A stretch of DNA of 64,000 bases from Paludibacteraceae bacterium (GTDB lineage Bacteria > Bacteroidota > Bacteroidia > Bacteroidales > Paludibacteraceae): assembly GCA_031292565.1 (NCBI GenBank), contig JARLGW010000011.1, forward strand, positions 186,001 through 250,000, read 5' to 3'. Below, piece after piece: positions 1 through 64,000 of this stretch. The translations under genes and the position numbers were made by a program. Each line of letters begins with the position of its first letter. Positions within the stretch are counted from its first letter, which is position 1. The notes under the pieces were generated by a model. That model searched no databases. It saw nothing but the letters and a program-made list of their open reading frames with translations, and had not been told where the DNA came from.

Positions 1-424
1 AAAGGTCGGCATCATCATGTAATATTTGTTCGGGAGGAAGTCCTTTTGAATAAGAGCAAACTGGTTCGGACAAATATTTTGATGGAACAATTTCTTTTAG
101 TTCAATAAAGAAAGCTCTTTCTGAAATATAATCAAAGATATATAATAATTTTTGTCCCTCGTCTCCAATATAATCGTGCAGAATGGTTTTCGACATTACT
201 AAATTGTCGTATTCCGAACTCGAATCCATTTCCACCAATGTTATTTCTTGTTCTTTTTCCCAATCGTCGGAACATAGAAAAAAAGAAGTCATTTGATCTT
301 TCTTGAATTTTACAGAGTCAAGTAAAATAGAATGAAAGTCAAAAAAAGTAGCATCAGCATCAATTGAAATTTCACGAGCAAAATCATCTACTTCATCAGA
401 TAAGATAAGAAATCTATAAATCAT
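1..424 (-). CDS. pRiA4b ORF-3-like protein (truncated at window edge)
   Basis: My reverse-strand translation from ATG at 424: MIYRFLILSDEVDDFAREISIDADATFFDFHSILLDSVKF..., resembles the pRiA4b ORF-3 family. ORF is open to the window edge and missing from the track. Confidence 0.75.
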   Translation of the reverse strand, partial: MIYRFLILSDEVDDFAREISIDADATFFDFHSILLDSVKFKKDQMTSFFLCSDDWEKEQEITLVEMDSSSEYDNLVMSKTILHDYIGDEGQKLLYIFDYISERAFFIELKEIVPSKYLSEPVCSYSKGLPPEQILHDDADL

Positions 425-464
425 TCTTGTGCTTTTTTGTTTGTATTTTGTTTAGCTAATTTTA

Positions 465-1862
465 TTATCCTTTTTTGAGTTTAGCTTCAATTTCCAATAC
501 GTTCGACTTGAAATTTTTGTCGGTCGACATCAAGTCCGTTACCGTTTTACATGCGTGCAATACCGTGGCGTGGTCTCTTTTACCGATAGCATTGCCTATG
601 GATGAAAGAGAGTGCTTGGTATATTGTTTGGATAAGTACATGGCAATTTGTCTTGCTTGTACTACCTCTCTTTTTCTTGATTGGGTAAGGATTGTTTCCA
701 GCTCCAAATTAAAATAGGAACAAACAACTTCTCTTATTTTTTCAAGGGAAATGGATACCGGGGTGATGGATACTAGTTTTTTCACAACCTTTTCGGCCAA
801 TTTTATATCAATGGGCGCGTTGGTGAGCATGGAGTGGGCGAGAAGTGAAACGATAACACCTTCCAAATCGCGAACGTTTTCCACCACATTTTCAGCAATA
901 AAATTTACTACTTCATCCGAAATATCCAGTCCGTCTTTATATATTTTTGTGCGTAAAATAGCCTTACGTAAATCAAAATCAGGTTTCTCAAGTTCTGCCG
1001 TCAATCCCCATTTAAAGCGCGTAAGCAAGCGTTGTTCTAACCCTTGAATCAGAGCTGGAGATCTGTCGCAAGTTAATATAATTTGTTTGCGTGATTGATG
1101 TAAATGGTTGAAAATATGAAAAAATGTATTTTGAGTTGCTGTTTTACCTGCAAACTCATGTATATCGTCAATAATTAATACATCAATGGTTTGATAGAAA
1201 TTCAGAAAATCGTTTACTGAATTTCGTCTAACTGCATTTGTATATTGTATTTGAAATAGGTTTGCTGAAACATAGAGCACTCTTTTATTCGGATTTTGTT
1301 CTTTGCAGGCAACTCCTATCGCGTTAACCAAGTGTGTTTTTCCCACGCCCGATTGCCCGTGTAAAAATAATGGATTAAATGCAGTGTCGCCAGGATTGGC
1401 AGCTATACTTAAGCCTGCTATGCGAGCCAACTTGTTTGCTTTACCTTCTATAAACGAGTCGAAAGAATAGTTTCCATTCAGGTTTGGGTCAATATCCTTT
1501 AATGTTTTCTTTTCAAATGGGTTGTGTATCCCTTTTTTGTTTTGACCCTGCGTGTCGTCAACTTCATAATATGGCTTCTTTGTGCTAGGGAGTTCGGTTA
1601 CCGTTTGGGTAGCCTTATCCATAACAATCCTATATTTGAGTTGAGTACCTTCTCCTATTTCTCTGTATAGCGTTTTTCTAAGTAAGTCTATGTATTTTTC
1701 TTCAATGTATTCGTAAAAGAACTGACTGGGTACCTGCACGATAAATTCATTATCTTTGTAGTCAAGGGGAACAATCGGTGTGAACCAAGTTTCAAAAGCA
1801 ACTTCGCTCACATTGTCCTTGATTACATTCAAGCATCGATTCCACAATCTAACGTGATCCAT
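465..1862 (-). CDS. dnaA: Chromosomal replication initiator protein DnaA
   Basis: Walker A GQSGVGKTHL, C-terminal GKRDHATVLHACKTV DnaA signature; likely start MDHVRLWNRC inside ORF 465..1892. Confidence 0.97.
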   Translation of the reverse strand: MDHVRLWNRCLNVIKDNVSEVAFETWFTPIVPLDYKDNEFIVQVPSQFFYEYIEEKYIDLLRKTLYREIGEGTQLKYRIVMDKATQTVTELPSTKKPYYEVDDTQGQNKKGIHNPFEKKTLKDIDPNLNGNYSFDSFIEGKANKLARIAGLSIAANPGDTAFNPLFLHGQSGVGKTHLVNAIGVACKEQNPNKRVLYVSANLFQIQYTNAVRRNSVNDFLNFYQTIDVLIIDDIHEFAGKTATQNTFFHIFNHLHQSRKQIILTCDRSPALIQGLEQRLLTRFKWGLTAELEKPDFDLRKAILRTKIYKDGLDISDEVVNFIAENVVENVRDLEGVIVSLLAHSMLTNAPIDIKLAEKVVKKLVSITPVSISLEKIREVVCSYFNLELETILTQSRKREVVQARQIAMYLSKQYTKHSLSSIGNAIGKRDHATVLHACKTVTDLMSTDKNFKSNVLEIEAKLKKG

Positions 1863-2022
1863 TTTTATCTCCCTTAATTTTATTTCGACCAATCTTCTTA
1901 TGCAAAAATGATAAACATTTTCGGTAAAAAAAAATGGATTCTTTGTTGTTTTTTGTTTTTGTTTTTATTTTTCTCGTTCTCAAGATGTTATTATAACTCA
2001 TTGATTTTTAGTGCATTAAAAA

Positions 2023-2038
2023 TACCACATTTGTGGTA
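2023..2038. promoter_or_regulatory. Inverted repeat TACCACA-TT-TGTGGTA upstream of dnaA
   Basis: Perfect 7-bp arms with 2-nt spacer in the dnaA/rlpA divergent intergenic region. Confidence 0.3.
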
Positions 2039-2314
2039 ACTGTTCTGAATATAAAGTAGTTAAAGTGCTTTATAATTATTCTTATCTGCAAGTCAAATTT
2101 ATTTCAAAGACCTATTCTGAATAAGATTTAATTGAGATTGGTATTTTTTAGCAATTTAGACTCAATCTAAATTATTTTATTGTAAAATGTTAAATAAATA
2201 AAGATAATAGGTTAGTTTTTTCAGGAAATTATTTTGTTTAAACATTTATTTTAATATTTTCGTTTTTTGTTTTCGAATTATTATAACATATTTGTAACCG
2301 AAACATATAATGAT

Positions 2315-2746
2315 ATGAAATATAAAGCTTACTATTTACTGATACTGATTTTGTTTACTTACGTTTTGGGTGTTTTTGCCCAAAAAATAGGAACCGCTTC
2401 TTTTTATGGCAAACGGCTTCATGGACGCCATACCAATAGTGGTGAAAAATTAGACAACTCTTCATTTACTGCTGCTCATAAAACCCTGCCTTTCGGTACA
2501 TTGGTGCGGGTTACCAACTTGAAAAATAACAAATCGGTTGTAGTTAAGATAAACGATAGAGGGCGCTTTAAAAGAGGCCGAGTAATAGACCTTACTTATG
2601 CCGCCGCCAAGGAAATAGATATGCTACGAGATGGCATTGCCAACGTGCAGCTAGATGTTTTGCCCTCTGATAGTATAATGGTTGTTCCCGATTCTTTAGA
2701 TGCTTACAATAACGTGGCAAAAAAGAAGGTGGCATCTTTATTTTAA
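2315..2746 (+). CDS. rlpA: Septal ring lytic transglycosylase RlpA family protein
   Basis: Signal peptide, then [22 protein letters not shown]...[28 protein letters not shown]; internal start MKYKAYYLL preferred over 2267. Confidence 0.85.
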
Positions 2747-2756
2747 AGATACCACC
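2728..2756 (+). terminator. Stem-loop overlapping the rlpA stop codon
   Basis: GGTGGCATCTTTA-TTT-TAAAGATACCACC; stop TAA is in the right arm; no strong T-tract. Confidence 0.35.
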
Positions 2757-2770
2757 ATGTTGCGGGTTAG

Positions 2771-4162
2771 TTAATAACCTAATATTTTCAGCATTGATTT
2801 ATAACTCTGTTCTTTAGCAAAAAGCTTGGTGTACCATTCGCCGTCCTCATCCCGGTCTATCACTACTAATTTAGGTGCCGGAATCAAACAATGTTGAATA
2901 CCTCCATATCCGCTTAACGACTCTTGGTAAGCTCCACAGTGAAAAAATCCGATATATTGCTCCGGGTTATTCTCCATTTTAGGTAGGAATATGGCATTGG
3001 AGTGCGCTTCCGCGTTGTAGAAGTCCTCACTATCGCAAGTCAACCCGCCCAAGTGAACCCGTTCATATTCCTTGTCCCAATTGTTGATAGCCAGGAATGG
3101 AAATCGTTGGCTGATAGCCCACGTGTCTGGTAGGGTAGTCATAAACGAGCTGTCTATCATATCCCAAAGCTCCCGGTCATTTTGTTGTTTCTGGTTCACG
3201 ATGGAATAGAGCATAGCTCCGCTTTCGCCCACGGTATATGAACCGAATTCGGTAAAAATATTAGGCTCAGGCACTCCGTTTTGTTGACACGTATTTTTAA
3301 TTTGCGCCACAATCTCCTCCGCCATATATTCATAGTCGTACGAGAAATCCAAATGAGCCTGAATAGGGAAGCCTCCACCAATATTCAAGCTATCCAAATC
3401 AGGACATTCTTTTCGTAGTTCACAGTAAAGTTCCACCGCTTTATTTAACTCGTTCCAATAATAAGCCGTGTCTTTAATACCTGTGTTAATAAAAAAATGA
3501 AGCATCTTTAAGCTCACTTGCTTATTTTTTCTAATCACACTTCTATAATATGGGATAATATCGCTATACCGTATTCCCAAGCGCGAAGTATAGAAAGCAA
3601 ACTTAGGTTCTTCCTCAGCCGCAATACGAATACCAACTTTGAATTTCTTATCGAAATCCTTTAATAATAAGTCCAGTTCAAATTTATTATCCAGTATCGG
3701 AATTACGTTTGTAAAGCCGGAATTGATTAAATTCTGAATATTTTCTACATATTGAGGTCGTTTAAATCCGTTACATATCACAAATGTATCGGGTTTAAGA
3801 CATTCCGTTTCGTATAAAGTCTCCAATAAATTAATGTCGAAAGCGGAGGACGTTTCTACATGTACGCCATGTTTGAGAACCTCTTCCATTACAAAGGAGA
3901 AATGAGAACTCTTGGTGCAATAACAGTAGTGATAATCAGCATTATAATCTACCTTAGCCATCGCCACGTTAAACATCCTTCTGGCTTTCTGAATATTCAT
4001 GCCAATTTTAGGTATGTAGGATATGCGTAGCGGAGTTCCGTATTGCTTTATAATGTCCATGATAGGAACACCATACCACAATAAGTCATTTTCGTCAACG
4101 GTAAATTCTTCGTTGGGAAATTCAAACGTTTGCTCGATTAAATCAACATACTTATTCTTCAT
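2771..4162 (-). CDS. speA: Arginine decarboxylase (fold-III PLP decarboxylase, Bacteroidetes SpeA-like)
   Basis: HYCYCTKSSHFSFVMEEVLKHGVHVETSSAFDINLLE, LNIGGGFPI, CGAYQESLSGYGG. Confidence 0.75.
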   Translation of the reverse strand: MKNKYVDLIEQTFEFPNEEFTVDENDLLWYGVPIMDIIKQYGTPLRISYIPKIGMNIQKARRMFNVAMAKVDYNADYHYCYCTKSSHFSFVMEEVLKHGVHVETSSAFDINLLETLYETECLKPDTFVICNGFKRPQYVENIQNLINSGFTNVIPILDNKFELDLLLKDFDKKFKVGIRIAAEEEPKFAFYTSRLGIRYSDIIPYYRSVIRKNKQVSLKMLHFFINTGIKDTAYYWNELNKAVELYCELRKECPDLDSLNIGGGFPIQAHLDFSYDYEYMAEEIVAQIKNTCQQNGVPEPNIFTEFGSYTVGESGAMLYSIVNQKQQNDRELWDMIDSSFMTTLPDTWAISQRFPFLAINNWDKEYERVHLGGLTCDSEDFYNAEAHSNAIFLPKMENNPEQYIGFFHCGAYQESLSGYGGIQHCLIPAPKLVVIDRDEDGEWYTKLFAKEQSYKSMLKILGY

Positions 4163-4211
4163 TTTAATACGTATTGATTGCTGAGTTTATAATTAGATAT
4201 TCAAATTTTTT

Positions 4212-4267
4212 CAATGTAAATTACTTAGATTGATAAAAAAAATACAATGTAAATTACTTACATTGAT
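4212..4267. promoter_or_regulatory. Two tandem operator-like repeats upstream of the arginine decarboxylase
   Basis: CAATGTAAATTACTTAGATTGAT (4212-4234) and CAATGTAAATTACTTACATTGAT (4245-4267): 22/23 identity, 33-bp spacing; second copy has dyad CAATGTAA-N5-TTACATTG. Confidence 0.45.
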
Positions 4268-4511
4268 TCAATGCGATTGTATTAACAAAAGTAAGTAGCA
4301 AAAATATATAAAATGCACAATCTGCAACTATTTTTACATAAATAATAACTATTAATTTAAAGCGTTTTATTATGCAGTAAATCAATGTTTTAAATATATG
4401 TTTTTGACTGTGAAATAATTTTTTCACATATATTAATTACAAATAAGGGTTAAACGGTGGAGAAAGATGGAACTTCTATCTTGAAACAAAGACTTATAAG
4501 AAAAGGAGAAC

Positions 4512-4946
4512 CTATTCTTTTATTGTATGCAACAGGTATTTCCGGGCAGCAAAGTTGCACCAAAACGTTATAAAAGCAGATATGAGTTTTGACAGCATAA
4601 AGTATAATCCCAGCACATCGGTGAACGTCCACATCAGGAGTGAGGTAACACCCAATCCGATAAAAGATAGAACGATATAAAAGAACAATTCGTTCTGCTG
4701 CTTTTTGATTTTCCTGACACTGAATACCCACGAAACACAAAGAAAATAATTTACCACGGCACTAATGGTAAATGACATAACGGATGCCAGCAAATAATTT
4801 ATATGCAGAAAATGATGGAAAGAGTATAGCATAGAAAAATCAAAAACAGTACAAGAACCTCCTACAATGAAATATTTTGCAACTTGAGAAAACGTTTCGT
4901 TTTTGAGGAGGGCTTCCGTGTATTTGTTTTTTAGGATTCTTTTCAC
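4512..4946 (-). CDS. GtrA family membrane protein (putative polyprenyl-P-sugar flippase)
   Basis: 144 aa, four hydrophobic segments, FIVGGSCTVFDFSMLYSFHHFLHINYLLASVMSF...FWCNFAARKYLL. Confidence 0.85.
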   Translation of the reverse strand: MKRILKNKYTEALLKNETFSQVAKYFIVGGSCTVFDFSMLYSFHHFLHINYLLASVMSFTISAVVNYFLCVSWVFSVRKIKKQQNELFFYIVLSFIGLGVTSLLMWTFTDVLGLYFMLSKLISAFITFWCNFAARKYLLHTIKE

Positions 4947-4971
4947 GATGGTAATTGGATAGACAAACTAT

Positions 4972-5754
4972 TTATTTTTTTGTAAATTGATCAACACATT
5001 GATTCAAACAACCAAATTCCACCCCTTTGTTTTGAAAATAGGAAATCACCTTGCCCAAACGTTGTACCATTCCATCTCCGGCATTTCTTGTTACATAAAA
5101 CGGCAGGTTAATGGGTGGTGTGTTTAATTTTACAAATTCCCAAGGATGAAAGTATAGATTTAAATATCCATCTTTTTTTAAAGCTCCTTTGGCTAGGAAT
5201 GTGTAAAACGGCACCGGAAAATTATGGAGTGAAAGCCAAAATAATGGTATTCTGAATATTGGTGATACCGAAACTGGAATTTGAAATAGTCCGCCCTCTT
5301 CTTTAAATATTCTTCTTGGCTTTGAAAAGTTATTGTACTTTCCAGGTAAGTAGGTGGGGTTCAAAGAGGAGCTGTAGCTATAGCCTGCATCAATTAGTTC
5401 TTGCTGGTTAACATTCCTCATGTTAGGCATTCTAAAGCCCGTTACAGGCTTCCCTATTAGCCCTTCAAGTATCTCTCTGGATTCTTTTAGATGCTTATTC
5501 TCAAAGTGGTTGTGATAATATCCGTGCGAAGCTACTTCATGACCTTCCGTCACCATCCTGTCAATTAAATTCTTGGCATGAAGGGCGAAATTGGCTGTGC
5601 AAAAAAACGTGGCTTTAACCTGTTTCTTTGCCAGCAGGTTTAAAATTTCCTCTGTCCCTTTTTTTGAGATGTCCATTTGCTCTTCAAAACTAAGAAGCTG
5701 GGTACAAGGAAATGGATTATCAAATTCTTCAATGTCAAAAGTTAGAAATATCAT
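4972..5754 (-). CDS. Polysaccharide deacetylase (NodB-like)
   Basis: TFDIEEFDNP (metal Asp motif), EVASHGYYHNH (HxxxH), GFRMPN motifs. Confidence 0.85.
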   Translation of the reverse strand: MIFLTFDIEEFDNPFPCTQLLSFEEQMDISKKGTEEILNLLAKKQVKATFFCTANFALHAKNLIDRMVTEGHEVASHGYYHNHFENKHLKESREILEGLIGKPVTGFRMPNMRNVNQQELIDAGYSYSSSLNPTYLPGKYNNFSKPRRIFKEEGGLFQIPVSVSPIFRIPLFWLSLHNFPVPFYTFLAKGALKKDGYLNLYFHPWEFVKLNTPPINLPFYVTRNAGDGMVQRLGKVISYFQNKGVEFGCLNQCVDQFTKK

Positions 5755-5763
5755 GATATGGTG

Positions 5764-6714
5764 TTATTTTGTAGTCGATACATTCGGTAAATTACTTGAA
5801 CGGACAATATATAGCGGACGGTTTTTTACCTGCATAAACATTTTACCCAAGTAAAGCCCTATAATACCCAGTACGCTTAGTTGAAGCCCGGAAAAGAATA
5901 CGATGGATAAAATAACCGAAGCCCACCCGGATTCATAGTGTTTGGAATAAAAAAACGAATAAAGAACGTAAGGTAAATATAAAAGAGCTATTAATGAAAG
6001 GGTAAAGCCTAAATATACAGCTGCGTACAATGGTTTCACACTAAACGATGTGACAGCTTGTATTGCTAGCGTTATCATTTTCTTTGGTGAATATTTGCTT
6101 ACACCCGAAAATCTGTCATTTGCCTCATAGTCAACACTAAGTTGCTTAAAACCCATCCATTTTATCATCCCCCGGATAAAAATGTCTGTTTCTTTAAAGT
6201 CAATAAATACATTAGCCACCTGTCTGCTCATTAATCGGAAATCGGCGGTGCCCTTTTCTATCTGAGTATCAGAGAATTTATTAAAAAATGAATAAAAAAG
6301 ATTGGATGTTTTCCGTTTAAAAAATGAAATATTTTCCGATTCTTGTCGGCGGGTGTAAACAATGTCGTAGCCCTCTTCCCATTTTTTAAGCATGGTTGAA
6401 ATCAATTCAGGTGGATGCTGCAAATCGCAGTCCATCGAAATGATGCAATCCCCGTTTGCGGAATCAAGTCCCGCTTTCAAGGCACTTTGATGACCAAAAT
6501 TTCTCGATAATTCAATATAATAAACGTAATTATCTTCTTCGGCGATATCTTGAATTTGCTGTAACGTGTCGTCAGTACTGCCGTCGTTGACAAAAATCAA
6601 TTCAAGGTTATACTGTTCAAAAGGAAAGCAGGACGCTATTCTGTTTTTGATAAACCGAATATTGCCGGATTCATTGTGTGCGGGTAGAACAATAGATACT
6701 AACCTTTTTTCCAT
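5764..6714 (-). CDS. Membrane-anchored GT2 glycosyltransferase (GtrB/ArnC/DPM-like)
   Basis: SIVLPAHNESGNI...VNDGSTDDT...DCDLQHPPE, two C-terminal TM segments. Confidence 0.9.
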   Translation of the reverse strand: MEKRLVSIVLPAHNESGNIRFIKNRIASCFPFEQYNLELIFVNDGSTDDTLQQIQDIAEEDNYVYYIELSRNFGHQSALKAGLDSANGDCIISMDCDLQHPPELISTMLKKWEEGYDIVYTRRQESENISFFKRKTSNLFYSFFNKFSDTQIEKGTADFRLMSRQVANVFIDFKETDIFIRGMIKWMGFKQLSVDYEANDRFSGVSKYSPKKMITLAIQAVTSFSVKPLYAAVYLGFTLSLIALLYLPYVLYSFFYSKHYESGWASVILSIVFFSGLQLSVLGIIGLYLGKMFMQVKNRPLYIVRSSNLPNVSTTK

Positions 6715-6717
6715 AGT

Positions 6718-7959
6718 TTATTCTCCAATTAAATAATTCTCCGATTTTCTAAAAATCACTTCATGCAAAATCTTTAACCAAATTAGCGTACAAGGTAGTG
6801 CTTGTAAGGCGTAAGGACGTATAAAATTTAAATAAAGTGGTTTCGGAAACAAATCGGATGGCCCGAAACTTGATAATACAATGGCAAAAATTATTAAAAA
6901 CCAATCCAGTTTGCTAAAGGGTCTTGGCTGAATTACTGTCCAAATAGCTACGCCGACAATAGCAATAATATAAGTGTTTGGTTCGCTTCCGGTACTAAAC
7001 AGTACCACGAAATTCATTAATGAACAGAGTGTAAGCAATTGGAATTTATCTGTTTTCCATTTTTTTATCTGAAAGAATGAGATGGCAAACAGTAAGAGTC
7101 CTGCTAATATGATCGGGGTGTTTGACCATTCAAAATGTCCCGTCGATCTTGTAATCATACCCAACAGAGAGATATTTTGAAGAACAGAATTGCTACTGCT
7201 GTTATGTGCATTCTTTAAAATAAGTTCATGAAACCATGCTTGATATTGGGAGATAATAAAATTGGGTGAGGATATAGCCATCGGCAAAACAAAGAAAACG
7301 ACGCTCCAAATAACGCACCACAGTACAAATTTTGGCTTATGCTTGGAGAAAAAGAAAAATGCCAATCCCACAATCCCATATAGTTTCACGAAAGTCCCCA
7401 ACATAATCATAAAGGCCGCCCACATATCTTTCTCTTTCCGAGTAAAGGTATACGAAAGAATAATCATCGCGGCGATAGCCGTGTTAAATTGCATGTTGGT
7501 ATGCGCTATAATCAACGAATTTAAGGTAAGCCAATAAATAATTTGGTGTTGATAATTTTTCAAAGGCAGTTCTTTAATGGCATAAAACAAAAAAACACCA
7601 AGAACAATTAGCCATAATGAACCACCAATTAAGTCGGGCAACAGGGCAAAAGGAGCAATGATAATACTAAATATAGGTCCGTAATGGTTTAAATCAGCAT
7701 AAGCTTCTGGACGGGTGGCATACAATGGGTAATGTTGCAGCGTGTTGAAAAACACATATTTATATATCTGATAATTGTTGTGTAAGCCGTGAGATAAAAA
7801 TTTAAAGAACCCTGTCAGAATAGAAATGGCAATCCATATTCCAAGGGTAAATCGGTAGTTCTGAAAAATAGGTTTTTTGATGAAATTTAGAATAGATTGT
7901 CCAATCCTTTTGAAAAAAAGTCGGAATGATCCTAATTCTGAAGTTGTTTCTTTTGCCAT
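6718..7959 (-). CDS. GT87-family (DUF2029) polyprenyl-phosphate-sugar-dependent glycosyltransferase
   Basis: Multi-TM protein, LNHYGPIFSIIIAPFALLPDLIGGSLWLI, FVKLYGIVGLAFFFF; start MAKETTSELGS preferred. Confidence 0.75.
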   Translation of the reverse strand: MAKETTSELGSFRLFFKRIGQSILNFIKKPIFQNYRFTLGIWIAISILTGFFKFLSHGLHNNYQIYKYVFFNTLQHYPLYATRPEAYADLNHYGPIFSIIIAPFALLPDLIGGSLWLIVLGVFLFYAIKELPLKNYQHQIIYWLTLNSLIIAHTNMQFNTAIAAMIILSYTFTRKEKDMWAAFMIMLGTFVKLYGIVGLAFFFFSKHKPKFVLWCVIWSVVFFVLPMAISSPNFIISQYQAWFHELILKNAHNSSSNSVLQNISLLGMITRSTGHFEWSNTPIILAGLLLFAISFFQIKKWKTDKFQLLTLCSLMNFVVLFSTGSEPNTYIIAIVGVAIWTVIQPRPFSKLDWFLIIFAIVLSSFGPSDLFPKPLYLNFIRPYALQALPCTLIWLKILHEVIFRKSENYLIGE

Positions 7960-8145
7960 AATTATCGATCTGATTTTAGTGCAAAAATACATAATACAAG
8001 GTATTTTATATCAAATGTTGATAAATTTATTTTTTTTCAACTAGTTTTAATGTGGTTCTAATGCAATTCTAATCTAATTTTTTGTGTTAAGGACGTTCTT
8101 TTCCTAAATAAATTAATTAATCAAAAAACTAATCAGAGACTAAAC

Positions 8146-8175
8146 TTGTCATCTCGTAACTAAGTTTTATCTTTG
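8146..8175 (+). promoter_or_regulatory. Bacteroidetes-type promoter of proS
   Basis: -33 TTG, 19-nt spacer, -7 TATCTTTG (TAnnTTTG consensus), 31 bp before ATG. Confidence 0.6.
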
Positions 8176-8206
8176 CATTTCGTTTTTTAGAAAATTATTA
8201 CACACT

Positions 8207-9679
8207 ATGGCAAAAGAACTTACTTCTCGTAGCGAGAATTACTCGCAATGGTATAATGATTTGGTGTTAAAGGCCGACTTGGCCGAAAATTCAGCAGTTC
8301 GTGGTTGTATGGTTATCAAACCCTATGGATATGCTATTTGGGAAAAGATGCAGCAGGAACTGGACAGAATGTTTAAAGAAACAGGACATGTAAATGCTTA
8401 TTTTCCACTTTTTATCCCTAAATCTTTTTTCAGCAAAGAAGCCAGTCATGTAGACGGTTTTGCCAAGGAATGCGCCGTGGTTACACACTATCGGTTAAAA
8501 AACAGTCCCGATGGAAAAGGCGTTATCGTTGACCCCGATGCCAAGTTGGAAGAAGAACTAATCGTTCGCCCTACCTCCGAAACAATTATTTGGAGTACCT
8601 ATAAAAACTGGATACACTCTTACCGCGATCTGCCTATTCTGGTTAACCAATGGGCTAATGTAGTGCGTTGGGAAATGCGTACACGTTTATTTTTGCGTAC
8701 AGCCGAATTTCTTTGGCAGGAAGGGCACACCGCTCATGCTACCGAAGCAGAAGCGATAACCGAAGCTAAAAAGATGCTGGAAGTATATGCCTATTTCGTG
8801 GAAAATTTCATGGCAGTGCCTGTAATAAAAGGTGTGAAATCGGCCAATGAACGTTTTGCCGGAGCTATCGAAACATTCTGTATTGAAGCCTTGATGCAGG
8901 ATGGTAAAGCTCTTCAAGCCGGTACATCCCATTTTCTTGGGCAAAACTTTGCCAAAGCATTCGATGTCCGATTTGCCAATAAAGAAGGAAAAGAAGAATA
9001 TGTATGGGCTACCTCATGGGGTGTTTCCACCCGATTGATGGGAGCACTTATAATGACGCACTCTGACGACAACGGGTTGGTTTTGCCTCCTAATTTAGCC
9101 CCATTCCAAGTAGTAATTTTGCCTATCTATAAAGGTGAAGAACAACTGGCGCAAATCAGCGAGAAAGTAGCCGAACTGGTAGCAAAACTAAGAGCCTTAG
9201 GCATCAGTGTGAAATACGATGACAACGACAATAAAAAACCGGGATGGAAGTTTGCCGAATACGAGCTCAAAGGTGTTCCAGTTCGCTTGGGCATTGGTGC
9301 CCGTGACCTTGAAAACGGAACGGTGGAAGTAGCTCGCCGTGATACCATGACCAAGGAAACATTAGCCATGGATGGCGTGGAAAATTATATCAAAGATCTG
9401 CTGGCTGAAATTCAAACCAACATTTACCAAAAGGCATTGAAATATAGAGCTTCGGTAACCCGTGAAGTGAATAGTTACGATGAATTTAAAGTGGAAATAG
9501 AAAAAGGTGGATTCCTGCTTTGCCATTGGGACGGAACGCCTGAAACCGAAGAAAAGATTAAGGACGAAACCAAAGCCACCATCCGTTGCATTCCGTTGGA
9601 TGGAGATAAAACGCCCGGCGTATGTATGGTTACCGGTAAGCCATCAGCTCAACGGGTTATATTTGCAAGAGCATATTAA
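8207..9679 (+). CDS. proS: Proline--tRNA ligase
   Basis: [46 protein letters not shown], class II aaRS motifs [19 protein letters not shown]. Confidence 0.97.
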
Positions 9680-9701
9680 TATCAGAATTTTATATAGAAA
9701 C

Positions 9702-9734
9702 AAAAAGCGGAATTTTTAAAATCCCGCTTTTTTT
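9702..9734. terminator. Bidirectional intrinsic terminator
   Basis: AAAAAGCGGAATTTTTAAAATCCCGCTTTTTTT between convergent genes. Confidence 0.85.
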
Positions 9735-9740
9735 ATTTGA

Positions 9741-10472
9741 TTAAAATATAACTCCCATTACAAACTCCAGCGATGAGGGTTTGAAATAGATGTCGCTTTC
9801 ATAGGTTGATGCGGTGGTGGAAGGTATTTTCAAATCAAGGTTCCGGGTGGCATTACCGATACCATGATCGTAAAAATACAAGCTGGTAAGCCAGCCTTTG
9901 TAATTTATTCTTCCCGTTAGTATAGCTCCATGCAAATCATATTCAAGCCCCACACCTAAGTTGTATAACGCTCTTAGCGGGAATAATGTATAGTTGTAAT
10001 TATTGTTGTTGTAAGTGTCGTTTGCATCGCCTGCTATATCTTTCGTAGCACTACCGTTAAACAGAATACCGGCACCCAACCCCATGTTGGCTGTGAACCG
10101 CCAGTCGTCAAACGGCCCTGTTCTTAGTTTAAGCCCAATAGGCAATTCTATTTCGTTGAACTTGTAAGAAACCTCGTCGTAAATGCCTTTTAGCTGACCG
10201 CCGTAACTGTTGATGTGCAGTCCGGTGGCAATGGCATATTTGTCAGTTAGGTTAATAAAAGCGTTCAGCCCCACGTTTAGTTTAAGCTTTCCACCATCCG
10301 ACTCTATTTGATCGTTATGAATGTTTAGCCAGGTAAAAGCAGGCGACAGTTCAATTCCTAATGTTACTTTCTGAAATGGCTCACTACTTTTGCCTTGTCC
10401 GTACACGGTTGAAAAAAAAGTAATCACTAATATCAAGAGAGTCAATAATCCTTTTCTGTTCATATTTAGCAT
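9741..10472 (-). CDS. Outer membrane beta-barrel protein
   Basis: Signal peptide, alternating beta-strand pattern, VTLGIELSPAFTWLNI...NVGLNAFINLTDKYAIATGLHINSYG, terminal VMGVIF. Confidence 0.75.
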   Translation of the reverse strand: MLNMNRKGLLTLLILVITFFSTVYGQGKSSEPFQKVTLGIELSPAFTWLNIHNDQIESDGGKLKLNVGLNAFINLTDKYAIATGLHINSYGGQLKGIYDEVSYKFNEIELPIGLKLRTGPFDDWRFTANMGLGAGILFNGSATKDIAGDANDTYNNNNYNYTLFPLRALYNLGVGLEYDLHGAILTGRINYKGWLTSLYFYDHGIGNATRNLDLKIPSTTASTYESDIYFKPSSLEFVMGVIF

Positions 10473-10898
10473 TTAAATTTTATAAAGTTCATCAGCCGCG
10501 ATCAATGCAATCTTATTCTTTTGAAGTATGTCAATGCAATCCTCCGTTTTATCCGGCTTAATAATAACGTTAGCATCTGCACATTCCGCAAACGCGTACA
10601 TGTAGTCGATACTAATGCCGTTGTCCGTAATAATGTTCAATATTTTTGCCAGCGATCCCGGTGAGTTGGGTACGTGTACACAAATAACATCGGTAAGAGA
10701 AACGGCAAATTTATTCTCTTTAAGTATAGCTTGTGCTTTAACGGGGTCGGACACGATAACTCTTAGTATGCCGAAATCGCTACTTTCGGCCAAACTGAAA
10801 GCTGACATGTTGATGCCTGCTTCGCCCAATATGTTGGCTACATCATTCAAGCGTCCACCCTTGTTTTCTAAAAACACTGAAAGTTGTTTTATTTGCAT
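10473..10898 (-). CDS. ACT domain-containing protein
   Basis: MQIKQLSVFLENKGGRLNDVANILGEAGINMSAFSLAES plus second repeat VPNSPGSLAKILNIITDNGISIDYMYAF. Confidence 0.9.
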   Translation of the reverse strand: MQIKQLSVFLENKGGRLNDVANILGEAGINMSAFSLAESSDFGILRVIVSDPVKAQAILKENKFAVSLTDVICVHVPNSPGSLAKILNIITDNGISIDYMYAFAECADANVIIKPDKTEDCIDILQKNKIALIAADELYKI

Positions 10899-10923
10899 AA
10901 CTTTTATTTTTTTAGAATGTTGT

Positions 10924-12225
10924 TTATTGTAATTTCCGTTTATCGTTCACTCTTTTGGCTTTCCCTTGGCTGCGTTCTATGGAGCGGGGTTCCATCAGTC
11001 TAATGTCAGGCTGAATACCCAACACACTTTGTAGCTTATGGGCAATTCGTTTTTTCAGATCCAACATCTTACTTATTTCGTCCGAATAGAAATTCTCGTT
11101 CACTTCTACTTGAATTTCTAACGTATCCATGTTGTTAATCCTATCCACTTCAATAAAATAGTGTGGTTCCAATTCCTCCATTTCGCAAATAACCGATTCC
11201 ACTTGAGATGGGAATACATTTACCCCACGGATGATGAGCATATCGTCGCTTCTGCCCAAAATTCTGCCCATACGCACGGAAGTGCGTCCGCAAGCGCAAG
11301 GCTCATAATTCAGGCTCGTTAAGTCCCGTGTGCGGAAGCGTACTAGCGGCATACCTTCCTTGGTTAGGGTGGTGAATACCAATTCGCCTATTTCGCCTTT
11401 TTTCACAGGTTCGCCCGTTTCAGGGTTAATTATTTCGGGGAAAAAATGATCTTCGCACAGGTGCGTGCCATTTTGAAACTCACATTCGTGTCCTACACCG
11501 GGGCCTATCACCTCGGTCAGTCCATATATATCATACGCTTTAATGCCCAGTTTTGATTCCAATTCCCGGCGCATTTCATCTGTCCAAGGTTCGGCACCAA
11601 ATACACCTACCTTTAGTTGAAATTCTTCGCGTTTGTATTCCGATTTTTCCAACGCCTCAGCAAGGTAAAGAGCGTAGGATGGGGTACAGGCCAAGCCTTT
11701 CACCCCAAGGTCGTGCATCAGCATTATTTGTTTGTCGGTGTTGCCGCTTGAGGCTGGCACCACGGTGCCACCAATGGTCTCTACCGCGCCATGAGCACCC
11801 AGTCCGCCGGTAAACAGGCCGTATCCGTATGATACCTGTATCACGTCGTTTTTACCCAACCCATAGGCTGTGAAACACCGTGCACCCACTTCTTTCCACA
11901 CGTCCAAATCTTTGCGGGTATATCCCACTACGATAGGTTTACCCGTGGTACCCGACGAGGCGTGTACCCTTACAATTTCCGACATGGGCGAGGAGAGCAA
12001 CCCGAAGGGGTAATAATCCCTCAAATCTTTTTTTGAGGTAAATGGCAATTTTGAGATGTCGTGTATGCTGCGAATATTGTTGGGCGTGATGCCTGCTTCC
12101 TGCATGCGTTTGCGGTAAGGTTCGCAGTTATAATAAACTTTATCTACAACTTGTTTTAAACGAATGCTTTGTAATTTTTCCATCTCTTTGCGAGACATGC
12201 ATTCTATCGTTTCGTTCCAAATCAT
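10924..12225 (-). CDS. paaK: Phenylacetate--CoA ligase
   Basis: HASSGTTGKPIVVGYTRKDLDVW, DIYGLTEVIGPGVGHEC, GRSDDMLIIRGVNVFPSQVE. Confidence 0.92.
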   Translation of the reverse strand: MIWNETIECMSRKEMEKLQSIRLKQVVDKVYYNCEPYRKRMQEAGITPNNIRSIHDISKLPFTSKKDLRDYYPFGLLSSPMSEIVRVHASSGTTGKPIVVGYTRKDLDVWKEVGARCFTAYGLGKNDVIQVSYGYGLFTGGLGAHGAVETIGGTVVPASSGNTDKQIMLMHDLGVKGLACTPSYALYLAEALEKSEYKREEFQLKVGVFGAEPWTDEMRRELESKLGIKAYDIYGLTEVIGPGVGHECEFQNGTHLCEDHFFPEIINPETGEPVKKGEIGELVFTTLTKEGMPLVRFRTRDLTSLNYEPCACGRTSVRMGRILGRSDDMLIIRGVNVFPSQVESVICEMEELEPHYFIEVDRINNMDTLEIQVEVNENFYSDEISKMLDLKKRIAHKLQSVLGIQPDIRLMEPRSIERSQGKAKRVNDKRKLQ

Positions 12226-12400
12226 TCTTGTTCGATTTTTTTTGTTTAGCAGACTACAAAGAAACCAAATATTTTAAAAAGATGATTCCTTGCCACCCAT
12301 TTAATTGCACTATATTTTTACATATTGTCCATATCTTGTAAAAAAAATGGCAATTGAGTTTCCTCTGGGCTATTGTTGTGTGATAGGGTTTGTTGAAAAA

Positions 12401-12448
12401 AACGCCATCGTTGAACATGTTCCGGTAGAACCTATCGACGATGGCGTT
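12401..12448 (-). terminator. Intrinsic terminator of DUF4197 gene
   Basis: AACGCCATCGT...ACGATGGCGTT, 11-bp stem with T-tract on minus strand. Confidence 0.75.
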
Positions 12449-12468
12449 GGGGGGTGTATGCGTTTCTA

Positions 12469-13335
12469 TTACTTGCGCAAATCCAGTTGCCCGAATACCT
12501 TTTTCAGAATATCGTTTACACGAGCCGTTGTGTTTTTTCGGATGTCCAATTCCACTTCCGCGATTTTCACGAACAATCCGTCCAATGCTTTCTCGGTAAC
12601 GTATTCGGCCAGGTCTGTATTTACTTTTTTCATACCTGCCATTTGTCCTGGAATTGTTCTCGCCACATTGTTGTTAGCTGTCATTAATACTGTCCACGAT
12701 TGGGCTGCCGAAATATTGCCTACAATCTTTTTGTTTAGCGAAGTTGCAATTTTAGGTTGAAAAGCCAGTTTCAATTCATTGTAAGTATTCTTCTTCAAAT
12801 AAACAGTTGCCGCGTCGTTCGATCCGTAAAGAATATTTATGGCATCAACAATGGTCATTCTAGTAATGGCATTGATAAATATATCAGCGGCTGTGATGGC
12901 TGCATCTTCGGCCGCACGGTTCATGCGCAGGATGGCATCGTCCTCCATCTTTTGTCCACCGGGAATCATTCTTATATTTTTGACTATTGGTTGGGCTTCC
13001 GTGGGCAATAATATTTTTACCGCGTTATCTTTAAAATATCCGTCCGTTTTGTTCAAGTTGGTCGAAGCCTTTTTACTACCCTCGGTCAATGCACTTTTTA
13101 GCCCCGAAGCCGCTTCATCTTGCGTTAAAGAGCTTGACTTCGATCCGGTGGTGGCCGATGTGGCAGCCGCGGTTGCTTTGGTGGAGGCTTTGGTGGCCAT
13201 ACTTTTTATGTTCTTGAGGTTTAGCCCTTGTGCCAGGCTTGAAGTTGATAGGCATAAAACAATCGACAAAGGCAGGATAAATAGTTTTTTCATAAACGTT
13301 GAGTTAGCTGTTTTTTGTTGTGACTTGACGTACAA
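12469..13335 (-). CDS. DUF4197 domain-containing secreted protein
   Basis: ALTEGSKKASTNLNKTDGYFKDNAVKILLPTEAQPIVKNIRMIPGGQKMEDDAILRMNRAAEDAA. Confidence 0.85.
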   Translation of the reverse strand: MYVKSQQKTANSTFMKKLFILPLSIVLCLSTSSLAQGLNLKNIKSMATKASTKATAAATSATTGSKSSSLTQDEAASGLKSALTEGSKKASTNLNKTDGYFKDNAVKILLPTEAQPIVKNIRMIPGGQKMEDDAILRMNRAAEDAAITAADIFINAITRMTIVDAINILYGSNDAATVYLKKNTYNELKLAFQPKIATSLNKKIVGNISAAQSWTVLMTANNNVARTIPGQMAGMKKVNTDLAEYVTEKALDGLFVKIAEVELDIRKNTTARVNDILKKVFGQLDLRK

Positions 13336-13486
13336 ATTCTGTGCCTACAAATGTAGCTCATTCTTGTTTAAACTAAAATACGGGAAGTGTTAACTTCGCT
13401 ATTTTGATTTTACCTAGGAGGTTTGTTTAGTTTATGTTTGATTGTGTGTTTTAATCCTAGCCATAAACACGAAGTTTTAATAATGG

Positions 13487-13771
13487 TAACCCCGTATGAA
13501 ATGCGGGGTAAAATAAACGCCAATAACCGGAGTTCGATATAAGAGAAGATATTATATATCTGATAAACAGGAAATTCTTCTCCGAAGGAGATTAATATTA
13601 ATAGAAAAGAGTCTCTACAAGAAACTTTTTCCCGAATGGGAATACATATATTTATCCCCGTTCGGGGAATAGGTTATATCTATTTAGTATTTCTATTAAT
13701 ATCTATTGCCTACGGCAAATAAATGTATTGATTATCTGTATCCTAAATATTTTTTATGTCGAACTCAGGTT
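13487..13771. repeat. Composite palindromic intergenic element (REP/MITE-like)
   Basis: Outer inverted arms AACCGGAGTTCGATATAA / TTTATGTCGAACTCAGGTT, inner arms AATATTAATAGAAA / TTTCTATTAATATC, several GC hairpins inside. Confidence 0.6.
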
Positions 13772-13850
13772 AATAATATGGGAATTTCGACGGGATTCTA
13801 CAAAATACATATAGTATCAACTACTTATTTAGAACTTGAGCTAATTATTG

Positions 13851-13858
13851 TATCTTTG
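13851..13858 (+). promoter_or_regulatory. Promoter -7 element of PspC-domain gene
   Basis: TATCTTTG 40 bp before ATG 13898, TTT at about -33. Confidence 0.5.
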
Positions 13859-13897
13859 AACTTATAATTTTTGAAATAATTTAGTGTTTACATTATT

Positions 13898-14095
13898 ATG
13901 GACGAAAAAAAGCTAAGACGATCATTGAGCAATAAAAAAATTGCCGGTGTATGTTCGGGAGTTGCCGCCTATTTTGACATTGATGTAACCCTTGTAAGGG
14001 TGCTGTGGGCTGTTATTTCGGTTGTGTATGGCATGGGCATCATTGCCTATATCGTTTGCATGTTTGTAATGCCTACCGATTCCGATCCCCAGTAA
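13898..14095 (+). CDS. PspC domain-containing protein
   Basis: KLRRSLSNKKIAGVCSGVAAYFDIDVTLVRVLWAV. Confidence 0.93.
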   Translation: MDEKKLRRSLSNKKIAGVCSGVAAYFDIDVTLVRVLWAVISVVYGMGIIAYIVCMFVMPTDSDPQ

Positions 14096-14188
14096 AGGTT
14101 ATATTTTAATAAAAGAGTTCAATAGGCTTCCGCTTACAACGTAATGCAGCAGAAGTTTTTTTATTTTTGTATATAAATAAAAAGTATC

Positions 14189-16195
14189 ATGGATTTTGAA
14201 CTTACCTCCGATTATAAACCGACAGGCGATCAGCCAGAGGCCATTCGCCAATTGACGGATGGTTTGGTGCGTGGCATGGATTCGCAAGTGCTGTTGGGTG
14301 TAACAGGTTCGGGTAAGACGTTTACGGTAGCCAATGTAATAGAGCAGGTGCAACGCCCCACCTTGGTGTTGAGCCACAACAAAACATTGGCCGCCCAGCT
14401 TTATAGCGAGTTTAAATCCTTTTTTCCGAACAACGCTGTTGAGTATTTCGTGTCCTACTATGATTATTATCAACCCGAAGCATATCTACCTGTAAGCGAC
14501 ACGTATATTGAAAAAGATTTATCTATCAACGATGAAATAGAAAAGCTCCGTTTGTCGGCCACCTCATCTTTGTTGTCGGGTAGGAGGGACGTGCTTGTAG
14601 TTTCGTCTGTGTCCTGCTTATATGGTATTGGTAATCCAGACGATTTTTATGCCAACGTGTTGTTGGTAAAACGTGGGCAGAAAATAGTGCGCAATGTTTT
14701 TTTGCGTACGTTGGTTGACAGCCAGTATTCACGAAACGAGATAGAACTGAACCGTGGAAATTTCCGTGTGAAGGGCGACACAGTGGATATTTTCCTAGCC
14801 TACACAGATTACATTTTGCGCATTGTTTTTTGGGGTGATGATATTGACGAGATACAAACCGTCGATCCTATTACAGGTAAAGTAATTGCCTCATTCGATG
14901 AATATAAAATATACCCGGCCACCATTTTTGTTACTACAAAAGAGGGCGTGCAACGCTCTATCCTGCAAATTCAAGCCGACTTACAAAAGCAAATAGCTTA
15001 TTTTGAATCGCAAGGCCGGATGTTTGAAGCCAAACGAATTAACGAAAGGGTAAATTACGATTTGGAAATGATGCGCGAACTCGGCTACTGCCAGGGGATA
15101 GAGAACTACTCCCGTTATTTTGACGGTCGCCCTGAAGGAAGCCGCCCATTCTGCTTACTGGATTATTTCCCAAAGGATTTTTTGATGGTGATTGACGAAA
15201 GTCATGTTACTCTTTCACAAATTAAAGCGATGTATGGTGGTGATGCTGCTCGTAAAATAAATTTGGTGGAATACGGTTTCCGTCTTCCCGCCGCCAAAGA
15301 TAATCGCCCGCTACGTTTCGAGGAGTTTGAAGAATTGGTACCTCAAACCATTTACGTGAGTGCCACCCCTGCCGATTACGAATTGGCTAAATGCGAAGGC
15401 ATTGTAGTTGAGCAGGTTATTCGCCCCACGGGTTTGCTCGATCCTATTATTGATGTGAGGCCAAGTTTGAATCAGATTGATGATTTGATGGAAGAGATTG
15501 CGTTGCGGGTGGAGCGGGACGAACGGGTATTGATAACCACGCTTACCAAACGGATGGCGGAGGAGCTCACCGTTTATCTGGAACGCAATGGCGTGCGATG
15601 CAGCTATATCCACTCCGATGTGGATACGTTGGAACGTGTGAAAATTCTCGATAATTTGCGTCGTGGATTAATCAGTGTGTTGGTAGGAGTAAACCTGCTT
15701 CGTGAGGGATTGGATTTGCCTGAAGTATCGTTGGTAGCTATTTTGGATGCCGATAAAGAGGGCTTCTTACGCTCACATCGCTCGCTCACACAAACAGCGG
15801 GTAGAGCTGCTCGTAACTTGAACGGACGCGTTATTATGTATGCTGATAAGATGACTGATAGCATGCGGAAAACCATTGATGAAACGAATCGACGCCGGGA
15901 AAAGCAAATGGCTTACAATACGGCTCATAACCTCACACCTCAGGCACTGAATAAGGCTCAAAACACATCGGTGTTTGCTCAAAACGTGGAACCGAACGCG
16001 TATATAGAGCCTGATCGTGATATTAATATTGCTGCCGATCCCGTGGTGCAGTATATGAGCAAACCTCAACTGGAAAAGGCTATTGTGAAAACGAAGAAGG
16101 CCATGCTGGAAGCTGCTAAGAAACTTGAATTTATGGAAGCTGCCCAGTATAGGGATGAATTAATTAAGCTAGAAGAATTATTAAGAAATAAGTAA
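14189..16195 (+). CDS. uvrB: Excinuclease ABC subunit UvrB
   Basis: GVTGSGKTFTVANVI, YYDYYQPEAYLP, helicase motifs, C-terminal UVR motif. Confidence 0.98.
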   Translation: MDFELTSDYKPTGDQPEAIRQLTDGLVRGMDSQVLLGVTGSGKTFTVANVIEQVQRPTLVLSHNKTLAAQLYSEFKSFFPNNAVEYFVSYYDYYQPEAYLPVSDTYIEKDLSINDEIEKLRLSATSSLLSGRRDVLVVSSVSCLYGIGNPDDFYANVLLVKRGQKIVRNVFLRTLVDSQYSRNEIELNRGNFRVKGDTVDIFLAYTDYILRIVFWGDDIDEIQTVDPITGKVIASFDEYKIYPATIFVTTKEGVQRSILQIQADLQKQIAYFESQGRMFEAKRINERVNYDLEMMRELGYCQGIENYSRYFDGRPEGSRPFCLLDYFPKDFLMVIDESHVTLSQIKAMYGGDAARKINLVEYGFRLPAAKDNRPLRFEEFEELVPQTIYVSATPADYELAKCEGIVVEQVIRPTGLLDPIIDVRPSLNQIDDLMEEIALRVERDERVLITTLTKRMAEELTVYLERNGVRCSYIHSDVDTLERVKILDNLRRGLISVLVGVNLLREGLDLPEVSLVAILDADKEGFLRSHRSLTQTAGRAARNLNGRVIMYADKMTDSMRKTIDETNRRREKQMAYNTAHNLTPQALNKAQNTSVFAQNVEPNAYIEPDRDINIAADPVVQYMSKPQLEKAIVKTKKAMLEAAKKLEFMEAAQYRDELIKLEELLRNK

Positions 16196-16220
16196 CCGCT
16201 TTTGCTGAATGTTACAACAA

Positions 16221-16260
16221 AAAGAAAACCCTTTGGAAATTTTCCAAAGGGTTTTCTTTT
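16221..16260. terminator. Bidirectional intrinsic terminator
   Basis: AAAGAAAACCCTTTGGAAA / TTTTCCAAAGGGTTTTCTTTT near-perfect palindrome. Confidence 0.92.
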
Positions 16261-16275
16261 ATATGTGTAATAAAT

Positions 16276-16596
16276 TTATTTTACTGATATTTTTTTCGTC
16301 AAAGAACTGGCTTTCACGATGTAATAACCTTTTTTCAGATCAACAAGAAAATATTGCTTTGATTCGGTTATGGTGGCTTGGAACACGCTAACGCCTAACA
16401 TACTGAATATTTCCACTTGCGAGTTTTGCGGTGCATTTTCGATAGTTAGTTTCCCGTTTAAAAAGGTGACACTAATGTTGTTCGTGGTTTCTTCGGTTTG
16501 TTGCTTATCTGCAGAATCGTCAAGAATAAACTCTTCGGCGAAGAGGCTACTGCTTAGTGAAAATGCAAATATAATGCTGAGTAGTATATGTTTCAT
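16276..16596 (-). CDS. Short secreted protein with T9SS type A C-terminal sorting domain
   Basis: 106 aa: signal peptide, short linker, ISVTFLNGKLTIENAPQNSQVEIFSMLGVSVFQATITESKQYFLVDLKKGYYIVKASSLTKKISVK. Confidence 0.8.
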   Translation of the reverse strand: MKHILLSIIFAFSLSSSLFAEEFILDDSADKQQTEETTNNISVTFLNGKLTIENAPQNSQVEIFSMLGVSVFQATITESKQYFLVDLKKGYYIVKASSLTKKISVK

Positions 16597-16704
16597 GATA
16601 ATCTAGGTTGGTTCTCCAAAATTACAACATATTATTTAAAATGCAAAAGAAATATAAAAAAAAATGCAATAATGTTTATTTAATTTTTTCTGAACGATAA
16701 AATG

Positions 16705-18351
16705 CTAGTTCGTTGAAAGTAGGGTTTTTGCATTAAGAACAGCTGCCTCCGATAGGTTCGAGCCACTCAGCATTTGGGCAATTTCGGTAACTCGTTCGCT
16801 GGAGGTGAGCTTCTTAATGTTGGTGGTCGATTGGTCTTTATATACTTTGAAGTGATTCTGTCCCTTGGCTGCAATTTGGGGCAAATGGGTGATGCAAAGC
16901 ACTTGTATTTCGGTACTCATTTGGCGCATTATTTCTGCCATCTTATCTGCAATCTCACCCGAAACCCCGGTGTCAATTTCGTCAAATATAATAGTAGGTA
17001 GAGTTTTGCTACTGGCTATTAACGATTTTAAGCTTAGCATAACACGCGAAATTTCTCCTCCCGATGCTATTTCCGATACAGCTAGCAGGGGTGCATGCTC
17101 ATTTGCTGAAAATAAGAAGTCGGTTTCGTCGTTTCCGTTTGCCGATAAGGCTTGCTTTTCGGTGATTGTAACGTTGAAGCGGACGTGTGGCATGCCTAGT
17201 TGTTTAAGCTGTTTTACCAACTTATCCTCCATTTGTTTGCTGATTTTAACCCGGCTATTTGTCAACGTTTTTGCAGCCTCGGCAGCTTGCAGTTCGGCAG
17301 CTTCAATTTGTTTCTTTAGTGAATCTATTTCTTCGTCAAAAGAGGCTATTTTATGTAGTTTTTGTTCAAACTCATTCTGAAGGTCAAGAAGTTCGCTAAT
17401 GGTGGACACTCTATGTTTATGCTCCATCGAGTAGATTAAGTCCAGCCGTTGATTAATGTATTCAATCCGTTGCGGGTCAAAATCAATATCGTTTTGCTTC
17501 ACTTCTATTTCAGCGGAAAGGTCTTTAATGTCTATATAGCAAGAGTTTAGCCTTTCTTCAAATCCTTCTGATTCCGGCATGAATTTTTTTATACGGCGAA
17601 TGGAATTTAATCCCTCTTTTAGGTTCACTATCACGCCACCCATGTCGTTGCTCAAGAGTAGGTTTATTTTATTCAGTTCCGTTTTAATTTCCTCTGCATG
17701 AGTTAGTTGCTTTAGCTCGTTCTCCAGTTCCTCCTGCTCGTCGGGTTGCAGTTTGGCGGTTTCAAGCTGGCTGTATTGAAATTCAAGATATTCTTTATCG
17801 GCACTGTTTTTCTGGTTAGCCTCAATCAGCTCGTTTAATTGTTGGGAGAGGAGTTTGAACCGATTGAAATGCTTTTGGTATTCGGCTCTTTCTTTCTCGT
17901 TTTTTGCGATGGTATCAATCACGTTGAGCTGAAACAAGTTATCTTTAAGCAGCAGGTTTTCGTATTGAGAGTGGATGTCAATAAGTTTCTCACCCAAGTT
18001 TTTCAACGTGGATAAAGAAGCGGGGGTGTCGTTCACAAACGAGCGGGATTTGCCGTTAGCCAGTATTTCCCGGCGAATGATGCACGAATCGGCGTAGTCT
18101 AAATCGTTTTCATCGAAAAATGATTGAAGGCTATATTCCTGTATTTCAAAGCAAGCTTCTATCAAGCATTTTTCTGCTCCTTGTTTTATGGTTTTGGAGT
18201 CGGCTCGTTGCCCAAGTACCATTGCCAAAGCCCCCATAATGATGGATTTTCCCGCACCGGTTTCGCCGGTAATAACGGAAAAGCCTTTTTCAAAGTTGAT
18301 TTCCAACTTTTCTATAATGGCAAAGTTTTGTATGGACAAAGACCTGAGCAT
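16705..18351 (-). CDS. recN: DNA repair protein RecN
   Basis: MLRSLSIQNFAIIEKLEINFEKGFSVITGETGAGKSIIMGAL; IASGGEISRVMLSLK; IIFDEIDTGVSGEIADKM. Confidence 0.97.
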   Translation of the reverse strand: MLRSLSIQNFAIIEKLEINFEKGFSVITGETGAGKSIIMGALAMVLGQRADSKTIKQGAEKCLIEACFEIQEYSLQSFFDENDLDYADSCIIRREILANGKSRSFVNDTPASLSTLKNLGEKLIDIHSQYENLLLKDNLFQLNVIDTIAKNEKERAEYQKHFNRFKLLSQQLNELIEANQKNSADKEYLEFQYSQLETAKLQPDEQEELENELKQLTHAEEIKTELNKINLLLSNDMGGVIVNLKEGLNSIRRIKKFMPESEGFEERLNSCYIDIKDLSAEIEVKQNDIDFDPQRIEYINQRLDLIYSMEHKHRVSTISELLDLQNEFEQKLHKIASFDEEIDSLKKQIEAAELQAAEAAKTLTNSRVKISKQMEDKLVKQLKQLGMPHVRFNVTITEKQALSANGNDETDFLFSANEHAPLLAVSEIASGGEISRVMLSLKSLIASSKTLPTIIFDEIDTGVSGEIADKMAEIMRQMSTEIQVLCITHLPQIAAKGQNHFKVYKDQSTTNIKKLTSSERVTEIAQMLSGSNLSEAAVLNAKTLLSTN

Positions 18352-18354
18352 AAA

Positions 18355-19263
18355 TTAATTAGTATTGCTTTTTAATATAGGTTCGTATTTGGCCGATTGC
18401 GATGGATCTATATCCATGAGCAGGTTGTAAACGTCGTTTTTTTCAGTAGCCGGAGCATTGGAGAATACATTTACAATCTCGTCTCGTTTCGCTTCCAAAA
18501 AGGATGTGAGTGCCACGCAGGATGCTCTTGCCCGGTTTACTTCGCGTAGATATTGTATGGAGGAGGCAATTTTCGCACTGCCTTTCGCCACATCGCTGTT
18601 CATTTCGTCCAGTCCCAATCGGTGATAATCGTAATAGAACTCCCTGAATTTACGCAGGTTTTCGTCCAATAGATTATTGATTAATGCGTATCTGTTTCGG
18701 TCGTCCACAAAAGCTTTCCATCCTTTATCGCTTTCACCTTGAGCCAGGTTGACAATGGATTCTGCTTTTTCAAAATAAGGCGTTCCGCCAAACTTGGAGA
18801 AAGAATCGGAATCGTAACCAATAATTACATAGGCGTAATAGGCTAAAACCGCGGTCAGGTTGGACGAGTAAGATCCGTCGGTGTATTCCAAGGGCGACAT
18901 CTCGATGTATTCAAAGTTGAAATTTTCGTCTTTGAAATTAATTAGGGAGGTGTAATACGACGAATTGTACACGGGTCTTCTGGCTTGAACTTGAAGTGTT
19001 GCCGTGAAGGTTTTTTCGTCGGTTTGAGTGTTAATGGTTACTAGAAATGAGCATTCTATTTTTTCATTTGCCTTAAACTGCAAATCAGTCCATTTCCGGT
19101 TATTTAAAAAATCGGCTATTGCTTTTTGAAGAGATGTGGCTATTTGTTTGTTGTTGCTTTTTATTTTATCGGAGTTGACGCTCACATTGCATGTAAGTTC
19201 TTGAGCGTGCAACCCGAACAAACATAAAGATGTGAAGATGAATAAGATAAATAGTTTTCTCAT
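18355..19263 (-). CDS. porD: DUF4835 family protein (PorD-like, T9SS-associated)
   Basis: QELTCNVSVNSDKIKSNNKQIATSLQKAIADFLNNRKWTDLQFKANEKIECSF; located next to coaBC/recN. Confidence 0.8.
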   Translation of the reverse strand: MRKLFILFIFTSLCLFGLHAQELTCNVSVNSDKIKSNNKQIATSLQKAIADFLNNRKWTDLQFKANEKIECSFLVTINTQTDEKTFTATLQVQARRPVYNSSYYTSLINFKDENFNFEYIEMSPLEYTDGSYSSNLTAVLAYYAYVIIGYDSDSFSKFGGTPYFEKAESIVNLAQGESDKGWKAFVDDRNRYALINNLLDENLRKFREFYYDYHRLGLDEMNSDVAKGSAKIASSIQYLREVNRARASCVALTSFLEAKRDEIVNVFSNAPATEKNDVYNLLMDIDPSQSAKYEPILKSNTN

Positions 19264-20519
19264 TTTTTTATCAATAGTTCAATAGTATCGATAATATCTT
19301 TAGCTACCAATGTTTTGTCTTTTAAGTCGTAGCTCTGTTTCTGTCCGTTTCTTGATATAATAGTAATTTTATTTGTATCGTATTTGAATCCTGCATTTTT
19401 ATCCTGCAAGGAGTTTAGCACGATAAAATCCAAGTTCTTTTTTGTTAGTTTTTCCTGAGCGTTAAGCTCTTCGTTTTCAGTTTCGAGCGCGAAGCCAATT
19501 AAAATTTGGTTGCTCTTCTTTTCTTTTCCCAGTGCAGCGGCAATATCTTTTGTTTGTTTCAGTTCCAACGTGAGGTCGGAATCCTTTTTCTTCTTCAGCT
19601 TGTTTTCCGCCGTTTCTTTGGGTGTGAAATCGGCCACGGCGGCACACAAAATAGTGATGTCGGCATTCGAAAAACTTTCGTGTGCTTGTTGATACATTTC
19701 TTCCGCCGATTCTACATCTATCCGTGTAATGTTTGGGTGGTTCGTGGTCAATTGCACAGGCCCCGCAACCAGTATTACGTTAGCTCCTTTTTCCGCGCAG
19801 GTTTGTGCTAACGCGAAACCCATTTTGCCGGAAGAATAATTGCCGATGAAGCGTACCGGATCAATTTTTTCGTACGTGGGCCCGGCGGTAATCAGTACCT
19901 TCTTCCCTGATATTGCACTTGGATTAGTATATAGGTTTTCTATAAATTGCAGGATATTTTCAGGTTCCTCCATGCGCCCTTTGCCATCCAATCCGCTAGC
20001 CAGTTCGCCTGCCGTTGGTTCGATAATGTAATTGCCGTATGATTTGAGGGTGCCCAGGTTTTTTTGTGTAGCCGGATGTGCATACATATCCAAATCCATT
20101 GCAGGAGCTACAATTACGGGGCATTTTGCCGAAAAGTAGGTGGTGAGCAACAGGTTGTCGGCGATGCCGTTAGCCATTTTACCAATGGTGTTGGCCGTGG
20201 CGGGAGCAATAATGTACCCATCAGCCCAAAGGCCTAAGCTTACATGGCTATTCCAATTCCCGTTGGTGGGGTCGAAGAAATCTACCAATATCGGATTTTT
20301 AGCCAACGTGGCTAATGTTAAGGGGCTGATAAATTCTTTAGCCAGTGGGGTCATCACCACTTTTACTTCAGCACCCTGTTTTACCAATAAGCGAATTAAG
20401 GAGGCCGATTTGTACGCGGCAATGCTGCCGGTAATACCTAATATGAATTTTTTCCCTTGTAACATGTGCTTGTATTTGTGATGTGTAAAAATACAAAAAA
20501 AGACAAAAGAACAATTCAT
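19260..20519 (-). CDS. coaBC: Bifunctional phosphopantothenoylcysteine decarboxylase/phosphopantothenate--cysteine ligase
   Basis: LGITGSIAAYKSASLIRLL; APAMDLDMY; ITAGPTYEKIDPVRFIGNYSSGKMGFALA. Confidence 0.97.
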   Translation of the reverse strand: MNCSFVFFCIFTHHKYKHMLQGKKFILGITGSIAAYKSASLIRLLVKQGAEVKVVMTPLAKEFISPLTLATLAKNPILVDFFDPTNGNWNSHVSLGLWADGYIIAPATANTIGKMANGIADNLLLTTYFSAKCPVIVAPAMDLDMYAHPATQKNLGTLKSYGNYIIEPTAGELASGLDGKGRMEEPENILQFIENLYTNPSAISGKKVLITAGPTYEKIDPVRFIGNYSSGKMGFALAQTCAEKGANVILVAGPVQLTTNHPNITRIDVESAEEMYQQAHESFSNADITILCAAVADFTPKETAENKLKKKKDSDLTLELKQTKDIAAALGKEKKSNQILIGFALETENEELNAQEKLTKKNLDFIVLNSLQDKNAGFKYDTNKITIISRNGQKQSYDLKDKTLVAKDIIDTIELLIKK

Positions 20520-20569
20520 ATTAAGCTGAACTATTCTTTTATCTTTTTAATAAGGTATAAGAAAAAATA

Positions 20570-20896
20570 TTATTTCTTGATTTTAGCAGGGTTGCGATAG
20601 AAAACTTTGCCTTCAATAAATTCTTGAACGGCAATTAAAGTTGATTTCGGTAATTTTTCGTAGAACCGAGAAATTTCTATTTGTTCCCTGTTTTCAAAAA
20701 CTTCTTCTAAATTATCGGTATATGAAGCAAATTCCTGAAGTTTTTTCTCCAGTTCATTTTTCATTTCCACGTTAATTTGATTGGATCTTTTGCCAATAAT
20801 TTTTACCGTTTCGTAAATGTTTCCAACTTCAGCACTAAGGCTGTTCATATCACGAGTAATGGTATTGGTAGGTGCATTTGTTTTTTTGAAGTCCAT
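20570..20896 (-). CDS. rpoZ: DNA-directed RNA polymerase omega subunit (RpoZ/Rpb6-like)
   Basis: TITRDMNSLSAEVGNIYETVKIIGKRSNQINVEMKNELEKKLQEFA; between bamD and coaBC. Confidence 0.85.
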   Translation of the reverse strand: MDFKKTNAPTNTITRDMNSLSAEVGNIYETVKIIGKRSNQINVEMKNELEKKLQEFASYTDNLEEVFENREQIEISRFYEKLPKSTLIAVQEFIEGKVFYRNPAKIKK

Positions 20897-20906
20897 AATG
20901 TGTATG

Positions 20907-21764
20907 TTATTCTTTTACAAAGTTTTTTGAGGTTTTAAAGATGCTTTCTGCTTCTTTTGCATATTTGCTTTTAGGAAAATCGTTTACAAAATTATAATAT
21001 TCGTCGATAGTTTCTCTAAATCTGGACTCTTTTTTTGTAGGAATACTTTGTTCCGCCTGATTGAATTTTGATTCCAATACCAAAAAAGAGAAGTCTTCTT
21101 TATATTTTGTGTTAGGGTAATCTTTCAACGCGTTCGTTGATGTAATGATGGCCGAAAGATAATTATTTCCCTGGTAGTTACCCAAATCATAATATAGTTT
21201 TGCATTCAAATAGGCTTTGTAAGCCATTTTTTCTTGCATTTCTTCTACATATTTATTGGCATCGTTGGCCTTATTGCTATTGGGGAATATTTGCAGAAAC
21301 TCTTGAAAAGCATTGATAGCATTCACAGTTTCCTCCTGATCCAAGCGTGCATCTGGCGAATCCTTGTAGTGGGAATAGCCTACCATAAACCAACATTCTT
21401 CACTATATTTTCCTCTAGGGAATGACTTAGTATAAGTGGCGTAGTAGTTTGCTGCCGAAAAATAATCTTTATTTCCCCAATAGGATTGAGCTGTAAGGAA
21501 AAGTACATCTTCTGACTTGTCAGTTCCTTTATAATAAGTTGAAACCGCGTCAAGCAGGGTAATAGTTTTCAAATATTCCTTTTTGGCATAATATTTTTTT
21601 GCTTCTTCAAATTTTAATTGATTATCATTGCTTTTCAATAACTTCTCGTAGCTGCTACAAGAGCTGAAAACCGTTAAAAACAGAAGTATATAGAGAATAT
21701 TTCTTTTCCTCATATAAGTAAAAAATTGAATGGCAAAGGTATATAATCTGAATGAATTATTCAA
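20907..21764 (-). CDS. bamD: Outer membrane protein assembly factor BamD
   Basis: Lipobox FSSCSSYEKLLKSNDNQLKFEEAKKYYAKKEY, TPR repeats. Confidence 0.9.
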   Translation of the reverse strand: MNNSFRLYTFAIQFFTYMRKRNILYILLFLTVFSSCSSYEKLLKSNDNQLKFEEAKKYYAKKEYLKTITLLDAVSTYYKGTDKSEDVLFLTAQSYWGNKDYFSAANYYATYTKSFPRGKYSEECWFMVGYSHYKDSPDARLDQEETVNAINAFQEFLQIFPNSNKANDANKYVEEMQEKMAYKAYLNAKLYYDLGNYQGNNYLSAIITSTNALKDYPNTKYKEDFSFLVLESKFNQAEQSIPTKKESRFRETIDEYYNFVNDFPKSKYAKEAESIFKTSKNFVKE

Positions 21765-21983
21765 CTAAATCTATTTCAAATTAACGAAGATTGGCAATGT
21801 TGTCTTTCTTATGTATAGTTTTCTAAACGCTGCTTATTTATTTGAACCTGTAAAATTTGTGTGCCTCTTTTTTGTTTTTACCTTTGTTTCAATTCTACCA
21901 AAAACAATTAGTCATTGCAGAATACCCTTTTTAGGGCTAAAAATGGCATTCCATCCGTTCACGTAAAATAAAATTGAGTATCC

Positions 21984-24701
21984 ATGAAAAGAGTAGCTTT
22001 TGTATTTCTGTTTAGCATTATTTCACTCAACTTGTTGTGGTCGCAAAACGATTTACTGGATTTGATTAAGGACGGTAAGCTAGAGAAGGTGGATAAAAAG
22101 GTGGATAAAATTTTACAAAAAACGCCCGACGATATTAACGCGAATTACTGTAAAGCCTTGGTGCTTACGCAAAAAGATTATAGTTTTTACAATCCCGATT
22201 CGGCTTACAAATACATTGTGAAAACCAAAGAGCTTTTTTCCGACTTAAAGGATAAAGCAAAATTGGCCGAACTCCGTAAGTTGAAAATAAATATGTCGGC
22301 TATTAACAAAGCCACCAACCTCATCTACAAATCAGCCTTGGAGCGTGCGGATGCCGATAACTCGGTGCTTGCCTACATGCAGTTTTTGCAAACCTATCCT
22401 GCTGCGGGCGATAACTTCAAGCAGCAGGCCGAGGATAAAATGGGTGCTATTTACTTAAAAGCAATTACCGATACAAATTCGGTGGCTGCCTATCGCGATT
22501 TTATAGCCAACCATCCGGCTTCGGCGGCAGTAGTCAAAGCTAAGGAGCGAATGGCAAAGCTTGCTTTTGCCGAGGCAGAACAGACCAACACGAAGAAGGC
22601 GTACAAGGATTTTATGGATAATTATCCTCAAAGCAAGGATTACGCAAAGGCTCAAAAGCGGTATAAGACCCTGCAATACATGGCGGTGATGCCTGCCGAT
22701 AGATGGTACACCTATAAAGCTATTGCCGAAACAAAGCCAAACGCCAAGGAGGTGGACGAAGCACGGGATAGCATCTTGACCATCGCCCGTAGGTATAGCG
22801 ATTTGGATATTTTAAGATATTGCATTGACCATTTTAAGGGTGGAAAAAGGGATGAAGCCTTTCTTTTGTATCACGATATTTACACCAGTGATGGCGAAAA
22901 GGCCACGCTCAATCAGTTTTACCGGGGCAATGCCGATCCGTTGTTCAAAACATTACGAGTTACGGATTTTCAGCTAGCCGAGTTGGGCGATTCGCTCAAA
23001 TTGGAAGACGAGTTTGATGCAAAGAAACTAAAGATGTATGACCGCTACATAAAAAAAGCGGCTCCACGCGAACGCGCTTTCGTGGCGTTGCAAAAAATGA
23101 TGGCTGCCGATATTGCAGCCAAACGTTGGGAACCGGCGATAGAAAAACTGATGTATTATCGCAGCTATTTCGGGGTAAACAATAAGGAGATAAATAACCT
23201 CAACGTTTTGTTGAGGGCAAAAACGGATAACTCCATCAAAATAAATTCCGTGGGGAGTGGGATCAACACCGTGTCGGGTGGAGAGTATGTACCCGTTATC
23301 ACGGCTGACGACCAAACGATGTATTTTGGTGGAAAAGGACGCAAAGACAGCATTGGGGGCGAAGATATTTATGTTTCGCGAAAAGAAAATAACGTGTGGC
23401 AGCCAGCACAAATAATTAAAGAACTTTCGTTCGCGAAATCGAACGATGCACCCCTTAGTGTTTCTGCTGATGGTACTGAATTATTAATCTTTGCATCGGG
23501 GAAAATAGGTTACTCTTTCAAGGCTGCTAAGGGTGGATGGAGCAGACCTCAGGCATTTGCCAACCCGATTAATTCCGACAGTTGGCAGGCGGATGCCATG
23601 ATTACCAGCGATGGGCGAGCTTTGCTTTTTGCTTCTACCCGCAACGGGGGGTATGGCGTGGTGATAACCCGCCCTTATCATGGTAGCAGCCAGTATAATT
23701 CGGATATTTACGTTTCCGTGTTGGACGAAAACAACCAGTGGGGCGACCCTATTAACCTGGGGCCGGTTATCAATACACGGTATGCCGACCGTATGCCGTT
23801 TCTGCACCCCGATATGAAAACCTTGTATTTCAGTTCCGACGGGCATGGCGGTTTGGGTGGCTTGGACGTGTATAAATCCACTCGACTGGCCGATACCTGC
23901 TGGAACTGTTGGAGCGAACCTGTTAATTTGGGTAAGGACATTAATACCGAGTCGCACGATTGGGGCTATAAAATATCTACCGATGGCGAGAAGGCTTATT
24001 TTGCCAAGGGTAGCAAGGGTGAAATTAGCAATGATATTTATTCGCTCAACTTGCCGCTATCCATGCGCCCCAATATGGTGGCTACTATAGCTGGCAAACT
24101 GAGCAACGCACAAAATCAGGCTCTTGATGCCGAAATAGTGTGGGAGGATTTGGAAACGGGGCAGGTGATGGGGCAATCTAAAGCCGACCCCAAGGACGGC
24201 AGCTATTTCGTGGTGCTGCCGTTGGGCAAAATGTATGGCTACCATGTGCAAAAGGATGGCTACTATCCGCTGTCGGACAACGTGGATTTGCGGAAAGAGA
24301 AAAATCCGATCAAAGTGCATAAAGACATTACACTGCCATCTATACAGGATATGATAACCAAAGGCATCGCGGTGCCAATTACCAACCTGTTTTTCAACAC
24401 GAATGAAAGTGTGATACTGCCGTATTCCATCCCCGAATTGAAGCGGATGGCTACCATTATAAAAGCTAAGAAATTGAAGGTGGAAATAAGCGGACATACC
24501 GACAACGTGGGTGATGCTAAAAAGAATCAAACGCTATCGGAAAACAGGGCTGCCGCCGTGAAAGATTTCTTGGTGAAGGAGGGGCTGAATGCCGAACTGC
24601 TTACCATCAAAGGCTATGGTGCCACCAAACCTGTGACTGGCAATAAAACTGAAGCCGGCCGTGCCAAGAACAGACGGGTGGAGCTTCGGATTGTAAAATA
24701 G
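21984..24701 (+). CDS. TPR/PD40/OmpA-domain envelope protein (PorE-like architecture)
   Basis: N-terminal repeat helices, PD40 repeats (YFSSDGHGGLGGLDVYKS), OmpA motif VEISGHTDNVGDAKKNQTLSENRAAAVKDFL. Confidence 0.88.
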   Translation: MKRVAFVFLFSIISLNLLWSQNDLLDLIKDGKLEKVDKKVDKILQKTPDDINANYCKALVLTQKDYSFYNPDSAYKYIVKTKELFSDLKDKAKLAELRKLKINMSAINKATNLIYKSALERADADNSVLAYMQFLQTYPAAGDNFKQQAEDKMGAIYLKAITDTNSVAAYRDFIANHPASAAVVKAKERMAKLAFAEAEQTNTKKAYKDFMDNYPQSKDYAKAQKRYKTLQYMAVMPADRWYTYKAIAETKPNAKEVDEARDSILTIARRYSDLDILRYCIDHFKGGKRDEAFLLYHDIYTSDGEKATLNQFYRGNADPLFKTLRVTDFQLAELGDSLKLEDEFDAKKLKMYDRYIKKAAPRERAFVALQKMMAADIAAKRWEPAIEKLMYYRSYFGVNNKEINNLNVLLRAKTDNSIKINSVGSGINTVSGGEYVPVITADDQTMYFGGKGRKDSIGGEDIYVSRKENNVWQPAQIIKELSFAKSNDAPLSVSADGTELLIFASGKIGYSFKAAKGGWSRPQAFANPINSDSWQADAMITSDGRALLFASTRNGGYGVVITRPYHGSSQYNSDIYVSVLDENNQWGDPINLGPVINTRYADRMPFLHPDMKTLYFSSDGHGGLGGLDVYKSTRLADTCWNCWSEPVNLGKDINTESHDWGYKISTDGEKAYFAKGSKGEISNDIYSLNLPLSMRPNMVATIAGKLSNAQNQALDAEIVWEDLETGQVMGQSKADPKDGSYFVVLPLGKMYGYHVQKDGYYPLSDNVDLRKEKNPIKVHKDITLPSIQDMITKGIAVPITNLFFNTNESVILPYSIPELKRMATIIKAKKLKVEISGHTDNVGDAKKNQTLSENRAAAVKDFLVKEGLNAELLTIKGYGATKPVTGNKTEAGRAKNRRVELRIVK

Positions 24702-24705
24702 ATTT

Positions 24706-25488
24706 CTAGAATAAACGATGTGTATCGGCATATACGAAGGCTTCGGAAAAGTTCTTCGTGTTCGTTTTTTCAAAGATATGTCGCTTATGTGTTTTTATCG
24801 TGTTGGTAGATATAAACATTTTATCCGCTATTTCTTGTTCGGTAAACCCTCTGGAATTAAGTATTAAAACTTTCTTTTCCGTTTCGGTCAGGTTTATCTT
24901 TTTCATGGGAGACAAACAGTTTTTCTCGAAAGAATATTCAAGTTTTTCGCCCGTGTCTTTCAATTCTATATAGCAGCAAACATCCTGTGCCTTGGTGGAT
25001 AAGGACATGCGTGCAATGGACATCCACATAAGCCCTTCTGGTGAAAACAAGAAAGGAGTGAGGCGTATTTCTACATTCAGCTTACGCCCTGTTTTATGAA
25101 TGTAATGGTGGTTGATATACCCGGCAAATTTGTCCCGTCGTTCCACCGGGAGTGTATGGATATATTGAAATGTTATTTTCTTAATTTGTTCTACAAACGC
25201 GGCTTCTTCCGCGGGTATTATTTCTTTGGAGAAGGCAATGCCTTTCTTTAATATGTAATCGTAAGAGTATCCGAACGTGAGAAAATCCTGTGCAATATAG
25301 AAAGCGTATTCCCCCTTGTAATAATCAAAAATTACAATGTTTTCGTTGGACACCTGCATGAATGATTTTATCGTCTCCAGTTTTTCCTCAAATATACTAT
25401 AATCGGGCTCAGAGTGAAAAGCCTGTCTTAGTGCGGTAAATACCTCTTTTTTAGGTTGAGTTTCGTTTTTTAATTCGGTTTCTTCCAT
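24706..25488 (-). CDS. LuxR-type HTH transcriptional regulator
   Basis: C-terminal LTETEKKVLILNSRGFTEQEIADKMFISTNTIKTHKRHIFEKTN. Confidence 0.9.
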   Translation of the reverse strand: MEETELKNETQPKKEVFTALRQAFHSEPDYSIFEEKLETIKSFMQVSNENIVIFDYYKGEYAFYIAQDFLTFGYSYDYILKKGIAFSKEIIPAEEAAFVEQIKKITFQYIHTLPVERRDKFAGYINHHYIHKTGRKLNVEIRLTPFLFSPEGLMWMSIARMSLSTKAQDVCCYIELKDTGEKLEYSFEKNCLSPMKKINLTETEKKVLILNSRGFTEQEIADKMFISTNTIKTHKRHIFEKTNTKNFSEAFVYADTHRLF

Positions 25489-25521
25489 CGTTGTTGAATA
25501 TTTATTGAAACGTGTAGAAAG

Positions 25522-26562
25522 TTATTTGCTTTTTTTCTCTAAGTATTTTTCAAATCCACGGGTGTAAATCACCTTGTTTTTGCCATCCTTGCCGTCCTTG
25601 TAAATAAAGTAGGCATCCACCCCCGGAAGCTTTTGTAGCAGGCGCACGCTTTTTACCACGCCCAGCACCATGAACGCCGTGGCATACGCGTCGGCAGTAA
25701 TACATTCGGGTGCAATCACGCTCACGCTAAGTACATTATTGTTCTCAGGGTAGCCCGAATGCGGGTCTATCTCGTGGCTGTATTTCTTTCCCCTGTAATA
25801 ATAGAACTTGCGGTAATTTCCGGAGGTGGAAATGGCTATGTTTTTTAGCAAAACCACATCCTGTATTTGGCTGATGGTACTCGTGCTGTCGTCAATCGGT
25901 TTCTCAATACTGATTTTCCAAGCATCGCCTCTTGCGCTTACGCCTTTGGTGATAACCTCGCCGCCAATTTCCACCATGTAATTTTTTATGCCTTTGCTTT
26001 CGAGTAGCTTCCCGATGATGTCGCTCGAATAGCCTTGAGCCAAGGCGTTGGCATCCAGTTGTATTTTTGGGTTGTCCTTTACTATTTTGTTTCCCACCAA
26101 ATGCACCTTCTCGTATCCGATAACCGGTTTCAGGCTGTCCACCATGTGTTGTGTTACCTCTACCCGTTTGCCGTTGTTGAAGCCCCATAGCTTTACCAGT
26201 GGCCCCACCGTCATATCAAATGCCCCGTCGGTTTTTTTAGAAACCTCCTCGGCTACTGTGAAGACGCGCTTAAACAAGGTGTCCGCCTGCACCGCCGAAT
26301 CGTTCTTGTTGATAAGCGAAATGACAGACGTGGAATCGAACACTGAAAGCGATTTGTTGAAGTGCTCCAACGCTGCTTTTATTTCCTTTTGAAAGTTCCG
26401 CCCCCGTGCATCCAGGTACGTAATGTGGTAGGACGAGCCTTGTATATAGCCTTCCAACTTTACTTCCTTTATGGTTGGTTTCGGCTTTTCTTTGCTGCAT
26501 GCCGAAGTAAACAATACCAGCAGAATACCGATACAAATAGTTGTTGTTTTAAATAGCTTCAT
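25522..26562 (-). CDS. apbE: FAD:protein FMN transferase (ApbE lipoprotein)
   Basis: Lipobox TSACSKE; GAFDMTVGPLVKLWGF; LDANALAQGYSSD; SHEIDPHSGYP. Confidence 0.93.
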   Translation of the reverse strand: MKLFKTTTICIGILLVLFTSACSKEKPKPTIKEVKLEGYIQGSSYHITYLDARGRNFQKEIKAALEHFNKSLSVFDSTSVISLINKNDSAVQADTLFKRVFTVAEEVSKKTDGAFDMTVGPLVKLWGFNNGKRVEVTQHMVDSLKPVIGYEKVHLVGNKIVKDNPKIQLDANALAQGYSSDIIGKLLESKGIKNYMVEIGGEVITKGVSARGDAWKISIEKPIDDSTSTISQIQDVVLLKNIAISTSGNYRKFYYYRGKKYSHEIDPHSGYPENNNVLSVSVIAPECITADAYATAFMVLGVVKSVRLLQKLPGVDAYFIYKDGKDGKNKVIYTRGFEKYLEKKSK

Positions 26563-26594
26563 TGTTTATATCTGTTTTGCTTATTCTTTTACAC

Positions 26595-26672
26595 TTGCGA
26601 TCTTTGCGAACCCTTTTGCGAACCTTGCGGTAAGCTCTCAACCGCAAAGGGCGCAAAGAAAACGCAAAGTAC
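26595..26672. repeat. GCAAAG-type long imperfect hairpin repeat, copy 1
   Basis: CTTTGCG/CCTTTTGCG/CCTTGCGGT ... ACCGCAAAGG/GCGCAAAG/CGCAAAG. Confidence 0.7.
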
Positions 26673-26686
26673 ACCAAGGAAATATT

Positions 26687-27148
26687 TTAGAGAGATTGTT
26701 GGGGTATTTCCAATTTCAACAAAAACTCCTTTTTATCCAATCCGCCCGCATAGCCCGTGAGTTTTCCGTTACGCCCTATCACCCGGTGGCAGGGAACTAT
26801 AATGGCTATCGGGTTGCGGTTATTGGCCTGCCCTATGGCTCTAGCCGCCTTAGGGTTGCCTATGGCTTGGGCAATATCGCCATAGCTTACCGTGTGGCCA
26901 AACGGTATTTGCCGTAATGCCATCCACACCGCTTGCTGAAAATTCGTGCCCACAGGTTGCAAAGGTAAATCAAAATCTTTTCTTTTGCCCGCGAAATATT
27001 CTTCCAGTTGCTTTTTTGCCTCTTGCCCCAACTTCCAATTCGTATTATCTACAGCAGTTGCGGCATCCACAAATTGCACGTGGCTGATATGGCTTTCTGT
27101 TCCTTGCAGTTGGAGTAGGCCAATGGGGGAATGATAGTGGGTGTGCAT
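26687..27148 (-). CDS. ogt: Methylated-DNA--protein-cysteine methyltransferase
   Basis: IPFGHTVSYGDIAQAIGNPKAARAIGQANNRNPIAIIVPCHRVIGRNGKLTGYAGGL. Confidence 0.97.
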   Translation of the reverse strand: MHTHYHSPIGLLQLQGTESHISHVQFVDAATAVDNTNWKLGQEAKKQLEEYFAGKRKDFDLPLQPVGTNFQQAVWMALRQIPFGHTVSYGDIAQAIGNPKAARAIGQANNRNPIAIIVPCHRVIGRNGKLTGYAGGLDKKEFLLKLEIPQQSL

Positions 27149-27183
27149 AATTTTTCTTTAGGTTAAAGTGGTGCAATATGTTT

Positions 27184-27243
27184 TTTCCTTTGTGCACTTT
27201 GCGGTTAGTTATTCCACCGCAAGGGTCGCAAAAGGTTTTGCAA
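27184..27243. repeat. GCAAAG-type hairpin repeat, copy 2
   Basis: CCTTTGTGCACTTTGCGGTTAGTTATTCCACCGCAAGGGTCGCAAAAGG. Confidence 0.65.
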
Positions 27244-27279
27244 GGAACGCTATTTTAAATTAGGGTAAAAATGCACTTT

Positions 27280-27360
27280 TCTTTGAGTTCTTTGTGTCAC
27301 CTTTGTGTTCTTGGTGGTTTTATTCACCACGAGGGGCACAAAGGGAAAACACAAAGTACA
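27280..27360. repeat. ACAAAG-variant hairpin repeat, copy 3
   Basis: CTTTGTGTCACCTTTGTG...GGTGGTTTTATTCACCACGAGGGGCACAAAGGGAAAACACAAAG. Confidence 0.7.
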
Positions 27361-27370
27361 CTATTGGGGA

Positions 27371-28729
27371 CTACACGTTAAATACCAATTCTCTACCCCT
27401 CACGCTATCGTCAAACGTTCCGTTTTCGTACACCAGCTTGCCGTTTACAAAGGTATGGCTTACCTGATGGTTAAAGCTTACGCCTTCGTAGGGCGACCAT
27501 CCGCATTTACTTAGGATGTTGCCTTCGCCCACCGTCCAATGCTTGTTTCTATCCACCAGCACCAGGTCGGCATAATAGCCTTTGCGTATAAATCCACGTT
27601 TCTCGATGCGGAACAGTGTGGCGGGAGTGTGGCACATTTTTTCTATCACTTTTTCCACCGTTGTTTTGCCTTGCTTGGCCAGTTCCAGCATCAGCACCAG
27701 GCTGTGTTGCACCTGTGGCATGCCCGATACCGCTTGCCAGTAGTTGCCCGCCTTTTCCGAAAGCAGGTGAGGAGCATGGTCGGTACCCATCACGTCCAGT
27801 TTGTTGTTGTTAAACGCTTCCAGCAGGGCAGCCTTGTCGGTAGCCGATTTTATGGCCGGGTTGCATTTTATGCGTGCTCCCAACGTGTCGTACTGGCTGT
27901 CGTCGAACCACAAGTATTGTGGGCTGCATTCGCAAGTAATACGCTTTTGAGCCAATGGTGTTTGGTGGTCGAATAGCGAAAGCTCTTTTGCCGTGGAGAG
28001 ATGCAACACGTGCAAGCGTGAGTTGTATTGGTGCGCCAGGTTGATAGCCAACGCCGTGGTTTTGTAGCAGGCCTCCACGTTGCGAATTATGGGGTGGTAA
28101 CGAAATGGAATTTCGTCGCCCAGCTCCGCCTTATATTTTTCAATGTTCGCTTTAATGGTAGCATCGTCCTCGCTGTGAATGGCTACTAGCGTGGGCGATT
28201 CGGCAAATACCTTGGCTATAGCAGCATCGTTGTTCATCAGCATGTTGCCGGTGGAGGAGCCGAGAAACATTTTAATGCCGCACACCCTCTTGGGGTTGGC
28301 TTTCATCACTTCGTCAATGTTATTGTTGGTAGCACCGAGGTAGAAACTGTAGTTGGCCAGCGACTTTTGTGCCGCCAAGGTCGCTTTTTGCTCCCAAGCC
28401 TCCAGCGTGGTGGTTTGTGGTATGGTATTGGGCATGTCCATATACGAGGTGGTACCCCCCGCAACGGCGGCCTTGCTTTCGGAAGCCAAGTCGCCTTTTT
28501 GAGTAAGCCCCGGTTCCCTAAAATGCACGTGACTGTCTATCACGCCGGGAAACAAATACTTGTCTGTTGCATCAATTACTGTTGCCATTTGAAACATGTT
28601 GGCAGGAACATCATCTTTGAAAATCTTGCTGATTTTATCACCTTCAATTAAAACGGAACCTTTAAAGACATGACCCTCGTTTACAATTTTTGCATTGTGG
28701 AGGAGAATGCCACCTAAAGCACTACTCAT
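27371..28729 (-). CDS. pyrC: Dihydroorotase
   Basis: FPGVIDSHVHFREPGLTQKGDLASESKAAVAGGTTSYMDMPNT; MGTDHAPHL. Confidence 0.93.
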   Translation of the reverse strand: MSSALGGILLHNAKIVNEGHVFKGSVLIEGDKISKIFKDDVPANMFQMATVIDATDKYLFPGVIDSHVHFREPGLTQKGDLASESKAAVAGGTTSYMDMPNTIPQTTTLEAWEQKATLAAQKSLANYSFYLGATNNNIDEVMKANPKRVCGIKMFLGSSTGNMLMNNDAAIAKVFAESPTLVAIHSEDDATIKANIEKYKAELGDEIPFRYHPIIRNVEACYKTTALAINLAHQYNSRLHVLHLSTAKELSLFDHQTPLAQKRITCECSPQYLWFDDSQYDTLGARIKCNPAIKSATDKAALLEAFNNNKLDVMGTDHAPHLLSEKAGNYWQAVSGMPQVQHSLVLMLELAKQGKTTVEKVIEKMCHTPATLFRIEKRGFIRKGYYADLVLVDRNKHWTVGEGNILSKCGWSPYEGVSFNHQVSHTFVNGKLVYENGTFDDSVRGRELVFNV

Positions 28730-28787
28730 GGTTATCTGTAATTTAAAATTTAATGACTTTAAAGATAGTAATTATAAAAAAGAAAAA

Positions 28788-28844
28788 GCATCGGGCGTAC
28801 TAATTTTTACAAAGATTTTTTGCCTTTTTTAGTATGCCCGATGC
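28788..28844 (-). terminator. Long-loop intrinsic terminator
   Basis: 16-bp stem GCATCGGGCGTACTAA / TTAGTATGCCCGATGC, T-tract on minus strand, downstream of 28871..29611. Confidence 0.8.
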
Positions 28845-28870
28845 TTCCATTTCGTTGGTAACTTCTTATG

Positions 28871-29611
28871 TTATTTTTTTTTGAATCTATATGGATGCAG
28901 GATGCTATGAATTTTGAGCCTGATAACCCCGAATACGGCTTCACTAAAGATGCCTCCGTTCATTTTGGATACGCCCAGCACCCTGTTTACAAATATAATA
29001 GGTACCTCTACAATGTTGAATCCCAACTTGTAAGCGGTAAATTTCATTTCAATTTGGAACGCATATCCTTTGAACTTTATATGTTCAAGATCAATGGCTT
29101 CAAGCACAGCGCGGCGGTAGCATTTGAATCCTGCCGTGGTGTCGGCAATACTTACCCCTAACACGAAACGTACGTATTTGGATGCAAAGTACGACATTAA
29201 CACCCGGCTAATAGGCCAGTTTACCACGTTTACCCCGCTCACGTAGCGCGAACCGATAGCCACGTCGGCACCTTTTTCGGCACAAGCGGCACGTAGTTTG
29301 AGCAAGTCGTTGGGGTTGTGCGAAAAATCGGCATCCATTTCAAACACGAAGTCGTATTTGTGCCCCATCGCCCATTTGAACCCGGCAATGTAGGCGGTTC
29401 CTAATCCTTGTTTTCCCTTGCGCTCCAGCATGTGGAGCCTGTCGTTAAATTCCGTTTGGAGGGATTTTACGATGTTGGCCGTGCCATCGGGCGAACCATC
29501 GTCGATAATAAGCACATCAAAAGCGTGAGGTAAACCGAAAACAGTGCGAATGATGTTTTCTATATTTTCCTTCTCGTTGTAGGTGGGTATAATTACAAGA
29601 CTGTCTGACAC
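28871..29611 (-). CDS. Polyprenol monophosphomannose synthase-like GT2
   Basis: SLVIIPTYNEKENIENIIRTVFGLP...IDDGSPDGTANIV...EMDADFSHNPNDL. Confidence 0.92.
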   Translation of the reverse strand: MSDSLVIIPTYNEKENIENIIRTVFGLPHAFDVLIIDDGSPDGTANIVKSLQTEFNDRLHMLERKGKQGLGTAYIAGFKWAMGHKYDFVFEMDADFSHNPNDLLKLRAACAEKGADVAIGSRYVSGVNVVNWPISRVLMSYFASKYVRFVLGVSIADTTAGFKCYRRAVLEAIDLEHIKFKGYAFQIEMKFTAYKLGFNIVEVPIIFVNRVLGVSKMNGGIFSEAVFGVIRLKIHSILHPYRFKKK

Positions 29612-29745
29612 AGTGTTCTCTTTTTTAGTTAAAATTTTAGAGCAAATATATTATAAAATGTCGATATGAAAGATTAGGTTCGTTTATTTTTATGTTTATT
29701 TGCATAAAAATTTGAAATTTAATTTATATATACAACATACAGGAT

Positions 29746-31929
29746 ATGAAAAAATTAGTGTTAGCATTGGTAGCCTTACTATTTGTTGCCTCTGTATTTG
29801 CAGGAAAAGGTGAATCTTCGGACTTGCTGAGGGGCATTGTAAATGGCGATTATAATCCTAAAAAACCGCAAACCATCAAGTCCATGTCGGACGGGGAATC
29901 TTATACCCAACTTTCGGCTGACGGCAAAACCGTTACCAAGTACAGCTATAAAACCGGCAAAGCCGAACAGGTGCTTTTTGATGCCGATAAAACCCGTGGT
30001 GCAAAGATAAAAAATATTGAGGGTTATTTCTTTAGTCCGACCGAAAAATTAATGTTGGTTTATACCAATTCAGAAAAATTGTTTCGCCGTTCCTTCGTGG
30101 CCGATTACTATATCTTCGACCCCGAACGCAACAAACTGGAAACTTTGACCGACAGCACGGGCAAACAACGCGACCCGCTGTTTTCACCCAACGGACGGAA
30201 CATCGTTTTTTATCGTGGACATAATTTGTACTTGAAAAAATTGGACTACGACACCGAGTCGTCAGTTACCAAAGACGGAAGTGAAAACCTGTTCAACGGC
30301 GTTGCCGACTGGCTTTACGAGGAGGAATTCGGTATCACCAATTTGATAGCCTGGTCGCCGGACAGCAAGCTGATTGCTTATGTGAGTTTGAATGACTCGT
30401 TGGTTGGCTCTTATTCTTTTGACGTTTTCGGCGGGTATCCGTTCAAATCAAGTGCCGATTTGTATCCTACCGTTACCACTATCAAATATCCGAAAACGGG
30501 AACCGTGAATCCAAAACCTACCTTGAATGTGTTTGATGTTTATTACAAGTCGATTAAAAAGGTGGACTTAACGCAGGATACGGATATGTATATCCCCCGC
30601 ATCAAGTGGAGTGCCGATATGGAGCAAATAGCTGCTTTTGTGCTGAACCGTAATCAGAACCGATTGGAAATGTATTCGGTAAACTCGAAATCGTTAATTT
30701 CAACCTTGCTGCTTACCGACGAGGATAATGCATACGTGGATTATAGAAATATAGATTACATTCATTTCCTAAATGACAACCGATTTACTTTCGTGAGTGA
30801 AAAAGACGGCTATCGCCACCTGTATTTATATAAACCAAATGGGATTTTGGAGAAACAATTAACTTCCGGCAATTGGGATGTAACTGACGTGTATGGCTAC
30901 GATTCAATCAAAAAGATGTTCTATTTCCAAGCTGCCGAAAAATCGCCTATCGGTCGCGAAGTGTATAGCGTGGATATGAAAGGTAAACAAAACCTGCTTA
31001 CCGAGGATAAAGGTACCAACGATGCCTCGTTTAGCAGTGCGTTTACTTATTTTGTAAAAGAGAACAGTACCGCCAACACGCCAAATGTATATACCGTGTG
31101 TACGGCTTCGGGAAAGAAGGTGCGCGAACTGGAAGAAAATAAAGACTTGGCGCAACGGGTGGCATCTTTGCCTCAAAAGGAATTTTTGACGATTAAAAAC
31201 GATGAAGGCACGGAACTTAACGTGTGGATGATTAAGCCTGCCGGATTTGATGCCAATAAAAAATATCCGGTGATTATGTACCAATACAGTGGCCCGGATT
31301 CGCAAGCCGCGTTGGATGAATTTAGTACCGGGCTGGAACAACATCTTGCCGTGAGCGGTTTTACCGTGGTATGTGTGGATGGACGGGGCACAGGAGCCCG
31401 TGGTGCACAATTCCGTAAGTGTACGTATCAACATTTGGGTGAGCTGGAAGCCAAAGACCAAGTAGCTGCTGCCAAATACTTAGGCACGTTGGCTTACGTG
31501 GATGCAAATAAAATAGGCATTTGGGGCTGGAGTTATGGCGGGTTCACCACCTTGATGTCTATGAGTACGGGTGAAAAAGTGTTTGCCGCCGGAGTAGCCG
31601 TGGCACCTGCCACCGACTTTAAATTCTACGACACGGCTTATTCCGAACGTTACATGCGCCGCCCGGAAGAAAATATCGGCGGATACGACCGTAGTTCCCC
31701 TATGGCATTGGCTTCTAAACTGGAAGGTAAGCTATTGCTGGTTCACGGCACGGCGGATGATAATTGCCACATTCAAAACACGTACGAATATGCCGACCGC
31801 CTGGTGCAGGCCAACAAGCAATTCGATATGCAGATTTATACAAACAAAAGCCATAGCATTAAAGGTGGAAACACCCGTTATCATTTATACACCCGTATCA
31901 CTCAATTTTTCGTTGATAATTTGAAATAA
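29746..31929 (+). CDS. S9 family peptidase (dipeptidyl peptidase IV-like)
   Basis: DPP-IV N-terminal propeller; GWSYGGFTTLMSMS; HGTADDNCHIQNT; THSIKGG-like C-terminus. Confidence 0.95.
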   Translation: MKKLVLALVALLFVASVFAGKGESSDLLRGIVNGDYNPKKPQTIKSMSDGESYTQLSADGKTVTKYSYKTGKAEQVLFDADKTRGAKIKNIEGYFFSPTEKLMLVYTNSEKLFRRSFVADYYIFDPERNKLETLTDSTGKQRDPLFSPNGRNIVFYRGHNLYLKKLDYDTESSVTKDGSENLFNGVADWLYEEEFGITNLIAWSPDSKLIAYVSLNDSLVGSYSFDVFGGYPFKSSADLYPTVTTIKYPKTGTVNPKPTLNVFDVYYKSIKKVDLTQDTDMYIPRIKWSADMEQIAAFVLNRNQNRLEMYSVNSKSLISTLLLTDEDNAYVDYRNIDYIHFLNDNRFTFVSEKDGYRHLYLYKPNGILEKQLTSGNWDVTDVYGYDSIKKMFYFQAAEKSPIGREVYSVDMKGKQNLLTEDKGTNDASFSSAFTYFVKENSTANTPNVYTVCTASGKKVRELEENKDLAQRVASLPQKEFLTIKNDEGTELNVWMIKPAGFDANKKYPVIMYQYSGPDSQAALDEFSTGLEQHLAVSGFTVVCVDGRGTGARGAQFRKCTYQHLGELEAKDQVAAAKYLGTLAYVDANKIGIWGWSYGGFTTLMSMSTGEKVFAAGVAVAPATDFKFYDTAYSERYMRRPEENIGGYDRSSPMALASKLEGKLLLVHGTADDNCHIQNTYEYADRLVQANKQFDMQIYTNKSHSIKGGNTRYHLYTRITQFFVDNLK

Positions 31930-31938
31930 GAAAGCCCC

Positions 31939-31956
31939 CAACCCCCAAGGGGGTTG
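31939..31956. repeat. Short palindromic repeat CAACCCCCAAGGGGGTTG
   Basis: Perfect 18-bp palindrome 10 nt after the S9 peptidase stop. Confidence 0.6.
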
Positions 31957-31969
31957 AAAAACTAACACT

Positions 31970-32902
31970 TTGCTTATGCAGGACAAAAGCGTTAAAGGCC
32001 ACACGGCCATGTTGGTAGCCAGTATCTTGTGGGGCTTGAGTGCTCCTGTTAGCAAGGAGGTGCTCAACGCCGGAGTTTCGGCTCTCACGCTTACCACGTT
32101 TCGCATGGTGGGTGGGGCTGCGGCTTTTTGGATCGCGTCTTTGTTCGTCAAGCAGGAGCACGTGAATCACAAGGATTTGCTGCAACTGTTTTTTGCTGCC
32201 TTGTTTAGCATTGTGCTCAATCAAGGCACGTTTGTGTTTGGTTTGTCGCTCACCTCGCCTATTGATGCTTCGGTGGTAACTACCATGTTGCCTATTGTTA
32301 CCATGATTGTGGCGGCCTTTTACCTGAAAGAGCCTGTAACGGGCAAAAAGGTGCTGGGCGTTTTTATCGGGGCTATGGGTGCTTTAATTCTTATTTTGAG
32401 CAACAAAGGAAATTTGGCTTCGCACTCCGGTAGCATTTGGGGTGATTTGCTTTGCTTGAGTGCCCAATTTAGTTTTGCTATTTACCTTACGTTTTTTCGG
32501 GATTTGATAAAGAAATATTCCGGCATTACCATTATGAAGTGGATGTTTATTTACGCGTCCATGTGTTTTGTTCCTTTTTCGTATCACGACCTAACACAAG
32601 TAAATTTCAGCGAAATACCCTCTGCGGTTTATTTGGAAATTGCTTACGTGGTGATAGGAGCCACGTTTGTTTCGTACCTGCTTATTATGGTTGCGCAAAA
32701 GACCCTTCGCCCCACTGTGGTGAGTATGTACAACTACGTGCAACCCATTGTAGCTTCCATTGTGGCGGTGGCAATAGGCATAGATACCTTCGGGCTGGTG
32801 AAAAGCATTTCCATCGTGCTTGTTTTTCTAGGCGTTTACGTGGTAACGCAAAGCAAATCCAGAGAGCAGATGGAGGCTTATGAAAAGCAGAAAGAGAATT
32901 AA
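31970..32902 (+). CDS. EamA/DMT family transporter
   Basis: Ten hydrophobic helices, internal duplication; VASILWGLSAPVSKEVL. Confidence 0.9.
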   Translation: MLMQDKSVKGHTAMLVASILWGLSAPVSKEVLNAGVSALTLTTFRMVGGAAAFWIASLFVKQEHVNHKDLLQLFFAALFSIVLNQGTFVFGLSLTSPIDASVVTTMLPIVTMIVAAFYLKEPVTGKKVLGVFIGAMGALILILSNKGNLASHSGSIWGDLLCLSAQFSFAIYLTFFRDLIKKYSGITIMKWMFIYASMCFVPFSYHDLTQVNFSEIPSAVYLEIAYVVIGATFVSYLLIMVAQKTLRPTVVSMYNYVQPIVASIVAVAIGIDTFGLVKSISIVLVFLGVYVVTQSKSREQMEAYEKQKEN

Positions 32903-32952
32903 GAAATATCAATAATAATCTTCGCGGTTTCGCGTCTTAGCGTTTAACAAAT

Positions 32953-34212
32953 ATGAAAAATAAAACGATGTATATCCCCTTGGGGATGATGTTCCTGCTT
33001 TATTTCTTTATCGCGTTTACCTCCGGGTTGAACAATCCCTTTGCCAAGGTGATACAAACCCAGTTCACCCTGTCCACGTTTGAATCGCAGTTCGGTAATT
33101 TTGCCTTTTTCTTTGCTTATTTGTTTATGGGCATCCCGGCTTCGATGGTGGTAAACAAAGTGGGGCATAAGAAAGCTGCCTTAATTGCATTGGCCGCCAT
33201 GTTTGTGGGGGTATGGATTGTGTTTGCAGGTGGAAATTTGGGTGCCATTTGGTTATATCTAGTGGGTATGTTCTGTTTGGGCTGCGCCATTACTATTTTA
33301 CAAGTGGTGGTAAATCCCTTGGTTACCGTCTTGGGGAGTAAAGAAGGGGCTAACAGCCGTATGAATTTCGCGGGAGCGGCCTCGTCATTGGGAGCTACTT
33401 TTGCTCCTATCGTGGTGGGGTTTATTATTGGCAACGCGGCGTTGGATAAACTTTCGGTTTCGGATGTCAATCCGTTACTCTATACCATGATGGCTTTGTT
33501 GGCAATGGTCTTTATCGTGTTGTCCTTCGTGTCTATCCCCGAAGTGGGTATCAGGCAAACAGCCGAAGATAAGCCGAATTATAAAGCATTGTTTACCCCG
33601 AATTTTATTTTCGGGTTGATCGCTATTTTCTTGTACGTGGGCTTGGAAGTAACCACGGCCAATATCACGAACCTGTATATGATTAATGACTTGAAAATGG
33701 ATGCAGGGGTGGCCGGAGCCATCGTGGGTACCTATTGGCTGTTGATGTTGGTAGGTAGGTTAGTTGGTGCAGCTATCGGTACCAAGGTGCAAAGCCGTCC
33801 GCAATTGATTATTGTTTCGTCGGCTGCATTAATCCTCTATTTGGCTGCCATGTTTGTTCCTTCGTCAATCAGCGTGATAATGCCGGCAGTGGATAGTCAT
33901 TTTCATCTTCTTTTTGCTCAGGTACCTGCTAATATATTACTACTGGTGTTGGTAGGGTTCTGCAATTCGGTGATGTGGACGTGTATATTTATCCTTGCTA
34001 CCGAAGGCTTGGGCAAACAAACAAATTTGGCTTCGGGCGTGTTTATGATGATGGTGTTTGGTGGTGGCATAGTTCCCGCTTTGCAAGGAAAACTGGTAGA
34101 TACGTCAGGCAACTTCCTTTCCAGCTATTGGGTAGGTGTGGTTTGTTTGGTGGTGATTTTGGGCTACGCGGTGAAGGCGACCCCTAAATCCCCTAAAGGG
34201 GACTTGGGCTAG
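32953..34212 (+). CDS. MFS sugar transporter (FHS/fucose-permease-like)
   Basis: MYIPLGMMFLLYFFIAFTSGLNNPFAKVIQTQFTLSTFESQFGNFAFFFAYLFMGIPASMVVNKVGHKKA; next to ROK kinase. Confidence 0.9.
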   Translation: MKNKTMYIPLGMMFLLYFFIAFTSGLNNPFAKVIQTQFTLSTFESQFGNFAFFFAYLFMGIPASMVVNKVGHKKAALIALAAMFVGVWIVFAGGNLGAIWLYLVGMFCLGCAITILQVVVNPLVTVLGSKEGANSRMNFAGAASSLGATFAPIVVGFIIGNAALDKLSVSDVNPLLYTMMALLAMVFIVLSFVSIPEVGIRQTAEDKPNYKALFTPNFIFGLIAIFLYVGLEVTTANITNLYMINDLKMDAGVAGAIVGTYWLLMLVGRLVGAAIGTKVQSRPQLIIVSSAALILYLAAMFVPSSISVIMPAVDSHFHLLFAQVPANILLLVLVGFCNSVMWTCIFILATEGLGKQTNLASGVFMMMVFGGGIVPALQGKLVDTSGNFLSSYWVGVVCLVVILGYAVKATPKSPKGDLG

Positions 34213-34319
34213 ACCTAGCAGCGGTTTTTATTCAAAGAAGATAATTGAAAAATAAGGAAATAAACGTAAAATAACTTAACTTAGTACAAACCCAAGTCCC
34301 CTTTAGGGGATTTAGGGGT
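34180..34319. repeat. REPIN-like element: perfect 29-bp inverted repeats 82 bp apart
   Basis: ACCCCTAAATCCCCTAAAGGGGACTTGGG (34180-34208) and its exact reverse complement (34291-34319). Confidence 0.9.
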
Positions 34320-34340
34320 AACTAATTAATTTGCTAATTT

Positions 34341-35279
34341 ATGGTTATAGGAATCGACATGGGTGGAACTTCCACCAAGATAGGTATTGTGGATGAGCAA
34401 GGCAGGGTAATTAAAAAAACGAGTGTGAAAACTACGCTGTATCCTGTTTTTACCGATTATGTGGATGCTCTATATACCGCGTTGCTACCCGTGATAAATG
34501 AAGTAGGAGGGATGCAAGCCATTAAAGGCATTGGTGCGGGAGCTCCTAACGGGAATTTTTACACGGGTAACATTGAGCATGCGGCTAACCTGCCTTGGAA
34601 AGGGATTGTTCCTTTCGGAAAATTAATGTCGGAGAAGTTTGGTTTGCCCTGCACGGTTACCAACGATGCCAATGCCGCCGCGTTGGGCGAAATGACTTAC
34701 GGTGCGGCGAAAGGCATGAAGAATTTTATCATGATTACGCTTGGTACTGGTGTTGGCAGTGGTGTTGTGATAAACGGACAATTGGTGTACGGACACGATG
34801 GCTTTGCCGGGGAACTGGGGCATGTAATTATGGACAGGCAGCATGGCAGGCCTTGCGGTTGTGGGCGTAAAGGATGCCTGGAAACCTACTGCTCGGCCAC
34901 GGGGGTAGCAACAACGGCAAAAGAGTTGCTGAAAAAGGATGCCACTCCAAGCTTGTTGCGCAACGTGGAATGGGATAAAATCACTTCCAAAGATGTGTTT
35001 GATGCCGCCATGCAAGGTGATGAACTGGCAAAAGAGGTTTTTGAATTTACCGGGAAAACATTAGGCGAAGCGTTTGCCGATTTCGTAGCATTTAGTGCGC
35101 CCGAAGCTATTATCCTTTTTGGCGGATTGGCTCAAGCGGGCGATTTGATTCTAAAGCCTATTCGCGAGAGTATGGAGGCCAATCTGCTTTCGATATGGAA
35201 GGGAAAAGTGAAACTGATTTTTTCCCAATTGCCGGATGATGATGCCGCCATTCTTGGGGCAGCCTCGTTGGCGGTATAG
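34341..35279 (+). CDS. ROK family sugar kinase (glucokinase-like)
   Basis: IGIDMGGTSTKIGIVDEQG; LGTGVGSGVVINGQLVYGHDGFAGELGHVIMD; CGCGRKGCLETYCS. Confidence 0.93.
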   Translation: MVIGIDMGGTSTKIGIVDEQGRVIKKTSVKTTLYPVFTDYVDALYTALLPVINEVGGMQAIKGIGAGAPNGNFYTGNIEHAANLPWKGIVPFGKLMSEKFGLPCTVTNDANAAALGEMTYGAAKGMKNFIMITLGTGVGSGVVINGQLVYGHDGFAGELGHVIMDRQHGRPCGCGRKGCLETYCSATGVATTAKELLKKDATPSLLRNVEWDKITSKDVFDAAMQGDELAKEVFEFTGKTLGEAFADFVAFSAPEAIILFGGLAQAGDLILKPIRESMEANLLSIWKGKVKLIFSQLPDDDAAILGAASLAV

Positions 35280-35334
35280 ATCTTTTAGGAATAACTATAT
35301 ATTTGTATCTTAAATATTATAAACGCAATTACTC

Positions 35335-35362
35335 ACCCCTCCTTGGGAGGGGGACGGGGGAG
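35335..35362. repeat. Palindromic CCCTCC...GGAGGG repeat before crcB
   Basis: CACCCCTCCTTGGGAGGGGGACGGGGGAGG. Confidence 0.55.
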
Positions 35363-35369
35363 GTTCTTT

Positions 35370-35744
35370 ATGAAACTATTATTTATTGTTGGTACGGGCG
35401 GTTTTTTGGGTAGTGTGAGCCGATTTTTGCTTTCCCGCTATATTCAGGGTGGTGTGTTAAGCTCGTTCCCTTATGGAACCTTTATCGTGAATATGACGGG
35501 ATGTTTCCTTATCGGCCTGTTTTACGGGTTGGCCGACCGTGGCAACCTGATTAGTGCCGATGTGCGTCTGTTCCTCACCGTGGGTTTTTGTGGCGGGTTC
35601 ACTACCTTCTCCACGTTTGCCAATGAGAATATATCATTCCTCAAGGATGGCAATATTCTTTACTTCTCGTTATATTGCGGGTTGAGTGTTTTTGTCGGAT
35701 TATTATTAACCTACCTCGGACAACTTGTCCCTAAATTGTTTTAA
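35370..35744 (+). CDS. crcB: Fluoride efflux transporter CrcB
   Basis: FIVGTGGFLGSVSRFLLSRYIQGG...PYGTFIVNMTGCFLIGLFYG...GFCGGFTTFSTFANE; start MKLLFIVG preferred. Confidence 0.93.
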   Translation: MKLLFIVGTGGFLGSVSRFLLSRYIQGGVLSSFPYGTFIVNMTGCFLIGLFYGLADRGNLISADVRLFLTVGFCGGFTTFSTFANENISFLKDGNILYFSLYCGLSVFVGLLLTYLGQLVPKLF

Positions 35745-35747
35745 ATC

Positions 35748-36101
35748 ATGGGAAATTCAGTTGAATACAAAACATTGCGTATCTATATCAGTTCCACGGA
35801 TCAGTACAAGTTCAAACCGCTGTATGAAACTATCGTGTTTGAAGCCAAACGTTACGGCATGGCAGGAGCCACGGTGCTGAAAGGCATTATGGGCTACGGA
35901 GCCAGCAGCGAGATATACAACGAGAAGTTCTTTGTGTTGTCCGAAAAAATTCCGTTGGTAATTGAAATTGTGGATGAGGCTCCTAAAATCGACGGCTTCG
36001 TGGAAACTATTCTACCCTTTATGCAGGATGTACCTAAAGGCTGCCTCATTTCCGTGCAAAAGAATGAATTTATTTATCGTAAACCAGGAGATAAAAAATA
36101 A
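35748..36101 (+). CDS. DUF190 domain-containing protein
   Basis: LRIYISSTDQYKFKPLYETIVFEAKRYGMAGATVLKGIMGYGASSEI; pairs with crcB. Confidence 0.92.
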   Translation: MGNSVEYKTLRIYISSTDQYKFKPLYETIVFEAKRYGMAGATVLKGIMGYGASSEIYNEKFFVLSEKIPLVIEIVDEAPKIDGFVETILPFMQDVPKGCLISVQKNEFIYRKPGDKK

Positions 36102-36115
36102 AAGATTAGCCCTGT

Positions 36116-36673
36116 TTATTCTTTTTCCAATAGCACCGCGAAACTTTTACCTATTTCCAATGTTTCTTTTTGCGTGAATCCGCATTTTACGGCTTTCTGA
36201 ATGGATAATTTGAAGGCTTTCAGGCTCACGTGTCCCTTGGGTTCGGCAAAGAGCAGTTGCGCTTTGGGTTTAAGCATTCCTGCCAGGCGGGCAAATAGTT
36301 CGTCTTGATTCTCCACCTCGTGTGCCACGGCAAATAGCAGTGCAAAATCGGCAGTGCTTTTCAATGTTTCCGTGTTCTCTTCGGCTGTTATCAACATCGG
36401 TTTGATATTTTCGGTTAGTCCTGCCTTTTCGGCACGAGCCGAAAGTTGTTGCAACATCTTTTCCTGAATGTCGAAACAATACACCTTACCCGTTGAGCCA
36501 ACCATCTTGGCCATTGGCAGGCTGAAATAACCCATAGCACAACCATAATCAATTACTGTCATACCTTCTTTAATATAAGGTTTCAGTATCTTCACGGGGT
36601 TCTGGCTCAGTTTGCGTAAAGGGATTAGTAACAGGTACCCCATCCACCAGGGGCATACACTTTTATTGCTCAT
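36116..36673 (-). CDS. Class I SAM-dependent methyltransferase
   Basis: VIDYGCAMGYFSLPMAKMVGSTGKVYCFDIQEKML. Confidence 0.9.
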   Translation of the reverse strand: MSNKSVCPWWMGYLLLIPLRKLSQNPVKILKPYIKEGMTVIDYGCAMGYFSLPMAKMVGSTGKVYCFDIQEKMLQQLSARAEKAGLTENIKPMLITAEENTETLKSTADFALLFAVAHEVENQDELFARLAGMLKPKAQLLFAEPKGHVSLKAFKLSIQKAVKCGFTQKETLEIGKSFAVLLEKE

Positions 36674-36859
36674 ATTTTCTTTTTGTTAGATTCATTAGAT
36701 ACACAAAAGTAGTTGCTGGTATCTTTATTTATTCGTTAATTTCGTTGAATGGACTATTTTTGCCGTTGAACGAACCTATCAGAACAACAGAAGAGTGAAA
36801 CTCTGTCCACTCTTTATGCCTTTATATTATTTATGTCGGGATACGCCCACGGCAAACGT

Positions 36860-37483
36860 TTACATGAAATTCAAATAATTTAGGATAAGCTCCACGCTGT
36901 TGTCCACGCCTATTTTACCGGTATCTATACATAGGTTGAATTGTTTGGCATCACACCACTCGGCTTCTGTGAATGTGCCTATATATTCATCCCTCTCCTT
37001 GTCGTTTTTTTGTACCATTTTATCTGCTTCTTTTTTGGATATATGGTATAGGTTTTGAACTCGTTCACTTCGGAAGTTGCGGTCGGCATGTAGAAAAATG
37101 CTTATCCTGTTGGGATGGTCTTTTAGAATATTGAAACCACATCTACCCATGATGATTGAGTTTTGCTCGTTGGCTACCCGTTGCATAATCTCGGCTTGAA
37201 TTTTAAATAATTCATGGTCGGTGAGGTTCACTATTTTGGGTGGTGCGTAGGCATCTGTACCCAAGGCACTGAATTGGAGGAACGATTCCCAGAATGATAA
37301 CATTTTTTCGTCACGTAGCTGCAAATCTTCTTCCAATATGGAAAGTTGCTCGGCAGCCATGCTGATAATTTCCCTGTCGAGGTAGCGATAGCTTAATTTT
37401 TTAGCCAATTGTTGACCAATGTAAGCACCCCCGCTACCCAACTGGCGGCTGATGGTAATTACCCTTGGTTTTGTTTTGTCCAT
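36860..37483 (-). CDS. Cytidylate kinase-like family protein
   Basis: RVITISRQLGSGGAYIGQQLAKKLSYRYLDREII. Confidence 0.9.
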   Translation of the reverse strand: MDKTKPRVITISRQLGSGGAYIGQQLAKKLSYRYLDREIISMAAEQLSILEEDLQLRDEKMLSFWESFLQFSALGTDAYAPPKIVNLTDHELFKIQAEIMQRVANEQNSIIMGRCGFNILKDHPNRISIFLHADRNFRSERVQNLYHISKKEADKMVQKNDKERDEYIGTFTEAEWCDAKQFNLCIDTGKIGVDNSVELILNYLNFM

Positions 37484-37682
37484 TTTCTTATCTCCTTATG
37501 TTAATGTTTTTTCTTTTCGTGTGGAATGTAATGTCAGCACGTTTGTTGATATATACCTGAAAAAAATCTCTGATAAATACAGATACAAAGATAACGCATA
37601 AGTTGATTAAAAGAGCTTTTAACACGCATTCATGAGCTCTTCGGACGTATGTTGTTGAGCAGCTACCTTTCTGTTTATACTG

Positions 37683-37714
37683 AAAAAGCGAGGATTTTAG
37701 TTCCTCGCTTTTTT
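37683..37714. terminator. Intrinsic terminator
   Basis: AAAAAGCGAGGATTTTAGTTCCTCGCTTTTTT. Confidence 0.88.
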
Positions 37715-37744
37715 GTATGTTACACTTTGCTACTATGTTTTTTG

Positions 37745-38239
37745 TTAACTAACAAACTTTTCGTCGGCCAGTACCACCGAAGTTTCCACCTGTCTTTCGG
37801 GTATTGTCCAGTATTTTTTTAGTAGTTCGTTTTTCTCCTCTTTTGTCACTAGGCGGAATCCGTGTTTTTGGTAAAAATCCACTGCCCAAGAGGCATCCGC
37901 CCACGTGCCGATGAGTATTGGTTTGTTGGAGTTTTCACGCAAGTGCTCCAGCAGTAGTCCGCCGATGCCTTTGTTTCTCGCTGAAGTCCTCACGTAAGCA
38001 TGACGTATCAAATCCACCTCCTGTTTGTGCTGAATGCCCATCACGCCGATAATTTCAGCGTCATTATCCGTGTAACAGAAAAAATCAATACCGTCGGCAA
38101 TCTGTTCTTTTAGTTCTTGTGCGGACATGTAGGGCTCGTGATAACGGTCGTCGGGGATGTTGCCTTTATATGCCGAGGCGGCATCGTTGATAATTTCCAG
38201 CAGGGTGCTGAAATCTTGAGGGGTGGAAGGTCTAATCAT
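37745..38239 (-). CDS. GNAT family N-acetyltransferase
   Basis: MIRPSTPQDFSTLLEI...HAYVRTSARNKGIGGLLLEHLRE; internal start chosen. Confidence 0.9.
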   Translation of the reverse strand: MIRPSTPQDFSTLLEIINDAASAYKGNIPDDRYHEPYMSAQELKEQIADGIDFFCYTDNDAEIIGVMGIQHKQEVDLIRHAYVRTSARNKGIGGLLLEHLRENSNKPILIGTWADASWAVDFYQKHGFRLVTKEEKNELLKKYWTIPERQVETSVVLADEKFVS

Positions 38240-38345
38240 TGTTTTGCTTTTTATAGTACGAAATGCAGACCCAAAGTTATCCAATAAGTTTGGGTAATAA
38301 GTTCTTGTTAATAAGATTTAGCAATATTAAAATTATAGCAACAAA

Positions 38346-38376
38346 AAAACCACAGGATAAAATTCCTGTGGTTTTC
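38346..38376 (-). terminator. Intrinsic terminator of cold-shock gene
   Basis: AACCACAGGATAAAATTCCTGTGGTTTT. Confidence 0.85.
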
Positions 38377-38446
38377 TTTTGTTCAATGTATTGTTTACAG
38401 ACAATCTGTAAACAATAATTATCTTATCAGTAACTGATTGCGATGA

Positions 38447-38638
38447 TTAAATTTTCTTTACTCGAATTGCATTTAATCCTTTCGCACTTTCTTGAACCTC
38501 AAATTCAACTTCATCGTTTTCTTTGATTGGTTCTGTTAATCCAGTTGCGTGTACGTAGTATTCTTTAGGAGAATCACTGTCTTTAATAAATCCAAATCCT
38601 TTGGACTCATTGAAAAATTTTACTGTTCCTTTGTTCAT
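38447..38638 (-). CDS. Cold shock domain protein
   Basis: MNKGTVKFFNESKGFGFIKDSDSPKEYYVHATGL. Confidence 0.96.
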   Translation of the reverse strand: MNKGTVKFFNESKGFGFIKDSDSPKEYYVHATGLTEPIKENDEVEFEVQESAKGLNAIRVKKI

Positions 38639-38720
38639 TATTTGTTTAGAAATTAATTGTCCGCAATGTACGCATTAATATTTATTATTTATTGATTTTC
38701 AATAAATTATTTTTTATTTT

Positions 38721-40955
38721 TTATTTCTCCATGCACAATCGAGCCATCAAATAACTCACTGTTGACTCTGCTCCCTGGTTCAAATTCACATGCGTTTCCT
38801 CCAGTCCGTCGTAGCAACCACCTGTACATGGGTTATATACAATTTGATGTAATCTGTTGTTGCCCAAAAACCAGTTGAAGGCAATTTCTTTTTTACGACT
38901 GTATTCTTCGTCGTGAAATACCTCGTAAAATTTGTCCAATGTGAGAATTGTGTAAGCCACATCAATGGGTTGCTCTCCAAAATGTCCGCCTTTTTCGCCT
39001 TTTTGCAGCCATTTGCGGTTAGAAATCACTTCAATTCCGTTTTCGTTGAAGATTTTCGATAGTAAAAAGTCCAACGAAGTAAGCGCTATTTCTTTATAAA
39101 TAGGCTCTTTTGTTATCAGCCAGGCCGAAAGCATGGCTTCGGGCAGAATGCTGTTGGCATAGGTAAGGTAACTTTCAAACCAATTCCATGTTGTTTCCGA
39201 TTCGTATTTATACATTTCCACTAGGCGATTGGCAAACTTGATGAGCTGTGAATCCTTTTTCTCCGATTCATATACGGTGTGGTAATAATAAAGCCCTTTG
39301 ATGGCAAACGCCAACGCCCTGGTGGACGATATGGATTCAAAATGAGGCAATGCCTTATCCAACATATCTTTTGCTTCGCTGATAATTTCCTCAGGAAGCA
39401 GATCGGTTAACGATATTAGATGCCCTAAAGCCCAAAGAGCCCGTCCGTTGGAATCATCCAGGTTCGTAGCATAGTTTTGTTCGGTAAACCATAATTCCTT
39501 GTCCACGTAGTTTAGGAAATTCCCCTCCGGTTGCAAGCAGAACCTAATAAATTTCAAGTATTTGCTTATTTCGGGGATAAGTGTTTTATCGCCCGTTAGC
39601 TTGTAGTACATGCCAATGGCTACCAGTGCACGGGCATTATCATCCAGCGTGTAGCCGGTACTGATGTCCGGCTGGCTTACCCTGGCAAATTGAATGATAC
39701 CTATATGAGTAGTCATCAACCGCAAATGGTCGAGTTTCACCGGAGGCATGTTAAAGCTCAGGGTTACGCCCCGGCCACCTATTTTTTCAAACAGCAGCGC
39801 GTAGGCCACTGCCGCGTTTTCCCAAACAGTGGAAACTATGGTTTGCAGCGTGTTGGAGCTAATGCTTTTGCGTAATGGTTCGTTGTTAAGCAACCGGATT
39901 ACAGCTGCCGAAAGTTGCTTCGAATCACGAAAGTCGAATATAATTCCCGTTTTTGAGGTTAATACCTCTTTGGCGTGAGGGATAGGGGTGGATATGATGG
40001 GGCAGGCGCAGCTCATGGCATATACAAACGTGCCACTCACGGCCTGGTTGGGGTCGTTCGTTGTAAACAGGTAAATATCCGTGAGCTGCAAATGTTCCAG
40101 CAAATCGGGTAGAGCTAGGTATTGGTTGATAAATTGCACGTGTTTTTGCAAGCCACGTTCCGCCACCATCTGTTCCAATTGCTCTCGGTATTTTTCACCC
40201 TCCAGCTTTTTTACTTCGGGGTGGGTTTTGCCTATAATCAAAAACATTACTTCCGGGCATTCCGCCACGATGGCTGGCAAGGCTTCAATAGTGGTTTCTA
40301 TGCTTTTGCCCGAACTTAGTAAGCCGAAAGTGGTCAATACTTTTCGCCCCGTGAGTCCGTATTTTTCTTTTAAAAATTTTTTACCCAGGTGTGGCACCAG
40401 GTGCGTGCCGTGGGCAATGATTGATATTTTTTCTTCCGGCAATTCGTAGTCGTTAATTAGGATGTTGGCCGAAGTATGCGTCATCACCACCAGCGATTGG
40501 CAAGCCGAGCTGATGGCTTTTATTTTGTTTTTCAGTTTTTCGTCAGGATGAGGCAGCACGGTGTGAAAAACCACAATAATCGGTTTGGTAAGTGCTGTGA
40601 GGAGTTGTAGAAAAGCAGCTTCTTGCTTGGCAAAAAAGCCGAATTCATGTTGAATCATAACCATTTTCAGGTGGGCATCGTTGTTAATGTCCGTGGCTAG
40701 TTTGGTATATTCTGTGGCATCCGAAGTGTTGAGTACATAACTTACTTCTTTGGGATAGCTGTAATGTGCATCGCCCGATTCCAAGGCACATACCTTGAAA
40801 CTTAGCGAATGGCTGAACTTGTTGTTCAGAGCCTTGATTAAGTCCTCCGAGTAAGTGGCAATACCACATTCGCGAGGAGGGTAGGAGGTGATAAATAGTA
40901 TCTCCGTCGAAGTGTTAGCGTTGGTAGTGTTCAGGTCTTCTTTTTCATTTTTCAT
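38721..40955 (-). CDS. GT4-family glycosyltransferase fused to a C-terminal alpha/alpha-toroid-like domain
   Basis: N-terminal GT-B features (ECGIATYSEDLIKAL; LSSGKSIETTIEALPAI), C-terminal YTLDDNARALVAIGMYY...LDDSNGRALWALGHLI. Confidence 0.85.
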   Translation of the reverse strand: MKNEKEDLNTTNANTSTEILFITSYPPRECGIATYSEDLIKALNNKFSHSLSFKVCALESGDAHYSYPKEVSYVLNTSDATEYTKLATDINNDAHLKMVMIQHEFGFFAKQEAAFLQLLTALTKPIIVVFHTVLPHPDEKLKNKIKAISSACQSLVVMTHTSANILINDYELPEEKISIIAHGTHLVPHLGKKFLKEKYGLTGRKVLTTFGLLSSGKSIETTIEALPAIVAECPEVMFLIIGKTHPEVKKLEGEKYREQLEQMVAERGLQKHVQFINQYLALPDLLEHLQLTDIYLFTTNDPNQAVSGTFVYAMSCACPIISTPIPHAKEVLTSKTGIIFDFRDSKQLSAAVIRLLNNEPLRKSISSNTLQTIVSTVWENAAVAYALLFEKIGGRGVTLSFNMPPVKLDHLRLMTTHIGIIQFARVSQPDISTGYTLDDNARALVAIGMYYKLTGDKTLIPEISKYLKFIRFCLQPEGNFLNYVDKELWFTEQNYATNLDDSNGRALWALGHLISLTDLLPEEIISEAKDMLDKALPHFESISSTRALAFAIKGLYYYHTVYESEKKDSQLIKFANRLVEMYKYESETTWNWFESYLTYANSILPEAMLSAWLITKEPIYKEIALTSLDFLLSKIFNENGIEVISNRKWLQKGEKGGHFGEQPIDVAYTILTLDKFYEVFHDEEYSRKKEIAFNWFLGNNRLHQIVYNPCTGGCYDGLEETHVNLNQGAESTVSYLMARLCMEK

Positions 40956-41988
40956 TAGGCGTTGTATATGTTAATAATTCAGCCACAAGAGCTGTTAAAT
41001 TCACCGAGGCCGTGGCAATTTTATCGTCAGCCGCCCCATAATAGATAAACAAGGTGTCGCCAAACACGCATGTTCCCGTCGGGAACACTACGTTGTTCAC
41101 CTCCCCGTTCAGTTCCCAGTCATATTCCGGCGTGAAAAGTGCATAAGGCAGGCGGGCAAGCACTTTTACCGGGTTGTTCAAATCCAGCAAAGCAGCACAG
41201 GCGGAATAAATCAGTCCATTCGGGCTTTCCTCCACGCCATGATAAATAATCAGCCACCCGTGTTCGGTTTCAATAGGCGGACAACCACCGCCCATGTAGC
41301 TCAATTCGTGCGGATACACGGGATCCATCACGATATGTTCGTCCAACTGGTGAAAGTATAACTTCCAAAAATCAGCAGTTAGAAAGTTGAGTTCATCTAT
41401 CATTACCAACTGAATGCCGGGGCGGATACGATGCAGAAAGGCCAACTTGCCGTTGATGCGCCGGGGGAAGAATATTACATCCTTATCCCATAGTAATATT
41501 TTTTTTTCAGGGTCGCCCTCCTGGTAGTAGAATTTATGATTGTGATAATAGTTTTCATCCACCTTGCCCGACGATTCGGCTAGAAATATAAACTTGGAAT
41601 AAGTAATGGGCGGAACAATGATTCCCTGCTTTTCAAACGTCTTCAAGTCGGTGGAAGTAGCCAACGCTCCACAGGCATTGGTGCCGTCGTAGGCCGTGTA
41701 GGTGAGGTAATAGATGCCGTCTATTTGCGTGATGCGGGCATCTTCTACGCCTTGTGCTTCGTAGCCAAACTCAGGCTTCAAAAACGGCGTATCCATCCTT
41801 TCGGCCACCGTGAGGGGTCCGTCCAGCCGGCAATAACCGATGGTGGAATGATTGCCGGTTTGCACCGCGCGATAGAATAGGTGCACACTATCCCCTATAC
41901 GAATGGCGGCAGGGTTAAGCACGCCTTCGTTTTCAAATTCAGCATCCGATCGTTGAAGCAGGATGCCTTCTTTTTTGACTTTTATCAT
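40945..41988 (-). CDS. GH130 family glycoside phosphorylase/hydrolase
   Basis: NEGVLNPAAIRIGDSVHLFYRAVQ...GVEDARITQIDGIYYLTYTAYDG...MGGGCPPIETEHGWLIIYHGVEE. Confidence 0.9.
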   Translation of the reverse strand: MIKVKKEGILLQRSDAEFENEGVLNPAAIRIGDSVHLFYRAVQTGNHSTIGYCRLDGPLTVAERMDTPFLKPEFGYEAQGVEDARITQIDGIYYLTYTAYDGTNACGALATSTDLKTFEKQGIIVPPITYSKFIFLAESSGKVDENYYHNHKFYYQEGDPEKKILLWDKDVIFFPRRINGKLAFLHRIRPGIQLVMIDELNFLTADFWKLYFHQLDEHIVMDPVYPHELSYMGGGCPPIETEHGWLIIYHGVEESPNGLIYSACAALLDLNNPVKVLARLPYALFTPEYDWELNGEVNNVVFPTGTCVFGDTLFIYYGAADDKIATASVNLTALVAELLTYTTPNEK

Positions 41989-42067
41989 ATCTATTACGAA
42001 TAATTTAAAGCGAATGAGGTTGGAAAATAGAAATGATCTTTATGTCAAAATAGAGGAAGAGAATGTT

Positions 42068-42187
42068 TTATAAATCGCTACTTTTTTTATCCTTGCGTTT
42101 CAATTCTTTAGCAGCTCTTTTTTCTTTTAAACTTTTAAGGGGAGCCTTCTTTTCGCTTTTGTCTTTCGGCTCTTTTGCTTTTGCCAT
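42068..42187 (-). CDS. 39-aa lysine-rich small protein
   Basis: My translation: MAKAKEPKDKSEKKAPLKSLKEKRAAKELKRKDKKSSDL*; below the ORF-track size cutoff. Confidence 0.5.
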   Translation of the reverse strand: MAKAKEPKDKSEKKAPLKSLKEKRAAKELKRKDKKSSDL

Positions 42188-42328
42188 AATAATTTTTGTT
42201 TAAGTGAGGTAACGTGAATATGAGGGAAGAGTTGGGCTAAAAGTACGCGAGAAAGGAATGTTTATGCTCAAATTAGCCCAATATCAGAAAAATGAATGTA
42301 GGTAAATGTACGACTATTTTTTGGTATA

Positions 42329-42531
42329 TCGGGCTGAAAGCCCAAGTTATTTTAGCCCAAGGGAAAGCGAAGCGGCACCTTGGGTAGGGTGGAACTAACG
42401 GAAATTTCGCCCTGCAAGGGCAACTTAAACACGAACAAATTAAGCTGGGCTTTCAGCCCGCCCGTATTCTGTACCTACAAATAACCCAGGGTGCTGCCCT
42501 GGGCTAAAATAAGTTAGGCTTTCAGCCTGAA
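42329..42531. repeat. REP-doublet element with GGCTGAAAGCC arms
   Basis: Left TCGGGCTGAAAGCCCAAGTTATTTTAGCCCAAGGG; right arm reverse complement TCAGGCTGAAAGCCTAACTTATTTTAGCCCAGGGC. Confidence 0.8.
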
Positions 42532-42657
42532 AAATGCAAATTGTAAGGAAATCTAATTCTTAAAACCTGAAGGGTTGACATTATTATAGAAAAAAAGATA
42601 CAACCACCAAACTAAAGCCTCGAAGAGGTGAAATAAAATATATCGTATTTTTAATAT

Positions 42658-43386
42658 TTATTTCTCTACTCGTTTTTGGATATCTTTTATTATCTCCAGT
42701 TGTGTTTTTTGCATATCGATAACCTCCTGTTGCTGATTTATAATCAAGTGGTCTATTTTTTCATGCAACATGCGTATTTCCAGTTCCGATTTCAGGTTTA
42801 CCATGTAATCTTTTTTCGCCCGTTCGCGGTCTTTATCCTCCTGTCGGTTCTGACTCATCATGATTACCGGGGCTTGCAACGCCGCTATACTGGACAAAAT
42901 CAAATTCAGCAGGATAAAAGGGTAGGGGTCGAAACCACGGTTAGCCAGCCAAAAGGCATTTAGGCAGATCCACAAAATGAGGAATACCGTGAATGAAATA
43001 ATAAACGTCCAGCTACCGCCAAACGAAGCCACCTTGTCCGCTATTCGTTGCCCGTAAGTTGTAACCTGTTTTTCGTCCTCTTCGTCCAGTTTATCCGTTA
43101 TCGTACCTTTTTCTTTCAAGGAAGCTAACACCGCCTTCTCAGGTTCCGTTAAGGGGCCTGTTTGTTCGGTAAGGAAGGTTTCAAGGTACTTTTCACGGTA
43201 GCCGTTTAATTCGCTGGCTGCCAAAAAATTATCTCTTGTAAAAGAGGGCTTATCCTTTTGTATTTGGGTTAGTATGGAGGTTCGTACCGATTTTGCCGAC
43301 ACTCGCTCTTCAATCGGAAATTCCTGATTAGATAAATCGCTGATAAAGGTTTTCATACTGACGTTATTGTTTATGTTTTTTTTCAC
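42658..43386 (-). CDS. DUF1003 domain-containing membrane protein
   Basis: GQRIADKVASFGGSWTFIISFTVFLILWICLNAFWLANRGFDPYPFILLNLILSSIAALQAPVIMMSQNRQEDKDR. Confidence 0.93.
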   Translation of the reverse strand: MKKNINNNVSMKTFISDLSNQEFPIEERVSAKSVRTSILTQIQKDKPSFTRDNFLAASELNGYREKYLETFLTEQTGPLTEPEKAVLASLKEKGTITDKLDEEDEKQVTTYGQRIADKVASFGGSWTFIISFTVFLILWICLNAFWLANRGFDPYPFILLNLILSSIAALQAPVIMMSQNRQEDKDRERAKKDYMVNLKSELEIRMLHEKIDHLIINQQQEVIDMQKTQLEIIKDIQKRVEK

Positions 43387-43627
43387 GGAGGACAGGGTAA
43401 ATGTACAATAATTTTTGTTGAAAACGAATTGGTTATTTTATCTCGGATTGAGTGTGGTGGAAAAGTAGGCTAAGGCTTTGGTTTTTTTAAGAAGTATCAG
43501 TTAGACTATATTTTTTTATTTCTTATGTTAAACATGGAAAAAGATTTATATTTTTTTGTAAAAATAATACCTTTGTATAGTCTTATATAAATTTCAGTTT
43601 GAAATATTTTGCTTTTTGCAAATACTT

Positions 43628-43731
43628 AGTAACTGTTTAAATATTGAATTAAATTATCTCAAAACTGCCGAAGGATTGACATTATAATATCACCTCCTTC
43701 TGGGCTTGAAGATAAAATTTAAACAGTTACT
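43628..43731. mobile_element. 104-bp MITE-like element with 15-bp perfect terminal inverted repeats
   Basis: AGTAACTGTTTAAAT ... ATTTAAACAGTTACT. Confidence 0.6.
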
Positions 43732-43786
43732 TATCTATTTGTAAACATAAAATTAACCAATTTATTTACTAAAAAAACAAAATAAA

Positions 43787-44956
43787 ATGAGAAAAACAGT
43801 TTTTAATGTGTTGCTAATAGCATGCTTGAGTTTCAGTACTTATGCCTCGGCAGCAGTGACAACAACAGTAACAGCAACAGCCGGAGGATTGTCTGCTGCA
43901 ATTAAAAAGGCCGGATATGCAACATCGGCAGTGACGGGTTTAACTATTAATGGAACTATTGATGCTCGCGATTTTAAGATGATGCGCGACTCAATGGCCT
44001 TATTGCAGAATTTGGATATGACGAATGCCTCTATTGCTTCTTATACCGGACTAAAAGGCCCAAGTCTCAATACATTCTATGCAACAACTTATCCAGCAAA
44101 CACTATCCCTGAATTTGCTTTTGCCTTTAGTTTGGTAAATTCCACTTCTCTCGTTTCTGTTAAATTGCCAAACACTTTAACTATGATTGATGGTGATGGG
44201 TTTGCTTATTGTATGAATTTAACTTCGGTAACCTTACCCTCAAGTTTGAAAATTATTGGAAGTGCTGCATTCTCAGGATGCTCTTCCTTGCCCTCCATAT
44301 CAATTCCTACTTCAGTTGACTCTATTGCGGATCATGCCTTTATGGGGTGTTATATGTTAACCAGTCTTACTATTCCTTCTGGAGTAACAACATTGTCGGG
44401 ATGGATATGTTGTAGCTGTTCTTCTTTGTCAACTGTTACATTACCCTCTACTATAAAAACTATTGGAGATTCGGCTTTTTATAAATGTTTGTCGTTACAA
44501 TCTATAGTTCTTCCAACTACAGTATCCTCGATAGGGATAAGAGCGTTTTACAATTGTACGTCTTTAACCTCTATTACTGCAAAAAGACCTGTGGCTGTCG
44601 ATTTAACCGCTTCAGATAGCGTATTTGGTAAAGTTAATACTAAAACTTGTGCTTTACATGTATTGTCAACTTCTGCTTCATCTTACTCAACTGCGAAACA
44701 ATGGAAAGACTTTACCATAAGTGCGGATATTGTAGGTATAAACAATATTCAGACCGACAAACTGAAAATATTAACAGCTAATGGTTCTGTTGTAATTTCA
44801 GGTTTAACGGAAGGCATATCCTTTGCAATATACAATTTGCAAGGCTCTGCTATCTATAACCAAAAGGCCGATGCACAAACCGTAAGTGTTAACCTTCCAG
44901 CCAAAGGTGTGTATGTGTTGCGTGTGGGAGGCGAAAGCGTGAAATTTATTTATTAA
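43787..44956 (+). CDS. BspA-type leucine-rich repeat protein with T9SS sorting domain
   Basis: LTSVTLPSSLKIIGSAAFSGCSSLPSISIPTSVDSIADHAFMGC repeats; C-terminal KGVYVLRVGGESVKFIY. Confidence 0.9.
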   Translation: MRKTVFNVLLIACLSFSTYASAAVTTTVTATAGGLSAAIKKAGYATSAVTGLTINGTIDARDFKMMRDSMALLQNLDMTNASIASYTGLKGPSLNTFYATTYPANTIPEFAFAFSLVNSTSLVSVKLPNTLTMIDGDGFAYCMNLTSVTLPSSLKIIGSAAFSGCSSLPSISIPTSVDSIADHAFMGCYMLTSLTIPSGVTTLSGWICCSCSSLSTVTLPSTIKTIGDSAFYKCLSLQSIVLPTTVSSIGIRAFYNCTSLTSITAKRPVAVDLTASDSVFGKVNTKTCALHVLSTSASSYSTAKQWKDFTISADIVGINNIQTDKLKILTANGSVVISGLTEGISFAIYNLQGSAIYNQKADAQTVSVNLPAKGVYVLRVGGESVKFIY

Positions 44957-44980
44957 ATATCTTATATTCAATGCTTAATT

Positions 44981-45010
44981 AAGAGCCTGACATGTGTTAG
45001 GCTCTTTTTT
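44981..45010 (+). terminator. Intrinsic terminator
   Basis: AAGAGCCTGACATGTGTTAGGCTCTTTTTT. Confidence 0.88.
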
Positions 45011-45076
45011 CGTTTGTTAGGTAAGCTTAAATAAAGTTTCACAAACATTAATAGCCTTATTAAATGAAGATTTTCC

Positions 45077-45084
45077 TATCTTTG
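45077..45084 (+). promoter_or_regulatory. Promoter -7 element of mfd
   Basis: TATCTTTG 80 bp upstream of the TTG start. Confidence 0.5.
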
Positions 45085-45111
45085 CCCTACAAAATCTAAA
45101 AGTAATCATAA

Positions 45112-45141
45112 CCCGAATTCTCTACAAAAAGAGAGTTCGGG
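45112..45141 (+). promoter_or_regulatory. 12-bp stem-loop in mfd 5' leader
   Basis: CCCGAATTCTCT-acaaaa-AGAGAGTTCGGG, 15 nt before start, no T-tract. Confidence 0.5.
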
Positions 45142-45156
45142 CTAATATCATTTGTT

Positions 45157-48100
45157 TTGACGCTGTACGAATTATTCCATCTATACGCCAAGCACCCTCA
45201 GGTGCAGGCGGTAACAGAAATCCTGCAAACAAGCGATGCAGGCAGTATCACCGTGTCCGGTTTGCAAGGGTCGTCCGTGTCGTTGGTGCTCGCTGCCGTG
45301 CACGTCAAGCGGGCATCCACCTCCCTGTTTATTGCCGAGGATCAAGAGTCCGCCGCCTATCTCTACAACGATTTGGTGCAGATACTAGGCATGGACGAGG
45401 TGCTGTTTTTCCCTTCCTCGTATAAAAAATCATTCAAATATGGGCAGATAGATTCGGCCAACGAAATTTTGCGCACCGATGTGCTCAACCGTCTGTCGGG
45501 CAGCGGGGCTGGTGTCTTGGTGGTGTCGTACCCCGAAGCGGTGGCCGAAAAAGTGATAACCACGGCCGCCTTGCGCGAAAAGATTTTGCAACTCACCGTG
45601 GGCGAGTGTGTGGATACCGAATTTATTATCGAACTGCTGCTGAGCTACGGCTTCGAGCGGGTGGATTTTGTGTACGAGCCGGGGCAGTTTTCCAGCCGGG
45701 GGAGTATCATTGATATCTTTTCGTTTTCCAACGAATTGCCTTTTCGTGTCGATTTCTTCGGTAACGAGGTGGAAACGATCCGCCTGTTTGACATCGAAAC
45801 GCAGCTTTCGACCGACGACCGTCAATCGGTTAGCATTGTGCCCGACATCCACCGCGACTTGAAATCGGAAACGGTTTCGTTTTTACACTTCGCACCCGAT
45901 AACACGCTGCTGTTGATGAACGATTATCGTTTCGTGACGGATCGTATCAACCAACTCTATGATGAGGCGTTGGTGGCTGTAAACCAGTCGGAAAACAAAA
46001 AATCGGACTTGCACGACCGATTAATCACGGGTGATGATTTTCTACACGAAATGACCGATTTCCGCAAGCTGGAGTTTGTAAGTAAGGCTTGCTTGCCCGA
46101 TACCCGCACGGTGGAATTTAAAACCGCTCCCCAACCGCTTTATCATAAAAATTTCGATTTGGTGGTAAGCTCTTTCAAGGAATTTATGCAGGAGGGGTAC
46201 AAGATATACATCCTGAGCGACAGCGTGAAACAGACGGATCGCATACAGGCCATTTTTGAAGATAAAGGTGAAACCCTATCTTTTATGCCCGTGTTGAAAA
46301 CCTTGCACGAGGGGTTTGTGGATCATGATATTTCCTGCTGTTTCTTTTCCGATCACCAGTTGTTCGACCGCTTTCATAAATACTCACTCAAGTCCGACAA
46401 AGCCCGTAGTGGCAAGGTATTGCTCACGCTCAAGGAGCTGAATCAGTTTCAGTTAGGTGATTACGTTACGCATATCGACCACGGGGTGGGGCGTTTCGGC
46501 GGCTTGTTCAAAACCGAGGTGAACGGTAAGATGCAGGAGATAATCAAGCTGGTGTATCGCGACGAAGATATTATTTTTGTGAGCATACACAACCTGCACC
46601 GTATCTCCAAATACAAAGGCAAGGAGGGCGAACCGCCCAAGATAAATAAACTGGGCTCCGGAGCGTGGGAGAAACTGAAGGAGCGCACCAAGAAAAAGGT
46701 GAAGGACATCGCCCGCGAGTTGATTCAGCTTTATGCCCGAAGGAAAGCGGAACAGGGTTTTGCGTTTTCGCCGGACACGTATTTGCAACAGGAGCTAGAG
46801 GCTTCGTTTATTTACGAGGACACGCCCGATCAGGTAAAAGCTACCGCCGACGTGAAGCAGGATATGGAAAAGCAATTGCCCATGGATAGGCTGGTGTGTG
46901 GCGACGTGGGCTTTGGTAAAACCGAAGTGGCCATGCGTGCCGCCTTCAAAGCGGCCACGGATGGGAAACAGGTGGCGGTGTTGGTGCCTACCACGGTGCT
47001 TGCCACTCAGCATTTTAAATCGTTCAGGGAGCGGTTGAAAGATTTTCCGTGCCGGGTGGATTACCTGTCAAGAGCCCGTAAGCCTGCTGATGTAAAAGCT
47101 ATCTTGCATGATTTGCACGAGGGTAAAATAGATATTCTAATAGGCACACATAAATTGGTGGGCAAGGAGGTGAAGTTTAAAGACCTTGGCTTGCTGATTA
47201 TCGATGAGGAACAAAAGTTCGGCGTTTCGGTGAAAGAAAAACTGAAATCGCTGAAAGTGAATGTAGATACGCTCACTATGACGGCTACGCCGATACCACG
47301 CACGTTGCAATTTTCGTTGTTGGGAGCCAGGGATTTATCTATTATCAACACTCCGCCACCGAATCGCTATCCGGTGCAAACGGAGGTGTATCCTTTTGGC
47401 GAAGAGATTATTAAAGAAGCTATTGAGCGGGAGATGAACCGCAACGGACAGGTGTTTATCGTGAACAACCGTATCCAAAATATCTACGAACTGGAGGCTT
47501 TGGTAAAAAAGGTGGTTCCGCAAGCACGCGTTTGCGTAGGTCATGGCCAAATGGATGCCGAGAAGCTGGAACAGATAATAGTGGATTACATTGATTACGA
47601 GTATGATGTGCTGATTGCTACTACCATTATAGAGTCGGGTATCGACATCTCAAATGCGAATACGATTATTATTAATAACGCGCATCAGTTCGGGTTGAGC
47701 GACTTGCACCAGTTGCGTGGTAGAGTGGGGCGTAGTAACCGCAAGGCTTACTGTTACTTGCTGGCTCCGCCTATGAGTGTGCTTACCCCCGAAGCCCGCC
47801 GACGGTTGCAGGCTATTGAAACGTTTGCCGACTTGGGTAGCGGTTTTCATATTGCTATGCAGGATTTGGACATCCGTGGTGCGGGTAATATGCTTGGTGC
47901 GGAGCAAAGTGGTTTTATCGCGGACTTGGGTTACGAAACGTATCAGAAAATATTGAATGAGGCGGTACATGAGCTGAAAGACGAAGAGTTTGCCGATTTG
48001 TATGCCGACGAAATAAAGGCTAAGGATAAAGAATATAAGTTTGTTACGGATTGCCAGTTGGAGTCCGATCTGGAATTGATGTTGCCTACACATTATATAG

Positions 48101-48516
48101 AGAATGTGTCCGAGCGTATGAGTTTGTACCGGGAGTTGGACAACCTGTCCACCGAGGATGAGCTAACGGATTTTGAAAAACGCTTGGAAGACCGTTTCGG
48201 AAAACTACCGCAGGAGGTGTTGCAATTGATGACTGCTATCCGTTTGCGTTGGGTAGCTATACTGCTTGGCTTTGAAAAAGTGGTGCTAAAGAATGAGCGG
48301 ATGATTGGGTATTTGGTTTCCAACCTAAATTCCAGTTATTATCAGACTAATGTTTTTGGTGCGGTGCTGGGCTACATGGCTAGCAACCCGCGTATTTGCC
48401 AGCTGAAGGAGCAGCATAATCGACGCTCGGTATCTATCAAAAATGTGAAAACGGTGGATCAAGCGTATGCTATTTTGCAGGACATAAAGCAGATGGAAAC
48501 GGTGGCTGTGGAATGA
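45157..48516 (+). CDS. mfd: Transcription-repair coupling factor Mfd (TTG start)
   Basis: CarD-like domain QLGDYVTHIDHGVGRFGGL; RLVCGDVGFGKTEVAMRAAF; RGRVGRSNRKAYCYLL; C-terminal TRCF domain. Confidence 0.97.
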   Translation: MTLYELFHLYAKHPQVQAVTEILQTSDAGSITVSGLQGSSVSLVLAAVHVKRASTSLFIAEDQESAAYLYNDLVQILGMDEVLFFPSSYKKSFKYGQIDSANEILRTDVLNRLSGSGAGVLVVSYPEAVAEKVITTAALREKILQLTVGECVDTEFIIELLLSYGFERVDFVYEPGQFSSRGSIIDIFSFSNELPFRVDFFGNEVETIRLFDIETQLSTDDRQSVSIVPDIHRDLKSETVSFLHFAPDNTLLLMNDYRFVTDRINQLYDEALVAVNQSENKKSDLHDRLITGDDFLHEMTDFRKLEFVSKACLPDTRTVEFKTAPQPLYHKNFDLVVSSFKEFMQEGYKIYILSDSVKQTDRIQAIFEDKGETLSFMPVLKTLHEGFVDHDISCCFFSDHQLFDRFHKYSLKSDKARSGKVLLTLKELNQFQLGDYVTHIDHGVGRFGGLFKTEVNGKMQEIIKLVYRDEDIIFVSIHNLHRISKYKGKEGEPPKINKLGSGAWEKLKERTKKKVKDIARELIQLYARRKAEQGFAFSPDTYLQQELEASFIYEDTPDQVKATADVKQDMEKQLPMDRLVCGDVGFGKTEVAMRAAFKAATDGKQVAVLVPTTVLATQHFKSFRERLKDFPCRVDYLSRARKPADVKAILHDLHEGKIDILIGTHKLVGKEVKFKDLGLLIIDEEQKFGVSVKEKLKSLKVNVDTLTMTATPIPRTLQFSLLGARDLSIINTPPPNRYPVQTEVYPFGEEIIKEAIEREMNRNGQVFIVNNRIQNIYELEALVKKVVPQARVCVGHGQMDAEKLEQIIVDYIDYEYDVLIATTIIESGIDISNANTIIINNAHQFGLSDLHQLRGRVGRSNRKAYCYLLAPPMSVLTPEARRRLQAIETFADLGSGFHIAMQDLDIRGAGNMLGAEQSGFIADLGYETYQKILNEAVHELKDEEFADLYADEIKAKDKEYKFVTDCQLESDLELMLPTHYIENVSERMSLYRELDNLSTEDELTDFEKRLEDRFGKLPQEVLQLMTAIRLRWVAILLGFEKVVLKNERMIGYLVSNLNSSYYQTNVFGAVLGYMASNPRICQLKEQHNRRSVSIKNVKTVDQAYAILQDIKQMETVAVE

Positions 48517-48600
48517 TAGAAGAGATTAAACGCGAAGACACAAGGATGCTAAGAAATATTCTTTTAGTTTTTAAATTCTAAGATGTCTTAAAATAAGAAA

Positions 48601-48653
48601 CACAATGACGTTAAGAATCAGATGGTTAAATCTTGCTACTTAGCGTCATTGCG
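48601..48653. repeat. Imperfect hairpin CACAATGACGTTAAG ... CTTAGCGTCATTGCG
   Basis: 14-15 bp stem in long intergenic region. Confidence 0.55.
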
Positions 48654-48986
48654 TTTATAAAAAAAGAAAAAGCTGAAGGCCTGTTGAGAAAACTCCTATT
48701 AATAGGATTTGAGACATTGGCTTTCTTTGTAATCTGCCGTGTTACGAAAACAACCCGAAGGTGCAGCCCGCCATTGAAAACTTAATTTAGAGTCCCGGAA
48801 TTTTTAACTTGTTGAGTTTTCCAATCTCTGCCATCAGCTTCATACAAATGTAAACAAATAAATGGTTCGATCAAACTTTTTACTGCATTATTTTCCCGAA
48901 ATGTTATTTAACATAATGAATGTCATTTTTGGAAAGTATTCGATAATATAGCAAGAAAGAATGAAAGCATGGAAATGTTAAAAGCT

Positions 48987-49014
48987 AAAAAAGCCCTTCT
49001 ATAAGGGCTTTTTT
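48987..49014. terminator. Bidirectional intrinsic terminator
   Basis: AAAAAAGCCCTTCTATAAGGGCTTTTTT between convergent genes. Confidence 0.9.
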
Positions 49015-49082
49015 CTATCTGTTATCAGCTAAAGGATTGATTTCTATGAAATAATAAGATTCGATATTAGCATCTATTCGGC

Positions 49083-50588
49083 CTATTGATGTTCTTCTCG
49101 AAGTAGGTCGTTTACGGTTTTTACAGGGTTAAAGGTCAGAACGGGCACTTCTACAAAGATAGTGTTCCAGTCGCTCATGGCACCGTTCCATAATCCGGGA
49201 AGTTCGAGAGCTTTCAGTTCTTTTCCGTTTTTTGATTTGGAGGAAATAAAGCCTGTGTTTTTGTCCACGTACAAGGTCAGGTCGAACTTGTTGCCTTTGT
49301 AATCTTTGATGCCGCATACTAAATCAACAGGGTTGAAGTGGGTGGCGGTTTTCATTATGGTTACAGAACGCTCGTGATTCATGTCTATTTGAGAGCTTTC
49401 CAATATTTGCGGAGAGATGCTACCATCTTTGTTTACAATAAGATATGGGCCACCTCCTGGTTCTCCTTCGTTTTTCACCATGCCGCATACGCGGATAGGG
49501 CGGTTGAGCTTTCCTTTTAAATAGGAGATAAGTTCTTGCTTGGAGAAAGTGTTTGTCCGTTGGTTTTTATTGAATAACTTTTTTTCGCAGAAATCGATAA
49601 TTTCTTTTAATGATACATCATTAATATTTTCATTATCAAGCTCTTCCAAGTATTTAAACGACTGTTCCTGCAACGAAACCAAGATGCCTGCAATCAATTT
49701 CTTGTAGGTAATGGTGGTTTCTTTCAAGCGGTCGGGCACTACGTTATCAATGTTCTTGATAAACACGATGTCAGCATCCAAGTCGTTGAGGTTTTCAATT
49801 AACGCCCCATGTCCTCCTGGACGGAAAACAGGTTTGCCGTTATCTATAAAGGGTTCGTTGTTACTATCCGCCGCTATGGTGTCGGTGGATTTCTTTTGTT
49901 CTGAAAAGCTTATATTGTATTGAGCATCAAACGCTTTACTGTATTTTTCCAATACATTATCTATGTGGTTGGCAAATAGATCTTTGTGTTCGGTTGAAAC
50001 AGTGAAATGGATGGTCACTTGTTTCCCTCTTTTAGTATATAGAGCACCTTCTACTAGATGTTCCTCTACCGGCGTACGGTTTTCCGTTGGATAACGATGG
50101 AATTTTAATAACCCTTTAGGCAGATGTCCATAATTTAAACCTCCCTGGTTTAATAGGTTTGTAATAATTGTTTTAAATTTTTTTTCTTCCAACAATTTTT
50201 CCAATGATTTACCGTTTAAATTCATGCAAACGGCATTTAAATCGTTGTAGAAGGCGAAAGACCTAATTAGTGTAAAAAAATATTTTTCGAACTCCTTTTC
50301 AGGTTCATTGTAATCAGCATCTAAAAATTCAAACAAATCTTTGAACATCCGGCTGGCAGCTCCGGACGCGGGAACAAATTTTATCACCGTATTGTTTTTC
50401 GATAAATACGTTTCCCAAGCAGATAGAAAAATATTTTTCTCATTGATTTTAAGTATTCCATCTCCAATTTCAGCGGCTTTAGAGATCTTTAAAAATGGAA
50501 ATCCTGTTTTGAATGCATTAAGTTGTTCTTCTATCTTTTGTGTTGAAATAAAAGGTGTGGCTAATAGATTCAAATTGCTTGTATTCAT
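49083..50588 (-). CDS. DUF4301 domain-containing protein
   Basis: FVPASGAASRMFKDLFEFL; RPGGHGALIENLNDLDADIVFIKNIDNVVPD; CGMVKNEGEPGGGPYLIVNKDGS. Confidence 0.9.
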   Translation of the reverse strand: MNTSNLNLLATPFISTQKIEEQLNAFKTGFPFLKISKAAEIGDGILKINEKNIFLSAWETYLSKNNTVIKFVPASGAASRMFKDLFEFLDADYNEPEKEFEKYFFTLIRSFAFYNDLNAVCMNLNGKSLEKLLEEKKFKTIITNLLNQGGLNYGHLPKGLLKFHRYPTENRTPVEEHLVEGALYTKRGKQVTIHFTVSTEHKDLFANHIDNVLEKYSKAFDAQYNISFSEQKKSTDTIAADSNNEPFIDNGKPVFRPGGHGALIENLNDLDADIVFIKNIDNVVPDRLKETTITYKKLIAGILVSLQEQSFKYLEELDNENINDVSLKEIIDFCEKKLFNKNQRTNTFSKQELISYLKGKLNRPIRVCGMVKNEGEPGGGPYLIVNKDGSISPQILESSQIDMNHERSVTIMKTATHFNPVDLVCGIKDYKGNKFDLTLYVDKNTGFISSKSKNGKELKALELPGLWNGAMSDWNTIFVEVPVLTFNPVKTVNDLLREEHQ

Positions 50589-50957
50589 TCCTATTCAGAT
50601 TTAAATTTATTTACATTACAAAGAAACTACTTTTTGTCCATTTTTCTTTATTCTTTAGCTGGATTTTTAATGAAAATGAAGCAATATTCTTTAATAGTTT
50701 TTGGATTTTGAGCAACGATTAATAAAATAAATTTTAAGGTGAAAAATGCAATATCTGATTTCATTTACCTCGTTTTTATAATATTATTAATATATTTGTG
50801 ACCTGAAAATTAGGTGAAATATGTAAAAATGTAGTGATACATTTCGGATACAACACGATGAAGTGTTAAATTATTTATCTAAAATTCTGTAAATCAATCT
50901 TATTTTCTTATGAGAAATGAATACTATAATAATTAACTAACCATTAAATTAAAATCT

Positions 50958-53900
50958 ATGAAAGAAAAAGCTAGTAAACTTATGAGTTTGAGACGCTCGG
51001 TGTTTATGCTTTTATTGTTTGTTTTCAGTGCTTTGCCATTGTTTGCGCAGCAGAAGGAGATTTCCGGTGTTGTTAAAGACGAGAAGGGTGAAACTGTTAT
51101 TGGAGCATCAGTAAAAGTGAAAGGTACTGACATTGGTACTGTATCAGACATCAATGGCGTATTTACATTAAAAGATCTTCCTGCTGATAAGCAGACGTTG
51201 GAAATTTCATACGTGGGTATGGATCCTCAAGAAGTAACCATCAAAGGAGATAAAGTTGACGTTACAATGAAAGAAAAATCCAAAGAATTGGATGCTGTAG
51301 TTGTAACAGGTTATGGATCAACTAAAAAACGTGATTTAGTTACCAGTATTAGTTCTGTAAGTGCAGAAGACTTGAAAAACGTACCGGTAACATCTGCAGC
51401 TGAAGCTTTGGAAGGAAAACTTTCGGGGGTTACTGTTACCCAAACAGAAGGTTCGCCGGATGCTGCTATGAAAATTCGTGTAAGAGGTGGCGGTTCGCTT
51501 ACTCAAAATGCAGAACCTTTATATATTGTGGATGGATTTCCAGTATCTGACATCAGTAATATTTCACCAACAGATATTCAATCGGTTGACGTACTAAAAG
51601 ATGCATCTGCTACAGCAATTTATGGTGCTCAAGGTGCTAATGGTGTAATTATCATTACCACTAAAGATGCAACTCCTGATAAAGATGGTAAATCAAAAAT
51701 ATCTGTAGATTATACAGGATATATCGGTTGGAAAAAAGTTACAAAATCGTTAGATGTGTTAAGTGCTGCCGATTATGTGAAGTTGTGTTATGAAAAAGCA
51801 TACATGATGAATATGAAAACTGCTGGTGCTTATGGAGGAAACTTCATAACTAATGGTGGATTTGATGAAACTATGGCTACCAATTTTTATAATTATTTTG
51901 GCTATAAGGGACATAATAATGGAACTGCATATCCTGATGCTTTTACCTCTTTAAATAGTAATTTAAAGGATCTTACAAATTATGTTTCAGCAAGTGTACC
52001 AAGTACAGATTGGCAAGATCAAACATTTGGTCGTACCGGATTTGTTTCCAACCATAGCATTACAATCTCAGGAGGAAGCAAAACAGCAAACTTTAATGCA
52101 AGCTACAATAATGTGTATGATAAAGCTATTTTAGTCGGGTCGGATTATCGTAGAGATAATTTAGCTTTGAAAGCTACATTTAGTCCACTACAACCTTTGA
52201 AGTTAGGTTTTAGTACTCGTTATTCTGATACAAGAGTTAACGGTTCGGGAACAAACTCAGTAAATGATGCCGGGTCCAATTCCGTGTCACGTTTAAGAAA
52301 CTGTATTGCATATACTCCAATAGCACTTTTAACTCAGATTACAGGTGAATCTGATGATGCAAGTAGTTTAGGTAATTTGTACAATCCATTGAGATCTATT
52401 GCAGATAACTATCAATACAAACAAGATACACGTTTTAATATTAGCGGCTTTGCATCTTATGAATTTATGAAGGGTTTGACTGGTCGTTCCGAAGTCGGTT
52501 TTGAATCAGATAATGTAAATACAAATCGTTACTACGGTTTAACTTCCTATTATGCAAACAACAACCAAATTGTAGGAACTCTAGGTGGAACAGCTGCAAT
52601 TATAAATACTAAGGATCAGAAAACAAAATTTAGAAATGCCAATACTGTAACATACGAAAAACGTATCAACAAAAAGCATAACCTATCGGCTATGGTGGGT
52701 GAAGAAATGATTATCAATAAAGAAGAATTATATACATTGGATGGTTTTGGTTATGATTCTACTTATACAGGTCAGGATTGTTTCAAACATTTTTCTCAAG
52801 GTTCCGGTTATTTAACTTCTAACTACATTGAACCAAAAGATAATCAATTGTCTTTCTTTGGTAGAGGTAATTACGACTATAAAGGCCGTTACTATGTTAC
52901 CGGTACCTTACGTGCAGATGGTTCTACTCGTTTTGCAAAAGGCAATCAATGGGGACTGTTCCCTTCTTTGGCTGGTGCATGGAGAGCTTCTGATGAGGAA
53001 TTTATGAAAGGGTTTAAAGAAAAAACAACCTTGTCTAACTTGAAAGTTCGCTTAAGTTATGGTATGGCTGGTAATAACAATGTTGACTTGGGAGCTTTAC
53101 AGCAACCTTATTATTCTTTCGTGTCAACAAGTATTTTGACAGGAACTCAAAATGTGTTAGAATCAAAAAATCCTGATAATGGAAATATTCTTGGAAATGA
53201 AAATCTAAAATGGGAAACCACTATTACGCGTGACTTCGGTTTTGATTATGGTTTCTTGAAAGATCGGATTACGGGTGCTTTTGATATTTATTGGAACAAC
53301 ACCAAGAATTTGATTGTAATGTATAAATTGCCTTATGGGTATGATTATGAATATAGAAATGTAGGTTCTACTACAAATAAAGGGGCTGAAGCTTCTATCA
53401 AAGCTGTTATTTTGGACAAGAGAACTAAAACCCAAAACTATGGACTTGATTTTAGTTTCAACATCAACGCCAATGTAACAAGAATTAAAGATTTAGGTGG
53501 TTTGGATACTATTTATGCCGGAACTAATTGTTTTAGTAACGAAAACATGAACAATGGTTCGGAATATATCGTTACCGTAGGTGGTAAAACAGGTGATATC
53601 TTTGGTTACAAAGTAGATGGTTACTATACAGCTAATGATTTTACTGCTTATAATACAAGTGATGGTACTTGGACGTTAAAATCAGGAGTTCCAGTGATGA
53701 ATGTTTTTGGTACAGCATCCACAGCATTAGCTGCTCCAGGTATGATCAAGTTTAAAGATTTGAATGGTGATGGTATCCTTGATTCAAAAGATAGAACTGT
53801 AATTGGTAATACACAACCATTGTTTACCGGTGGTTTCTCATTAAACGGTCATTATGGTAACTTTGATATTTCGGCAAACTTCAACTATTCTTATGGTAAT

Positions 53901-54392
53901 GATGTGCTGAATATGAATAAAATCGAATCAACTACTCTCACCGATAAAAGTTATATGAGAAACTGTACTGCCGAAGTAGCTTCAGGTAGCAGATATACTT
54001 TGTTTACTGATGATGGTGTGTATCTTCCTGCTAAGTATAGCGGATCTGATCTTATAAATCAATTAAATAGCTTAAATGCAGGTGCTTCTATTTGGTCTCC
54101 TATCATGCCTGGTTATGTAGTGTCTGATTGGGCTGTTGAAGATGGTTCTTTCTTACGTTTCTCTTCATTAACTGTAGGATATACTATGCCGTCTAAAATT
54201 ATCCGCAAATTAAAAATACAGAAACTTCGTTTCTTCGTAACAGCTTCTAATTTGTGGTTGTGGACTAATTACTCAGGATTTGATCCAGAAGTAGATACTC
54301 GTAGTAGCTCGAACCCATTGACTACCGGTGTGGATTATTCTGCATATCCTAAGAGTAAAGGCTTTAACGTAGGTCTCAATTTATCATTCTAA
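50958..54392 (+). CDS. SusC/RagA family TonB-linked outer membrane transporter
   Basis: Carboxypeptidase-like N-terminal domain, LDAVVVTGYGSTKKRDLV plug, ATAIYGAQGANGVIIITTK, C-terminal barrel. Confidence 0.97.
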   Translation: MKEKASKLMSLRRSVFMLLLFVFSALPLFAQQKEISGVVKDEKGETVIGASVKVKGTDIGTVSDINGVFTLKDLPADKQTLEISYVGMDPQEVTIKGDKVDVTMKEKSKELDAVVVTGYGSTKKRDLVTSISSVSAEDLKNVPVTSAAEALEGKLSGVTVTQTEGSPDAAMKIRVRGGGSLTQNAEPLYIVDGFPVSDISNISPTDIQSVDVLKDASATAIYGAQGANGVIIITTKDATPDKDGKSKISVDYTGYIGWKKVTKSLDVLSAADYVKLCYEKAYMMNMKTAGAYGGNFITNGGFDETMATNFYNYFGYKGHNNGTAYPDAFTSLNSNLKDLTNYVSASVPSTDWQDQTFGRTGFVSNHSITISGGSKTANFNASYNNVYDKAILVGSDYRRDNLALKATFSPLQPLKLGFSTRYSDTRVNGSGTNSVNDAGSNSVSRLRNCIAYTPIALLTQITGESDDASSLGNLYNPLRSIADNYQYKQDTRFNISGFASYEFMKGLTGRSEVGFESDNVNTNRYYGLTSYYANNNQIVGTLGGTAAIINTKDQKTKFRNANTVTYEKRINKKHNLSAMVGEEMIINKEELYTLDGFGYDSTYTGQDCFKHFSQGSGYLTSNYIEPKDNQLSFFGRGNYDYKGRYYVTGTLRADGSTRFAKGNQWGLFPSLAGAWRASDEEFMKGFKEKTTLSNLKVRLSYGMAGNNNVDLGALQQPYYSFVSTSILTGTQNVLESKNPDNGNILGNENLKWETTITRDFGFDYGFLKDRITGAFDIYWNNTKNLIVMYKLPYGYDYEYRNVGSTTNKGAEASIKAVILDKRTKTQNYGLDFSFNINANVTRIKDLGGLDTIYAGTNCFSNENMNNGSEYIVTVGGKTGDIFGYKVDGYYTANDFTAYNTSDGTWTLKSGVPVMNVFGTASTALAAPGMIKFKDLNGDGILDSKDRTVIGNTQPLFTGGFSLNGHYGNFDISANFNYSYGNDVLNMNKIESTTLTDKSYMRNCTAEVASGSRYTLFTDDGVYLPAKYSGSDLINQLNSLNAGASIWSPIMPGYVVSDWAVEDGSFLRFSSLTVGYTMPSKIIRKLKIQKLRFFVTASNLWLWTNYSGFDPEVDTRSSSNPLTTGVDYSAYPKSKGFNVGLNLSF

Positions 54393-54417
54393 CGAAATAA
54401 AATTAATGCTGTAAAAT

Positions 54418-56334
54418 ATGAAAAAACTGGTAAAATATATATTAATCTTCGCGGGGCTAATTTCATTAGCTTCGTGTAAAGATTTTTGGGCGACAGATTC
54501 TGAGTCGTCATTAACAAGCGAAACCGTATATAAAAGTCAGGCGTTAACAGAACAGGCTGTACTTGGTATATATGATATTATCGGGGAAGATAAGTCATAT
54601 CGAAATCGGTTGGCCGGTTCGTATGCAGGTTATAATACCGATATTGAAAAATCCACTAAATTAGGCGATTATAGTACTACGTGGACTAACTCTGATGTAG
54701 GTAACAGTTATAAAGGTGCTGATTGTTGGGGTTGGTTGTTCAAAGGTGTAGAGCGCGCAAACCTTTGTATTAACGGGATGGAAGTGTACTCTGATACAAC
54801 AAAAGCAAAATTTGCATACCTTTTGGCTGAAGCATTAACGATGAGAGCCTTTTTATATAACGACATAGTTAAATTGTGGGGAGATGTTCCTTATCGTTTT
54901 GAACCGATGACGGATGCTAATAAATATTCACCAAAGGTGGATAGAAACTTAATATATGAACGATTACTTTCTGATTTGGCAAGAGCTGAAAAATTGTTAA
55001 ATGGAAATTGGAAGGCTTCAGGTACGGTGGAACGTATTAACCTTGCATTTGTTAAAGGGTTAAGAGCTCGTATTGCCTTGATGTATGCCGGTTACGCTTT
55101 GCGTCCTGCACAAGTAGTACAGGGTGGAAGTAGTAGCTATGGAGTTCAGTTAAATATTAAGGATGATGCCAAAAGAAAAGCTTTATATCAAATTGCCATG
55201 AATGAATGTGCTGATGTTATGGCTAATAGTGGCAAAAGTTTAGAACCAGTTTATCAAAATATTTTTTATAAACAATGTCAAGGTACAGTTTCTTATTCTA
55301 GTTCCGAATCATTATTTGAATTGCCATTCTCTGATGCACGCGGACAGGTTGTAAATTTGTGCGGGCTTAAAACTGATGCTGTTTGTGGTGGCCATTTGAA
55401 GAACTATGCTAGCGGACATTCTGCGGGAGGTAATATAACGATACTTCCAGGATACTATTATAGCTTTGATCCAGCTGATACAAGACGTGACGTAACCGCG
55501 AGTGTTTATAAATGGACTTATTTAAGAGCAGATTCAAGTGATGTAGATGCTGTTAAGGCTCAATATGGAACCACTCCAATCTTGTGGCAAAAAGTGCAAT
55601 CAATAGATAAATTGTCATTAGCTAAATGGCGTTTTGAATGGATGGCAAAAACTCCAACTACATCAACAGCTGATGATGGTGTTAATTTCTGTGTGATGCG
55701 TTATGCCGATATTCTGTTAATGTACGCGGAAGCTACAATTGGTGGTATTACCGGGAATGTTCCTGATGGAGCAGATCCATCCTCAGGTCTTGCTGCGTTA
55801 AATCAGATTCGTAGCAGAGCTGGTGTTGCTACATTAGCTTCGTATGACATAAATTCCATCATAGACGAACGTGCCTTCGAATTTGCCGGTGAAGGTATTC
55901 GCAAATACGATTTAATGCGTTGGGGATTGTTGAAAACAAAGATGGATAAAGCAGTTCAAGATGTTATAACGTATTTGGCAACTACGAATACGAATACATT
56001 CCCTATGTCTAAAATATATATTCAGTACACAGCTGATGCAACACTTACGTCAGATGGAAGTATCGCATATAAAATCTCAAATATTTACGGAAATAAACCG
56101 GGTGAAACAACCAAACCTTCGGGTACTTGGAAATCTAAATCCTTTGTTGGAAATTTGGATTCAAGCGGAAAACAAATTATAAAAACATTCGTTTATTATA
56201 CTTATAATAGAAACAATAACGATGCTTCTACTACATCTGCAAATCCTGATTTGAGACAATTGTGGCCAATATTCCAAAGTAACATTAATCCAAGTAATGG
56301 TTCTTTGTGGAATGATTATGGATATCCAAACTAG
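54418..56334 (+). CDS. SusD/RagB family nutrient-binding lipoprotein
   Basis: Lipobox SLASCKDFW; AEALTMRAFLYNDIVKLWGDVPY; LNQIRSRAGV; DERAFEFAGEGIRKYDLMRWG. Confidence 0.97.
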   Translation: MKKLVKYILIFAGLISLASCKDFWATDSESSLTSETVYKSQALTEQAVLGIYDIIGEDKSYRNRLAGSYAGYNTDIEKSTKLGDYSTTWTNSDVGNSYKGADCWGWLFKGVERANLCINGMEVYSDTTKAKFAYLLAEALTMRAFLYNDIVKLWGDVPYRFEPMTDANKYSPKVDRNLIYERLLSDLARAEKLLNGNWKASGTVERINLAFVKGLRARIALMYAGYALRPAQVVQGGSSSYGVQLNIKDDAKRKALYQIAMNECADVMANSGKSLEPVYQNIFYKQCQGTVSYSSSESLFELPFSDARGQVVNLCGLKTDAVCGGHLKNYASGHSAGGNITILPGYYYSFDPADTRRDVTASVYKWTYLRADSSDVDAVKAQYGTTPILWQKVQSIDKLSLAKWRFEWMAKTPTTSTADDGVNFCVMRYADILLMYAEATIGGITGNVPDGADPSSGLAALNQIRSRAGVATLASYDINSIIDERAFEFAGEGIRKYDLMRWGLLKTKMDKAVQDVITYLATTNTNTFPMSKIYIQYTADATLTSDGSIAYKISNIYGNKPGETTKPSGTWKSKSFVGNLDSSGKQIIKTFVYYTYNRNNNDASTTSANPDLRQLWPIFQSNINPSNGSLWNDYGYPN

Positions 56335-56359
56335 AATTTGTTGTTAAATCATTATAATT

Positions 56360-56391
56360 AAAAAAGGATGCTTATCTTAGCATCCTTTTTT
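56360..56391 (+). terminator. Intrinsic terminator after susD
   Basis: AAAAAAGGATGCTTATCTTAGCATCCTTTTTT. Confidence 0.9.
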
Positions 56392-56460
56392 AATATGTAA
56401 TAAAATGAATACATATTCGTTATATCATTATGAGAAACTCTATATCTTAATATTGCAACA

Positions 56461-57969
56461 ATGAAATTATTAAAATGTATTGCTGTTTTTGCTTTTGTCT
56501 TTTTTTCCTTTTCATGTAAGGACAAAAAGGATGATAATTCTTCTACATCCACAACTACCACTCCCTCATCATCAAGTGCAAATACTCTAGCTTTTCCTCA
56601 TGCCGAAGGTGGTGGAAAATACTCGGTAGGAGGACGTGGAGGTGAGGTTTATTATGTTACCAATTTAAGTGATGATGGAAATGTTGGAAGTTTTCGTTAT
56701 GCAGTAGGTCAGACTGGAGCCCGGACTGTGATATTTAAAGTTTCCGGTACCATTCAATTAACGCGGAGATTGGAAATTACACATCCGAATATAACCATTG
56801 CTGGGCAAACGGCTCCCGGAAATGGAATAACTATACGTGATTACCCTGTTTATATAGCAGCGGATAACGTGATTGTACGCTTTATACGTTTTAGAATGGG
56901 CGATGTTACTGATATGCAGGATGATGCATTGGGTGCGCAAGGAACTAAAAATGTGATAGTAGATCATTGTACCATGAGTTGGAGCACCGATGAGTGCGGT
57001 TCGTTTTATAATAATACCGATTTTACATTGCAATGGAGTATTCTTTCAGAAAGTTTAAACAACTCTGTTCATGATAAAGGAATTCATGGTTATGGTGGAA
57101 TTTGGGGAGGTAATGATGCGTCTTTTCATCATAATTTGTTAGCGCATCATAATAGCCGTAATCCACGCTTTGATCATGATTGTATCTCTATATTAAGAGG
57201 CCCTATTGATTTTGAAAACAATGTTATTTATAACTGGGGGGAAAATGGTTCTTATGGAGGCGAAAACAGGCGAATAAATATTGTTAACAATTACTATAAA
57301 TCTGGGCCTGCTACAAGTGCAAAATATAGAATTTTTAATGCCGTAGCATATGATTCTATTGGCTTTTGTGATGTAGAATATAATACAGCCGGCAGTTATT
57401 ACATAAATGGTAACTATATGAATGGTTATCCTGCAGTAACGGCCGATAACTGGAGCAACAACGGAGTGCAATTAAGAAGTGGAGGTACTACAGCTTTTGC
57501 CACATTTGTTTCAAAATGTAAAGTTTCTTCTCCTTTTGCTATGGCAACTGTAAATTCACAATCCACAACTATAAATTCACAAACAGCCGAAGCTGCCTAT
57601 CAAAGCGTGTTATCTTATGCCGGTGCAAACTATGTTAGAGATGCTATTGATAAACGGATTATAAACGAAGTAACAAATGGTACATATACATATACTGGTT
57701 CGAAAGGAAGTACCGGCGGGTTAATTGATAGTCAGGCTGATGTAAAAGACAACCCTTCTGGTGGATGGCTTGAAACTGCAGGTGTAATACAAGCAAACTC
57801 AAGCGTGGTGGACTCCGATGGTGATGGCATGCCCGATGCGTGGGAGGATGCTCATGGCTTAAACAAGAACATTAAAGATGATGGTGCAACAACTACGCTA
57901 AGTGGTGGTACTTACACTAATTTGGAAGTGTACCTAAATAGCTTGGTAGAAAGTTTGTATCCATATTAA
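56461..57969 (+). CDS. Pectate lyase-like lipoprotein (PL1-type parallel beta-helix)
   Basis: Lipobox FSFSCKDKKDD; AFPHAEGGGKYSVGGRGGEVYYVTNLSDDGNVGSFRYAV; VDHCTMSWSTDE. Confidence 0.87.
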   Translation: MKLLKCIAVFAFVFFSFSCKDKKDDNSSTSTTTTPSSSSANTLAFPHAEGGGKYSVGGRGGEVYYVTNLSDDGNVGSFRYAVGQTGARTVIFKVSGTIQLTRRLEITHPNITIAGQTAPGNGITIRDYPVYIAADNVIVRFIRFRMGDVTDMQDDALGAQGTKNVIVDHCTMSWSTDECGSFYNNTDFTLQWSILSESLNNSVHDKGIHGYGGIWGGNDASFHHNLLAHHNSRNPRFDHDCISILRGPIDFENNVIYNWGENGSYGGENRRINIVNNYYKSGPATSAKYRIFNAVAYDSIGFCDVEYNTAGSYYINGNYMNGYPAVTADNWSNNGVQLRSGGTTAFATFVSKCKVSSPFAMATVNSQSTTINSQTAEAAYQSVLSYAGANYVRDAIDKRIINEVTNGTYTYTGSKGSTGGLIDSQADVKDNPSGGWLETAGVIQANSSVVDSDGDGMPDAWEDAHGLNKNIKDDGATTTLSGGTYTNLEVYLNSLVESLYPY

Positions 57970-58010
57970 ATTTTAATTAAAGAATTAATAATTTAATTAA
58001 ATCAATTTTT

Positions 58011-58018
58011 TACATTTG
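58011..58018 (+). promoter_or_regulatory. Promoter -7 element (TACATTTG) before the 771-aa gene
   Basis: TAnnTTTG match 40 bp before ATG 58058. Confidence 0.4.
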
Positions 58019-58057
58019 CACCAAATTAATAATTTATAAATCTTAATAATTTAATGT

Positions 58058-60373
58058 ATGAAAACGAAAGTTACTAAAATGTTACTGATTGCATTTGCCC
58101 TTTGTTCTTGGGTGGGTGCTTTTGGCTTTACTTCAGAATTAGGTTATGGTGTTACCTCTAATCCTTTTGTGGCATCAACTTTAACCTATACGTTAGGTAC
58201 AGGAACTACGCAAAGTTTAATTACGGCTTATAATACAGTCGCTTCTACCACAATTTGTAATTCTACAATGATAGGAGCTCAAGTCAATGGTAGTTCATAT
58301 TATTTAGAAGGTGCTGTAACAGCTAATAGTGCTAATTCAACTATTACTGCAATAACTTTTGGCGGATCAAACAATAACAGTGCAACGTCTACCGTTGGTG
58401 TAGTTTATTCAGATAAATATCCATTTAGCACAACAAGTGTTATTGGTGCGACTTCTGTTACTGTTGTCAGTAAAACTACGGCTTGGACAACATATGCAAT
58501 GTCTAGCATTCCTTCCGGAACAAAATCGTTTAGAATTTACAGAATAATTTATTATAATCCTACAACAAAAGCAATTTCATCTAGTTCTGCAACTGGTAAC
58601 TCACCATATGGATCAGGAACAACTTTTTATTGTGGATATGTAGGATTAACTGTAACTCCAGCAGGTCCTGCCGCCCCTAAAGTAACCGCATTATCAATTG
58701 GCGGAACTGCCGGAACATTTGCTAATGATAGTACCCTAAAAGTAAATCTTCCTTATGCATCTTATACAAAGGGACAAAGTGTTTCTTCTTCTTTGATTAG
58801 TGCTACTACAGATTCATCTGCTGTTACCACACAAATTTTAAAAGGTGCAACTGATATTTCAAGCTCAACCTTTAATGTAGGTGATACCATTACTTATATT
58901 GTTTCAAAAAATAGTTTGTCAAAAACTTATAAAGTGATAACTTCTGCTGATGTTCCTACACCAACAATTACAACAACATCTTCTACCAGCCAAACTATAA
59001 AAGGGGGTGCAACTATTTCTAGCATTGTTTATGTAGTGAAAAATGCAACAGGAGCAACCGTAACAGGATTATCAGGTGGGTTGACATCTAACCTAAATGC
59101 AACTTCTGATACGTTAACTATTTCAGGGTCTCCTTCATTTGCAACATATCCTGATACAATTAAATATACAGTTACTGCAACAGCTCTTTCTGGTTATACT
59201 GGCTCTGCAGTTACTGCTACAGGAACAATAATAGTGAGAGATCCAAGCAAGAAATCTGTTGCATTCTTATACACGAGCACAACCCCTCCAACGGGTGCTA
59301 ATAAATTATATTATGTGCTAAACCAAAACTATAATGTAGATGTTCTTGCTCCTACTACAGCTGCTGCTGTTGATGCTATTGTAGCTGCTGGCGGTTATGA
59401 TTTGATTGTATTACATGAAGCTTTATCTAGTTCGTCTGCGGCAGCCGTTGAATTGGGTAAATTTATTGGACAAGTGCCTATTTTGAATACGAAAGCACAT
59501 ATGTATAGTAAAACTAACTGGCCAACTGGTGCTGGTGGCAATGGAGTAAAGAATGATACTACTATTAATGTAAACACTAGCTACTTAAGCCATCCTATCT
59601 TTAGTGGTGTTACATTTAAAAGTGATTCTGTTGTTTCAATGGAAAGCGATACAACCGGTATTGTTAGATATGCTACAGGTGTAACATATGGTAGTGGTGT
59701 TGAAGCTATTGCCAATAATAAAGAATCTCAAGGTGTTTCAATTATTGAAAAAAATAATCAAACCACATCCGATTCTAAAAAATATATGTTGATAGCATTG
59801 TCGGCAGCTTCGGAAAACTTGAATAGCAATGGTCTATTAGTATTAAAAAATGCGTGTGATTATTTGATGAGTTCAGCAGTATATGTTCCTGCTATATTGA
59901 CTAATTTGACGGTAAGTGCCGGAACCATGAGTCCTGCCTTTACACCTGCAAAGAAAGCATATAAAGTGGTTTTGTCTGCTACAGCTACCGATTATCCAAC
60001 CATTACTCCAACGGTGATTACTGGAGCTACACTTGATTCTATTTCAAAAACAGCATTCAGTGCAGGTGGTGTAGCAACTATTTATGTAACATCAGGAGAT
60101 GGAATAACAAAAGCTACCTATACGATTACCTTTACCGATTCTATTCCAACAGGTATTAAAACTGCAACAAGTACATTTAAAGTTTATGGAAACGGTTCTG
60201 CTGTTATCATAGAAGGTGCTGCTGGTGCAAATGTTTCTCTTGTAACTGTATCTGGTATTAAATTGTTTACCGGAAAAACAACATCAACAAAAGAAACACT
60301 TCCTGTTAGTTTGGAAAAAGGTGTTTATATTGTTGTTGTTGACGGTGTAGCAACTAAAGTTTTGGTGAAATAA
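58058..60373 (+). CDS. Large secreted multidomain protein of unknown function with T9SS sorting domain
   Basis: Signal peptide, N-terminal beta-sandwich-like region, internal Rossmann/GATase-like region (KSVAFLYTSTTPPTGANKLYYVLNQNYNVDVLAPTTAAAVDAIVAAGGYDLIVLHEAL), C-terminal VYGNGSAVIIEGAAGANVSLVTVSGIKLFTG...GVYIVVVDGVATKVLVK. Confidence 0.85.
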   Translation: MKTKVTKMLLIAFALCSWVGAFGFTSELGYGVTSNPFVASTLTYTLGTGTTQSLITAYNTVASTTICNSTMIGAQVNGSSYYLEGAVTANSANSTITAITFGGSNNNSATSTVGVVYSDKYPFSTTSVIGATSVTVVSKTTAWTTYAMSSIPSGTKSFRIYRIIYYNPTTKAISSSSATGNSPYGSGTTFYCGYVGLTVTPAGPAAPKVTALSIGGTAGTFANDSTLKVNLPYASYTKGQSVSSSLISATTDSSAVTTQILKGATDISSSTFNVGDTITYIVSKNSLSKTYKVITSADVPTPTITTTSSTSQTIKGGATISSIVYVVKNATGATVTGLSGGLTSNLNATSDTLTISGSPSFATYPDTIKYTVTATALSGYTGSAVTATGTIIVRDPSKKSVAFLYTSTTPPTGANKLYYVLNQNYNVDVLAPTTAAAVDAIVAAGGYDLIVLHEALSSSSAAAVELGKFIGQVPILNTKAHMYSKTNWPTGAGGNGVKNDTTINVNTSYLSHPIFSGVTFKSDSVVSMESDTTGIVRYATGVTYGSGVEAIANNKESQGVSIIEKNNQTTSDSKKYMLIALSAASENLNSNGLLVLKNACDYLMSSAVYVPAILTNLTVSAGTMSPAFTPAKKAYKVVLSATATDYPTITPTVITGATLDSISKTAFSAGGVATIYVTSGDGITKATYTITFTDSIPTGIKTATSTFKVYGNGSAVIIEGAAGANVSLVTVSGIKLFTGKTTSTKETLPVSLEKGVYIVVVDGVATKVLVK

Positions 60374-60396
60374 ATCTTAGTAAAACTCTATAAAAG

Positions 60397-60428
60397 AAAG
60401 GATGCCTTTACATAAGGCATCCTTTTTT
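60397..60428 (+). terminator. Intrinsic terminator
   Basis: AAAGGATGCCTTTACATAAGGCATCCTTTTTT. Confidence 0.9.
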
Positions 60429-60492
60429 GTTATGGAAATATAATTTTATTTTAAAACTTTCGTTATTAAGATAAAAGTATTAATTTTCCACA

Positions 60493-61842
60493 GTGAAAAA
60501 GCTTCTTATTAATATCGCAATATTTTATATACTTCTAGCAGGAGTAGAATTGCATGCACAATCTGTGGTGTTTTATTCTGACTTTAGTAATTCTTCATTG
60601 TGGCAGAGTGCTTCAGCAGTAACAACTATAAAAACGTTGTCAACCAGTTATGGCACTGTAGAGTATTTAGATCTTACCATTTGTCCCGAATCTACCAAAA
60701 CTTATAACTCCGTGTCAAAAACAGGTTATATAGATTTTAGTGCCGGTAGTTCTACCATTAGCACTTCAAATGCATATATTAAATTACCTGCTTTGACTTT
60801 TAGCAATGGTGGAGTCTTTACTGTTGTTTATGGTTCCGGTTCTACAGGAAAAACACTTCAATTGCAGGAATGGACGGGTTCAAGTTGGAGCAATGGCTCG
60901 TATGCTGCTGTAACTAATACAAAATCATCTCTTTGGTACACACAAAGTTGGACAATATCTGGTTCAGGAAGTAAAATTTTTAGGCTGGTACTCGCGAGTT
61001 CAACACACATGTATGTGCCTTCAATTGTGGTAACAGCCAATCAATCTTCTATTTCCGTTGATAATAATATAATTGATTTCGGTTCAAAAAGATTGAGCCA
61101 AGAATTTGCCACGAATAGTATTGTGGTAACTGGCAATTCTTTATCATCGGGAATAGCTGTAAATGCAGATGATCCGTTTCAAGTTAATAATACGAGTACA
61201 GGTTCGTTCTATGCTTCGGCAACATTGCCTGCCACAGGAGGAGTATTGTATGCAAAATTTAAACCCTCGACTGCTGGCTCTTATCTCGATTCCATTGTTC
61301 TTTCTTCTTCCAATGTTGATAATGTAAAGGTGTATGTAAAAGGAGTGGCTTTGCCATTGAGTAGCAATGATTCCATTATTTCTTTTTCCATCGATGGTTA
61401 TAGTGGTAAAATAAATCAAACTACCAAAGTAATTACCATTGATGTTCCATCCTCTGTATCGTTACCAATTACTACTACTCCTGTTGTAACTCTTTCCGAC
61501 TCAGCAAAATTGACAACATCAGGGAATTTATCCTTTGATGCAGGCACCCCAACTTCAGTTACAGTAGCAGCCGAAGATGGAACAACACAAACCTATTCTG
61601 TCGTTTTGGTTAAAACGGCTACCGGCGTTTCGTTGGAAACAGTGTCACCGCTTACCGTATCCGCCTCTAGGCAAGCAATTGTAATTGATGCTCCTTCCGA
61701 TTGTCTATACGCCATTTACGGTATTACGGGTAGCTGTATTACATCGGGTAAGGCTATGAGAGGTAAAACCCAAATTACTATAAGTGGTGGAATGTATATC
61801 GTTCGGATAAATAGTAAATCATATAAAGTGATTATTCCTTAA
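60493..61842 (+). CDS. Secreted protein of unknown function with T9SS-like sorting domain (GTG start)
   Basis: Signal peptide; VVFYSDFSNSSLWQSASAV; ...VIDFGSKRLS-like Ig segment; C-terminal SGGMYIVRINSKSYKVIIP. Confidence 0.82.
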   Translation: MKKLLINIAIFYILLAGVELHAQSVVFYSDFSNSSLWQSASAVTTIKTLSTSYGTVEYLDLTICPESTKTYNSVSKTGYIDFSAGSSTISTSNAYIKLPALTFSNGGVFTVVYGSGSTGKTLQLQEWTGSSWSNGSYAAVTNTKSSLWYTQSWTISGSGSKIFRLVLASSTHMYVPSIVVTANQSSISVDNNIIDFGSKRLSQEFATNSIVVTGNSLSSGIAVNADDPFQVNNTSTGSFYASATLPATGGVLYAKFKPSTAGSYLDSIVLSSSNVDNVKVYVKGVALPLSSNDSIISFSIDGYSGKINQTTKVITIDVPSSVSLPITTTPVVTLSDSAKLTTSGNLSFDAGTPTSVTVAAEDGTTQTYSVVLVKTATGVSLETVSPLTVSASRQAIVIDAPSDCLYAIYGITGSCITSGKAMRGKTQITISGGMYIVRINSKSYKVIIP

Positions 61843-61863
61843 TCTAATATTATAAATAACACT

Positions 61864-61902
61864 AAAGCGTTTGGAGTTTTTCTCCCGGCGCTTTTTTTTT
61901 TG
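61864..61902 (+). terminator. Probable terminator
   Basis: AAGCGTTTGGAG-TTTTT-CTCCCGGCGCTTTTTTTTTT. Confidence 0.6.
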
Positions 61903-61945
61903 CCGAAAAATGTTGAAATTAGCTGCCTCTAAATTATATAATGCT

Positions 61946-62917
61946 ATGAGAAAAACTTTGTTATTGTTGATGATGCTTTGTTCTGTGTGCTTGATTCATG
62001 CGCAGGACAAACCTAAATATGATATTGTAGTGGCTCAAGATGGAAGCGGAAACTTTACATCTATACAAGCAGCCATTAATTCCGTCAGAGCCGAAATGGC
62101 CGAACGTAAAACTATTTTTATAAAAAACGGAACCTATCATGAGAAAGTGGTGGTGCCTGCCAGTGCCGTAAATATTAGTTTGATAGGCGAAGATCAATAC
62201 AAAACCATCATTATCTGGAACAATCAGGCGAACGACACCCTGCCCGGTATGAAAACCAAGATGGGTACGTTTAAAACTTATACCCTATTGGTACAAGCCA
62301 ACGGTTTCCGGGCTGAGAATTTGACTATTGAGAATAACGCTCCACAACTAGGCCAAGCCGTATCACTCCACGTGGAAGGTGATAAAGCCGTGTTTATCAA
62401 TTGCCGGATATTGGGTAACCAGGATACCATTTACGTGGGTAAAGACAACAGTCGTCAGTATTACCGAGGATGCTATATCGACGGAACCACCGATTTTATT
62501 TTTGGTGCCGGAACTGCTTATTTTGAGGCTTGCGAAATTCACAGCAAAAAAGATTCATACATCACAGCCCCTTCAACCCCTCAGAATAAGCTTTACGGGC
62601 TCGTTTTCAATCATTGCAAACTCACGGCCGACGATGGTATATCTAAAGTGTATTTAGGCCGTCCTTGGCGTCCGTATGGAGAAACAGTATATCTCAACTG
62701 CGAAATGGGTAGCCATATTTTGGCTACCGGATGGGAAAACTGGCGTAACCCTGACAATGAAAAAACCGCTCGCTTTATAGAAATAAACAACACCGGAGCT
62801 GGAGCCGACTTGTCTGGTAGAGTAGGGTGGTCAAAAAAATTAAAGGACTCCGATGCCAAGCAATACACCATGGAGAAAGTGTTTGGCGAATGCGATACAT
62901 GGAATCCCCTAAAATAA
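61946..62917 (+). CDS. Pectinesterase (CE8)
   Basis: DIVVAQDGSGNFTSIQAAINSV; GNQDTIYVGKDNSRQYYRGCYIDGTTDFIFGAGTAYFEACEI; YLGRPWRPYGETVYLNCEMG; start MRKTLLLLM preferred. Confidence 0.95.
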   Translation: MRKTLLLLMMLCSVCLIHAQDKPKYDIVVAQDGSGNFTSIQAAINSVRAEMAERKTIFIKNGTYHEKVVVPASAVNISLIGEDQYKTIIIWNNQANDTLPGMKTKMGTFKTYTLLVQANGFRAENLTIENNAPQLGQAVSLHVEGDKAVFINCRILGNQDTIYVGKDNSRQYYRGCYIDGTTDFIFGAGTAYFEACEIHSKKDSYITAPSTPQNKLYGLVFNHCKLTADDGISKVYLGRPWRPYGETVYLNCEMGSHILATGWENWRNPDNEKTARFIEINNTGAGADLSGRVGWSKKLKDSDAKQYTMEKVFGECDTWNPLK

Positions 62918-62950
62918 TTTTGTAAGAATAATAATTTATTGAAATTTTTC

Positions 62951-62982
62951 TTGCATATTTAATCAGAAATTATAACCTTTGC
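62951..62982 (+). promoter_or_regulatory. Putative trp operon promoter
   Basis: TTG(-33), about 17-19 nt, TATAACCTTTGC (-7-like, one nt longer than TAnnTTTG), 20 bp before leader ATG. Confidence 0.4.
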
Positions 62983-63002
62983 ATTCATAAAGAATAAAAG
63001 AA

Positions 63003-63059
63003 ATGAGAAGTTTAGCTTTAAATATTTGGTGGTGGCACTTACGAACAATTAACTCGTGA
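63003..63059 (+). CDS. trpL: trp operon leader peptide
   Basis: ATG AGA AGT TTA GCT TTA AAT ATT TGG TGG TGG CAC TTA CGA ACA ATT AAC TCG TGA = MRSLALNIWWWHLRTINS*. Confidence 0.9.
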   Translation: MRSLALNIWWWHLRTINS

Positions 63060-63098
63060 GGAAACCCGCTATGTTTATAACTATTCTAAAAAATATAT

Positions 63099-63136
63099 AA
63101 AAGGCTTGTCGATCTCACGACAAGCCTTTTTTGTTT
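63099..63136 (+). terminator. trp attenuator terminator
   Basis: 13-bp stem AAAAGGCTTGTCG-atctca-CGACAAGCCTTTT followed by TTGTTTT. Confidence 0.93.
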
Positions 63137-63230
63137 TGCAAAAGTTCCCTTTAGGGGTTGCAAAAAGATGACCGGATAGATGAAAAATAAGAATGAATTT
63201 TAAACAAACTAATTATAAAAACATTTTATT

Positions 63231-64000
63231 ATGAGCTTTTCAGTTGACGAAAACGGTTACTATGGCAGATTTGGTGGGGCGTATGTACCCGAAATACTGC
63301 AAAAGAATTTTGAATCATTACGAGTGCAGTATTTGGATATAATGAACGACCCCGAATTTCAACGGGAGTTTCATTCCCTCTTGCGTGACTATGTGGGTAG
63401 GCCTTCCCCCTTGTATTTAGCCAAAAGGCTTTCCGAAGCCGTGGGTGCAAAAGTGTACCTGAAACGTGAGGATTTGAACCACACGGGGGCACACAAAATA
63501 AACAACACCGTGGGGCAGATATTGATGGCCAAACGCATGGGTAAAACCCGGATTCTGGCGGAAACAGGAGCTGGACAACACGGCGTGGCAACCGCTACCG
63601 TGTGCGCGTTGATGAACATGGAATGTATCGTCTATATGGGTGAAACCGACGTGAAACGTCAGTACCTCAATGTACAAAAAATGCGTATGCTAGGAGCCAC
63701 CGTTGTGCCGGTAACCTCTGGTAATAAAACCCTGAAAGATGCCACCAACGAGGCTTTTCGCGATTGGTGCAACCATCCGACTGATACTTTCTACATTATT
63801 GGTTCAGTAGTGGGTGCGCATCCGTACCCCGACATGGTGGCAAAGTTTCAATCCGTTATCAGCGAAGAAATTAAAAAGCAACTCATGGAACATGAAGGTA
63901 GAGATTACCCCGATTACCTTTTTGCCTGCGTAGGGGGCGGTAGTAACGCGGCAGGAACTTTCTATCATTATCTTGATGATGACCGTGTAAAACTGGTGGA
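63231..64000 (+). CDS. trpB: Tryptophan synthase beta subunit (truncated by window end)
   Basis: [77 protein letters not shown]. Confidence 0.97.

Follow-up and report, generated by a model that had tools for sequence, protein, structure and literature searches.

The window (the whole 64,000-nucleotide stretch of DNA analysed here, from a 2.78 Mb genome whose relatives belong to the Bacteroidota) contains four co-directional open reading frames on the minus strand, arranged in the order GT87, GT2, deacetylase and GtrA, each of which scores well over the cut-off of its Pfam family (table 1). The gaps between them, from GT87 to GtrA, are 3, 9 and 25 bp; the original prediction of a co-directional four-gene operon had the genes, their shared direction and the first two gaps right and had placed the third at about 17 bp. 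The start of GT87 was set at position 7959 (an alternative start at 7992 is also open), just upstream of which sits a candidate promoter of a pattern that occurs at chance level (seven found vs. 4.95 expected in the window); indeed, neither the promoter nor the terminator scans of the window returned counts higher than chance. A divergently oriented proS gene lies upstream of the operon and a gene for a PLP decarboxylase lies 349 bp downstream on the same strand. Relatives have other genes beside proS, and in the same-genus genome used for the empty-site comparison the contig runs out near proS. The nearest model for the PLP-dependent decarboxylase (2771–4162, minus strand, 463 aa) is the SpeA arginine decarboxylase, than which it is shorter and against which it scores 175 bits vs. 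a cut-off of 624.

Table 1. Features of the operon in window coordinates.
Feature	Position	Strand	Evidence or proposed role
GT87 glycosyltransferase, GT-C fold, 413 aa	6718..7959	-	PF09594, E 1.3e-26; proposed periplasmic-face transferase
GT2, GtrB/ArnC-like polyprenyl-phosphate sugar synthase, 316 aa	5764..6714	-	PF00535 (Glycos_transf_2), E 5.3e-32
CE4/NodB-fold deacetylase, 260 aa	4972..5754	-	PF01522 (Polysacc_deac_1), E 8.8e-17
GtrA family small membrane protein, 144 aa, optional member	4512..4946	-	PF04138, E 2.2e-20; proposed flippase
Possible Bacteroidota-type promoter, TTTG-N22-TAnnTTTG, upstream of GT87	7982..8015	-	pattern match, weak

The deacetylase lacks both a predicted signal peptide and a predicted transmembrane segment, and its structural model (pLDDT 94) matches CE4 structures, ArnD (8t0j) among them. 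In an alignment of 38 relatives, E9, H77, H81, R108 and H203 are invariant and D7 is nearly so, the sole exception being a tandem second copy in Chitinophaga that carries Glu at the first position; following the CE4 pattern, we take D7 to be the base and E9 a metal ligand. The DxE/HxxxH metal site, whose loss would have counted against the original prediction, is accordingly kept (D7-x-E9 and H77xxxH81, plus H203), and the model and the alignment together indicate a CE4/NodB-fold enzyme with a predicted Asp base, a metal-binding HxxxH and a C-terminal catalytic His. The nearest NCBIfam deacetylase model is TIGR03006, which describes polysaccharide deacetylases of the XrtA system (E 2.4e-25); the score of 89 bits falls below the cut-off of 276, and the C-terminus is partially DUF3473-like. 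The tandem duplication in Chitinophaga recurs at four loci (L057:7980–8771, L062:7980–8777, L063:7980–8777 and L049:8782–9558), where the second copy reads VEVEEF, with Glu for the first-motif Asp, and may be altered or inactive. Relatives of the deacetylase also occur in DPANN archaea (the Woesearchaeota MAGs L070, L071 and L074, of which L070 and L071 have a methyltransferase gene before the deacetylase and GT2 genes nearby), and in one otherwise typical cassette a SIMPL (DUF541) gene lies between deacetylase and GT2 (L086:9299–10045).

The GT2 protein aligns over nearly its full length with the GtrB protein sll0501 (5ekp, E 6.1e-69) and also matches ArnC (9hwj, E 3.6e-36), and the PRK10714 model scores 146 bits on it, under the cut-off of 529. 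Two C-terminal transmembrane helices (residues 229–247 and 267–285) complete the predicted features of a membrane-linked GT-A enzyme of the type that loads polyprenyl phosphate. The GT2 family also takes in enzymes that load neutral sugars, a point that weighs against an amino-sugar product. Two Porphyromonas loci (L019 and L020) carry a variant cassette in which the GT2 is just 239 aa long, gives a low score with the GtrB-like profile and may be a DPM1-like form that lacks the membrane part at the C-terminus.

The transferase matches PF09594 with 94 bits (cut-off 25) and has no other Pfam match. The top fold match of its model (pLDDT 89.5) is the mycobacterial mannosyltransferase PimE (9dm7, E 7.9e-7), with further GT-C proteins, PIG-U and ALG6 among them, ranking behind it, and PimE is also its sole PDB match by profile, at 17% identity; GT87 is thus predicted to fold like the GT-C enzymes that depend on polyprenyl-phosphate sugars. 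Relatives conserve an acidic residue in the D89-LNHYGP region, and E326 is invariant. Other cassettes suggest that the transferase is exchangeable: a GtrII protein (8783–10294) follows GT2 and deacetylase at L024, apparently in the place of GT87, and at L050 GT87 appears to be accompanied by a large DUF6056 protein (3878–5347), a candidate for the same role, which precedes GtrA, deacetylase and GT2. Such swaps would fit a common lipid-linked amino-sugar donor that is served by different transferases.

To examine how these genes travel together, we collected loci from GTDB species genomes using the deacetylase alone as bait, which returned 83 strong matches (the counts that follow are approximate, since the set includes a few near-duplicate loci and several truncated contigs). 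GT2 has its most conserved partner in the deacetylase, which it adjoins in 73 of the 83 loci, and the contiguous trio of GT87, GT2 and deacetylase is found in 53 (median gap −4 bp), in varying orders (GT87–GT2–deacetylase, deacetylase–GT2–GT87 and GT2–GT87–deacetylase). Among 297 Bacteroidota genomes drawn evenly, GT87 is present in all 14 genomes with the deacetylase vs. 6 of the 283 others (Fisher's exact test, p about 1e-19), as judged by a profile that was built from deacetylase-linked examples, which favors the association, and that tracks this GT87 subfamily and not all GT87 proteins. The two genes lie within about 3 kb and on one strand in 13 of the 14 genomes, and they co-occur in five of six genomes in a Bacteroidales-level draw. 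In six genomes GT87 is not beside the deacetylase; it is found elsewhere in five (G475, G483, G484, G060 and G397) and was not detected in the sixth genome, G139, which has both deacetylase and GT2. Conversely, 6 of the 20 genomes of the 297-genome draw that carry the GT87 subfamily are without the deacetylase, so that GT87 also works without it. The conserved unit is therefore the trio, which recurs across the phylum far beyond chance.

The spread of this unit is patchy: of 41 genomes in the window's family 3 have it, and the one same-genus genome compared does not. Housekeeping genes make up most of its recurrent neighbors (deoxyhypusine synthase-like, EF-G, ACP phosphodiesterase, rpsP and gyrB), with an occasional GT4 or FkbM methyltransferase, which led us to reject membership of an O-antigen cluster. 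Such a pattern is that of an accessory trait, self-contained and either mobile or often lost. Most of the genomes that carry the system also encode ArnT-type PF13231 proteins, so another amino-sugar route is possible in them.

GtrA stands apart from this unit. It adjoins the deacetylase in 7 of the 83 loci (the window, L006, L007, L100, L050, L087 and L101), of which L087 and L050 represent independent adjacencies, and whole-genome scans with PF04138 found no GtrA in G437 and G484, both of which have the system, and one located elsewhere in most others. These scans, and a search with a profile made from eight GtrA examples, lead us to reject the four-gene unit as a conserved module; the idea that all four genes form one conserved set holds for GT87, GT2 and deacetylase, and GtrA is an optional addition. 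A relative from the window's own family (L101, 9189–10472, minus strand) nevertheless encodes a natural GtrA–deacetylase fusion, a single 427-aa open reading frame with GtrA at residues 37–145 and the deacetylase at about 155–427, followed by GT2 and GT87. GtrA proteins are reported to have both ends in the cytoplasm, so the fusion would place the deacetylase there as well, acting before flipping, and it supports GtrA as a partner of the deacetylase step where the two occur together. The fusion also offers a handle on whether GtrA proteins are flippases. One GtrA-type protein is reported to serve several systems in Lactococcus lactis (PMC8035078). The window's own genome (G000) encodes six GtrA proteins in total, a second of which lies beside a 571-aa open reading frame in the region of a PMT_2 match (L106:7646–9894, G000:C11); this locus may be a Gtr-like system of the ordinary kind, with no deacetylase.

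We hypothesize that the cassette builds a lipid-linked amino sugar and decorates the cell envelope with it. GT2 would take an N-acetylhexosamine from a nucleotide sugar and attach it to undecaprenyl phosphate on the cytoplasmic face of the inner membrane, and on that same side the CE4 deacetylase would strip off the N-acetyl group, so that the amine is free. The lipid-linked hexosamine would then be carried across to the periplasmic face by GtrA, or by a different flippase in cassettes that lack it, and there GT87 would transfer the sugar to an envelope acceptor and add positive charge. Because the cassette lies mostly outside polysaccharide clusters, we favor a constant acceptor, most plausibly the lipid A-core of LPS or a membrane glycolipid; a role in modifying lipid A and its charge is our working hypothesis. 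Taken as a whole, this scheme of loading, deacetylation, flipping and transfer is probably correct. Directly behind it stand the gene identities, the intact catalytic motifs, a deacetylase with neither transmembrane nor signal segment, the conservation of the unit (the trio in 53 of 83 loci, GT87 in 14 of 14 genomes and unlinked GT87 kept in five of six), the GT-C fold with its PimE match, the transferase swap at L024, and a GtrA that is optional in general and fused to the deacetylase at L101. Counting against it are the absence of GtrA from most trio loci and from two genomes altogether, the G139 genome without GT87, and the 6 of 20 GT87 genomes without the deacetylase. Of the make–deacetylate–flip–transfer pathway originally predicted, the making, deacetylating and transferring steps are well supported by the trio, the motifs, the GtrB/ArnC-like GT2 and the PimE-like fold, and GtrA falls outside the core. 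It is possible, though we advance this tentatively, that the cassette has spread horizontally across the Bacteroidota as a self-contained counterpart of the Arn and Flm systems, in which GT87 attaches a free amino-hexose to LPS or to some other constant molecule of the envelope, deacetylase and GtrA are physically coupled in some lineages, and exchangeable GT-C partners retarget the same donor.

Other readings of the same genes must be weighed against this scheme. A GtrB-type GT2, a GtrA and a GT-C transferase already make up a complete known system (PMC8035078), and the sugar could be transferred just as it was loaded, with a deacetylase that is merely co-regulated and acts elsewhere, its substrate being, for example, a sugar nucleotide or a polysaccharide intermediate in the cytoplasm. 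The occurrence of some GT87 relatives without a deacetylase is compatible with such an ordinary three-component system, as is the fact that CE4 substrates are not readable from sequence; we nonetheless consider it unlikely, given that the deacetylase adjoins GT2 in 73 of 83 loci, that GT87 is present in every deacetylase genome of the phylum draw, and that the GtrA–deacetylase fusion points to a lipid-linked substrate. The deacetylase could also be a catalytically dead or repurposed CE4 protein, in which case no amino sugar would be made. CE4 pseudoenzymes do exist (6hpa and 7bkf are among the fold matches), and the second acidic position of the first motif is Glu; the near-complete invariance of the catalytic residues in 38 relatives and the confident CE4 fold model make this reading very improbable.

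The operon could also synthesize a cationic amino-glycolipid directly, with GT2 glycosylating a membrane lipid, the deacetylase freeing the amine, GtrA flipping the product and GT87 extending it. PimE, the top structural match of GT87, indeed acts on a glycolipid. An operon of the same synthase–deacetylase–flippase logic is known in GpgSDF, to which HexSDF has been described as analogous (PMC12713373). We regard this route as quite improbable here, since GpgS (GT4), GpgD (COG3233) and GpgF (YbhN-like) are unlike the families of the window, and since the window GT2, with its two transmembrane helices, is of the polyprenyl-phosphate GtrB/ArnC type. The transfer of a deacetylated sugar from a polyprenyl carrier to an envelope acceptor remains the reading that we prefer.

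Decoration with cationic amino sugars alters surface charge and antimicrobial-peptide resistance in Proteobacteria. Among the Bacteroidota, Capnocytophaga canimorsus carries a positively charged, free galactosamine on its LPS core (PMC3342949). For Bacteroidota of the gut, the mouth and soil, the cassette described here supplies a compact set of genes in which such decoration can be tested. We know of no biosynthetic route for the core galactosamine of C. canimorsus.

No description of the GT87–GT2–CE4 combination was found in the open literature, a scope that leaves out most subscription journals, and each of the known systems that it resembles differs from it in protein families. The GtrA–GtrB–Gtr(type) and CsbB–GtcA–YfhO systems (PMC8035078) share a GtrB-type GT2 of the kind that loads polyprenyl phosphate, a GT-C transferase with a proposed place at the outer face and, in the window operon, a GtrA-type putative flippase, whereas the cassette has a CE4 deacetylase in its conserved unit, a GT87 transferase and a GtrA that usually lies outside it. 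The Arn pathway (ArnC, ArnD, ArnE–ArnF and ArnT) shares an ArnC-like GT2, a NodB-fold deacetylase and the make–deprotect–flip–transfer logic; however, the window operon has no ArnT (GT83/PMT-type), no EmrE-like ArnE or ArnF and no ArnA or ArnB, and its deacetylase is just distantly related. Membership of the Arn system was rejected on the grounds of the transferase and deacetylase families; GtrA is the only flippase candidate in the operon, whose neighbors are the proS and PLP decarboxylase genes. In the Francisella FlmF2/NaxD/FlmK route to lipid A galactosamine and the Bordetella Lgm route to lipid A glucosamine, a lipid-linked N-acetylhexosamine is deacetylated ahead of its transfer to lipid A, and in the Flm pathway it is NaxD that acts before the transferase. 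NaxD is a YdjC-type protein and FlmK and LgmB are ArnT-type, so the parallel with FlmF2/NaxD/FlmK that had been drawn for this operon extends to the pathway logic and not to the protein families: the window deacetylase belongs to PF01522/CE4 without a YdjC match, its transferase is GT87, and we reject membership of the Flm system. The role of FlmF2 in the Francisella lipid A route has been documented (PMC8306577). GpgSDF from Pseudomonas aeruginosa and HexSDF from Clostridioides difficile share a compact operon of glycosyltransferase, deacetylase and flippase; GpgSDF has a GT4 synthase, a COG3233 deacetylase and a YbhN-like flippase (PMC12713373), families other than those of the window genes; these operons lack a GT-C transferase, and their acceptor is a phospholipid or glycolipid. 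The nearest model for the deacetylase describes XrtA-system enzymes, yet the window protein sits with a polyprenyl-phosphate GT2 and GT87. PimE shares the GT87-type GT-C fold and differs in its low identity and its lack of a deacetylase partner; it uses polyprenyl-phosphate mannose as donor and PIM lipids as acceptor. The logic of the cassette thus parallels that of the Arn, Flm/NaxD, Lgm and Gtr/CsbB systems, and its combination of protein families differs from all of them.
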